Source: Daphnia pulex (taxonomy: Eukaryota; Arthropoda; Branchiopoda; Diplostraca; Daphniidae). Taken from it: a DNA stretch of 64,000 bases. The first letter of the stretch is position 1; each line of letters starts with the position of its first letter. The notes below the pieces were generated by a model. That model ran no database searches. It saw nothing but the letters and a program-made list of their open reading frames with translations, and was not told the origin of the DNA. The stretch covers positions 3,906,001-3,970,000 of the forward strand of contig NC_060017.1 of assembly GCF_021134715.1 (NCBI RefSeq), read 5' to 3'. Of this stretch, positions 1 through 64,000 are shown in pieces. The translations under genes were made by a program, and so were the position numbers.

Positions 1-3000
1 TCTGGCAGTGTGTGTGTGCATATATACTTGTTGAAACGCTGGTGATAATGAATGGGGGATCCCCCAACTGAATACGCGGCGGCAGTTTAAAGAGCCACTC
101 ATTAGTGTCACACGTTTCCCATTCATTTGTTGTCGTGGGTGTATATAATAGTTTATAACAAGAGACAATATAAAGCACTCGTGTATAAAACAAATAATAC
201 GGGGATTGGTAGATATCGTGTCGACACTCTTTTATGGCGACAAATAGACGATGAGACAATCACACACAATCAATCTAACCCCTCCGTTCAAAAAACAGCA
301 CGGACGGTCTGAATGAAAAGAGCCCACAATTTTTCAAGTAGCCGAGCTCCTCTAAATGGCAACACACTGACAGGTTTGTCTCTCAGAAGGCACGTGCCTT
401 TTTAACAAACATCAACGTTAAAGACACTAAATATACACAAAAAAAGAGCCCCCACGTTTTACCTCCTTTTAAAGAGCGCGCCATCATTTGTGTTCGGTGG
501 TGGTGGTTTGCCTGTCTAATCTACAATATATACAAAAGAGACGTCTCAACTGGATCCTCACAGCTAACTGTCACTCCCCATACATAGAGAGACAGTCAAT
601 ACAATTAACTTACAAGACCCCCCGCCATTCATTTCTTATGGGCTCATCTCATTGACCGGAGCTTTTGCTCATACCCGTCGACAAATGGCCCTTTTGTCGG
701 ACGCTGTAAATCAATTTTCTCAAAACCATATCGCTTGTAAAAACTTGATGCGACTAATTTCTACCTCAATGGATTTCAATCTTTTTTTTATTACACAGTT
801 GTATCTTTTATATTTGGAGCCGCTAAAATAAACAATCACGTCTCAATTGCGGGGTTCTGCAACTGACCAGCCCACTTGTCGAACTCATCTAAACCCGGAA
901 TCACGTGTTTAACCGAGTACTATAGACGGTTTTTCGCAGTAGTGCAGTACTATATGCATACGGTGTGTGTGTGTGTGTGTGTACACTACTTGCGCATCAT
1001 AAACCTGTTATAAACGGTAGCCTATTGGATGCTGAATGACGAGCAAGTGGTTGTCGTTTGAACACACCAAAACAAAAATTGAAATTCATAAATTATAATC
1101 TTGAGAAGATTGACAAGAGAAAACCTTTTTTGTTTTTCCAATATTTATTGATTCGGTGTGGCCGATTAAAAATTGCTGTACGCGCAGTGATTTCCTGTGG
1201 TTCGTCCATATAAAAACATTTCTGGTTTTATACGGGCGGCGGCGCTTTAGTTTTCCGTTTGAATTGAAATTGAAAAAAAATTCAAAACAATGGAGAGAAG
1301 AAAAAAAAGAAGTTGTACAGTTTCTTTTAGGGGAAAGAAAGTCTGCCACTAGTGGCGCTGTAGCCTGGCTGGTGGCGTAGTCTATAATAAACCAGCCCCG
1401 GCTGCAGCCCAAGCACGAAGAGCTTGGCGCGGCTCTCTCTTTTTTCTTTTATCCCCGTCTACTTCTTTTCATCCATCTCTTCTTCTTCCTCTTTCTTTTT
1501 TCTCTCTTTCTGTTCTTTTTCTTTTCAAGTCGTCGTGTTGTTGCTCTCCCCTTATCAAGGCCTTCCCATCCTCGTGCCTTTCGTGCTGGTTTCGTATACG
1601 CCAATGTCGACTGCCATCAACCCCACCTCCCCACCACCACCCATCTCCGCAGCGTTGCCAGTCTAAAACCTTTTTGGCTACTACTACTTGGGTTTTTCTT
1701 CAAATATTACGTGTGTGTCGCAAGTCTTCTCCACTCTCTAGCGCGCCCATAATATCCACACACACACACACACACATTACATATTCTCATGGACCAACAG
1801 TCTGCTTTTGAGTTGATCAACATTTACTTTTTACCTTTTGCATTTTTATTTCACACTATTATTGGCCTCTCCCAATAACATAGACAGATGAACAATTTTG
1901 AGATTTTTCTTTAAAGAATTGACTATTGATTATCGTCTGGGTTTCTCTTAACTGGTAGTTTCGTAGTCGCAGATGCAAATTATTCCTTACAACTATTGAA
2001 ATGACGTTACATTAGTGACTGAAATGAAATCATTTATCTTAAAAGAAGAGCGCATAAAATGAGTTTGATAGTAAAAGCAAGTTAAGTCAAATGTTGAAAA
2101 GAGAAATACATTTATATATATAACGGAAAGCAATGATGACGGCAACGTCGCTCCGCCTCCGACTTTGTTCGTCGAGGAGAGAAAAGAGATACTCGTCGCT
2201 GCTCTGCCGTCTGACTCAGCATCGTTTTTTTTTATTTTATTTTATATATATTTTCCCCTCTCTCGTCGTCGTCGTCGCCATAGTTGTCTGAAAACACGGT
2301 CGATATACTCGCTGCACCCAACGCGGTGCTCTGACCCTTTTTTCCACCCTTCGGAACGAATGGCGGCCGCCAACTGGGTCCCACCGGTTCTCTCTTTATT
2401 GAACGAGGTCCTCGCCGCGTTGCCATGGCCGTTGAGGCGAGTGTATTTCACCACACACTCCGCCTGCGTCAGTCGCCCCCCTCCTCCTCCTCATTCCTTT
2501 TTGTCGAAAGAGAGAGAGAGCGACCATTGCTCTGAACCATTTGCGGGTCCCTTTTCTCTACTCTTCAAACCCCCAAGAAAATACGATACTTTGTGTGCTC
2601 GCGATGCACATTACGCGCCGCTCGCGAGTCTGCATGATAGGACACGCCGAGCCAGCCAGTCGACTTTTGGCGCCAATAACACAAATCTCGTACAGCGCGC
2701 GCCAAATCCAAAAAAGTTCCCGACTACATTATTATGATTAAATTTTAATAAATGCTATTCGACAAAGAGCCATCAGCGTTTTCTTATTAGATAACGCGTC
2801 ACCTTTTTTCCTACTTTTAATGGACGTCGAAGATAATGCATCTATAAAGTTTGCACGTCATCCGTGGGGATTTTTCCTGTAGGATTTGTCAACAATTTCT
2901 TCGACGTTAAAGAAAAAGATTGTTTTTTTATTTGTTAACCGAAATAAACAACTTCTTTTAAATTTACCGCAACTCGGTTAGAATTTTGGAGACTAGAAAA

Positions 3001-3090
3001 TATACGAACGGCAGAGGAAAAGGGAACAACAGTTTCGCCATCTAGCGACGAATTCAACAAACGCGTATCACGACGGTGCGAAAATAAATT
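1..3090. other. Intergenic, no supported gene
   Basis: No gene could be supported here. Open frames are short and low in complexity: runs of Phe/Ser from T/C-rich DNA near 1.42-1.67 kb, and Arg-rich frames near 2.2-2.7 kb. The stretch holds simple repeats: a GT run near 963-981 and a CA run near 1757-1775. The most GC-rich part is about 2.13-2.74 kb; it could be a promoter or an exon of a gene lying to the left, but no splice pattern or family match supports that. On the minus strand an AATAAA at 2927-2932 is a reasonable poly(A) signal for the gene ending at 3091. Confidence 0.5.
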
Positions 3091-3985
3091 TTAGGCTTTG
3101 TCGGATTTCCCTGCACCCGATGGCTTATTTTTGCATTGACGACTGCGTAGACGTTTCGGTTTCTTACTGATGTTACCGATGGGTTTCCCTGTAAATTGGC
3201 GTTGCTTTGGCTGCTGCTCACGCCGTTCCTGTTTACGTTTAGCAGACTCTTGTAGCTCTCGTTTCAGGCGCTTGACATGGGCTGATACACAATCCCTTCG
3301 AAAAAGAAGGACACCCGTTAGACTCCATTTTTTCTTTTAAAGAAATATCACTCAATGGATCGCCGAGTTTAAATTTTTAAGACAAAACGCTTTACTTATA
3401 GAAAAATTCGAAATATTAAGTTTGGATGTCGTAAGGGCTCATTCAAGAAACGATAAACTCTCTTCCAAATTCCAATCAAGAAAGAAGCCCAAGAGTTGAT
3501 ACGATTATCAACTAATAAATTGCATAATATAGCCGACACAACAATACCAACAGTAGCCCAACAAAATACGGAAATAAAATAATAAGTAGCCTGCCTACCT
3601 TTCGAAATCGTTGGGTTCTGCAAAATAATAGGTCAAGTCTGGATCATTTTCTGAGACGTTTGGTTCAATTGACGACACGTTGTCGAGAGTCATGCTCTGA
3701 TTCATCTCGACATGTGAATCATTTGTTGACGATGTTCCAACTAAAGTTTCGTCTAAACTCATCGACGGCATGAACGACAGATCGTGTTTGTTTTCTTCGT
3801 CGTCACTGGCAGGCCCATAGCTGAGAGTATTTTCAATAAATTTCTGTAAAAAAACAACAACTTTAAACGTCTGTGTAATTCACGAACGTCGTGAAACGTC
3901 GGATTCATTCTAAATTTACATGGCTTACACAAAGTTTGGTGTCCTTCTGTAGAGCTGATTGGAGGTAGCTCTCAATTTCATCCAT
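3091..3985 (-). CDS. Small unrecognised protein, acidic N-half and basic C-tail
   Basis: I do not recognise the family. A three-exon model fits: 3985-3929, 3843-3599 and 3295-3091, with GT/AG borders and phases that join cleanly, giving 168 residues ending at a TAA. The start at 3985 is the first ATG (MDEIESYLQSALQKDTKL). Residues about 20-100 are acidic and Ser/Thr-rich with repeated Met-Ser-Leu-Asp-like stretches. Residues about 105-168 are strongly basic (KRLKRELQESAKRKQERREQ, then KKPKRLRSRQ) and look like a nuclear or nucleic-acid-binding tail with a short helix. Such charge separation occurs in chromatin or spindle-associated small proteins, but no function is claimed. It lies tail-to-head about 0.8 kb from claspin on the same strand. 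Confidence 0.65.
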
Positions 3986-4782
3986 GGTGAATTACCTCTT
4001 TAGTCAGTTTGTCACTTAAAGATATCGGATTTTGGATTATTAAGTGACTCCAACGTCAATTCGATTCGTTCAACAAAGTCCTACGTCAATTCACACTTCA
4101 CATCACCCGAGCAGACATTGCAGAGCTCATTCCGACCTCCTTGGACTGATAACTAATAATGAACGTTGAGGTGACGTCGGTGGTGACTTCTGCTAAAAGG
4201 GGGGGGGGGGGGGGGGGTAAATACTACATTCAGTCGAAGAGTCGATTAAACATTGCAATTACAAAAAGATGTTAAATTGCGATTAATTTCAATGACAGAA
4301 AGAAATATTATTTTGTAACTAACAAATACAAATTTTCTTTGAGATTATTTCAGGGAAAAACATGCATATTAATTTTCATATTAATTCTATTTTTAGTTTC
4401 ATACTTTCATTAGACATAAATACCCATGCCGTAAAAACGGCATGCCACAACAAATCGGGAATATTTTGGTTGCTAGAAAATCACGTGATACAAATCTCGA
4501 ATCCTATTGGTTGCTTAAACGAGAATTTTTATATTTCGTTGAGGTCAAACAGTATAAACAAACTTGAACACGTGGTGCATAGTGTGTGTAAACAGCCTAC
4601 ACATTGAAAGTAGAGCTTCAATGCATACCTTCTTGACGAAATAACGAACTAACAAAATTAAGTCAATTGAAGTTATCTATTTAAAGTATGTAAATTCACA
4701 TAAAATTCGTGGAATCAAATTAACATAAAACTTGTAGATTGCGATTAAGATTTACAGACAAGAGTAATGTTCGAAAAAGCAA
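3986..4782. other. Intergenic spacer with a 20-bp G run
   Basis: This spacer separates the claspin stop codon from the small gene to its left. It holds the presumed promoter of the latter and an uninterrupted run of 20 G on the plus strand (4199-4218). Otherwise it is AT-rich, with no supported coding frame. Confidence 0.5.
4199..4218. repeat. Poly-G homopolymer (20 bp)
   Basis: Twenty consecutive G on the plus strand (C on the minus). The length may be affected by sequencing or assembly slippage. The run lies about 210 bp upstream of the start codon of the minus-strand gene at 3985, so it is in or near its promoter. Confidence 0.95.
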
Positions 4783-7700
4783 CTAAAAGTAAGAGAAAAT
4801 ACTCTTTGCTTTCAACGACACTTTGGCTTTCTTAGCAGGTGCTGGATTTTGATCCGATGAACCGCACAAAGACTGTGTCAAAGTAAAGAAAAGTGTTAAT
4901 GGCAGACGACATTAAACCAATTTGAATATTACCTCTTGTTTGACTTTTCTTCTTTCCTCAATGGGTGGTCGTTCAGGCGTAATAGAAGCGAATACAAAAT
5001 TCGAACCAGCTTTAGGGGCTTGAACCGGTAACACGGACTTGGTTAGCGAAGCAATTGCCGATAAATCTTTTTCACTTCGCCGCAAAAAAGAGCCCCGCCT
5101 CACCTATCATATGAGTTTAATGTAATCGGCTGATGTGAAACAAAATGTTGGACATGAAAGAACCACCAACTTACAGTTGCTGCTATGTTTTTCTTGGGAG
5201 AAATGAATTGCTTGAGATTAACCGCAGGAGCAGCAGCTGAGGAGGGATCGGCTTTTTCGACTGCATTCGAAGCGGTTTTAGTATTAACTTTCACCATTTT
5301 ACCGTTACGTTTCATTACTAATGGAACATCTTTTTTCTCTTCCTGCATTTTAACATTTAAGAAAGTCAATCCACGTTCAATTTAATGAAGTAGTTAACAA
5401 TACCTGTTGAGATTTTTGTTGCTGAAGCCATTTTTCTCTTTCGCTGCGCATTTTTCTCCAAGTGAGGTCATCCTGTTCTTCAGCAGCTTCTTCGGCTTCT
5501 TCTTCTTGAGTCTTTGGACGATTCTCTTCAGTTTCTTCGCCATCTGCATTTTTCCATCGAAATTGTCTTTGCCTTCCTCCGCCATCAGAATGTAAGTCGC
5601 CATCTTCAAGAAAAAGCTCTTGAAACAGACGAACATCGCGCTGGTCTTGGTCGAGTAAAGTTTTCATATGGGCTCTTCCTATTTGTTCGCGGACTTCATT
5701 TTCATCGATATCCTCCTTATCACCTTCCTCTTCTTCCCAATCATCTACTTCGTCTTCTCTTTCGTCGCCACTTCCAACTTCAGAGCCCGACAATTCAGCC
5801 TCATCTTCAAAAAAATCAGTCAGTCCTCGGAATTCTCGCTCTTCTTCGTGCATTTCTTCTTCGTCGACAGCCGAGCGCTCTTCATCCTCATCATCAGATA
5901 AACAAATTACGGCTCTTTTTCTACGATTTGGTTTCGATTTCTCCTCTTCGTCATCCAATAGCACTGGAGCACTTTCAGGTTCTTCTTCGTCATTTTCAAT
6001 TTGCAACTTGATAGGAGGACTGCCATTGCTGTCTTCATCATCATCGTCCATTGGAATAATCCTTGAGAAGGGTTTAAAGTCTTCCTCAGAATCTTCGTCA
6101 TCCACCATCTCATTCAGTTGGCTTTTTTGCGTGTCTCCTCCAGGCATTGAATCTTTAATAAATCAAAATTATTTTAATACTCGACAAGATGTGCAAATCG
6201 TAACAACTATACCGGTGAATTTTCCCGAACAAAGACCTAGTAGTTCCTCAACATTCGAGGCATCATCGTGTTGAGTGTCCCTTAACTTTGGAATAAGATC
6301 TTCTGAACTATCATCACTCTCGTTTAAATTAGGAGTCAAACCTTCCAACGAACTAAAGCGCCCGGAACTCTAAATAATGAAAATCGAATTAAAATAAGAA
6401 AAATTGATTTGAAATAATAGTTATTATCTAAACATAAGTTTAGAAATCTACCTTTGACAGACTGAGCTTCAGATCTGATTTTGAAGCAGAGACAATGTCA
6501 TCCGACTGTGAATTAGGTTTACTTGTTTCATCTTCGTCAGACTGTCCAGCTGAGTGGTAAATAGGCTTAGACTTCACTTTGACTGTATCTTCGTCATCCT
6601 GATCGTCATCTTCTTCATCATCTTCCATATTATTTTCATCACTATCTTCGGCTTCTTCATCAACAAACATATTCTTCTTCTTTTTCTTCTTTTTCTTGCG
6701 TTCGTATCCGTTATCTTCTTCATCTTCATCCTCGTCCATATCCGTCTCAGGTTCATCGGATAATATCTCTTCTTCTGGTTCGCTGTCAAGTTTTCCATCT
6801 GTAATTATTATTAATGGGTTATTTTTTTAGTGAAAACGATAACGCACGCCAAATTTAAAACAAGAAGCAGTGGGTAGTTTTATTGGTACCTGAATGAAAA
6901 TCTTCATTTTCGATTTGCTGACTTTCAATTTTTTTCATGCGATCAACAGCCCGTTTTGCCGATATGGATTGACGCAATGAGTCCCTCAGAAGTTGACGAC
7001 GTCCAGCGGATGCGCATTCTGAAGAATTATTTTCGACGGGAACACTCAAAACATCTCTCTTTAATTCAAGTTGTCCATCGGCGTTCATAACTTTATGCAC
7101 AATGCTGTAGAAATAAACAGAAAACAGTTGCAAAGTGCCCATGTGATAAGACAAGCAGACAAGATCAAACCTGATTTGAATGTCCTTCTTCTTAGGTGTT
7201 TTCTTAGTGTTAGTGACCTGTTGTACAAAGCGCTCTATAAGGTTATTCACCTTTTCTTTCTGGTCAGGTGTAGCTTCACTTTCGAGATCAAAATCAAGCA
7301 ATTGGCCAGGCCGACCGTGTAACGTGGGTTTATTCACTTTTGCGATTGAAAGTCGTTTGATGTTTTCCACCTTCTCTTTAAGAGAAAAAACCGACGAGAA
7401 ATCGAGCCAGGAATCGTTGGAACCGTCAGAAATCAAATCTGCTGAGCTCTTGACTTCGTGTGTTGCTTTGTCGACAGAATTGCTCGAACCAGCTTCAATT
7501 GCGCTACCCATGTCTTGGAGAGCGGCAGCAGAGTTGTTAGTTGTTTCAATATCCTCTAGAGAATCTAGTGGGGAACTCATTTCCACATTGTGCGACGTAG
7601 ATGGAGATTGGGGGTTTTCGGACTCCAGCAAGATCTTCTCTGCGACACCTGGAACATTATCAACGCTAGTCAAACTCGGATTCGAATCGACCGCTGACGG

Positions 7701-9315
7701 CAACTCTGGATTTGGTGGCAGTACTTCCTTGTCGTGTAACAGAACTTGATCTGTAGCAGAATCAACTTTTTCAGTTTCATTTTCCGACTCATCCGATTCG
7801 GATTTGAAAAATTCTTCTATTTCTTTAACACGATCTTCCAACACTTGCCTGTGATCCCATAGTGTAAATTGTAGAATTATTTGGTACAGTAAAAATCAGG
7901 TAAGAATTAAAACGCTTGACTTACACCACTGGGCCCACATTTCTAGGTGAAGGTTTAGCGCAGTCCTCGTTATTTACTCTTTTGCGATTCAAAAACTCTA
8001 AAAGACTCCTTTGCTTCGGCTGATTCAAAAATAGTATTTGTTGAATTTGGAAAAGAAATAAAAACTAAATTTTAAAATTTTACTTTGTGATAAGGAAGGC
8101 AGACAGTAGATTCCCGCACCATCCGTTGAGATTCGCTGTGAATTTTTTGTATTTCTTCGACAGGTTTCTTTCTCTGGATTGAATAATTTAAAAAATCATT
8201 ATTTCATTGAAAGCTAAAAAGTACTACAAATAATCATCCTAATTTGAATTCAGAGTGGTTTCTTTACTTTCCACTTGTAGCTACACTTAGAGAAACTTAC
8301 AAAAGTATAAGTACACCTACCAATTTTCTAGCTTTAGGAGAAACACTAGAGTTGTTTTTTTCTTTGTTTGAATCATTTCCTGAATAAGAATTTTATGAAA
8401 GAAAATAATAAATATTACATCATATTACATCAAATTAAAAAGAGGGGGAAGAATTTACCTGCACCACTACCATCACTATCTCCTTCTGAATTCCAAGCAA
8501 GTTTGATTTTTGAAGTTTCTTTGTCTTCATTTTCAGAATCACCTAAACAGTTGAGAAAAAATTTATTAAATATACAGAAATAAGAAATAATTTTACACTT
8601 TATGATCAATCAATAATTCTTTGATCACAAAAAAGCATACTTGAATTGCCATTTTCTGACTCAGATGATGATTGTTGTTTCTTGATCAGCTTTTTCTTAT
8701 TTACTGATTTGGCTGAAAGACTACTTTTGATTTTGTCAGCAAGTCCATCTTTTGAGAATGATGTTTTAGTATACATTTCATAATCAGAACTATCATCTTC
8801 GTGTTCTGAATTCCATACTGGCTTAATTCTTGAACGCTTCATATTTTTCTTCACACTCCCTTCATCTAAAGTTCAAGTAACATTTTATAATAAATATACA
8901 ATTAAATGTTGGTGGCACAACACATTTATTTATAAGTAAGGAAGTATTAATAGGATTTGTTACCCGACTGATTTGAGTCATTTGTGTGTAGTTCATTTTC
9001 AATCCTTGTTTCATCTGAATGAGCTTTTGTATTTGTATCATCCATATTTTCAGGAAGTGTTTTCTCAGGCTCTTGCATTGGATCATCATCGTCTGATTCC
9101 AACACGGCACATTTTCTGTTTTTCTTCACCTTTGATGGAATCATCACTTCATCTGTTTCACTCTCTCTACTTTCAGTCTCGATTTGTTTAATATCACTTG
9201 TAGTTTCCAAACCATTTTGAGACAATTCTTCTGCAGCTGCATCACTGTTAATGAGTAAGTCAATGTCTGTTGCACTGGAAGATTGAGTTGCCACTTCTGT
9301 GTTATTATCTGCCAT
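4783..9315 (-). CDS. CLSPN: Claspin, replication checkpoint mediator
   Basis: Claspin (Mrc1 family) travels with the replication fork and presents Chk1 to ATR. About 14 exons can be read from ATG 9315 to TAG 4783, for roughly 1,150-1,200 residues, close to vertebrate claspin. In order: an acidic Ser-rich N-terminus (exon ends near 8964, 8641, 8459); a conserved block ESQRMVRESTVCLPYHK near 8090-8180; a PIP-box-like QRSLLEFL near 8000; long acidic stretches; and a Chk1-binding-like motif ELLGLCSGKF near 6220-6260. Next comes the conserved acidic/basic block EFRGLTDFFEDEAELSGSE with RQRQFRWKN (exon about 5403-6147). The C-terminus reads SNFVFASITPE, then KAKSIFSYF, matching the animal claspin end. 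Only one LCSGKF-type motif is visible where vertebrates have three. Codons and splice sites look normal and I see no break. Confidence 0.9.
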
Positions 9316-9853
9316 GGTGATGGTTAATACACTTCACCGAAAATGAATCATAACCCTCGTGTACGTCAGTCAATATTTCCTTAAAAATTCTAAGAGTTGA
9401 AAGACTTGTGATTAGTTTGAGTACCTAGTTATCTACTGAAACTGAAAGGATGAAGCGTTGAAACTGAAAGAAAGAGAAAGAACTCTGTCTCGTCCTCAGA
9501 CTGCCTGTGATAAAGAACTACATTTACCCGCGTTTTTAATTTCACAGCGTTGCCGCGAATTGTTTTCTAGCACCGCAAGTTCGCAATTCCAGCAGGATTT
9601 GAAGAAAATTCTGAAATTCTCCTTTGAAAATATTGAAAATGTTTAAAAAATAATGGATCAACGAAAAAAACTCAATTATTCAAGCATCTTATATTATATA
9701 CGAACACTAAAATCATTACATTGCATTAATAAAATTAATAGCAATTATCAAACGATAATATACTTGACTAGATTGTTGGATTAGAAGAAGTTGTGGCCAA
9801 AGCAAATAAACTTATATAATAGACACAGTAAATTTTGAATAATTTTCTGACAC
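9316..9853. other. Claspin promoter / SLC3A2-like 3' flank
   Basis: A 538-bp spacer between the claspin start and the stop codon of the next minus-strand gene. It must hold the claspin promoter and the 3' UTR of the transporter gene. A 62-codon plus-strand frame at 9458-9646 is not supported by any family resemblance. No motif stands out. Confidence 0.5.
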
Positions 9854-11877
9854 TCACTTATCTAACAGCAATAACAGGCCTTCGCCAGGTGAAAGGTTTA
9901 GCTGGTTGAGTTTCACATATCCCTGCTTCCTTCCTGATGAACTAATCAAAGTAAAGCCACCGAAATATGTTTTAGAAAGATCGTGAGTAACGTTCTTGAT
10001 ACCGAGATTCAAAATCAACAAATAACGATTCCTCCGTGGGTAAAATCTTTCGACGACAACAGTATTGTTTGGCAGCATTTTAAAAACATAATTGTGCGAT
10101 CGCGATTCGACTATACCGTTGTCGTATTTGAGAATTGCATTGGTGTGTAAAGGTAGCGCGTCTTGACGCATTTCTAAAAGTTTGCCAAAGTTTTCTACAG
10201 AGCTATCGCCGCAATGAGAGTTCCATTGCATAAAAGTTGTGCTGTCCAGTCCTGAAATAGATGAGTTAGTCATGGTCTCTAAACCAATTTCGTCGCCGTA
10301 TAATACTGAAGCTGAACCAGGCAAGCAAAGGGCAAGCATTAGGACTCCAACAGTTAAAACACATTCACTCGTGTCGTCGACAAGCGAATTTGCCAATCTT
10401 GATTTTAAAAGTGTGCCCACGTTCCACATAATCCAAGGTTTATCAACGTCGTTGTCCCAACGAAGTCCATCTCGGATCTGCTCCTCCAATTTTGATGGCC
10501 GATCGAGGTTCAGGTTGTGATCAAGCAGATCGAATTGCTTCAATACATTGGAAACAAGAAGCGGGTGTTGAAGTGAATATTGAAGAATGAAATCAGAAGA
10601 ACCAATCAAGATTCTTCGTTTAGAAAACTTGCTGCTGAAAGAGTCCACCAAAGTTTTCCACTGAGCAATGTTTTTCCATAAATCCGCTTGGTGGGCAAAA
10701 GTATCGAGTCCCTAAAAATAATTCGTGTTTTAGACACAGGGGTACTGAAATATAGTTAAAACAATTGATTTACTTTCAGATAGAATCCATGAACGCCATG
10801 AAGAAGCCAAAATCTAAGCACATTTTCCACTAGAAGGTGCTCTCGGTGGGCAAGTTTGGAGTTTCCAACTACCCCGGGTATATGATTAATATGTAAATCT
10901 AATACTAGACTCATATTTCTGTTTTCCAGGCTTGTTAGTAAGTAGTTGAGTTGATTCGTATCGCCAAGATGAGGGTCGATATTTGATGCGTTAACAATAT
11001 CCAAGTAGTTATCCAGGTAGTTGTTGGCCTCGCAAATAGAATTAAGTCGCAAAGCATCAACATGCAATTGACTTTGAAGGTAATCTAGTTTCAGAGCTAT
11101 CCCGTGCAAGTCGCCGACGCTGTCACCTGTATGCGATATGCGCAATGAATCTTAGACTTATTAGGTTGTAAAGATTAAATTAATATTTATAACAACATAC
11201 CGTCGCCATCGTAAAAAGAGGCTGGGAAAATCTCATAAAAAACTTTCCCTTGCCACCATTCGGTGGACGGATCACAACGTTGAGGTAAATGAGCAATCAA
11301 TGTGGCTGAAGAGCTAAAGCAGGCCAAAATTGCAAGAATAACGACGACGGTTGAAATTATTCTGATGTACTTCCATGGCCACTTAACAAAGGGATAGTCA
11401 GGAAGATTGAGTTGATTGTCACCATCAGACTCCTTTGAACATATTTCCAGATCCTTTTCCGCCTCAAAGGAGGAGAGGCAAATTTCTTCAGAACTAATTT
11501 CAGTTTTCAATTTTTGAGAACCTATAATATGGATAATGATGAATGATTTACAATTTAGGTTATTCATTGTTTTAGTGATAAGAAAACACACTTGCAAGAA
11601 ATGTGCCCATGTTTAGGGGGACAGTTGGTTCCTCACACAAGGGGGTAGCAGCACCTGAATCCAGCAGTGGAGCAGTAGACGCAGCGTCTTCATCTTTGGT
11701 GTATCCTTGCCCTTGCAGCCTCAAGTTCATAGGGAAATCTTCCTTCGATAGTGGTGGTGTTGAATCATCCTCGCTTGTGATGAATACTTTTGGGATAGAC
11801 AATGGTGGTGGAAAGGAGCTTTGGCTGCTAGAATTTTTCCCTTTTTTCTCCGCCTTTTTTCCAAGAAACTTTGACAT
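9854..11877 (-). CDS. CD98hc/SLC3A2-like amino-acid transporter heavy chain
   Basis: Heavy subunit of heteromeric amino-acid transporters; it brings an SLC7 light chain to the plasma membrane. Four exons (11877-11592, 11521-11201, 11126-10774, 10711-9854) join in phase to 605 residues. A long cytoplasmic N-tail of about 145 residues is followed by one membrane segment (about 148-170, IIRIISTVVVILAILACF-like), giving type II topology. A Cys at about 178 (LPQRCDPSTEWWQG) sits where CD98hc makes its disulphide to the light chain. The lumenal part is a glycosidase-13/alpha-amylase-like fold: FYEIFPASFYDGDG, NMSLVLDLHINH, VHGFYLK, SASVLYGDEIGLE, and the family-typical end LSPGEGLLLLLDK. As in CD98hc, the amylase catalytic set appears incomplete, so enzyme activity is not expected. 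The light-chain partner cannot be told from this window. Confidence 0.9.
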
Positions 11878-14776
11878 TCCAAATCCTAATCTTCACGCTC
11901 CCACGACACTGGTAAAGAACAACTGGCAGCGAACGACCTAGATGATTTAAATTCAGAATATGTAATTTGTTCCAGCCAAGGTCGTCTATACTAGTTCAGT
12001 CTGCAGCCTTGGAAAACATTTTAAGCCTAGCTACTACGCAGACGACGATCTATGGTTTAAAATTGGGTCAGTCCCCGTTTAACTCCACAAACAATATGTT
12101 GATGTATACTTGAAAATGAAAATCTTATTATGCAAATGTGCTTAATTAATCAAAATGACTTCCTAGTTAGTTACCTTCGACACGAATTGAATTGGCTTAG
12201 GATACCATAATCAGCTGACTAGCAGACGAAACATGGAGGCCAAGACTTAAAAAATTCAATAGACAACAAATGACCACACCAACACGGAAACGCATATTGC
12301 GTCATAACCTAAACCGTCTCGACTATAACGCAAATAAGAAATAACCAGTTAATGACGATTACTGTTGCATATGTATATCGCAATATTGTGGCGTGAGGGA
12401 TCTTCTGAGGTTGATAACTATTTATTAACACCGTAAAACACTAAAAGATATGGAGCCTTGAAAACCTTAAACGACTGATAAAGTTATACCCCGTAGTAGA
12501 TGGATAATAAATGTTTATCGTCTCAAAATTCTCGAATAATCATTTTCCGATGTACATTAATTCAAATAATTCCGAGTCCCGTTAAATGTATGGGCATCAC
12601 CGACTCTTACTGGAAAGACCTCGGCCTCGGCTACGCATATTGACATGCAAAGAAAAGATCTGTCTAAAATATCTGGACAGGAAAGAGGAAGCTATGGAGA
12701 AAAATAGAAGCCAGGAAGTCTCAAATTGATAGAGTCCTTGGCCTAGAGATGTTATGCACAACCATGACGGAGATTTTGCGCTGGCCCTCTGGTTTGTTTT
12801 GAACCAACTCTTCCATTTTTTTAAAAAGAGATAATCGCTGAAATTCCAATCCACATGTGATAGCTACACATCACACGCTTCACGACTGAACGGGAAAAAA
12901 AAATAAAAAAAACCTTGATAAGCCTCACCGAGAGAGATGGAATGTCTATAATTCGATTGTAAACAACAAACCGTGTGATCGTCACGTCCGGCGCTCGGTA
13001 TGGCCGGGTATTTAATTACGACAACGGACGCTGGACAAGGAGCCCATGCAGTTTATCGGGAGTGTCGTTGGTGGCGCTAGCGTTGCAAGTCGGCACGCAT
13101 CGGCACGAGTAGAGTGAAGAGCTGCGTAGGTTTGCGAGACCTTGCAGAAACTCCCAGTGTATCATGGTGGAGGTTAGAACAGCAGCAGCAGAGACGTCAC
13201 GACGATAGAAATTGACGGGCTAGCAGGTTGGGAGGCATTCTGGGAAAAGTCGGACGACTTTTAGTGTTCGCTCAGCATTGGCCCGTCACCCGCCAGCTCC
13301 TCTCTCGACCCAAACAGTCGACGGCAGACGGGTAAGCATTTTTTTCAGTTTAATACGTGCTGTGAATTGCACTATCGTATCATTTCGCCACAGGGGCTTA
13401 GTTCATTATCTCTTTTTTGGCTGTACACTTGCTGCTGGCGGGTTGATTTCATTTTGGGTTTTGCCATTGATTCGCCTTAGAGCCGAGGCTAGTTATTAAG
13501 CTCTCTCCAACAATCTCACACAGGCATTCTCGCCTTGACGTCTCGCGTGCGTGGTGCAGGTTCAATTCTCTTTTTGTGGGACTGTCGCAGTTTCGCGCGT
13601 AGTTGTTGTCAGTGTTCAGCCATTTGGGCCCCACCAGTTCATTGCACAAAATCTTCTGTTAGTAACAAAGCCAGCCAGCAGTGTTTGTGTGTACTGGGCC
13701 ACTGGGCCCTCATTGATTAACTGTCTATTTGTGAATTGCAAATTTAGTTGTCTGCTCGGTTGTGTTTCGTTTTATAAGGTAAAGTACCACATTTCAAATA
13801 GCCCCCCATATAGAATTGTGTTTTTAAACTTTTGAATTATTGAAAATTTGACTGAAATTTAATAGAAAAATTGGGGGCATGTAGGTTTTGTGTTGCCATC
13901 TCAGTTGTTCTAGAAGATAACTGTCACCGAGCCAATTTGTGTGTACTGGCTTCTTTTTTAGTCGGCTTCAAATCAAACGTCTCTGACAAAACGAATTACA
14001 AGAACAATGGATTCTCTCTATAGTTATTTCGGTTTGAGGGGGATTTCTCTGTTGTCATGTGTGCAGAGCTGCGGGTTTGTCTGGCGAAAACTAGTGCCAA
14101 AAGGTGTTCTTTTTTACCGCACCGCCTCAGCACACGAAACGGCTTGTGTTTTAGCAAACGTCCCAGAAGCGCCAGAACCGGTTTGAACCGGATCACGTTG
14201 CGTCAGAATTAGGAATCAAGGATAGAAACATGCTGCTTCGTCGTCTGTTACCGAGCATTCGATCCATACTCTCTTTGCTGCTCAGCAGAGAGGATACTGT
14301 TCACATGGCCCTAAGAATTTCCTGTCGATCGAGTTACAACGCCATATCTTCACACAGCCGGGCGACACCAAAAGATTATCTGCAGAGTTTATAATATAAC
14401 TATATCAATTTCAATCATTATAATGCGCTTTTCATTAACATTTTCATTCTTTTTGTTTTTTTGGCTCGGTCGTGCTGATGGAAACAGGTTATATGGCGCA
14501 TATATATGGTGCGTGGAACACACAATGGTGAGATGGAGAATCGCGATTTTACACTGACGGCCGGCATTCCGTCCCAGCTGCAGGAGCAGGGAGTCTCATT
14601 CAAAAGTCGTCCGTGCCTTCGCTTCAGCCTCGCCTAAGAGGTAGTAGCTAGCGCCTATCAACCAGCAGCAGCACACCGGCCAGCAGACCGCACCGTCAAG
14701 GTCGAGAGCTCACTGCTGGGCAGAGAAGGGCGGACCACCACCATCACCACCAATCCAACAACCTGTGCTTGTCGTC
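11878..14776. other. Divergent promoter interval with probable 5' UTR exons
   Basis: The interval separates two genes transcribed away from each other, so it holds both promoters. On the plus strand a donor (GTAAGC, first base 13332) and an acceptor (AG 14486-14487, after a long pyrimidine stretch) would give a noncoding first exon ending at 13331. A second exon would run from 14488 into the carrier start codon at 14777. The region 12.95-13.65 kb is the most GC-rich. A minus-strand frame at 12597-12854 was not accepted as a gene. Confidence 0.4.
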
Positions 14777-17136
14777 ATGGCGCTCGATTTTTTGGCTGGC
14801 TGTATCGGCGGTATATGACACGATTCTTTCACATTTCTTTCTTTCTTGTTTGGTTTGACGATATTTTATTGCGCCGTTCAATCGATTTTCGTTTGGGCTA
14901 TTCGTGGGAACCTGGCGGTTTAACCTAGATATAACCCTTTTTTTATTATTATGTTTGATCAGGTTTTTGCCTGTCATGTTTGTTTTTTTAAATTTAGAAA
15001 TAATGTTTGCATTTTCTGCGCCACGGAATTATTTGGTTGGCGAATAGTACGTGCTGAGAAATTGAAACGAAGCCGACAGGCAGAATTTAGAAACAATGGC
15101 TATTACTAGTTTTGGCTATGAATAGAATTATTTAAATTTTTTTGGCCCGAGACGTGTTTTAATTTAATAACATATTTAAATTTTTTCTTTGTAATTGCGA
15201 TCCAGGTTGCGCCGGAGTGGCCGTTGGATACCCGTTGGACACTGTCAAGGTATATTGAGAGTTGAGACCGATATTTATTTTTAAACAAGCCAGTCCTGAG
15301 GGGAACCTTTTACTTGATGACATATGTTTCAATTTTTCCAATCGGTGTTGTTCATTTGGAACAGGTTCGGTTGCAAACGCAGGATGCCAGAAATCCTACC
15401 TACCGTGGAACTTTCCACTGCCTGCAGACTATCGTGCAGCAAGAGTCGGTATGAACAGCCCATGAATATAGTTTCATTTGGTGACACCTTTCTAATTTCG
15501 TCCCTGACAACAATTCACATTGCAGTTCAATGGTCTTGTCGTAACTGCTTTTTCTAATTCAAAGGAATTCTATTTTTAGTTTACTTTTTACGACGAGAAA
15601 AATCCATTAAAACATTTCCCAATTTGAGACTTTCGTTTTAAATTTCAACGTCCTTTTTTAAGATTTGTGTTCGATTCGAATGTGACGTCATCATTTTCTA
15701 ATCAATGTCGACTGTGTTTTGTCAATGCAACAGGTGCGAGGCTTGTTTAAAGGGATGTCATCACCCATGGCCAGCGTGGCCGTCATCAACGCCATGATCT
15801 TTGGCGTGTACGGAAACGTCCAGCGGCGGCTGAACGAGCCCGAGTCGCTCCGCTCTCACGCCCTGGCCGGCTCGGTGGCTGGACTAGTCCAGAGCTTCGT
15901 CTGCAGTCCGATGGAGCTGGTGAAAACCCGCATCCAAATCCAAGAGCAAGTCTGCACCAACGGTGTCCAGCTGTACAAGTAAATCATAACACTAAAAACA
16001 AAACATAAAAAAAGGCCGTGAAGGTGTTTAAGGTCAAACGTGACCGCACTCACGCCCATCGATTCAATCAAATCAGGGGGCCAGTGGACTGCGTCCGCCA
16101 GATCTGGAAGGCCGAAGGGATGCGGGGCATTTTCCGCGGATTAAACATCACCATCGCCAGAGAGATTCCGGCCTTTGGTCTCTACTTCGCCAGCTACGAG
16201 GCCATGACTCGGCGCAAAGATACCACCCAGCCGCTGGGCACGTTCCACATGCTGATGGCCGGAGGAGCTGCCGGAGTCGTTTCCTGGCTCTTCACTTATC
16301 CCATCGACTTTCTCAAGTCTCGTCTGCAGGTATATAACTATATAGTCAAAACATGCACATCGGTCAAGGACACAATTTAAAAGAGTGAGGGACGTTGGTG
16401 AGTATATCCTATAATTTTATTGCACCAAAAATAGGTGGACGGTCTGGCCGGCGATCGGGTCTACAAGGGAATAGGCGACTGCATCGCCAAGACGTACAGG
16501 AGCGAAGGCGTTCACGGATTCTTCCGCGGGATGCCGACGACGTTGATCCGCTCCTTTCCCGTCAACGCCGTCACCTTCTCCGTCGTGACGTGGATGTTGC
16601 GCTGCTTCGATCCGTCGCCGGAGAGCAGCAGCGTCACCTATCAGGACGCCTCCACCCTGCAGAGGCCGGAATCGCTCGTCGCCCACGCCGATCACCACCA
16701 CATGCTGAGCCGGATGCGAGACCAGAACGAGTGGCTGGCCGATTTCCAGTGGAAACCGCTGGCCCCTGTGCAGCTCGTGTTGGGTGGCGGCCCGGCTTCG
16801 GTCGGCATCCGCAACTACACGATTCATTGCCGCTGCAACGACTGGTTGAACGGCGCCGTGAGTTCTCTCGTTCATTTGAGTCAAGTGCACAACATCGGCG
16901 CCGTCGGCTGGCCCACAGATCCAGCAGCCACAGTTGAGAAACAGGCCGGCCTGTTGTTGGGCTGTCGCTGCCAAGAGACGGACGAAAAAGACAACACACG
17001 TCCGCCTGCTGTCCAGCACGTCATTGTCAGTCCACAACAAACAACTGCTGCCGATTCGTCGTACGCATCTGCAGCGGCGGCGGCCGTGGCCGTTTGTTCG
17101 GCCGTCTGCTGCCCGGCCGTCGAGGAGCTGGCCTAG
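14777..17136 (+). CDS. Mitochondrial carrier, SLC25A29-like basic amino-acid transporter
   Basis: Inner-membrane carrier. The closest human pattern I recognise is SLC25A29, which moves arginine, lysine and ornithine. Six exons (14777-14810, 15206-15249, 15365-15448, 15734-15978, 16077-16329, 16435-17136) join in phase to 453 residues. The start MALDFLAGCIGG is a classic first carrier helix. The three repeats show the signature PxD/ExxKxR: PLDTVKVRLQTQ, PMELVKTRIQIQ and PIDFLKSRLQ. SLC25A29-like blocks include YRGTFHCLQTIVQQES, INAMIFGVYGN and FPVNAVTFSVVTWML. The carrier core ends at about residue 300. The last exon then continues for some 150-190 extra residues, ending in an Ala/Cys-rich stretch; family members normally stop near 300. 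The substrate is inferred from family only; SLC25A45/48-like carriers are the alternatives. Confidence 0.88.
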
Positions 17137-19592
17137 TCCAGTCGAGCGTTTCCTATCATCAAAAAGCCACTGATCACCACAAGTTGAACTTTGTTGTTTA
17201 GTCTCTCCTAGTTGTTTTCTTCTCACGATCGACTAATTGCAATCGAGTGGGCGTGGTGTGTTTTAATTCAATCGACACATTTTTATGTTTCAGATTATCT
17301 CTTCTTTTTCTCATCCAGCTCTTTTTCTATATACTTTCTATATACTCTCCTTCTTTCTATTACTACAAGACAAATTTCTATGTATAGAATGCCTCTGATT
17401 TTTGTACACCAATTTTTGATGGAAATCCCTGAATTACCTTGAGCGTTTGTACATGCGTGTGCAATAGGAAATGATCTTATAACCAGTGCAGAGCTATAGG
17501 AAAGTAACGATTAAATAAGTGTGTCACAGGCCGAACGATTCAATTCACTTTTGGCCTTGAGTGCTGTGTGTGTGCTGTTGTGCAACGTGTATAACTAGTG
17601 CGCACAGCGTCGCCAAACACGCGAGATTGATCCTACTATATTTCGACTCGATGACGTGCACTGTTCGGCGTACGTGGTTCGTTCTCTGACTCCTAGAGTG
17701 AATTCATTTTATTCTCTTCTCGCCTTATAATATCTTTGTGCTCTGTTATATTATCATGTTATTATGAATTATGGATTTTTCTTTTTCCGGTTTTCTCATT
17801 ATATGTTGGTTATTAATTATATGCGGTCCGTTCATCAGGTGTCAATGCTCGGGCTGTGATTTTTTTCTATCTCCATACATTTACATTTCTGCCCCATTCC
17901 CCGTTCGTTGTTCCCTGCTGGTTTTCATGCTGCCGTTTCCATCGATTTTCATTCGAACACCACCAAAACTATCTGAAAAATGTTTTTTTCGCGCGAAATT
18001 TAAATGTTGTTACATTTGAATTCAGTTCCGTCTTTATATTTTAATTTTGTATATCGTTATCAACCTCACTGAATGACGACGGGTTCGAACTCTTTCATTG
18101 ATTATTATTATATGAAATTCTATATTTTCTCAGTTGGACTTATTATATATTGCCCTAATCCAATGTGAAATACCAGTCCCATGTAACTGACGCGGCGCAC
18201 TATATTTTAGCTTCACCTAACATGTATGATTCGTTCAGTTCGTGTGCATCTTTTTTGTTTTTGGTAAAATTTCTATGTAATGTGCCTTTTGAAATGTACG
18301 GCCATTTTATTATCTCTCCCCCCACAAAAAAAAACGAAAAAAAAATTAAAAAAGAAAAAAAAACGAATAAAGTCAAAAATACAAAAAAAAATTACAAATT
18401 ACTCATTCAAATTTAAAATTATGATTTAGAGATTTGTATTCGAAATCAGACTTCAAACGTGTACACTTGTATCATTTTTTTTGTCCTTGAAATGTTTAGA
18501 AAAATGGTGAAAAAAGGATAAACATTTGATGTGTGATGGAATGAATGACGCAAGTGCTTTTGTTCTACATAATTGTGTGGGGTGGTTATACTTGTAAAGT
18601 TTGTTATTAGTTATATTAATTACATGAAGAACACCTGTTATTACAACTACATTTTTGTCATGAGGGGACGATGATTAAAAGGGGGTACATTTAAAAATGG
18701 GATAGGGACACTCGTTTACATGATATGATGCTGTACACGTGAAATCGTATATGTAGAACATATGTTTTGGAAGGGGGGAGAGAGAGAGAGAAAAGGACGT
18801 TGTGTAATATTTCAGGTGTGTCCGGGGTTAGGGGAGCTAGGGGATTTGACTGCGGCTCTTTTATTTGTCTCTTCGTTAGCCGCGTGCGTCGGTGTTATTT
18901 GTTTGTTTCTTTTTGTTTCTTCTCAAAATACGAATACAAATATATATATTTAATGTTTTGTTTTTTGTTTTTGTTTTTTTTTTGAGGGGGGGTAATACGA
19001 AATTTTGGGGGCACAACGTAAGGGGAGAAAGTCTTGAATGAGGTCACACGCAATATGAATTACAGTTTACACACAGGAGAACGGGACTGAAGCGCAATAG
19101 TATAAGAGAGACTTACACAAGAATCATGAAAAGCAATGTCGCAATGGCGTTAATAAGGGGATATGACTAATATTATGCAATATATACTAAGACAGACTTG
19201 AGATCCTTGTGAACGTGGCGATCAGTTGGCATTGATTCTCTTTTGTTTTTATCGGACACGGACTGGGAAAGTGGAAATGTCGAAAGAAGAAATGGGGTAA
19301 AAAGGGTCGATGCTGGGTGTCATGAACGCTATACATATTTTATGCTAATTTGATAAGAAATCTATTAAGCGCTTTGTATCTGATTTTCCCCCTCTCACAC
19401 CTCTTTCGCAAAACACGAGAGATATATTTTAATTAATCACTGACAATAATTAAATAATCGCAGGCGATCCCAGACTGAATGAAACACATGAAACTGTAAC
19501 CCGAAAAAACAAACAAAAAGAAAATGGCAATTTCGACTGGAATCGGTATAAAACCAACGTTGAGAATAATTGTCCGCACTCACTACACTTAA
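17137..19592. other. 3' UTR and intergenic, AT-rich
   Basis: Downstream of the carrier stop the DNA is T-rich and contains poly(A) signals on the plus strand (ATTAAA near 17509; AATAAA at 18366-18371 followed by A-rich sequence), so the 3' UTR may reach 17.5 or 18.4 kb. Nothing coding was accepted. The convergent zinc-finger gene ends from the right, and its 3' UTR probably occupies the far end of this interval. Confidence 0.5.
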
Positions 19593-20479
19593 TGACTAGA
19601 TGGCACTCACGAAATCCGGCGGGAGCGAAAGCTATTTTGAAATAACTATCCGCGACGACAAGGGAAATCAGCAAAGTGAATATCTCGAGGTGTAACTCGT
19701 TGCAGAAATTCAAAGAAAAACCAAAAATCGAGTACAAGATAAAAAATAACTTAAAAACACACTTACATATATATATTATAATGACTTGGAGGCAATGACT
19801 TGTGTATAATTGAAGAAAAATAGTTGAAAGACTGAACGCTTGAAGCGCTAAATTATACTAGACAACCTAGCGCTTATTTCATCCATTTTGTTAAAGCTGA
19901 TTTTACCAAATTTATATTAAGACAATTTGACTTTGACATCGAATATAATCTACTGTGATCGATAAATAAATTATGTTTTTTTTTAATAAATAGAGATATG
20001 ATATATTATATTATATAAATAAATGATTTTGAATCAAGTTTTCTCAATATAGTTACTTATTAGCTAACGATTATCAAGGTTGGATTGCCGATTTTTGCAT
20101 ACTGCTAATTGCCACCGATCGGCCTGACGACTAGATTTCCCATCGGGGAAATGTAGTGGAAACATGTGAAACACTTTGACTAACTCTACCAAAAATAATG
20201 ACAAAGGAATGTATAGACCAATCAAAAAAAGGGACTAGCACTGACTGACTGACAAGTCTGATTAGATTCGACAATAAGGAACGACTAGTCCTGAAATAAT
20301 GACTGGGACACACAAGTGACTAGAACACGTACTCATCCACCCATAATTAAACGAAGCTGATTCAACTTCTTATATATCATATGGTAATTCAAACGGGGTC
20401 AAAATGAAAACACACGAAAAGACTAGCGAAATAAGACTAGAGAGAAACCAAAAAATAAGATAAAATGACACACGACTAG
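19593..20479 (-). promoter_or_regulatory. Cluster of eight miR-279-family seed sites in the zinc-finger 3' UTR
   Basis: On the transcript (minus) strand CTAGTC occurs eight times downstream of the stop codon. On the plus strand GACTAG starts at 19594, 20129, 20233, 20283, 20318, 20421, 20435 and 20474. Two are full 8-mers (TGACTAGA on +: 19593, 20317) and three more extend to GACTAGA (20129, 20435, 20474). The reverse complement is the shared seed of miR-279/286/996. The count is direct; transcription of the whole stretch as 3' UTR is inferred from its position next to the stop codon. Confidence 0.7.
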
Positions 20480-20491
20480 ATTTAAAAATAA

Positions 20492-22813
20492 TTACGTGGC
20501 TCCGGCTCTTAGCTGAGGCATCTGCAAGACGTGCATCTTGTCGTCGGAATTGACGGGCGTCATGACGCCACCGACGGGCGAAATGGGTGACGGTGACGAC
20601 ACGTGATGGTGCATGAAACCGCCGTAAGGTGAAGTCGATGACGAAGATGATGACGACGAGGAAGAAGAAGAAGAAGAAGATGTGGGCGACGATGTGGTCG
20701 ACGACGATTTGTTGGAGTGGCTGAAATCTTGTACAACTCCGCCGGAACCGAAATTGTAGTTGGGCATCAATAGCGACGAGCCGGAGAAAACCGCCGGATG
20801 GAAAGCGGATCGAACTGCTGCCGGGACGAAACTGGCCGACGGACCCAGATGAGTCGAGTTATTGGCAGCTACTGCCGGCCAAGGTGGCGAGGGCTTTTCC
20901 TGGTTGTTGTTGTTGGTCATTCCGGCGGTGGTGGTGACGCCACCGGCGGACGCCATGGCCGATTTATTGGCGCCCTTGGCCGACAGGGAATTGGCCGGCC
21001 TGGGCTTGTGCCAGCGCCGATGGGAAGCCAAATTGGCCGGGCAGTTGAAGACTTTGTCGCATTCCGGGCAGCGGTACTCGACGTGAACGATGCGCGGGCA
21101 GCGATGCTGGGCCAAGCCGAAGGCGTCGTCAAAGACAACTCGACACAGGCGGCAGAGGTAGTCGCCGATGCGGTTGTCGATTTTGGCCAGCTCGGCCCGC
21201 GCCTCCTCCGTCACCTCGACAATGTTGAAGGCCGGATCGATGTCGCCGGGACGGACCACCAGGCCGTCTTCTCCCGGTACCATGGCCGGCATGTCGGCAG
21301 CGTCTCGGATGATGGTGCCCGAAACGGGCGAGATGAGCTCGTCGTCGAACGTCAACCGACGGACAGCTTTGCTGGACTTTTTACTGGCGCTGCCCGTCAG
21401 TCCTTTGGCCTTTTTGGCGCTGGCCGAATAGGAAGATGGTCCGTCTTCGACGCCATTCGTCGCTCCCGCGGTGGAAGGTGCCGATCGTTTTTTAGCTGCG
21501 GAGGAATTGCCGACGGAACGGACCGATTTGGATTGGCTGGGCAATGGGTGGAAGACATCAGGCCGGCCATGTTGAGGTGATAATAGGAGCGAGTCGGTGC
21601 TGGCCGACGTCGTTCCAGCTGCCGATTTCAGACTGAGATCCAGCAACAATCCGTTCTCGTTTGATTGCTGCTGTTGTTTGGGTGGTTGCTGTTGGTTGCG
21701 GTGGTAGAGGACGGGCGACGGCGGCTGCCATGTAGCCGACGCCGTCTGTTGTTGTTGACCGACGGCCTGTTCCAGCTGCTCCGACTGCGGCTTGGGAGTG
21801 AGCATGAGCGGGCTGACAGGTGAAGGGCACTGAGTGATGATACTGGGCACGAGCAGAGAGGCCAAGTGCGGGTACAGATGCGAGGGGTGATGAAGGGCCA
21901 GGTGGTGGTGGTGCCCTGACGGCTGCTGGTTGTGACCGCCAGGTGGCGCTGATGGCACTCCTGTCGACGCCTGATGATGCAACGACGCCGCTGGCTGGTG
22001 ACTGGGCTGTTGCTGCTGCTGATGAAGATGATGCAGGCTGGCCAGAGGTAAATACAACGGATGGTGGTGGTGATGGGCTTCGAGATTTTCACCTGGAGCG
22101 ACGGCCACGGCAGCAGCGGCGGCCACGGCGGCGGCGTTGAGCGTCGTCATGAGCGCCGAGCGCTGCTGGTACCAGCGGAGCGCCGCCTCCAAGCAAAGGG
22201 CGGAAGACCTGGTTGAATTTACAGGAGTCGCTTCTTCCGGTCGACTACTACCGCCGGCAGCAGCAGCACCTCCGGAAGTAGGTGAACCACCGGAAATGGC
22301 CGCATCAGGTGTCGGAAAAAGAAGCGACGGAGGAGAAGAATCCCCACAGTAGAAGGGTCCGCGACCTTTACCAACCTTTGCCGATGGTTGCGTCAGACTA
22401 GTCACAGTCGGCAAGTCCTGCGGCAGCGCATCCGCCGCTTTCACGCCGGAAGTCGGAGGAGAAGGCGACGTTTCGGGCAGGGCTGGACGCCACACCTTGG
22501 CGCTCATCAGTCGACCCTGACGTCGGAGTTGTTCCTTATCTCTGCCGGACGCTGGATGCTGGATGGGGAGAGCGGCCGGCATCAGAGACGGAGGAGGACC
22601 GGTGACCTCAACGGCCAGGTACGTCGTCGACGTCGAGCGACGGCTGGATGTCAAATCCAGCGGATCTTGTTCACCCTCTTCCGGCGTGTCTTCGCCTTCC
22701 TCTTCGTCCAGCTGGTGGTGGCCGGCGTACTGGCCGGAATCGACATTCTCACCACCACCGCCGACCACCGAAAACAATTCGTCGTGACGTTTGACTAGAA
22801 ATCCTCGCGGCAT
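20492..22813 (-). CDS. INSM/nerfin-type SNAG zinc-finger transcription factor
   Basis: Nuclear repressor of the insulinoma-associated/nerfin family, which acts in early neuronal and neuroendocrine differentiation. The start at 22813 is chosen because it places the SNAG repression motif PRGFLVKR at the extreme N-terminus; the frame is open for 17 more codons upstream. The 773-residue protein is intronless, as INSM genes usually are. The middle is low-complexity: His/Gln/Pro/Ala-rich runs and Ser repeats. The zinc-finger block lies near plus positions 21010-21180. It has a C2HC finger (YLCRLCRVVFDDAFGLAQHR) followed by IVHVEYRCPECDKVF and NCPANLASHRRWHKPRP, the strongest family signature. Only these two fingers are present; after them come about 160 Ser/Pro/Asn-rich residues and a stop. 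Other members have three to five fingers. Flanks are packed with miR-279 seed matches. Confidence 0.88.
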   Translation of the reverse strand: MPRGFLVKRHDELFSVVGGGGENVDSGQYAGHHQLDEEEGEDTPEEGEQDPLDLTSSRRSTSTTYLAVEVTGPPPSLMPAALPIQHPASGRDKEQLRRQGRLMSAKVWRPALPETSPSPPTSGVKAADALPQDLPTVTSLTQPSAKVGKGRGPFYCGDSSPPSLLFPTPDAAISGGSPTSGGAAAAGGSSRPEEATPVNSTRSSALCLEAALRWYQQRSALMTTLNAAAVAAAAAVAVAPGENLEAHHHHHPLYLPLASLHHLHQQQQQPSHQPAASLHHQASTGVPSAPPGGHNQQPSGHHHHLALHHPSHLYPHLASLLVPSIITQCPSPVSPLMLTPKPQSEQLEQAVGQQQQTASATWQPPSPVLYHRNQQQPPKQQQQSNENGLLLDLSLKSAAGTTSASTDSLLLSPQHGRPDVFHPLPSQSKSVRSVGNSSAAKKRSAPSTAGATNGVEDGPSSYSASAKKAKGLTGSASKKSSKAVRRLTFDDELISPVSGTIIRDAADMPAMVPGEDGLVVRPGDIDPAFNIVEVTEEARAELAKIDNRIGDYLCRLCRVVFDDAFGLAQHRCPRIVHVEYRCPECDKVFNCPANLASHRRWHKPRPANSLSAKGANKSAMASAGGVTTTAGMTNNNNQEKPSPPWPAVAANNSTHLGPSASFVPAAVRSAFHPAVFSGSSLLMPNYNFGSGGVVQDFSHSNKSSSTTSSPTSSSSSSSSSSSSSSSTSPYGGFMHHHVSSPSPISPVGGVMTPVNSDDKMHVLQMPQLRAGAT

Positions 22814-23160
22814 TTCTTCCGGAATTTTTGTTTTTGTTTTTCCGGTTGACCCGCCAAAATTCAAATGACTAGAATTTCCCGCAAAGCTTCGAATTTTGAC
22901 TAGATGAATCGAGTTTTGCGTTGGTGACTAGGATGTGACTAGGATTTTCAAGATGGGGACCATAAAAATGACTAGGAAAACATGGGACTAGTAAAGAATA
23001 AGACGATGACTGGTGGTGATGTTGACTAGATGTCGGCGATTGACGACAGGTGAGACTAGTTTTGAATTGATGACTTAAAGTTGACTAGAGTTGATTTAGA
23101 TGACTAGACTAGACGAGAGATACGACAAACAGATAGACACTGCCAAATGTTTCAGACTAG
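22793..23160 (-). promoter_or_regulatory. Dense 5' cluster of 13 miR-279-family seed sites
   Basis: Thirteen GACTAG words (plus strand) fall in 368 bp. They start at 22793 (inside the SNAG codons), then 22867, 22898, 22926, 22937, 22970, 22986, 23024, 23054, 23083, 23102, 23107 and 23155. Six are complete TGACTAGA 8-mers. All face the same way, giving CUAGUC(A) in the zinc-finger transcript. About 0.1 copy would be expected by chance in this length. The stretch may be 5' UTR; however, a good donor (GTAAGT, first base 23282 on the minus strand) lies just upstream, so part of it could be intronic. Each CTAG also resembles a 3' splice site. Confidence 0.65.
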
Positions 23161-26100
23161 AATTTGAAGTTGTTGACTTGATGGTCGACACACACACCAA
23201 ACAGAAACCTAATCACGAGAATAAAACTTCATAAATATATGCGTGTTGCGCATTAGATGATGATAATAAATGAGAGACTTACATATTTGGAATTCACATT
23301 TTAGGTCCGAGGCGATGGCGCCCGGGGATGAATGGCCAAAACACTTTTCCCCTCTTGATTTGATTTGATTGAATTAAGATGGTTTCGAATTGGATGGAAG
23401 AGACGAAGGATCGCCAGAGCGCGCACGACGAGATCTGAGAGCCGACTGACTAACGTCCAAGAGTTGGCTGGCCTTTTTGAGCCGGACGACGGGCATCCCA
23501 TCAGAGTGCCGCGATGTCAAGGTGTGCTGTGCTTCCCCTCCTCCTATTTTTTTTTTTTTTTATTAACCCCCCCTACCACCTCTACCACCCTGAGGCGAAA
23601 TGCTCCTGCGGGTGCAGCCGGAGAAGAGTCTGTCAAGGGCGGGGCGATAGAGACGCCGGATCCCACCTTTTGTTGGGCGACGTCGTTCCTACTCTGTACC
23701 CTCCTCCAAGCCTCATGCCTACGCCACCCACCACCCACCGACTCCCTTCGCCTGTCGGTCGCCACAGAGAGAGAGTGTCTCTATACGCGTGCACATGTCA
23801 GCATTTGGACTGTCCTGATTGGCGCTGCTCCGCCATCCAATCGAAAAGTAGGGATGTCGACGCTTGCAGCCGCCGCCCGTACACCCCCACCATTTTCACC
23901 GGCGTCGTGCGGCTGCAGAGCCTCTCCCGCACCTAGCAACCGACGCCGGATAACCAACAGAGGAGGAAAAATATAAGCATCAGCTGATCAATCGAGACAT
24001 TTTCTTGTATACGGAGGAAATAACTCGACACTCGTTCAATTCCTCCACCGATATTCATCGATTTATTTAAAAAATAAAACGATTGATAATTTCCGCATTA
24101 AAATTCAAATTGAATTTTTGTTTTTGTAAAAAGCGATTACAGCGCCCGATGATGTTAATAATCAAAATGGAAAATTGAACCAGAAAAGAGGAGGGGAAAT
24201 GTGTGTTGCTGACTCATTCTCCCCCCACCCACCGGCGTTCAACACACAAAAAACGAAAGATAATAGTGCGACACGAGCCACACACACACACGATAAGGGA
24301 GTGTGGACGAAAGCAAATATATATAAGCAGGGGAGGTGAATCAAAAAAGAAGCGATGATTCAACTACGCCCCCCTTCTCTATACTTTTTTGTGGGGGGGA
24401 TAAACTTAAAATATTCCCCCCCACCGACGCCACCGACGCTCATACCGACAGCCTGGCAACATGGCGTTACAGCGCTCGTTTTTTTTTTCTCTTCCATTCT
24501 CTTATCCATGTGGAAATACAAGACACACATTGTGTCTGTGGATGTCGACTGTATGTGTGCAGAAGAAGAGCAGATGTGAAGTCTGTCATGTGGGGGGACG
24601 TCGAGGGGTTCCCCCCTCTCTCTCCCTCCTTTTTGTGTGTGTCGTTGTTTGGGTGATCGCGTGCCCTCATCCTCCCGTTCAGAGAGAGAGGGGACTGAAG
24701 AATAAAGAAGGGGGGGGGGGGGATAGAGGGTTGATGGCGAGTGCCATGACAAAAGCCGCACAACAATCCACCCCTCTTACTGGATGGATGGATGGAAGGC
24801 CCTACACATCAGGCTTATATATATCCGGACCGCACATCGGAACACCGTTCAGATGTTCACGGCAGCACATTCACTCTCTTTTCATTCCACTGCTCTTATA
24901 AAAACGTCAAAAAGGAGAAAAAAGCCATGCAGCAGTAACCCCCCTCATCCATTCTATTCGGCCTCTAATAAACAGCGCACTGGGCATATATACACACGTT
25001 AATGGCGAAAACGTACATATAGTATACTGGATACACTATTCACTTGTAAAAAAAGAGGAAAACGTTGAAGAGGACTTTTGAATGAACGAGTGCTACGGTA
25101 TGATACTATATGTAGCTTGAATATGTATGTATGCATATGGTCGTGTCGACAACAGCTGCTCCTATTTGACGAAATAACAACACACATTCGCCGGCGGTTA
25201 TTTCATTTTTCCACATCCCAAAATAGAGAACTTCAGTAAAAATCTATTCTCTCCTAATCATGTACTCTTAATTGATTTCTCAATTGGATGATTTGACGAA
25301 CGGTTTCTATTAAATTATTTTGAATTTAGGAGCCGGTCTAAATTAGGAGCTATAATATGAGTGGCGTCTGGAGGCGTATTAAACAGCCCCCTTGGAAGAA
25401 AACCCCCCCATCCCAAGATTCTGTGGGGTGGACGGGAGAAACTTGAAAGGAAAGCGCCTCCCCTTTGCAGGAGCTCTCAAGGCGTTCGAACTCCTGTCTC
25501 CGCCAATGGGCGACAGGAGGGGGCTCCTGTGTGTGATGCTACGCGGCGCTATATCCTTCGGCATCCCGCCCGTCTTGCCTCGACCTTCTTTTTTCCTTGG
25601 AAGAACTCAATTCCGTCGAGTTGCGTCGTCATCCAATCGGCGAACGCGGCGGCGCGGCTCCCAAGGAGCTGCTGTACAAATCTTTAGGCGAATTCCGACG
25701 CAGGGTATTGGTCAGGAGCCTCTCTGATTCCATTATCACTCCGTTATTAAGTTCCTTTCGTCTGTCTAGAAATAGCTGGATTGGCTGCTGGATGTTACAA
25801 CAGCGTCTCCAAGGCGTCGGCATCTTGAGAGTTCCACCAGCGAATCCCGCCAAGGAGCCTTGGATGAATTCTATAACGTTGTGGATCGTTTCCATTGGTT
25901 CAACCGTTTGAATTTCAGATTTAATGAAGGGGCTGCTGAATTATCCGTTGGTGAACTAATAGAGGCTTAAACCAATATTTGATTGATGTCGGTTGAGGGA
26001 AACGAGCAGAATGCCGTTGGTCGGTCCGCAACGGTTTTCCACCCACCACCATCAACATCCATCGCAATAACAAAAGAAATAAACGGAAATAAAGCCCAGC

Positions 26101-29100
26101 CAGCATCAAAATGATCGTTGGGGCAGAAGCATCAGCATCCCTTATATTATCTTCTATATGTGTGTTGTGGGGGAGTAGTTTATTTTGTTCATATATAGGA
26201 GCACGGGCGCGTGCAACAGAAGAGCTAATGCTTTGGCTGGTTATGATAATGGCCTGCTGCCAGCCGCATCTGCAAGCTGCATCCTCCCGTCTGATGGAAT
26301 GACCGTTGCGGCAAGGTGCGAGCTCATTCGTCCAACGGAATCTGTGAGCGCCGAATATACAAAACAATCTGCGCCCGGTCTGCCGTGAACAACAAACTCT
26401 ACACGCATCTATATAGGTGGGTGGTGGGTGGGGGATCAACAGCAGCAGCAGTCAGCATCAACGAGATAAATGATGGCAACAGCTGCCGTCCTCCTCAACA
26501 GCATCACTTGCGCATAGACGACTGGGTCGACTGGGTGATGGTGGGGGAATCAACAGGAGGGGTGGGCAGCGTGACTGTTATCCACCCTCTGGCGCCCCCT
26601 CCACCCCCGATTACAGACGTCCCTTTCCATCTCTCAATTCTCCTTCGTTATTTCTCTCTAGCTATAAAAAAACAAACAAAACAAATGACAAATCTAAAGG
26701 AATAATGCATAAATATGTCTAACGCGACATACGCCAAAAGTCATTCCCCCCAGCGATGGCTTATTGTATATTCTCTTTTATGTTTATAAACTTCGTCATC
26801 TGCTTTTTTCCATCGGATTGTGTATATGGCGCACGAGCGCAGGATATAGAGTGAAGGTGGCGGAGGATTTATATTCATGGATTTCGTACTGCCATATGTG
26901 CGCATTTGACTGGGGAGCAGCTATACAAATGGCTGTCTCTCTATCTCCTTTTTTGGGGGTGGTTGTTGTTGTTGTTGTTGTTAACCTCCTGGCGAATCGC
27001 GACCGCTGTGCTGGCATGCGCACGTACTACTTCCCGAAACCTGTCGGAAATGTGCAGCTGCTCTTCTACCAAGCAGCAGTCTCGGCGTATTATTAAAATA
27101 TGCTGGTACAGAAAAACGAAACAAGCTACTGCTGCTGCTGCTGGTGCACAGCACACATCAGCTGATTAGGAAGCTCTCCAAATGTTCATGCCGATGCTCC
27201 TGCATGTTGCCTATATTAACGGCTTCGACCCTCATTTTCATCGGTGACGTGTATTAGCCACCCAACCAAAAAATGGTGAGCTATTAATGTCAAAGACCTC
27301 AAACGGCTGCACTTGAAAAGCTAACATGCATCGATATAGGGGCATATTTATAGAAACCCGAAAGGTGGTGATATTCTTGTTATCTGACGGCATTTCATCT
27401 CGTTTGGTTTTTAAAATGATATACACGCAGCTGTTAGTGTTGCATATCATCAGGAACAGTCTGCTCCATTTTGGTTTTAAATGATGAAGGTTTCGTTATC
27501 ATACAAATGTTTAAGTTGGGTTTTGTTGAGCTTTCATTTGATAGTATTATGACATGTAGAAGAAGAAATAGATGTAGACAAGAATTCCATCACTGGCTGG
27601 GAATAAAAAATATCAGTCGATTCACTCCAATCTATATAACAATGAGAACAATGGCCACCGAGACCATCAAGTTGATCATTAACTGTTGTGGTATATAACG
27701 ATGATGCTGCTGGTTCACTCGAGAGAAAAGAGGCTAAAAATGTGATAGATATAGGGCCTCCTCAATTGCTCTAGAGTTATCGTCAATAGATCAAACGGCC
27801 ATCATTCACCTCATGCAGACCTCCATAAAAGACAGAAATTGAAAAGCAGCACAGCGTTACTATCCAGGATATGGATAGCCCCCCACATATAGGCGCTCAC
27901 GTATTAAACAGTCTTATCAGATGAAATTGTTGCTGCTGCTGTGTATCAAGTGAACTGTGCCATAGTCGCTTTTCGACTGCTATGGCGGGATATACTCCAC
28001 CCTTGAGCCGGCAGCAGTGCAATGTTCGTTATAGACTGTTGCAACAGCAACAATATATAATATCATATCATAAGAGACCTCTACAATAAGCACGAAATAA
28101 CCCGCATCGTCGTACATCGATGAGCAGCAGCCCCGCATCGATGGTACCGCCGTTCGTCTATAGCTATACACAACAGGCGTCGCCTGTATTATAAGCAATT
28201 ATCTCAGAGAGTCGTGTATTTATTGCATCCGCATAGTATAGTAGTAGACTATATAATCCTCGATAGGAAAAGATTGGAAGGCTTGCTTCCATTTCGGTTC
28301 AAACGAGATCGGTTCGTGATAAAAATACTAAAAATGTATGAAATAAAGATTATTAGTTGCTTGACATAAATTGACGTCAGAAATAATAGGAGTTTGTTCC
28401 ACAACTGTTAACAACATTCCTGGCCTGCCCATCTTCCGTTATATGTAAGGATTATGTAAACTCAACCGCTCATATAATCCTTAAAGATGTTAAAACCGCT
28501 TTCAACTTGAACAGTATTATTAATAGTTATACAATGTCTTACTATGGTTTCATTTCACACCATCAGAGTTAAAACAAAACTGAGACAGAAGTTAAACTGA
28601 GGGGAGGGAAACATGTGTGGTGGTGTACGTACACCACAGCAGGTATACACAGTCATTCGATCAATACATACACACACACACTCTACGTAGCGCATGTAAT
28701 AAAAATCACGGAAATCCTAGAAAAGAAAAAGAGAAATTCTAGAAAATATGAGAGGAAACGCCGAACAAGAAAATGCCGAACCGAAAAAATTCGAGCAGCC
28801 ATCAAAAGTAATTCGGAAATACATAACAAAAAAGGGGAAGTAGAAACGGGGGATTAGATAAGCAAACGGTGTCAGCAGAGTATATAGGGTGAGAGGGGGG
28901 TGCTGATGGTAATATGCTCGTGCCGGATTCCAGTGCACCTGGTTATTTTATGTATATTATTCAGGTTTGAGAGAGAGGGTCGGTTTGCTACTGGTAACCA
29001 CACACGTCATTTCACTTCCGAAATCCTACACAAACCGGAGACAACCTTCTCTCTCGTCTCCTTTTCCCTCGCTCTTAAGCAGTTGATTCCCCCCATTCCA

Positions 29101-32100
29101 TTTCACTCCCCCCTTGCAGCACCTTGAGGCCACTCAATGATGATGACGTAATATTAAACAAAAAAATATTAGCTATATACTATTGTACGATAGTTATATA
29201 AGAATAAAACTACATAATTAATTATCGACATGTGTCAACCCAATTAGAGTTATATAGGCATAACAGTAATGTTATGTCATGTGTACAAGTAATGTTCTAT
29301 TAGCCTAGGCTATTACAATGAATAACAATTTCTTTCAGAAAGTGTTGCAAAGGCGATTGCTGGAAACACATGCGGAAACATGTGGTTGCATCAGGAACAA
29401 GGTATTCGTTGTTGTGTGTGAGAGCTGTGATAGCGGATATACAATACTTCCCCGTATTGCATACAGTTCTTTTCAGGCTACTTGTATACTATACACGCAG
29501 GAGAGCTGAGGACGGCGCACCTCAAGTTATTATCATACGGGTTCCTTCCGCAATGGGAAACGGAAACAAATATGATTATACACGTTTGTTTTCGCTCCTT
29601 CTTTTTTTTTACTTCCTTTCTTCTTTTTTTCCCAGTAGAACATCACAATTTTTAAAATAACTAAACAATTGTTTAAGGGTAAGATGATGTTGAGTGACGG
29701 GACCGGAACTATAAACTTATATACCTTACATTGTCCACGGTGATTTCCGCTATTTCACGAAATGTGTATTGGAAAGAGCGGCCTGGCTCTTATGTGATAG
29801 AACGCTGGTCATAGTTTCTGAGAATAATATTCGAATTTCGTATTGGAGGGAAAATGTGAACAATTTACAGCTATAAAAACTAATGAACTATTATTTAATT
29901 TTATATTTAGATTATATGGCGGTTCATTCGTGAAATTTTAATTAAGCCACTCCGCATCGCTGTTTGATAGCCACCATGAGCATATAGCTTTTTCCCGTTT
30001 ACTCGTTATAAACGTTTGTATTTCTGCAATAAATGGAAATATTTTCATAGATTTCCAAGAAATCCTTCTCGATCCAGCCATTCCTTACACTTATACTTTT
30101 TTCATGCCCGCTCGCTTGTTGCCCTGTCAAATATGATGGGAAAAATAAAGACGTGTTATTCCTGCATATCAACCAAGTTTTTAACAGCAATTCTTGAGTG
30201 ACGTACTATACGGTGTCTAACATTCTGTGCATGCAAAAGCTGAGCTAGATATCGCGCGACTGCATCCAAGCCCTGACTTGTCAACCGTGTTACGCCCTGC
30301 ACGACATGATCATTAGACATATCCTACGCGCGATGAAACATGCAGAACGATACACACCATATAGCCTATATATCCTATATACAGCACACAATATAGATAT
30401 TGCCATTCTGCTCATAACGCCAGCACAAGTTTCACCAGGGGGAAGAAGTTTCTCTCTGCTGGATGATCCTGGACAGCATCGGGGCTCATGTAGCTGTTGC
30501 TGGACATGGGGGTCAAGGGTGTCAAGGGGGTGACGGGAATTACGTTCGAGAAATAGATGGTCGAATCATTAGCGAACTCTTATCGACGATGCGTCACGCC
30601 GTCGCCCAGGTAACTCTATACCCCATCGGTGCCAGTGGGGGCCGCCCGGCACAGATGCTGACGCGTACGGCCACCACCACCATCACCACGATGATGGGGC
30701 GCCCAACTGATGGCAGATGATCTCAATTGTCGTATATCTTCCAACAGCAGCACTCGGCTGTGTGTACCTTGGCTTCATCGACGTCTCGTTTTACTTTGGT
30801 GCGCCATTGTTATGGATGGAGTGAGCGAGAGAGAGAGAGAGAAAAATGGAAGATGAGCCAACATACTTGGCAGATCATTTTACTTTTTGGTTCTGACGGC
30901 GCGGCTTTTCACATCCTCCGATGTCAGCCCATCAGCACCTCATCATCGCCAGAGTAATTGTTATGGCCGCCTTTTACACAACAACACGGCCGCGCACGGA
31001 GCCTATTATATAGCATTATTATGGGCCGTAATCACCTGACATTGTTTGCCGCACTCTTTGACGTCCTCATCTTATTGTGCCATGTTGTATTAGTGGGAAG
31101 AAAAATCACTAGACCAATCATGCGTGTGTGTGTTTGGTAGAAATGTCTTGGTTTGGAATCAAACACAATAAAAGACAAAAAGCTTATACGGTCGAACGGA
31201 TTAGTTACTCTTTAAGATTGCGGGAATCTCAGTGATCGATGTGGCAATGCCGGTGCTAATGAAGCTGATCAGTCGGTCTGTGTACGTGTATCGAGACTTT
31301 TGTGTAAATATTCCATGTCTGGCGACAGTATATAATTAAAAATTGGTGGATGATAAGCAGGCGTCTATTAGTATTTCAGTGTACGACGCAATGTAAAACG
31401 AAGTAGTTGTAGTAGACGGGTGCAAGATTACGCCAGTATACCGTTGGAAAATGTAGCATATGTTTGCCCACCTGACGTCCAAAAGGCTCATTCATCACGA
31501 TGTCAAAACCTTATCCATGGGCAACCTTTACTTTTTTTTAAAAAAAAGCACCTATATTCAAATAGGTGCGCAGGCTGGGCCTTATCTCTCTATTTTGTCA
31601 TGATCATGGAGACCACTGAATCATCACGCGTCTGTATATATATGAACCATTTTTCACAGTTGCTATCCAAGGCAGCCCTCTTTTAATCCAGGGCTGGCTA
31701 CATGTGTGTAACATGTAGGTCTTGTATATTCTATTATGAAGAGAGTACTTGTACTACAGTGAAGAATAGCGAAGTTTGTTTAATGATGTACATTCTTTTG
31801 ATCTTGTTGTCGGATGTTGGATTGCTGATTTCTATGTAAAACGAGAGAAACGTGATTAATCGTCAACAATGACTTCACGTGCCCGCCATGTAATAAACTA
31901 AAAGAGTTGAAGTGAAAATCCGAACTTAATTGTGATAGAAATTCTGCGGTTGACAGCACATTTCCCTCTTGACGTGTCAAATATAAATGTCTAGGTTGAT
32001 TGGTGACCAAACGGTGACTCGTAAGTCTTTCTATGGTGACACTTGACAAGGTGCAACACGTCGTTCTTATATCCCCCTATCCCTCCTTATCTCTTATTTT

Positions 32101-35100
32101 TACTATATATAGTGATGATGGTCAACCACAGACGACCGACTTTTCCTATAGACCGGTCAAAAGATAGTATATCTGGTGGACGCGGACCGTACCACACAAA
32201 TAGGCTGCTGGCAGGGCTGGCAGGCTCTGAAATCTTTTTTTTTCTTTTCCCCCGTTGATCTTTTATTCGCCGCTAATGAGGCCCTTTTCGAGTGGCAGTC
32301 CAAGCCCGAATGAGGGTCTCCTGCTGTGGCGTACCATTTTTCTAGCAGCTTGAGAGAGCAAAAAAAAACCTTAGCCAATTAGACTCGGGGAGAAAACCCT
32401 GGACGGCCCATCACCTCGCGCGGATGATGAGCATCACGCAGTTGACATACAAAATTGCTCGGTATAGACGTCTGGTTGATATGTAATGAGGACCTTTTTT
32501 CGTTCCCATAGGCTCTATATGTGCTGCCGGGCGCGTTTCCGACCACATCACTACCAGCATCATCAACGCTTTTCTATAATGGCGATCGTTTTGACATTGG
32601 TGAACGCATCAGAATGGATGAGCAAAGGGGAGTGATTTAAGCTACTTTTTGATTTCTATTTCGGCTACTTTTCTTTTGGGTTGTCGCCTTATTCAGCGTT
32701 CGACGCATAACTTTTATTGCGAGAATGTGCTCTGAAGCGTGAACGGTCAATGTGTCGTCACACAAGTGGCTATATGCGCTGTCCGTTATTCCAGTTCCAG
32801 CAAGGCAACGGAACGCAATAGCAGCGAGGTCATTATCCATTTGTTTCTTATATAACCTATCAAACACGTGACACAATAAGAAAACGCAATGACAGCTACT
32901 ATTAGCCGTGATTGAATTGCAGAAGATAATTTTTCCAATAAATCGACACCCAACCAAGACCATAGTGGCTTTTGTATACCTAGCTTACACAAGTTCATTT
33001 ACTTACAGAATAACTATATTGGAGGATAGCAATAGCTCGAAACATACCCGAGAACAGCATATGTGAGCCTGGCTGCCTAGGGGATACATTGGCATACCGC
33101 ATACCATTAGCAATCCGAGTCTGCCCGTGTGCGCTAATGATGTTCCAGCACGCCAGGGAACCACAGAATGTGTAACCTATATAAGTCCTATGCTATAACA
33201 CACTAGTAAATGTCACAGTGTCGTATATAAATAAATTCGATACAGACCTGCCGGAGCTATACGCTAATTTATGCTAAGAATAACTTAAATTTGCTTTCAC
33301 GGAAAAGTATATAGCGGTATATAGATAAGGTGTGCAGATGTTGATGGTTTGTGCGTCTGACCTTTCATAATTTCAATATCAAACTGAACTCTCTCAATAC
33401 TACTCATTCGAGCAATTTTTTAAAATTTAATTTATGTAATGAGTTTGAAGCTCACATTTCGTTTTATAAGCCCTTATTTAATAACCGACAATACCCTGCT
33501 GTATGTTTATACAATAAGGAAGGATGATGGGAGATTCCGAATGAATTGAACTTATGGGATAAGAAAGATTACAGTTTTCGTTCAATCGCTCAAAGACAGA
33601 TATCAAAGAGTTTCGAATCACGAAGGCATCAGCCAATCCTGGGAAATCTCTGTTCGCATTTGAAAAAGAAACCTTTCACGAGCACAAGTCTAACTGGTAG
33701 GTATACATCCCTTGGCTATAAAATAAGAGTCCACCACAATATGAATAACCTAATCAAGTCTTTCTTTTGTCATCACACACGATAAGCTGCTATTGCTTTC
33801 CAATCAAATGAAATGCATTGTGTACACTTATGGCAAGGTCTAGCTTTCAAGGCAACTGGTGGACGAGACAACCGTTGGTTTTTCAGACTCTAAGAACCTT
33901 TGCATCATGGCTCCTATTGGTTCCTATCTGACAATCGATTGAAATGACAATAGACGGATCGCGTCTTTAAACCTTTGACGTCGACGTGCGTTGACTTATA
34001 TGCCAATGCGTGGCCACGTAAAAGCCCAGACTATTTCTGTTTGTATTAGTAGACTAAATATACGTAAGCGGGGGAAAATAAAAAGGAAAAACCAATTACG
34101 CACAATCCTGTGTTGAATGCCACAATTGCTTCAGCTTCTCTTTCTTTTGATGCTCGGCTGTAATATTAAGTTCAGGCTCTCTGTATAGGCCTGAACGCCG
34201 CGAATTTGAATAGGCCTACAGCGTTTTGTACATCCCCCTTCCCGGCGTAGTACATAATAGCGTCATGTAATCATGAATCGGTGCAGAGGTAGATCTAATC
34301 GGGATTAAGATGATGGCGCACGTGCCAAGGCCTACACATGGCTGGAGCACTACGCAAGACAAACTCATCCGTGCAGTTATTAAAATTATTAAAATATTCC
34401 AATAACGTAACAACTACTTTTTGGCGATTCATACGTCATAAACCGTAGCTGGTGTAGTAAAACTAAGGTCGAAATGTTTTTGTTTTCAAATTCGCGCGGT
34501 GACCACCCTGCCTCCTATTTTTCTCACCCATCCCCCTGTACCTTTTCAGTCGCCATCATGGATTTTCATCCCGCAGAAAGAACCTTGGGGATGGGAGAGA
34601 AATCAGGTAAGGTTTTTTCGTTCTCTACCTTTTCGCGAAAAAGGTGTACAAAACCTAATTTGAATATTTTTGTACAGGAATCGTTGTAGGAAAACAAATC
34701 TGGGCTTCACACTTTTTTTTTAAATATTAAAAAAAAAAATGGTAATTGTGTTTTTTATTATTTGATTTTCTCTCACTATTTTTTGCTTGAAACACATGTT
34801 GTCTATTTTCAAATATTGTCAGGATCGTTTTGGCTTAATTAGAAAACTCAAAAAATACGCAGAAGTCAATCAAGTCATGATCCATGAAAGGAGAATTCTA
34901 GGAAAGGTGAATTTTCAGGCTTTTTTAAAACTATAGCTCTCCCTAATATCACCTTGATATACTTCCGTACATCTCTGCTAGACAATAGGAACACGCGTAC
35001 GCTGGGCGACAAAGCACTCACTGTGTAAAAAAGTACGGGAGTTGTACCAGTAAAAGATCTATACAGAGTATAGAAGGCCTGTATGTAGTTGTGTGCTATA

Positions 35101-38100
35101 CTCGTGTAACCCGCCTGTATGTGACCGATGACTATAAGTTTGAGTGATCTGGTCTCATCCATGGGTCTATAGGGGCCTCAGAGGACGCATGCAACGAAGC
35201 GAGAATCCAGTGGAGCCGAATGTTACTAGGCGAAATCCAGTGCTACGTTATGCGAGCGGCGCGTGTCTAGCTCTCTCGCTCGTCGATGTATAACGAGCAC
35301 TCGACCATTTTTAATCTTTTCAATCGCCTACATTATTCAGCTGGTAGGACGATGTCAAATAGGCGCTAGTATATAACATGGAGCCCATAGTGACCAATGG
35401 AACTATGCAATGCAGCTTAAACTCAAACTGATTTCAAGGTACCCAAACGGCCCATTAATTTCAAATTAGTCGTACTACCCAAAATTGGGTTTCATTCCGC
35501 GGTAATAATTCCTTATAAATGCATAATGATTTGTGTCAACAGTTTTAAAAAGGCATCGAGTATTTCTGTCACATTTCGGTTCATCAATCACGAGTGGTAA
35601 TGTATATGCGTGAGCCTGCGGGCTATAACCCGATGAACTGGTTCTATTCGTCGACGTGATTTTTTCACGATGACATGTTTCCCAGCATCTTTTTTTTTTT
35701 CATTCTGCCTGGTGGCACTGATGAAGAAGCCAATCTACCATGTGGAGATAACTGGGGGGCTGACAATCGTTCCCTAGCACCGGCCGCGGCGGCGTGGGCA
35801 AATCGAGACGCTCTCGGATTTGATGAGCTGACGATGATCAAGTCATCAGTTCACAGGCGGCGCATCACGCTCCATGAAACTGCCTGATGCTGGTGGTGGG
35901 ATATGCCGCACGCGGTAAGTTTATTACTCGCGCCCAGCCAGCCGAAAAAGAAGATGAGAACACACGGCAGCAGCAGAGGAGATCAACCCAATCAAAAGAA
36001 AACTCTAAAAGACCCTGAACAGGAAAAAGATGAGACCGGTAGAGCAAAATATTCCCGGCGCGTGTACATGTGTGCTGCTCCAGCACACACAAAGGATCGC
36101 CAGCGAATCAAATGCAGCAGCATAGCAAATAGTTGCTGGCTCCTACCTTGTTTTCTATATACCTACAATCCTCTCTTTTAAGTTTCTGTTAGACTTTCTT
36201 TTTTCCTCCCCAGCATCTCTTGCATGTGTACGAGGAATCGGGGGGTGGGTGGGTGTGTGGATGCGACAAGAGAACATTTTCAATTAGGGACATTCCGATT
36301 CGGCGGCTGGCTCTCACCAGGGTTCAACCAACCAATTACACAGCGCACATACATATATGAAGCTAGCTCCTCCGCCGTCGTGTGTGTTATATACCTGTCG
36401 TCAAACGACATAGCCCGTCCCGCATGCCGAATAAATAACACGCAACAAGTCAATATGTGGCGTGCACGCTGCGCCCGAGATGGAGAGCAGCAGCACATGC
36501 ACCAGTAAGCCCCGCCAACTATGACGGGTATTCAGTATTGACTATTGAGTGCATTTCAGTTAAACAAGTGTGTTGCTATTGAAAGCGGCAGCTGACAATT
36601 CCTTTTCTTATAGGTCGTGTGTTGTCGACTCTCAAATAGCGACGACGTTAAATTTAATGTCAACCATTTTAATTCGACACGAATCTATTGTCAATAATAT
36701 ACTTTTAATTGACGTTTGATGAATGGCCGAGATATTCATGTACCGACTTTTTAGGAAATATCATTTCAATTTATTATAAAACACTTGTTATACCGGTGTA
36801 TACATCACCGGTGTGTGTGTCGACTGCCGTGCTTTATGAATTGATAAATTTTTGATACGCGCAAGCCAGAATCATGTAAGCTTATTTATGTACGATCAAC
36901 CTCGTTGTATTGTTGTACGTGCAGACTTTCGGACCGCACCGACGACGCCACTTTCCGATGCAGAAATAAAGCCTGTAGCCCCGTCCTTTTCTTTCCATTC
37001 CATTTAGGAGGCCTACATACACACATCCAGAGAGTGGCTTATTGATTATTCATGTTTGACGATGAAAGATTGAATAATCTACCCTCGTTATACCCTCGAC
37101 TCTGTGCTGTGCCGACTCAATCCCCCCCCCCCCAAGAAGAGTGGAAAAGAAAGGGATTTGTCTGCAACATTGCTTCCGCTTTGGTTGCCTTTTCTTTTTT
37201 CCTTAATATACATCGGATGTCGTCTTTTTTCTATGCATATTTAAACTTAGCAGCACAGGATAGATCCGTAAAACGCTGAAGCTTGAGCGGAGATAGCCGC
37301 CGCGGTCCCAGTGCATAGCGTCTGGGGAGTGAGTGGGGCTTCATATAGGCAACAGGCAGTTCGACAGCACCTACACGACGACGCTGACCCTGTATGATGA
37401 TGTGCGGGGTTTGTTGGATCGACGGGGACTCTGTTTCTCTGTGTGTTTATAATGCAGCAGCAGCAGCAGAGAGATCCTAGAAGGATACAGCGGAGCTTGA
37501 GCCCACCTCCCTAAGGAGTCAATATAGATACAAGTACAAAGGCGGAATAGCACACCACCCACATGGGCACAAACATTCATGATCCCAACTTTCATCCAAG
37601 TCCATCGTGCTGTGGCCGACACACTGGAAACAGCAACAGCTTTATACAGTCACGCCGATGCATTTGAATGCTCAGGTACTATAATCAAATCACAATTTGT
37701 AAAATATTCAAAATGGATATAACAGCAAAACAATTCAGATTTTGAGAACATACGTAAGCACACATGTACGCAATCGTCGAGGACAATACGCATATACATT
37801 TAACTCCTATTTAAAAAAAAAATGTGGGCGGACAACGCATGTGCACGTATATGCACGTACGCGCACGGTATACATGCTACAGTTTATGATTCGGCGATAT
37901 AGAGAGAGAAGCTGTAGACTATATACAAGATACTGCGATTAGAAGCTGGTTGACTGCCTGTTGCCAAAGGACGAGCAACAGAGCTCACTTTGGCTGCTGT
38001 GCTGAGCTTTCCTTTTTATAGACGATAAAAAGGGGAGAGAAAAAAAAATTAAAAATTGTATGACAGCTAGCTAGCTCGTTAAAAACATATAAACGAGATA

Positions 38101-40509
38101 AAATGAAGAAAAATAAACAGTTGAATGGATCATATACAGGAATAACCAGCCAACAAACATTCTCACAAATAACTTGTGATTTCTTCACTCTTGTTTGCCA
38201 GTATAGTTCTATTTGGAGAGAGTTTTTAAAAGACAAAGAGAATTTTTAAACTGTTTTATTTACATGTAATATATCCTGTTTTTAATGATCTTATTCAAGT
38301 AAATGATAAATTTGAATTCTGTGATATTTTCAAGGGCGGGTGTTTCTGATTGGAAGCTATTTCAACAAAACATTTTGTGACTTCAATTTGTCAAAAGCCA
38401 GAAGATGAGCTCATCTGACAAACATTGACGATGAACTTCTATACAATAGGTACGACTCTGATGGTTGAGGTAATTAGAGGTGAAGTACCACAAGAAAGGA
38501 CTTTTTTCTCTCTCTCGCCATCTCTATCCCTTAATATCTTCGGCTCCTCCCCCAGCAGCAGCCCTTATAGCTCCCTTTGTGCGATGAGATGAGACAGGGG
38601 GACGACGATGTACACTATTGAGCGACAATAGAGCTGCTCATGCAGCTCCCATCACCTTCGCTCTCTCGCCTCCTTATTCTCGACACTGCTGCTGGCATCC
38701 CTCTCTGTCGAGAGTTAATTAGCTGTTAATTCCGAACGACTCTCTTATTGTTGTTTAACGACCGAAATATTCAAACAGTTCGCTCTCTCATACTGCGGCG
38801 TGAGAGTGTCAAACGCAGGTTTACACTTCCACTGGATTAAGTCACACCCACTGAAGAATATAAGCCCCCTTATTTCTTTCCTCTCCGTGGCCTCGCAATG
38901 ATGTTGAGCTAATGGACTTTCGGCAAACTTGATTTCACGATATTCGCATGCTCATTGTAGCGTGAATATTTCGGTTGAAAATGAAGAGTGATGGTGTTTG
39001 AAGAAGCACACCTAACCTTTTAATACAGATTTAAAAATACGCATCATTACCGTCTTTATTTGTTTGTGGAACGTATTGTATAACTTTATACCTACTTGAA
39101 ATAATCTTCCACATAATTTTTTTTTAAACTTCAACTTTCTTCGCACACTAACAACTGTTATTATTTTTATATTGTTGAGTAAGTTGATACAGACTGAATG
39201 TCTCTGACTGCATACGTTATTCCTAGAACAGAGTATAGAGTACAAACTGTGCGTAGTAATCATCTTGCTAACGACAACTTAATAACCAGACAATTTAGAC
39301 ACCCTACATAGGGACGAAATTTTATTTACAGTTTCTTGCAGTTTGATATCACCAAGCTACAGCTCGTAAAAAATGTCAAGAATTATTTTCACTGCGTTCA
39401 ACCTTTTTCAACTTTTAAAAGGCAATTAAATACATTCAAGCGGGAGACCCATTTTTCGTTTATACCAGCGCACATCAAATAAACACATATTGCTTTATGC
39501 AGCACTGCTTATATACTGGCCAGTGGATATAGACACGGTGAATAAAAAAATACCGAGGCGTTTTGAATTGTCTGTAGACAGAATAACGTTTTTCAAAAGG
39601 AAATTTCCCTTGGGGGAAAAGTTCGCTCTGAGAATTTTCCCGGTAAATGTTCTTTTCCCCCTATTTTGTTGTTATTACAAGAGAAAATTTGATTTTAGAC
39701 TCTGCATATTTTCTTTTCTGAATTCTTCTTTTTCTTTTTAAAATCAAGAAGAAAAAAACGATCACTCAATGTCGATTATACTGCCAATTCTATTTTCAGG
39801 GTGTCATTATTGCGAATAATAAGTTTATCCGCTTCTACATCTACATAAGTAAATCAGTTGATCTCTACTAACAATGAAGAAATAGAGATTCACCCCCGAA
39901 ATCCCTTGAGAGAGAATTGATCGAAAAATAGTTCCTGAAAACGATGTTGATTGCATTACATTTCAACTTTTTGCTACATACATTTTAAATCTTTCGTCTG
40001 CTGAAACAGGCCTGTAATGGTTCTCCTAATAAGATAATAATAATTTTTAACATTCCTGACGTAGATTTCATTTATTATTTTTAGACAGACAATTATTATT
40101 GTTGATCGATATTTGACAATTGTTAGTTTTAAAACAAGTCGAACAAGTTTTATAATTACGATTATATATTAAGTCGTACTCAGGCTGATACACATAGCAC
40201 AGTACAGTAGTTTTACATCAACAGTAAAGTGTGACTTAAATGGTTGAAAGGCATACACATCTTGCAGAGATGAGAAATAAAGATTAAAAAAGGAAAAGGC
40301 TAAAAATGAAGCAAGAAAAATAGAAGGAATGCAACACGATAGGAATGTCGCCAAAACAAAAAGCAACAAATTGTCGATTGATTTGACGAAGACCATACAC
40401 TTCACATATGATAAGACATGCACGGATTAGATTTCCTCCCGACATTCCGCATTTGGTCACTCCACCTCACCTTTCTTCGTGACAAATACTTATTTTTCCG
40501 AGGCAGATT
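23161..40509. other. 17 kb gene-poor interval
   Basis: No gene could be supported across this stretch, although genes elsewhere in the window are closely packed. It holds many short simple repeats (CA near 24.28 and 28.67 kb; G/C runs near 24.71 and 37.12 kb), CT/GA-rich tracts (about 38.5-38.8 kb, GAGA-like), and several TATATA elements with GC-rich neighbours (about 24.31, 24.81 kb). Small GC-rich islands occur at 25.35-25.97, 30.43-30.72 and 35.73-36.07 kb. The likeliest role is distal control DNA for the INSM/nerfin-type gene, possibly with unannotated noncoding transcripts; this is inference from position and gene class. Confidence 0.4.
25538..25969 (+). other. Coding-like GC-rich island, possible decayed ORF
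   Basis: Two overlapping plus-strand frames have non-repetitive, protein-like composition. The first runs from about 25538 to 25911 and includes LEELNSVELRRHPIGERGG and GEFRRRVLVRSLSDSIIT. The second, shifted by two bases, ends at 25969 and includes ALDEFYNVVDRFHWFNRL, then NEGAAELSVGELIEA and a stop. If joined by one frameshift they would make about 140 residues. No family is recognised. It may be a remnant of a gene or of a mobile element, or chance coding potential in GC-rich DNA. Confidence 0.25.
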
Positions 40510-43500
40510 TTATGTTTTCCTAGGTGGCGTGGGTGGCGGAGGGAAAAGTGGAGGTCCTTGAGTTCCCAGAGTCTTCCGCTCATTAAGTGGAACATTTTCG
40601 TAAAGCATTTTTGGGAATTCTTTCGGAGGCCTTGAAACAAATTCGTTTTTGCGGTGAGATTAGTTCATATTGTGCAAGTAACATTTTGCTTACATCGGAA
40701 TTGGATGCTCGGTTATGGTCCGACTAGGAACGCCTTTTGTTTCCTTATGAGGTTTCTCCGACTTGGATACTGTTACGTGAAAAGCACTTAGTAAAGGAGT
40801 AGAGACGCTAGCCAGCGACAGGGTTGATTTAGAGAGACTTTTGCCTGTTGGAGACTCTAATGGTTGCGACTGCGCACAAGTGGCAGGTGTCAACCCACCT
40901 TCCGTCGAATAGCGTATGTTGGTGTACTCCCTGCCAGCTTGAAGGCTCTTCTGTACATCAAATAACATGAGAAACCAAATTTTAAGAAATGCATCAAATA
41001 CAAATAAATGATACAACTCAACATACCTGCTGGGCTTGCATGCGCTGAGACAATGTCTCGATATAGTATTGAACTGCCATGTAAACAAATTTGTATTGAG
41101 CTTCGGTCTGTACCATACCGGATCTCTGAGCGCGGATAGTTTGAATCATCCGCTGAATATCAATTTCGCAATCCAAACCTAGTCACAAAAAAAAACATTT
41201 ATCGAATAAGAAAGCTTTTTTTTTGTGCCAAATTTGTATTTAAAAAGCACACAAAGTATACCTCTTCTTTCAATTTGTCCAATGATCATATCAATAACAA
41301 TGAACGTTCCAGTACGACCGATTCCCGCGCTGCAATGTACTATTACTGGGCCTGCATTAGCCGCAGAACTTTGCCTGGTATTCACATCATGAAGAAAGTT
41401 TAACACACAACCAGGATCGGCTGGTACTCCATGATCAGGCCACGCCTGTTTAAGTTTAAGAAAATAAAATTGTAGACATCACACAATGTTTTTTTTTTCT
41501 CAAGTCTACAACTTACTTGAAAATGATACTGATATATAAGCCTCTCTTCATTGTCCTTTGTTGCAACAAACTCCCGAAGGGTGTAATCCGCACGGAGTGA
41601 GTCACTGACACACCGTAATGAGACCTTACCGAATTCTTTCGATTGATTTTCTTCTGGCCAGTATCGCGCACATTTAGACTGAAATCAATTGCAGAAATGA
41701 ATAAAACAAATAGGAAATGAAAAATAAAATAAATAAAAAAAAGATCGAGTAGCGACATTTCTACCTTTCCTCTTTCGACTTCTTTTGTTGTCATGACAAT
41801 GACTCGACTATTTTCCTGCCACACCTAGAATAATACAATACAACGAAATATTATGCGTGATTGATTTTTTTCATTAAATTTCACTTTATTTATTCTTACC
41901 ATATGCCAGAAATCATTCACTGTATGGGGCAAACAGCCTTGAGTGGCTATGTATTGTGGAAATAGGTCTCCACTTCCATCGTCCTCAGGCTGTTGTTTAA
42001 ATTTGGTTCAGAATGATACATATTTGAAAACAATCAATGTTGCTGAAAAATTTAATTACCCGAATATGATTGGCGTTGATGTAATCAGCTCCAGCTACGC
42101 TAGTATCTACATCTTTGAGTAGAACACGGGTGTGGTCAACTAAAATAATTTAAAAAAGAAATTAGCATATTATTTTTTGGTACTTTCTTCCTTTCCAAAC
42201 AGTATAAACAACAATACATGGTAATATGTTTTTGTATCTATTCTTATTCCGATTTTCTGGTTTTTGTCCCTCCTTCCGGCTGTAAAGATGTTTACATTCT
42301 TGTTGCTGCAAGCTTTCAAATTCTTCCCAAAATCCTCCTTTTCCTGTACTAACGCTATGCTCTTTCTACAGAGGAAACAATTAAAAATACAGAAAGAAAG
42401 ATTTTAGACATTTCAGACAATAAATGAATAAAATAAAAAAAAAAAGCATTTGCTTGGCGGAGTTGTTACGAGTCCGGACATCAAGTAATTATTTTCACAA
42501 GTACTTGGGGTATTAAGTAAATAAGATCAATAATTATGGGTGTAAGTAATTTTTCTCTTAAGTAATTACGGAATTAAATAATAAAATTGATGAGTAATTA
42601 TTTTCTGTCAGCTAAGTAATTATGGTAGTAAGTAATACTGGCAACAAGTAATTTAGCTAACCAACACAAGTAATTCCCTTTTGCAAGTAAATAAATTCAC
42701 AAGTAATTAAAGCCATAAGTAATTCAAGTCCCAAGTAATTATGTTCTTAAGCATTTTAATTAAAAAGTTAGTCATATTTAATTGTTTATATTCCGTACTA
42801 GAATGAATAATTAATTATGATATTTATTATTTTGTATTTAGAGAATTATAGTGATGCTGCACAAAAAGGAAAAACCACATTTATTAATTGCGTACAAACT
42901 TTGTTGCATTTGCAGGTTTAAGAACGCACCTGGAAATTTCATCAACAGTTTCGCGTTGTCTGCTTGTCTGTTGTCTGCTTGTCAGTTTGTTTTTTCCAAA
43001 AGTCAGAGAAGAGTTAATTGCTGGTGAATTGTGTTTTGTAAATGTAATCAACTTACTTTGTTGTTATTGATTATAAAGGGAAGTATGTTGTTGGCTGCAC
43101 CAACTTAATGACTGGTGGACCCAGCAAGGAAGATGGTTGCTTTCTTCGAGTATACTATCCTAGTCAAATAAAAGATGTATATGTAAGCGACCTTTTCTCA
43201 AATTGCTGCTGAACTTTTGTGGTTAATCTATTTACCTCTTTTCTCCAAAGGAACATTCTTCCCGTTGGGCAAGCTGGCTCCTCCACCCAAAATACGTAGA
43301 AGATTACACCATAGTACTAGGAATGATTCCTTTCTTTGGCAAGAAGCTGATATCCTGGGCCTTTGGTGTGTAGCGAAATGAAGTACCTGTTTTTAACAGA
43401 AGGTTAAAGTCAACTAATTGTGATGTATGTGAGCCAGGAAATTCATACATTCCTATAGCGTTAGATGCTGAGCTATGCAATGAACAAAGATTTCCTGTAA

Positions 43501-46500
43501 TTGTATTTTCTCATGGTCTTACTGCGTGCCGTACTGCCTACTCAACTTTCTGCTCAGACATATCATCCCATGGGTTTATAGTGGCAGCTATTGAACACAG
43601 GTACTTACTTTAAACAAATTTGTTTTAAATAATGACATTCTCCACTAAATCTTAAATTTTATAGGGATGGCTCCGCTTGCATGACTTATAGTCTCGAAAC
43701 GGAACCAAATAGTAAAGGAGGTTTAGTCGAAAGCTGGATCCCTGGAAATGACTTGTGAATGCAATGACTTTTTACCGCTTTTTACTTCTAATTCCCCTAC
43801 AACTTTTATTTACTTGCTTGTAACACTCTTTCTCGACACCTCTCTTAATTATACCCCCTTCTCCCAAAAAAACGAACATTTGAATAATGGAAATATTGAT
43901 TGCGGATCGGATTAATAAAATCATTGGTGATTCATACATACTAGTTATTCGTCTACTCATTGTTTTTCTTCTATTCCACGGGAAAGTATTTCCTGTGATC
44001 ATATTTAAAAACAAATAAAGTTGTACATGACATTTTCTGATATCATAACGAAATAACTCAAATATTATACCTGATCAATGGTTTCAATTTCAAAGAAAGC
44101 CTCTTCGGAAGATTGCAGAGTCTGATCAACGAATGGCGCCACTGGAGCAGCGTGAGAGACAGATACGTTGATTTGGCTTCCGGTTTTATCAGTGGCTGGC
44201 AACATATCAGCCGAAGGTTCAATAACCGATCTTTCGTTAACTTCTTTGCCGCTTGTATTCTCTTGATTAATATTAAGTGCCTGGAGTGTCTCCTTCAAGC
44301 TATCAAACATTTTTTTAGATAGCGAGGTGATGGGACATGGGAGACGGAGGTTTCTGAACGCCCAATGAGCCTTGCGTAGCAACTTGGCCGCTTGGGTCAC
44401 TGTTGCAATCGCAAGGTGGAAAATGGAAGTTTTGGGTCCTTGTTTACTCTTGCTGTCTTTAGTCCGCTGTTCCAAATTCTTTTCTCTTCGGATTTCTCGT
44501 TCCAGTAACTGTGTGTAACAGTGGATTGGATTATAGGACTTAATATAGACTTAAATTTTCTTCCAGCTATAACTTATCATACCGAGGTGAGCGCTACTTT
44601 ATCGTTTTTGGTTACTGTCGACAAATTGTCGCTTATTTGAATGACGGAAAACCGTCCGTCTTTGCTGCAAACTGCCATGATTTTTCCGTGTTCCTGGGTG
44701 CTCAAACTTAAAAGCGGAGATTCGCTGACCTGGTTAATACATTTAAAATTTATAATTGTCAACATTTTAATCAAATTTTTTCTATTATGACCTGGGAGCA
44801 TAACGTAGGAGTGATCCGCTGGGCGAGAATATCCCACAGGTAAAGAGCACCGTCTGTTGCAGCAGTGAATATGATGGACGACCGTGTGTGACTCCACGCT
44901 CCGTCCAGTAACTGGACATTTTGATTCCTACAACGCAGCAGAGTATGAAACAAGTTATTATTTGAATCTGCTTGTCAATAGACATAAGCGAACACACTTT
45001 AAAGTTAAAATGGGCGAATCGCGAATGTCCTCGGTCCTAACATTCGTGGTCCAATCCAAAACGGTCAAAAAGATTTTGGGCAGATGTAGGTGTCGATGTA
45101 GACCGTGAACTGGGCCCAAGTGTGCCTCGTATTGGCACATTATCCATTTATCCTCTCCGCTGTTGTTCGGGCTCTTCTGTTGCAATTCATCACAATACCT
45201 GCAAATTGGCAATTCATTTTTTATTTTTAGGTGAAATGAATTGAGAAATGAGCACCTTGACGTGTGCCAACTAGGAATTTGTTTGGCACGGTTTGGCATA
45301 GAAGGATCGTACTCGAGACAAGTAGCAGATAAAGCGCTTTCCGATCGAGGGATTGAACTAGGTTCCAGTAAAAGTGCGTCTATTGGCGCATTTAATTTTC
45401 GCATGTCCCACCAAAGAACCTATTATTGTTAATCATATAATCAAGATGAAATAATCAAAATGATTTGTTATCGTGTTTTTACTTGGCCGTCGCCAGAGGC
45501 GGAGAAGAATTCTCCTCCAGCCTTTGAATTGCTCCAAATAAGCGAAGTGACACTTTCCGAATGACCGACACCAATGGGGACGCATTCGACTGGACCTTGA
45601 CTCTTACAAACGTCCCAAATTCCCACAGCGCCATAAATCGATCCACCAGCTAAAATGTGATGGTCACGCGGATTGAACGAGACGGAACGTAGTTGACTAC
45701 ATGCTGCGTAAAATTATTTCTGGTTGCACAGCTCTTTCTATTCATGGAAGGAATTATTACTTGCAAAGTTATACTGCTGAATAAAGAGACATATCATTCT
45801 CATATCGGCAAATGTCAATACCAATATTCCAGATGAAAGAATCATTTTCTTTGTGGTCAAACAGATTTTTCCAAAAAGGATCTGAATAGTTGCAGCGGCC
45901 AATTTGGTTCCTCCATATCGGGACTCCAACTAAGACTGTGACTGCGCGTTTTATCGGTGACGGATCCTTTAGCAGATGAAGAGTTCGCAGAGGATTCGGA
46001 TCTGGCGTTTGTTTGTTGGAAATATAAAATTCAGCCATCCAGAAATATAAAAAAAAAGTATTAAATTAATTGATGATTACACATCGGGAGAATCAGTGAA
46101 ATAATCCTCATAGATGTTAAATACATTGTTTTGCTTGATGTAATGTTCCATTTGCTACAATGGGGTAAAAAAATCTGTTTGCACTTATTAGTATAAACAT
46201 CATTCACATTTATATCAATTCAACATGTCCAAGTTGTAGAACAGTACGGAAATAAGCTTCATCCTTCTCGATCTTTTTGCGGTAGCGAGCCGTTTGATCG
46301 GCTTCTTGCGGGTTGACATCGCGAGGCCATCCACCTTCCTTGTGGAAAACTCCGTGGGCCTCGGTCGTAGCACAATCCGTATTGATCTAAATTTTCCAAT
46401 ACGTTTTGTATTAGCTATAATGCTATTGACAAATTTAAATTCAATACTGACTTACATTAAGTGCTGAAACATCACAAGCTTGGCATTGGACTCCGATTTC

Positions 46501-49500
46501 TTTACTCCTTAAACCTTAAACAAAGATGTCAATTGCGGATCCGGGAAAATGTCGACAAATTGTGGCGGGTTGAAAACAGCGTCGGAGAAGTTACATTTTC
46601 TCCTGCTCAGTACATGTCGACGTACAGCACAGGTAAGATCTATCTTTGGAGGAACCGTCATATTGATCGATCTTCGTCGATCGGTAGTTCGGGACTGACA
46701 ATGTAACTGGCTCCACTTTTGCAATATGAACAATTCCTGCGGACAAACAAGTACATGTCCTTGTTAGTCGCGCAGCGCAATTTCGCGTTATTCTAAAAAT
46801 ACAAAAAGGAAATACATTTTCTTTAGCGATTCGCGAAAAGTGCCATTTTCGTCTGCCACATGCAAGAAAAGTTTGAGGGAATGACGAATTAATCAGCACA
46901 ACGCCCTTGTTGTCTATACTCAATGTCTACTACACTTTTATTGACCAACTTAGTTCTTTTTCTGAATTTGATATCGATTGAAGAAACGAAATAGATTTTC
47001 GCCTAAGGTGACATCAGAGTTGAATCGATCAATCAATCGGTCTAGACTTTTGCTTTGTCACAAAATCTTGGCTGATACCTGATATGTTCCAATTTGAAAA
47101 TGTTGGATTTTCTAATACGATTGGGACTTGGGAACTATAAATATTTGATGTGTGCAGATTGTGAAATCGGTCCAATAGGGTGGCACTGTATAAACAGCCA
47201 AGAAAGCTATGTGGCTGATCAACGTCTAAAAGTGTAAAACACATGGAATAATGAATACAAACCAGTTTATTTAATTACATTTTTCACATTCATAAAATTT
47301 GAAATATAGGAATGCTCTTTAACAGAAGAGGAACACAACAGGCACAATATTCAATATTATGAAATTTTCTGTTTTTCTTAATTATTGGGTATGACAAGCA
47401 TTTAAACATGACAAATGGAACTTCAAAATAGTTATAAATAAATGCGAATGTTGCAACGCTTACGCTAAGTGCAACAACCTTCGCAGTTTGGGATCTTAAA
47501 TTTCTGAATCCAGACCAAGGAGTCCAACGTTGAATCGCCGCTTTTTTATGTTTCCCTTGTAAAGCAGCCTTTCTCTGTTCCATTCTCCTTTTCCTCTCTT
47601 CGTCCTCTTCCTTTATCTTACGAATACTACAACAAGATGAAACATTAATGTCATTCAGGAAATATCAGCAGAAACTTAAATGCTTAAGATACTTTTCAGC
47701 GTGCATCTCTCGGACAACTGTTTCCATTACATCTGGTGGATAGGTTCGCATCAACTTTTCTGTTTCAGTAATAAGACTATCAAATGGTAGATTATCAGGG
47801 ACCTAAGATAAAACTGTAAGAACATTAATCGAAAAAGAGCTTATTAAAAAAATAGTACGTTGGAGAGCATTTGATGTAGAAGCGGCATCTCACACGGTGT
47901 CAAGAAAATATCACTTGCGCTATGCAACACGACGACAACAGATAGATACATAGAGGTCCATGGATGTGAGAACATAAATACATCAAACAATCTTACGACA
48001 GTTTCCTAATCGTTGAGAACATGGCCAAACCAAGTAATCGCCCACGGAAGGCAGAAAATTGTCCCTAGCTCCAACCTAGAATTAAAACAAGTTATTCAAA
48101 TTTTAAAGAGAATATTTCTCTTTTTTTTTTTAGGGGGGGGGGAGGGGTTTCAAATACCTCATCAAATAATTGTACAAATCACGATTTTCATTTTTGACTA
48201 GTGCATACATTTTCATTGTAGGCTCCATATCTGGTCCCATAAACAGTTGGAAATGTGATTGGGAAAGTCTGCATGACACACTGTGACTTTTCTCTTCTCC
48301 TAAAACAAGCAATAACAGTGTGATGGCAATATCGTGAAAACCCTGTGCATGGAAGCATAACAAATGTAAGAGGATCATCTTCGTAATTGAATTTTGCTAT
48401 AACCTGATAGTAATGGAGACCTTCATTTGCTATCAGAACTCTTATTATCAGCTCTGTGACTTTTACTTTGAGGTCTGCTTGAATATTTTCATTAATACCT
48501 AGGCGGATAACGAAATTTTAAGAATAGAAAATATACATAAAAGAAATATTATTGCTACCTGGAGGGAAGCATTCTAAAATTCATTTGACATCCAATACCA
48601 CCTGGTTGTAGTACTGATGAATGATAATGCTTAATCTCTTCTGATGATAAACTCCTGTTTCCTTTAACTGGTGTAACAATTTGATTCTTAATAAATAGAC
48701 AGAATAAACAAACATTTTTACACAAATGTTAACTTACATTTACTTATAAAGAAAGAAAATATGTTACCAAAGACAAAATATTTTTCACAAACAACGCCTA
48801 TTTTGACTTTTGAGCCTCAATTAACCAGCAATTAACTCTTGTCTGACTTTTGGAAAAAAACAAACTGACAAGTGACAAGCAGACAACTCGAAACTGTTGA
48901 TGTAATTTCCAGGCGCGTTCTTAAAACTGCAAACGCGTAAAAGTTTGTACGCAACCTGAGCCTACGCAATAACGCAATCAATAAATGACGTTTCACTTTA
49001 ATTCTCTAAATACAAAATAATAAAAGTGTTTACACCGTGTAAATACATAAGATAATAATTACTTAAGAAAATAGTTACTTGTGAGAATAATTACTTAAGA
49101 AAATAATTTCTTAAGAAAACAATTACTTAAGAATATAATTACTTAAGTCGTTGCTAGTGACTTACGAACAATTGTACTAATAGAACCTATTATTTGTGAA
49201 CATAATTTTAATTACTGGTGACCATAATTACTAGCGAGTATTTGACTAAATACACGTTGCATGAATTACTTAAAGCCCAAATTATTAAAAATTTTAAATA
49301 CAACAGTCCATAATTACTTAAGAACAAAAATACTTGTGTCCTTAATTTCAATAAAACAAAATTTTGAAAGAGCTTGATACCATATTTACTAGTGAAAATA
49401 ATTACTTGTATCCGGATCCCGTTGTTACCTGCAGTTCTTTAACGCGACTTTCAATTCCACTTGCATGAATTCTGGTTGCGTTGTAAGGCTGTTTTAAATG

Positions 49501-50528
49501 AACTACTGTTCCAGTAGTTTCAACCATTGGGTTCTTCTTATAATGCTCAATTAGTTCACACAGTGAATCAAATTTTTCGCCACCACCAACATCGTACTTT
49601 TGCTCCTGAAATACGAAAAAAAAAAAATGTAAAATCTCATCCAAGCTTATTAATAAAGCTTATTAATATGTTCAATATCACACCTGATATCTTATCATGA
49701 CATGGGTTACTTTGTCTTCAGTTCTAACAGACAAAACATAGTCCCCAGGTTTACTTTGAGACTCCCTGACTAAAAAACTTCCATTCTTCCCTTTCTCAAG
49801 TAGAATTTTTTCTGCTTCTTTTCCAGAAAGGTGTCCATGGAACCACCTGAAAGACAGTCTAAGAAAAAAAAACATTATAAGCAATGAAAAATAATAGTAA
49901 TAGACAAAAAGAACAAAACAAAATTAAGTAATTATAAAATCTTGCATTAAGAAACAGATAAAATCACTGTAACTACCTTTCAGTTGTGGGATCAGAGCAA
50001 TGGACTGGGAATTTAAGTTCAATTGCTTCACCATTCTTTTCTCGCAATTGTCCAGGAGTTTCCATATAGAACTGCACCAGTTCAGACAGCGTGGCAAATT
50101 TTTCCCCTCCATATAAATCATAGAAATCTCCAGTATTTTGAATTTTGATGTGGGTAACTTCGCCATTTCTCCTTTGAAACAAAATATAAAAGTTTTAGAT
50201 TAATTAAAAAGACACCTCATTAAAGAAATATTCAGTTTGATTGTTACCGAACAGACAAGGTGAAATCTCCTGGATTACTTTTACTGGGACGAGCTAAAAA
50301 ACTGCCATCAACTCTTCTTTTCAGGAGAAGGAGTTCAGCATCGATTCCTGACACATTGGGATGAAACCACCTACAAAAAATCAGTCTCAGCTTAAAACAA
50401 AGGCATAACAACAAAACAATTGTAAGGTGACACTTTTTGGGTTCAACAAACTACTTAGTCAGTTACCGTGGGGAAAACATACAAGTGTTCACATTCAAGT
50501 AAGCAAATGATTACCTTCTTGAGCCCAT
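40510..50528 (-). CDS. csw: Corkscrew/SHP2 protein tyrosine phosphatase
   Basis: Cytoplasmic phosphatase that acts downstream of receptor tyrosine kinases in Ras/MAPK signalling. It starts at ATG 50528 ([13 protein letters not shown]). SH2-coding exons are 50528-50515, 50370-50248, 50171-49977, 49846-49684 and 49605-49429, all joining in phase. The N-SH2 has [20 protein letters not shown]; the C-SH2 has [22 protein letters not shown] and [12 protein letters not shown]. The phosphatase domain resumes at 42365 ([46 protein letters not shown]). Its catalytic signature [11 protein letters not shown] lies near 41300-41340, with Cys and Arg intact. The C-tail keeps SHP2-like tyrosines (EYTNIRY and MLYENV) and a Pro-rich end ([11 protein letters not shown]). 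Total is about 640 residues. The 7,063-bp intron between 49428 and 42366 is almost wholly a mobile element; the other introns are short. Confidence 0.95.
42462..42469. repeat. Left target-site duplication (8 bp)
   Basis: GTTGTTAC immediately outside the left inverted repeat. It is identical to 49421-49428, on the far side of the right repeat, in direct orientation. The ninth base differs on both sides, so the duplication is exactly 8 bp. Confidence 0.85.
42470..43031 (+). repeat. Left terminal inverted repeat (about 560 bp)
   Basis: It pairs with the reverse complement of 48818-49420. The outer part carries about fifteen irregular copies of an AAGTAATTA-type motif. The inner part keeps the best identity: TTATTTTGTATTTAGAGAAT near 42830-42847, then the block around CATCAACAGTTTCG and GTTGTCTGCTTGTC, ending at AGTTAATTGCTGGT near 43026. 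Confidence 0.85.
43044..43758 (+). pseudogene. Captured fragment of a PAF-acetylhydrolase gene
   Basis: The fragment begins almost directly inside the left repeat and has four exon-like pieces with splice-like borders. Readable segments are [20 protein letters not shown], then [15 protein letters not shown], then [20 protein letters not shown] with [20 protein letters not shown]. These are the N-terminal half of the PLA2G7/PAFAH2 family of secreted or cytosolic phospholipid acetylhydrolases. The frame ends at a TGA (43756-43758) before the family's catalytic GxSxG serine motif, and there is no start codon in a proper first exon. It therefore cannot encode an active enzyme. It lies on the strand opposite to csw. 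Confidence 0.85.
44065..46760 (-). pseudogene. Decayed DNAI2 (axonemal dynein intermediate chain 2)
   Basis: DNAI2 is a WD-repeat chain of outer-arm axonemal dynein in motile cilia and flagella. Matching segments, 5' to 3' on the minus strand: [20 protein letters not shown] (about 46560-46620), [14 protein letters not shown], then [20 protein letters not shown] and [16 protein letters not shown] (46230-46390). Next come [30 protein letters not shown]-type WD repeats, [16 protein letters not shown], and [13 protein letters not shown]; the C-tail is [17 protein letters not shown] then [10 protein letters not shown]. Breaks: an in-frame TAA at 46511-46509 with the frame shifted beyond it; a shift near 45280 (the conserved [11 protein letters not shown] lies in another frame); and another near 45900-45940. 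Introns are retained. It sits inside the csw intron element on the same strand as csw. Confidence 0.85.
47290..48700 (-). pseudogene. Decayed TBC1D20 (Rab1 GAP) fragment
   Basis: TBC1D20 is an ER-anchored GTPase-activating protein for Rab1. Minus-strand segments in family order: [23 protein letters not shown] (about 48560-48620), NEGLHYYQ then [20 protein letters not shown] (48280-48400), [39 protein letters not shown] (47960-48070), [20 protein letters not shown], and a C-terminal membrane-anchor-like segment [20 protein letters not shown] ending at 47290. Two nonsense codons interrupt conserved positions: TGA at 48584-48582 and TAG at 48008-48006. The N-terminal part is missing. It abuts the right inverted repeat of the element. 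Confidence 0.83.
48818..49420 (-). repeat. Right terminal inverted repeat (about 600 bp)
   Basis: Reverse complement partner of 42470-43031. Its outer part has its own set of AAGTAATTA/CTTAAGTAATT repeats that do not align one-to-one with the left copy, so the tandem motifs have turned over independently. The inner 130 bp is the best conserved part. Confidence 0.85.
49421..49428. repeat. Right target-site duplication, overlapping the csw 5' splice site
   Basis: GTTGTTAC on +, i.e. GTAACAAC on the coding strand. It directly follows the exon end at 49429 (CTGCAG|GTAACAAC). The copy next to the exon is the one used as splice donor. Confidence 0.85.
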
Positions 50529-51686
50529 GGATGTAAAAGAGCTGTAGACCAAGACTGAGGAAAAACTTGAAAGCTTTATCTGAAATCTAAAAGTCGCGAT
50601 ATTTTCCAACAACTTTTAACCGCAAAACTATATCTTGATTACACAAGGAGCTGTGGCACTGGATTCTCAAATTTATGTTGGTTGAAATCGGGAATTTCAC
50701 GTAAATACTAAACAAAACAACTTTTTAGCCTTAAGGGATTTTAGGGACAGCACACTTTTTTTCTTAAATTCGTCAATCGATATCGATTAGATATCGATAT
50801 GTCCAATACAGCTAAGAGAAAAATAAAAATAGGGTATCTTTTAAAAAAATCAACGACTATGAAATTACACTTAACACACAACCAACAATTGCATTTTACA
50901 GTACAATAACTTAATAAAATATTCAAGATTTCCCTATTCCTGAAACTGCTTCCAGCCATCTAGCGTCGACGAGCCAGTTTCCTTTTTATAAATAAAAAAA
51001 GGAAATGTCACTCAATAGCGAATCTACCGTTACCGTTTTGCTCTGGTTAAATATTTAAAAAAATCGCTATGTCTATTTATTGCAAAACTTATTTCTCGAA
51101 CAACGGGAATACTTTTGTGTCTCAAGAATCATGTCATGAATAAGCGATATGAGGTAAGATGCGTAAAAGAAGAAGGCTTATAATAAGGTATATTTTTATT
51201 ACGCTAATATTATTCAAAAATTAGTAGCGGTAGAATTGAATATAGGGCACATTGATCCGCTAGAGGCGCTGCGATTGTTCTTCATATCACCATCATAAAA
51301 ATTTATATAATCAATCTTTATAGGAATAATATGTGTCACAGAATTTACAGCAACGTCACGATTTCAAACAATAAAAAGATTTACTGGCATTTATTTGTTT
51401 ACGGAAATATTGAGGCAGAGTCATTCGGTTTCTTTGCGTCATCGCGTAGCTAAAGCAGCTAAAGTTAGACTCTTACATAGACCCTTTAAGAATTTACATT
51501 TTGGTGTATGAATAAGCCACTACAAAGTCACAGATAAAAACAAAACAATTAACGTAAACAAAGGATGTCAACATCGAATACTGTAACATACGGAAAAATG
51601 TTTAAGCTAATAATTAATCGTCAAAGTACAACTATAAAGACGCGTACCGGTCTACAGTTCATTCTTCATAGAGTTGAAATCGCAAT
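50529..51686. other. csw upstream region and DM4/12 gene 3' flank
   Basis: This stretch holds the csw 5' UTR and promoter and, from the right, the 3' flank of the next minus-strand gene. A minus-strand AATAAA at 51390-51395 lies about 290 bp past that gene's stop codon and is a plausible poly(A) signal. No other gene is supported. Confidence 0.45.
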
Positions 51687-53395
51687 TCAAGCAGTGTTGG
51701 GTGCTGTCTCTTTGAGAAATCTGTGTCGGAGGCTTGTAAGCGCCGGAAACACTCTGCCCGGTCGACTCACTTGCTGTTGTCCTGTCTTGGTCGATGACTG
51801 TTGATCCGTCCTAAAATCTTGTCTTAATGACTGAGCAACCGTAACGGCTGGTGACTGAGATTGGTAAAAGGGTAAGTTAGCGCTAGACTGAGGTGGTTGC
51901 AGGTGAGCGGAAGGCCGGTGGTCAGTTGTGTCAATTTCATTAGTCTGAACATCTTCGGTGACGAAGATATTGATGAGCTGGTCGGCATTGTGTGGACAGG
52001 CGGAATAGTATCGGGCACAAACACGATTGTTTGGTCGACCTTCGTATGCTGTGCCTAACTGTGCCGCCCTGTAATACATTTCTTTCGGGGTACCTTCGTC
52101 TTCTTCGCTTAACGCAGACAGAGGATATCTAGAAATTAAAAACGAAAACAAAAACAAATGCAAATTATAATTAAAAGAGTTGAAATAAAGATTGCGATGA
52201 CGAACCCGAAAATTTCTTGCAACAGAATTTCGTCTTCAGTGAGGCTTTCGTGAGCTTTCTGATAGATTTCGCATAGCAGACGGCGACCGCAGGATTTCTC
52301 GTCAAACTGAGCGGCCATGTAGAGGTAAGCGTTTCCGTTGGTACGTGCCGCTTCAAACTCGAGTTGAAGGTCCTCGGGTGACTCATCAATAGCTTCTTCC
52401 TCAAATTCTTCACCTTCGTTCTGATTGCTCTCGTCAGCGCCAATCAACCAACTGAGACTGGAATAGTCACGCTTTTGGCGTCTACCTTCATAGCCACCTT
52501 GAAATGCGTTTGCGACATTCCCGTAGTCGGAATAGCCAGCAGCAGCAGTTCCGAAATTGGTTTCTCCTATTCCGACTGTCAGGCTGGCGACTTCGTTGCC
52601 ATAACCGTTCGACGAGAATGTGTCCCTGCCACTTTGTGAGTAGGAGACAGCTGGAGCCGAGTATGCAGGATCGGGTGAATACGAAGGACTGTGCGCAGGA
52701 TCGGGTGAATAAGAAGAAGAAGAAGAAGTGTACGCAGGATCAGATGGATAAGAAGATGAACTGTAGGCAGGATTGGGTGAATACGAAGAAGAGCTGTAGG
52801 CAGGAGGAGATGGTGGACCGTATGAGGGCCTTGGTGGAGGATAGTACGGCTCCTCATAACTGCTGTAGTCTTCCTCGTAAGAGTCTTCTTTTAACTTGTG
52901 AAGCGTAGCACCGAGCGCTACAGCCAAACCTAGACCGGACCCCAAGGCGCACGCACCCAGGAAGAGCATAGTTAATGGAGCTTTAAACCCAAGTAAACCT
53001 TTGGTGATGAGTTTGATCTTGAGAGCCAACATCTTAAACAAAAGGGCTTTGCCTTTAAGGAGGATCAAAGGAATCTTGAGCAGCAGCTTGCCTAGAACAG
53101 CTTTCAGTAAGAGTTTCTTTATGGCCAACAGAGCAAGAGGCTTGCCGAGCAAAAGGGCGAATTTGATTTTGGCCAGTGCCACTAAAAGCAACGGCTTGAA
53201 GAGGATGGCTTTCAGACCTAGACCAATTTTCCGTGACGAAATCACGGCTGCTAAAGCCGTCCCACCAGCATCTTTCCCTTGACTCCCTTTTCCTAGAAGC
53301 TTTTCTTTGAAGAATGGCGGTAAATGACTATGGCTTGGCTGCAAGTGTATGGAAAATAGACATAGCAGTATGAAAACTGAAAAAGTAGAACGCAT
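51687..53395 (-). CDS. Secreted DM4/12-domain protein with hydrophobic Leu/Lys core and Tyr/Ser/Pro repeats
   Basis: Two exons (53395-52206, 52128-51687) join in phase to 543 residues. A signal peptide (MRSTFSVFILLCLFSIHLQP) is followed by a strikingly regular Leu/Lys/Ala segment (about residues 55-165), with many short hydrophobic runs alternating with single Lys. Next is a Tyr/Ser/Pro repeat region (about 175-265) built on variants of YSPDPAYS. A dibasic RRQKR at about 310 could be a furin-type cleavage site. The C-terminal third carries the DM4/DM12 family pattern: CGRRLLCEIYQ, then EIFGYPL, AAQLG and VCARYYSACP with paired cysteines. The function of DM4/12 proteins is poorly known. The Leu/Lys core recalls insect Osiris proteins but I do not see their full domain. 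The repeats suggest an extracellular or cuticular role (inference). Confidence 0.8.
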
Positions 53396-55952
53396 TTTCT
53401 TCCGTCTATTATTGTAACCTGCATACAGGATTGATATAATTGTTGTGATTATTAAATTAACAATACAAATTAGATTGTTTTTTTTTCTCGTCTTTTCTAT
53501 TCACCTGAGTTACGATTTCCAATAAGGTATTGATTTATAGCTGTCGAAAGCGGTGCACTGATTTCACATCAAACTAAAATGTAAAAAGCTTGCTGTTCGA
53601 GTGTTTCTTTCTTTAGCGGAGTGAGAAATGTAAGCAAATGACAATTTTTCTTGATCTACTATCGCATTTTATAGCCAACTTATCATCCCTAATACTCCGC
53701 CCCTTTGCAATTTATTTCGTTCTCATCTCTGTTTCTTTTTTCCATGTATATACACCCCCAGTAAAAAAAAATTGGAAGAGGACGATTGGAAAAAGTTGGG
53801 AAAAAACAAAAGAAACGGGACCACTGGAGCTATAAAGAAGGTGTCTGTTTATTATAGCTGCTGCACAAGTTAAAGCAACAAAAATAAAAATTGATCGAGT
53901 CAACCGTTGCATTTCACTTGACACCAGGATGCTGGGCTTAGCTTCTGGACATGCATTATCAAAGAGAAAGAAAAGAATATATAGCAGCAATTCGCGCTGT
54001 ATCGCATCAATTGCTCGTCAGTTTTATCGAGTTTTATTTCTTCTTTTTTCCAGATCTTTAAAGAAAACAATACTTTTAGATTTAATTCCCGTTTTCTTCC
54101 TCATAAAAATGTTGTTATAAAAATAAAAAAGAGGTCATCTAATAATTGATAATGGATGGGTTCAGTACCATTTAAAACAATTTCCTATAGTTGTAATACT
54201 TGCGGGCTTGTAGTTCCAACGGCTGAAAATAGTCCGATCTATTAGTCATTCCTACCAGCACTTGTCAAACAGATTTATTAAATTATATTACTATTCAGAT
54301 TTTTAAAATATTTGCTAGATTTTGGGGTGGAGATTATTCTCAATCAAGATTGCAATAATGGGAGTTATCCCAAAAATATTTCACACTGTATAAGAAAGTT
54401 TCCGATTAGAAATTATTATATTAGAAAGATTTAGTAAGATGGTGAAGTTGGCCTTCTTTTCAAAAATTTTTATATTGCTATAGAGCTATAGTGCGGCCGA
54501 TGAACATCTATAAAAGATCATCTTATTTCCTAGGTTATTTTGCGGCTACGCTGCTGGTCACGTTGCTTTTCCCGACTTCCCGTGTCCCAAATAAGTTTAG
54601 CCTATATAATCAAAGTAGCTGTGCATATTTAGAAGCACGGCGCATATTTTTTAGTCACTCTATTAAGAAAAAAGAAAACGAAATTGAGAATTCGTCCATT
54701 TTATAGTGATTTTCAAGAAAAAAATCCTTGAAAACTACTCGGATGAATATTCAAAAAGAAGACTGCAGAATGAAATGATAAGATAATAAATGCTGCCTCT
54801 CTGGAAAATGCCTTAGCTGTTGCTACGATTGCGAAAGAACTGATGAATGTCGTCCCAAACTATCGGCTCCAATCTGTTGACTGTGAAACTAAAGAGGACT
54901 CGAGCCTATAATGACTCATATTGCAGCATTAACAATTTAACATTCATCGTCAGTTACAGTGTGACTTGTGAGATAGAAAGACATAACTCAAAACCGTCAA
55001 AAAGAAAAAAATAGGAATACTTTACTATTGGAAAATTTCGACCGAAAAATGGATTTCAGATTCAATTTGAAAGGTAGGCTTTATTTTCACGTAACAAATT
55101 ATGAACATTTTGTCAAATGAATGAGGTATAACAGGTCATAAATTTAGAATAGGCCATAGATAGGACATTTTTTAGTGCCATTTTAATTTAAGACCCTTGA
55201 TTTTATCATTTATTTTGTTAGTAAATGTCAAAAAATGGAAATGTCTGAAAACCATATGTTTGAATTTTAAAAGCACAATAAAATGCTTGCTTATCCGTCT
55301 CCGCGATCGATTTCCATTGCACCACCAAACGAGATTTAATTCGTTGGATCAGAATACAGCTACAACTGTTACAGTGCTGGCGTGATTTAAGGTTTCGGCA
55401 TGGTTTCAGCAGTTTTGGTGTGGTTGTGATATACGAATTGCGAAATAGTGTTTTTAAAATGGAATTTTTCCTTGAATTTAAAAATTGAGCTGATAAAATT
55501 TATAACAATGTCAATGTCACAGAAAAATCTGTGACTTCTCTTTATTATTGCTGCCTCCCTCAAAGGTAGGAATGATAAAATAATCAAAACACGCATAATA
55601 TTGGTAATTGGTCAAGAGAAAAAGCATACTTTACATAGATTACCATACAACATCGTAGCTCTCAATATACAAACGGCACTTTTTTCCTGCCGGAAATGCG
55701 ATGAAATACACCGCCGTGTACTTCCTGGAACTTAGCAGATATATGATATTACGAGACCATACGATCCTAGTACAAGAACTATCAATGCCCTCTTGCGGCA
55801 AATGTTACAAGGCGTTGGTTAGGACTGAATAAAGCAAGTCAATGTTCTCGAGTCTACGTCGTCTAACAAGGGGTGTTTCACTGTTTCTTTATCGACACAG
55901 TTGTCTCAGACTCAGCTAATTCGTTCGGTACTTCTTCCTAAAATCACAAATC
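53396..55952. other. Intergenic, divergent promoters
   Basis: Genes on both sides are transcribed away from this 2.6 kb AT-rich interval. Short frames such as 54491-54706 have no coding-like features beyond length. I see nothing else to annotate. Confidence 0.5.
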
Positions 55953-57378
55953 ATGCCGTCTGATGAACGGAAACCTCTTGTCAGTCATGATTATGGGGGA
56001 GATCTGGCTAATGTTGCACAAGGTAAGTTTTTTCAAAGAGTTATGTGTCAGAAAATAGGAAACTATAGCAATCATTTAGACTTAATCGTCATCTGTATGA
56101 GTCACAATGGTGCGAAACTACCAGTTCGCTCGACAGCTTATTGGTGCCATTGTTTGAATAGAAACGTTTCACAAATCATGTAGCAGTGATTTTCTTTCTC
56201 AGAAGTTGATGAAGTTCCTCCACCTTATGGATCCACAAGTGACACCAACTCATGGACAACAGGAGCAGCCCAGTTAAACGGAAACCCAATGGTTACTTGT
56301 AGAGTGTGCCAAGCTCTCATTGATATTTCCGGCAAAAAAGATCAACATGTTGTTAAGTGTGCTGAGTGTCACGAGGCCACAGTAAGTTTTGCATTCATTT
56401 TTTCACGATGGAATTATCTGTGCATATACTCAAATCTAATAAAAAATTTGTAATCCAGCCAATTAGGAATGCCCCTCCAGGGAAAAAATATGTAAGGTGT
56501 CCTTGCAACTGTCTCTTAATATGCAAAGCTACTTCTCAAAGGATTGCATGTCCTAGACCCATTTGCAAGAGGATCATCAATCTGACACCAAACCCAACTA
56601 ACCCTTCCGTTCCATCGGTTCCTGGAATGTGTCGCGTCACATGTGCTCATTGCCATGATACATTTCTGGTGAAACAAAAAGTTTTAATTGTGATTTTCTA
56701 ACTTACTGATTGGTATTTTTGTTTTTTAGTTCAACACCCTGACAAATGCTTTAGCTAGATGCCCTCATTGCAGAAGAGTGTAAGTATTTTGTTGTTGCAG
56801 ATTGAAGGCATTTAGTGGTTATTTAAATACCTTATTTCACACACTCACTTCTTTGAAAAACTAATTTTACTCAATTAAAAAAAAATGTCTAAAATTTGTA
56901 ATGAATAGTAATTTTACTACGTTTTGCGCAACATGCAAGCCACGTAGAAAATTAAATCGTCACGTAGCATTTACATCTACAAATAAAATTTATTTTTTTA
57001 TTAATTACAGATCATCTGTCGGACCGGATTTTGCTAGGAAGCGGGCCACAATTTTCTTAGTTTTAACCATGGTTTTTATTGCCATTGGTGTTGGAGTGAC
57101 GGTAATCAGAACATCAAAATTTCTTGTAGAAAAACTATAGCCTGATGTTTAATTTTTAATTTTCTTATTCAGTGGGGGACTTACCATATAGCAGTGTCGA
57201 AAGGAGGAATGTATGTTGTGTACGTTGGTAAGTTTTTTAGTAATCCTGAAGTTGGTTTTTCGTATGATTTAATGACACGATCTTTCTCATAGGAGCGTTT
57301 CTGATTGCCTTGATCTTATTTATTCGAAGCATCTATTATTGGACGATGAAAGTCAGCGTGATAGAAGGTCCCATGTAA
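55953..57378 (+). CDS. PIP4P/TMEM55 phosphatidylinositol-4,5-bisphosphate 4-phosphatase
   Basis: Late-endosomal/lysosomal membrane enzyme that removes the 4-phosphate of PI(4,5)P2. Seven exons (55953-56022, 56203-56381, 56459-56668, 56730-56779, 57011-57101, 57173-57227, 57293-57378) join in phase to 246 residues, close to human PIP4P1/2. The N-terminus is short and proline-containing ([10 protein letters not shown]). Next come paired CxxC zinc-ribbon-like motifs ([29 protein letters not shown]) and the catalytic CX5R signature CKATSQR (about residue 111). Two C-terminal membrane helices follow ([20 protein letters not shown] and [20 protein letters not shown]). The end IEGPM is typical. An AATAAA at 57823-57828 may mark the 3' end. 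No defect is visible. Confidence 0.93.
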
Positions 57379-60300
57379 TTAGCTCTTTTGTGTCATTCGA
57401 AAATCGGTCTTGCGTTTACGTTAGCGTTTTCTTTTCAATATTTTCCTTTCTTTTCACAATGATGTAAAATATGATTTGGTTATGATGGTAAGGAGGGGGA
57501 TATGCATATATCGCATTCGAAGAATGGGTAAAACAGAAGTACGTTTGATGCGTAGGACATTCCAGGTTCGCATTGGTTATTTTACCTTTAATTTGGCGCC
57601 TCCAATTCTTGATTCAACTTGCAATTTCTCCTTATCAACAATTTAATTGTTTACCACCCTCTCTTCTGAAATTTCCCTATTTTACATAGCGCTCGGTCGA
57701 TAATATTTGCATTTCCTTTCGGAACTCTGAGATATACATCTATTGTAACAGTCACATTACGATAGAGGATATTAATCCATGAAGCAGGCCTTATGTCATT
57801 GAGTGGGCCAAGGTTAAAACTGAATAAAAACAAAACCTAATGGCTTCCATACAAGCACTCAATTCGTTTACCGCTAGTAGTACTCCTAGAACCTGAAGTC
57901 TCGTCCTTTGGCGATCGAGAAAAGCTCCTTTCAGTGATTTCATTTGTTTTCCCTGGTCTAAAAAAATTTATTAATAATATGTGAAGGGTTCTGCCTCGTG
58001 TAAATTTGCGGCAGATCAAGGGAGTAAGCTTCATTACGGGATTAAACGTTCTACAGATATCCGTGAGTGTTGCGAGTTGGAATTCGTCTTGTTTTGAATA
58101 AATGCGCATAGACTCTTTCCGCTGTATTCGTTTTAAACATCAAGTCATGTAAAATAGTTTTCTGTCGTAATCCTGCTGGTCAATGATTTAGTAAGTTGAA
58201 TAGCAAAAAGCATCGTCGACTAACTAGTGTTACCAATGTCGAACAGTCGATACGCTGCTCAATATTATGCAACATAAATCACGAGATTTTACTCGTGTTA
58301 CTATTAGGCAATCATCAGACCCAAACCATTTGAAATTATGTCGGAAAACGTGAAATGAATGATTCAGGCTATGCCTTGCGATAGGATGATGCGGACCGAT
58401 GCAATAGTTAAAAGAGAAAACACAGAAATTAAGACAACGCGACGTTTTACTTTGAATGGGAATGAGGCCCTAGATTTGGTGGACGCACCGGATGTTCTTA
58501 TCAGGCAAAGTCAGTGAAAAAAAAGAGTTGGCGAAGCTCATTATAGGGAATATTTATGTAAGTGAAAGAAAGGGAGGAGCCTAAGTACGGCAAAATGTTC
58601 CTGAACACGTTACAAAATGTCTGGTGTCATGTATACATTATGTATGCTGCACTATTTTGAACAGTATTCAGGGTAAAAGTGAAAATAGAATTCATTGCTT
58701 GGAGACGCCAGCTGGTAAAGCGTCGACGTGTCGCCTGATGATATTTTCAGACGTGCACGCCCCTGTCATCGTTTTTTTTTTCTTCTCAATCTATGATTTT
58801 TTTTATGCTTTAGCTATCGCATTAAAAGTGGATTACCCACAACGATGGAACAAGTCGCAAGTAGCACATACTGAAATAGATAAATCAGCAACTAAAAACA
58901 AAAATCCAGAAAACAGAATTTGTAAAAGTATCAGTTTTTATTTTGCAGGTTCCTGAGGAAGAAAACACTCTTCTCCACTCGAATATGCCTTAAAAGTTGC
59001 AGCGAATTACGCGTAACGATAGTAGGAAAAGAGGATTAAATATCGATTGAAACTTTTTCTCCTATTGAAAAGCCTCCTATTCTTTTAGGGGGTTGTTTGA
59101 TCTTTTTTTCAATGTTTTCCTTTGAACAACCGACTTAAAATGCATGCAAATCTCATATTCACAACACACTCGCTGTGTCGCGTAGCCTAAGCGTCAAAAC
59201 TCGGGAACGATTTCAGGGGAAAAAGGCAACATTCGGGAGGGCTCCGGGCTGGCCCGCCTGCCATGGCTGTGGTGATACCAGTATTTTGGTATTCAGTACG
59301 TAGCTCTAGCTCTCTGCTCTCACCCACCCAGAGTCCCAGTCTCCCTCTCCCAGACCGGAAAGTATTTTTACGGTTACATGAAATAACTTCAACTAGGACA
59401 ACCACATCATCATATCATTAGTATTGCTTGTTATACGTGTCGTCTTGATTTTCTATTCCCGACTCCTGAGTGGAGTGGAGTTTGGTTCGGTTGAGGACAA
59501 AACGACAGACGTTGCAGCTCGAGGCGGTTTGTCCGCTAGCATTTTTAGCCGAAGGATTTGCCTCCAGCTTTTATTCCGCAATTGACTTTCACACACGACG
59601 CAAACTCCGTAAAAAAAAAGAAAAAATATCCAGTGGAGTTTCATACGGCTGCTGGAAATTGTTTTGGTAAGTTATGACATTATTGATTCAATAGCTTCAT
59701 TGAACTAGTTTTTAAAAGTATACGATTTCGAGTTCTAAGGTTAAGTCTCCGTACATTTGCTGATTCACAGCGCAGATAGAACATTTTTCAATGTAGTGCT
59801 CGGCACGATCAGCTTTTATGTGATCCAATTTTCAGTGTTGACGTCAGCAAACAAACTTGGTGTTTATGTGGCTTCCACCCATATCATGTACTCTGTTATT
59901 GTTAAGAAAAAATAAGGAATTACGTCAGAATTTGTTGTAACCGGTAGTAGTAACAAAAAGGATGAACGACGGTTTTAATTCCGACATCTTATGCGTTATT
60001 TTAGTTACCTTGGCTATGTCTGTTTGACAGTTATTAACTTAAAGTATCCTAGCAACCGCATCTTACATTGATACATAACAGAATTACGGTATATTATAGT
60101 GACATGTGAAAATAAAGCAGTTCTAAAGTAAATATATTCATGTGGTCAACTATGTTGGAATGTGACTAGCACATGTTAACAAAAGTATTTGTAATAGTTG
60201 GTAATTTTATGGAAAAACAACGTAAGTATAGTCTATCGAGTACGCAATTTTTATTTTAACCGTTTTTCTGGGCGCGCAGTGTACTACAACTTTGGCTTTT

Positions 60301-60633
60301 GCAGCGGCTGTTACGATTTACAATTAGAGAATTATATCTATGCGCAGTATGCGGGTAGCCACTAGCCAATGCATATAACTGTATTTCTTCTGTTTCTTCT
60401 TCATTTACCGTTCAAAAAGACGATGCCAACAACAAATTTAGACCACAACATCTCTGCGTTATTCACTGATCAGACCATTGAATCTTCTTTTTGAGAGCTA
60501 CATTATTCTTAGTCGTACGTCCCTATTCAAAATGACTCTTGCTCCATGTTTGATTTAAAAACAACCTATTAACTAATAGTAATTTTTTTTTAACATTTTA
60601 ACAAAGGCGAAATAACTTGTCAACGCAACGGAT
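57379..60633. other. Intergenic with probable noncoding first exon of the next gene
   Basis: The left part is the 3' flank of the lipid phosphatase. A strong donor (GTAAGT after 59666) and a matching acceptor (AG 60605-60606), just before the next start codon, suggest a noncoding first exon of the coiled-coil gene ending at 59666 and a 940-bp 5' UTR intron. The GC-richer stretch 59.2-59.65 kb would be its promoter. No other gene is supported. Confidence 0.4.
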
Positions 60634-62693
60634 ATGGCAGGAGTAAATCCATCACTGAAGGGGAAACCCAGTAGCCGAATTCCACGGTTGCAACGTTCCG
60701 CCTCTTTTCACGGAGAGCGGAGAAAATCCAGCATAACACAAGAGCAAGAATTCACGGAAGAAGACTTGACAGAAGCGCAAGACGATGTCGGCTCTCTGAG
60801 CAGCGTTTGCAGCGTCGCTTCATGTGCAGTGTCGAGTAGGGCTTACCCTGCCTACCGTAAAGCCGTCGAAACTGCCTGTGATTTTCAGAAAGGAAATAAC
60901 TCACCGAAATTTACATTTCACTGCTCTACTCCTACCAATGGCTGCCAGGGTGAATATTTAACACCCACGCAACGAGCTAACAGAACCATCCGTCAACTCA
61001 AGTAATTTTTTTAAAAAACCTACTGCTTGCGTTTTCCAGAAATAACGCGCGCGTATACTCATACAATATTGACTGTACACACGCTCTAGGTCGCTGCTGA
61101 AAGAATCGGAGGCCAATAGCAATTATAAAGATTTTGAAATTCAACGCCTTACCCGCGAACTCGTCGGATTACGCCTGGAACATGCTCAGTGTGAGAAAAG
61201 GATATCTGGAGGAGATAAAGAGTCTGATGGTGCTACTCATTTAACGGCACCCTCTCTAGCCGATTCGGGTCATTTTGACGATCTATCTTATCATCCTAGT
61301 CAGTTCAAGGATTCCTTTGCAGAAAAAGATGCCGACCTGTATTCTGGAGGTTGGACAGCCGAGAAAAACCGACTCACGAATGCCTACTTAGAGAAAATAG
61401 AGAATCTAACAAAACAACACACCAACGAAGTAATTGCTTAAACAAATGTTAATGTCATTGCCAGTGCTCTTGCTTAATGTTTCTCGCCTCAATTATTTTA
61501 GATGCAGGACGTGAAAAGTCGATTCACAGATCGACTTGAATCGGCTTTAACCCAACTCAGTGATTCCAACACTCGCTACGCAAACCTGTTGACTAGCCAC
61601 GATTTAACTCGAGAAGAGCTGGAACGTGTGGGAAAGGAAAAGGTTTGTTTGCGTCAGCACATTGAATCGCTCGAACGAAAAATTGCGCAGCTTCAAAATG
61701 ACATGGAAGAAAGAGAAACACTGGTATGCTTTATAAAAATTTGTAATTCAACTGCCGGAATTGAGTATTTGATTCATTTTGACAGGAATATGAAACTCGG
61801 GAGAAAGAATTGATTCAAATTGAATCTCTAACTCGAGAATTGGCAGAAAAAACTGAAATGATCTCAGAACTACAATCAAAATTGGAAGACATGTCAGTTG
61901 TTACTGATTCATCAACGACACCGAATAATGACCAAGAAGATTGCTCCGAGACCCAGCATTTGCAAACCGTGGCTTCCGCTTTAGAACAACAGGTAAACTT
62001 TATAGTCATAATAAAACTGGGGTTTTAATTGATCCTGAAGTGATCTAAGATGAGGACTGACAAGTGACTTTCGGCAGGTTATTTCTAATTCTTCAATGGC
62101 CTGGATATCGGGAGACGAAGCTATAATTCTTTGGTTCAGCCTTCAAAGGCGAATTCCGAGGTTGCTATATTAATTACACGTCCGCAAGTTATCTGCTTTT
62201 ATCCAATTACTCTTTACTCTCTGTAACATTGATTTCACCCTCGATTTTTCATATATAACAGTTTGCTTAATTGAGCTATTTGAGTGACGAAAACCCTGCC
62301 GAAAGTTCTTGTCAATTTTTCCCGAAATCAGTAGTGCACCGTAGAGAGTAAACGCCCCTTTCACCAATCTATTCTTACTTTGTAGAGCGTCTCTTTTCTA
62401 TAGATGCGTAGTATACCACAGCAATTGACAACTATTTTTCTTTACAGGAGGAGCTAAAAAATAGTTGTTCCAGAAAATGCCTGAATAAAGACAGCAAAGA
62501 CGACACGAATCACATCAACCATCCATCAGCAGATCCCTCCATACTTCTCAAATTTTTGCGTTCAGCAATATTTTATTTATTAACAGACAGTGAAAACGGA
62601 GCAGAGCATCTACGAGCTATTCAGAGTATACTGGAATTCAGTCCTGAAGAGCGCTATGCGGTAGAACGTGCAGCAAGACACGGTTATTTGTAA
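60634..62693 (+). CDS. Coiled-coil protein with GRIP-like C-terminus, quick-to-court-like
   Basis: Five exons (60634-61001, 61090-61429, 61502-61723, 61786-61992, 62448-62693) join in phase to 460 residues. The N-terminal 120 residues are basic/Ser-rich and probably disordered (PRLQRSASFHGERRKSS). Coiled coil starts at about residue 115 (RTIRQLKSLLKESEANSNYK) and continues through RQHIESLERKIAQLQNDMEE and ELAEKTEMISELQSKLEDM. The last 60 residues (ILLKFLRSAIFYLLTD then EHLRAIQSILEFSPEERYAV) resemble a GRIP domain, which targets golgins to the trans-Golgi through Arl1. The overall design matches the Drosophila quick-to-court protein, whose mutants court abnormally; the orthology is my judgement from architecture, not a search. 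AATAAA near 63079 and 63190 are candidate poly(A) signals. Confidence 0.65.
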
Positions 62694-63350
62694 AATTTGC
62701 CTTCTCTATCCAGACTCATTTTATTCACGAACATCTCACTACAGAATTTGTTATGACAGCTTCATTAACACGTTATATAAAAATACTATAAGATTTATTT
62801 GTTAGCAAATACAAAGCAGTTTTTACCTTCAAATTAAATTTATTTGATTTAGTATTATATTATTACGAGAAGCGTTGCGACCGCAGCGCTACTTTGCCTA
62901 GTTATTTTTTAAAGTAGGAGTTGAGTACTACGCTTAATAAGTAATAACTATAGACAAATGGGTTAGATCAAGATTATAAAAAGTTGCTACCGACAACTTT
63001 TTCAGTTTATTGGTGATTTCATCAAGCTTTCGCGTTTCATTTAAATTTGATAGGCTGTTTGTGATTTTTTTCCATGAAAAATAAATCAAAATAGCACATG
63101 GCTTGCTGATTGTACATTTAATGATTTTTTTTTCAGTCTTTTATAGCCTAAGTCATGTGCTGTTTTGATTTTTTAAAATAGAAAAAAAAATAAATAAAGG
63201 CTCTCACTAGGTGGCTAAAATTTAAGTCCACTAGACGGCGCGGGTGTCTTTTTAGAAAACATATTCGGCCATTATTTAACGAGACACTGATCGAGAAGGT
63301 ATGCGTTAGGATGTGACATGTGGTATACTTTTTCCTGACATTTTTCGTCG
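62694..63350. other. 3' UTR / intergenic
   Basis: AT-rich downstream sequence of the coiled-coil gene with two AATAAA signals on the plus strand (about 63079 and 63190). No coding sequence is seen. Confidence 0.5.
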
Positions 63351-63870
63351 TACAAAATGGTAATTCCTACCTGTATTCTTTAAGGTTATCAAATGTAAAA
63401 TTTGTGTGTGCTTAATTTACAGGTAACATGTCCTTCAGTTTATACTTGGCAATCCGGCCAATTCCATCTGATCCCGTGCCTGAAACTGCTGTACATTTTC
63501 TCAAAATGTCGTCTTTTGCCGTATGTACCGGCTGTACGTTTCGTCACATGCTGAAATACTTCAGAACAGTAAAGGTACTTATTTTGATCAAATTTTTAAC
63601 CCTGAGGTTACACATTAGTTATTTTATGGTTTTCTTATAGTAATTTTATTTTTCTGTTAGCAGCCTGGAGCCTGGTGAGGTCTGAGCTTCTTCATTGCAG
63701 TCCCATGTGCACATTGATTTGTTACAACCAACTGGCGAAAGGTGTACCTCTTGCAGGCTTACTACCTGTACTGGTTGTAGTTTTCGTCACATGCAAAGAA
63801 CAATTTCAAGTAATTAAGTTTGTAAACTTTTTTTTTACAGTAAGGCTACACATTTGTTGATGACAAGCTC
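63351..63870 (+). other. Two diverged tandem units, possible small-RNA host transcript
   Basis: A pyrimidine-rich start followed by ACAAAATG and an immediate GTAATT donor (63355-63364) recalls first exons of small-RNA host or ribosomal-protein genes. Downstream are two related stretches. Each ends in TTTCGTCACATGC (about 63538-63551 and 63781-63793) and is followed by a G-C/T-TACACATT block (63605 and 63844). Each has a pairing stem before the ACA (GCCG with CGGC; ACAACCA with TGGTTGT). ACA three bases from the end of a hairpin is the hallmark of H/ACA snoRNAs. The evidence is suggestive only; the short frames at 63428 and 63675 are not convincing proteins. The unit may continue past the window. 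Confidence 0.3.
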
Positions 63871-64000
63871 TTTGCTTTATTTCTGTTGACTTTTCAGTTA
63901 TAAGGCAATTTCAGAAGCTTGCCAACTGTAGATTTCTTTGTTACATTAAAATTTTTTTTAAGTAATTGGATTGCTTAGTTAAAATTATTCTGTCTGTATC

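Follow-up and report, generated by a model that had tools for sequence, protein, structure and literature searches.

A dense, one-stranded set of miR-279-family seed matches in the INSM/nerfin locus of Daphnia pulex

Results

The window, by which we mean the whole 64-kb stretch of Daphnia pulex DNA analysed here, carries on its minus strand a gene (Table 1) whose product opens with the SNAG motif MPRGFLVKR, a motif that is likewise N-terminal in eight of the ten relatives that were aligned from the 22 relatives found. The C2H2 finger block YLCRLCR...HRRWHKP is common, with substitutions, to all 11 aligned rows, named INSM proteins included, and the nearest of the 22 relatives found come from D. 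sinensis (65% identity) and D. magna (62%). The sole Pfam match over the cut-off is one zf-met, at 22.6 versus 21.2 bits. Passages of an earlier description credit D. pulex with a single nerfin gene that has two conserved fingers and spans 2346 bases (PMC2889900), compared with a CDS of 2322 bases here. Judged by its sequence, the gene is a Daphnia relative of INSM/nerfin, and the SNAG motif, the finger block and the Daphnia relatives bear out what an earlier, sequence-only reading of this DNA had called an INSM/nerfin-type locus. In the 3' flank, a frame at window positions 19600-19560 (minus strand) reads KCSECGQLFSTL, which is vaguely finger-like, around the distal CTAGTC. We take this frame to be a product of chance, since the preceding ORF has the same kind of ending as the nerfin proteins of other Daphnia.

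Table 1. Features of the INSM/nerfin locus, in window positions.
Feature	Position	Strand	Basis
Possible transcription start, initiator-like TCAGTC	23447..23447	-	Motif match only (predicted)
Possible 74-base 5' UTR intron (GTAAGT ... TTAG), without CTAGTC	23209..23282	-	Motif match only (predicted)
Leader array: 12 CTAGTC, five of them 8-mers (TCTAGTCA)	22867..23160	-	Counts and shuffles
CDS of INSM/nerfin, 773 aa, MPRGFLVKR..., two C2H2 fingers	20492..22813	-	ORF, relatives, alignment
CTAGTC in the SNAG codons, in frame (Leu-Val of MPRGFLVKR), 8-mer site	22793..22798	-	Count and reading frame
CTAGTC in the CDS, out of frame, bare hexamer	22396..22401	-	Count and reading frame
3' array: seven CTAGTC, at most 363 bases past the stop codon, one an 8-mer	20129..20479	-	Counts and shuffles
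Distal 3' copy, 8-mer, 0.9 kb past the stop	19594..19599	-	Count and poly(A) motif positions

Between 19594 and 23160, the minus strand carries 22 copies of the hexamer CTAGTC, of which 12 precede the ATG at 22813, two fall within the CDS and eight follow it. Eight of these have a T before and an A after the hexamer and as such are 8-mer sites, five have the T only, three the A only, and six are bare hexamers. All numbers of the sequence-only reading that we checked (22 copies, eight 8-mers, five extended at m8 only and three at A1 only) hold, and our recount also agrees with its description of a single orientation, with two CDS copies (at 22793 and 22396) and the rest in the flanks. The plus strand of the same interval has two copies, both of which overlap copies on the minus strand (GACTAGTC at 20283-20290 and 22396-22403); the orientation of the copies speaks against strand-neutral DNA sites. 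Nor is the word equally frequent in unrelated local DNA, the remaining window holding 14 copies on both strands together. For the whole 64-kb window, both strands counted, this makes 38 copies, compared with a mean of 16.6 and a largest value of 31 in 100 shuffles.

Because two of the leader copies (23107 and 23102) share one base, no more than 21 of the 22 sites could be occupied simultaneously. The leader sites nearest to the ATG lie 54 and 85 bases upstream of it. The in-frame site within the SNAG codons uses CTA, the codon of four of the 62 leucines in the ORF. Past the stop codon, the first ATTAAA is found at 19987, and the motif positions of the next poly(A) signals are 19433, 18954 and 18865. 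The distal 3' copy lies beyond the ATTAAA at 19987 and would therefore be part of the mRNA only if a later signal is used.

At the 5' side, a transcription start at about 23447 and an intron at 23282-23209, both predicted at the level of motifs, would leave the array in a 5' UTR exon, and the 12 sites probably lie within the 5' UTR. Only two upstream ATGs occur in 22814-23210 (window 22963-22983, minus strand); these open short uORFs, both of which stop at the TAG within a CTAGTC site.

The abundance of the word was compared with 3000 dinucleotide shuffles each of the leader, the 3' flank and the CDS. In the leader (22814-23208), 12 copies stand against a shuffle mean of 0.15 and a maximum of 3, and in the 3' flank (19560-20491) eight copies against a mean of 0.24 and a maximum of 4, which rules out plain chance. 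The two copies of the CDS (shuffle mean 0.23, maximum 3) are, as a count on their own, within chance. Moreover, when each flank was compared on its own with the remaining window, CTAGTC came out as the top over-represented hexamer of the leader and also of the 3' flank. When the 64 kb were scanned in 400-base segments, just one further non-simple hexamer reached 12 copies, namely AAGTAA/TTACTT at 42401, where the copies are spaced 16 bases apart, as in a repeat. Arrays of AAGTAA(TT), with many copies 16 bases apart, were found at window positions 42483-42738 (plus strand) and about 49059-49402 (minus strand), in opposite orientation and some 6.5 kb from each other, and may represent the inverted ends of a mobile element.

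The hexamer itself is sharply delimited. Each of its single-base variants is found at most once in the leader and at most twice in the 3' flank. TAG triplets number 12 in the leader, every one of them inside CTAGTC, and 19 in the 3' flank, where CTAGTC accounts for eight. The directly adjacent bases are mildly enriched, with T at -1 in 13/22 and A at +1 in 11/22 copies, and both together in 8/22 (p ~0.001 relative to the flank composition), while no consistent flank beyond the hexamer is found among the copies. This sharp boundary and the lack of a consistent flank fit seed matches to UGACUAGA better than they fit a longer repeat. The 12 leader starts have no common period or distance either. 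Tandem Repeats Finder returned an exact 11-base tandem pair, containing two leader sites, and a weak 10-base array at 23079-23119; furthermore, two of the 3' sites have 12 bases in common. A decayed tandem repeat was rejected because of the missing period and the paucity of near-copies, the 11-base pair and the 12-base stretch being the exceptions. The sites, then, depart from randomness, keep to one strand and have sharp limits at the seed. Accessibility as computed with RNAplfold is no better for the sites than for the surrounding sequence (p 0.72 in the leader, 0.88 in the 3' flank), and pairing to the 3' part of the miRNA shows no excess over shuffled flanks for any of the five family members described below.

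The genome is not devoid of miR-279-family hairpins. A search of its 133 Mb with the Rfam model for mir-279 (RF00754) yielded five matches with E <= 0.001, one above the gathering cut-off with 59.1 bits and four below it with 36.8-47.2 bits. All five fold as hairpins and carry a putative 3'-arm miRNA that starts with TGACTAGA, matching the seed UGACUAGA, and one of them (L005) agrees with the miR-279b-3p sequenced in D. magna (PMC6828783). In that species, mir-279a-e are expressed in all three sequenced stages, and in juveniles the family sums to 91,557 normalized reads from whole animals (Table 2 of PMC6828783). Within the 64-kb window, Rfam gave no matches at the gathering score. From a panel of 25 seeds, the 24 that do not belong to mir-279 have no match in the leader.

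Across the genome, 43 places have triples of CTAGTC (three copies separated by gaps of 30 bases or less); six of these are the INSM leader, and the reversed hexamer that served as control forms 36. With 36 against 43, the total of triple places is not raised and this number proves nothing. Three other loci hold at least three triples: C2:9308544 and C2:10340664 are evenly spaced arrays, and C2:10637894, with seven 8-mers in 112 bases, is as dense as the INSM leader, yet repeat-like, as its sequence is common to copies on C3 and C12. The reversed hexamer has four loci with at least three triples, all of them tandem arrays. It is the combination of density and unrelated spacers that sets the INSM leader apart. 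Pairs of 8-mers occur at 31 places, compared with one for the reversed control; 20 of these fall in five repeat-like or duplicated loci, two in the INSM leader and nine elsewhere, and at least three of these nine are repeat-like as well (two are the same 19 letters, and one starts with 17 letters of the C2/C3/C12 repeat). Among the nine pair places and seven triple loci, judged mostly by site positions and open frames, with short stretches of three of them read, no second convincing target was found.

Two of the loci encountered in this comparison, L028:4972-7007 and L029:4963-6998, are near-identical and lie 43 kb apart on C8, each with eight plus-strand copies of CTAGTC, seven of them 8-mers, in two blocks. 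The C2/C3/C12 repeat, with its clustered copies of TCTAGTCA, was seen at L026:4896-5007, L027:4656-4750 and L030:4909-5003; if transcribed, it would carry miR-279 seed matches too.

Discussion

We consider it probable, at roughly 0.77, that the minus-strand gene is the Daphnia INSM/nerfin and that the miR-279 family directly targets its mRNA. The mRNA is taken as a direct target because the repeated word matches the seed of a family known to repress nerfin-1 in flies, and the link between the two was predictable in advance from the fly work. On the opposite side stand the accessibility and 3' pairing of the sites, which are unremarkable (both help a target but are not required of it), the four hairpins below the Rfam cut-off, the chance-level count in the CDS, the unraised genome-wide total of triples, the equally tight 8-mer clusters in repeats and the 11-base tandem pair in the leader. 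Loaded with any of the five family members, Argonaute would use the seed UGACUAGA to bind up to 21 compatible sites, spread over the 5' leader, the stretch encoding the SNAG motif and the 3' UTR. Those in the 3' UTR would bring about deadenylation and decay, as is usual for such sites, and the leader array, presumed to be transcribed and retained in the mature mRNA, would add repression near the start codon. The purpose of such an arrangement would likely be to silence nerfin, which is a neural-differentiation factor, in miR-279-expressing cells. The sequence-only reading had gone as far as to speak of a super-target, and with sites this exceptionally dense and counts this far above those of the shuffles, that term appears apt. 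Its suggestion that this lineage has amplified the link stands only in part, as nerfin-1 was already the best single-miRNA prediction for the miR-279 family in flies in 2005 (PMC1183519).

Could only the sites in the 3' UTR, and perhaps those in the CDS, be active? The leader array would then be located upstream of the real transcription start or within an intron, and the gene would be an ordinary target with multiple 3' UTR sites that happens to have an unrelated cluster upstream. The start and the intron of the leader are motif guesses, and CTAG, which ends in AG, could pass for a 3' splice site; indeed, CTAGTC copies make up 12 of the 19 acceptor-like AGs listed for 22800-23480. Conversely, the top hexamer is the same on both sides of the CDS and confined to the transcript strand, which would be difficult to understand were the leader copies outside the RNA of the same gene, and the last leader sites approach the ATG to within 54 and 85 bases. 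We therefore regard this alternative as unlikely, although it is the strongest of those that we weighed.

Musashi-type RNA-binding proteins recognize motifs with a UAG core. Such a protein, instead of a microRNA, could read the copies in what is a neural gene, as UAGU is present in each of them and the sequence outside the hexamer varies almost freely. A loose UAG motif, however, would not fit what is seen: both outer C's are fixed, the leader has no TAG outside of CTAGTC, and single-base variants are rare; moreover, the exact word is the seed match of the very family that targets this gene in flies. This makes recognition by a UAG-binding protein quite improbable. Slightly less probable still is a homotypic enhancer cluster, in which the copies would be sites for a transcription factor at the level of DNA. 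The cluster near the promoter is dense and irregular enough for that, but the copies are distributed 22 versus 2 over the strands, with both of the two overlapping palindromic copies, and they go on past the stop codon.

The remnant of a decayed tandem repeat or mobile element is harder yet to credit. It could account for the 11-base tandem pair, the weak array at 23079-23119 and the 12 bases common to two 3' copies, and the other dense CTAGTC clusters in the genome are repeats. Yet the leader lacks a period and a consistent flank, near-copies are few, and the clusters flank an intact CDS on both sides. The least probable of all is that the transcript serves as a sponge that titrates miR-279, as had also been proposed in the sequence-only reading: up to 21 jointly usable sites per mRNA would suit a sponge, but they surround an intact and conserved CDS, and the abundance of the mir-279 family in whole D. 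magna, with five members in all three stages, makes titration by the mRNA of one transcription factor unlikely, leaving this proposal without support.

If the nerfin mRNA is a direct miR-279 target, how would the leader contribute? It is conceivable, though in our view doubtful, that it functions as a natural landing array for Argonaute, its 12 seed sites, the one in the SNAG codons and the array in the 3' UTR jointly switching nerfin translation in a nearly all-or-none manner. Should the leader be part of the mRNA, it would be a natural 5' UTR with an unusually dense array of sites for one miRNA seed, within a gene that has already been shown to be repressed by the same miRNA in flies. If true, this would provide a natural test of how strongly 5' UTR sites repress and of how the number of sites relates to the sharpness of a switch, as well as of site turnover while an old regulatory link persists; furthermore, it would make the age of the link between miR-279 and nerfin testable in a crustacean. 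The combination of a 12-site array in a probable 5' UTR with a site in the SNAG codons appears to be new. No literature was found on nerfin-1 in conjunction with microRNA and 5' UTR, nor on nerfin-1 with 'miR-279 sites' or on miR-279 with super-target, and in the passages of the papers cited here a layout involving both UTRs is not described for fly nerfin-1.

Natural miRNA sponges carry many sites, such as those for miR-7 in CDR1as. The Daphnia transcript is similar in having many seed sites for one miRNA, but differs in being a conserved protein-coding mRNA. As for the position of the sites, a review states, citing Lytle et al. 2007, that miRNAs can repress through sites in 5' UTRs (PMC3565276). 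This is in line with a repressive leader, even though that statement is a general, experimental one, whereas in Daphnia it would concern a natural leader with 12 sites for one seed. In Tribolium, as is proposed here for Daphnia, nerfin-1 is among the predicted conserved targets of miR-279; there it is a prediction on UTRs, and neither the number of sites nor an array is given in the passages of PMC6961396. The passages found in the literature on egl-46 and mir-44 report no link between these two.

The closest parallel is that of miR-279/996 and nerfin-1 in Drosophila, which involves the same gene family, miRNA family and seed, with several sites of the same word per gene; on the Daphnia side stand the five family hairpins. 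One tool gave three miR-279 sites in fly nerfin-1 (PMC1180435), loss of mir-279/996 strongly raises nerfin-1 in heads (PMC4456407), and miR-279 degrades a reporter with the nerfin-1 3' UTR via CCR4-NOT (PMC3510486). In the larval brain, glia have high levels of miR-279/996, neuroblasts lower ones and neurons hardly any, and Nerfin-1 acts in maturing neurons (PMC12064045), so that the pair fits mutual exclusion. While the fly work, in the passages cited, concerns sites in the 3' UTR, 12 of the 22 sites in Daphnia precede the ATG and one lies in the SNAG codons.
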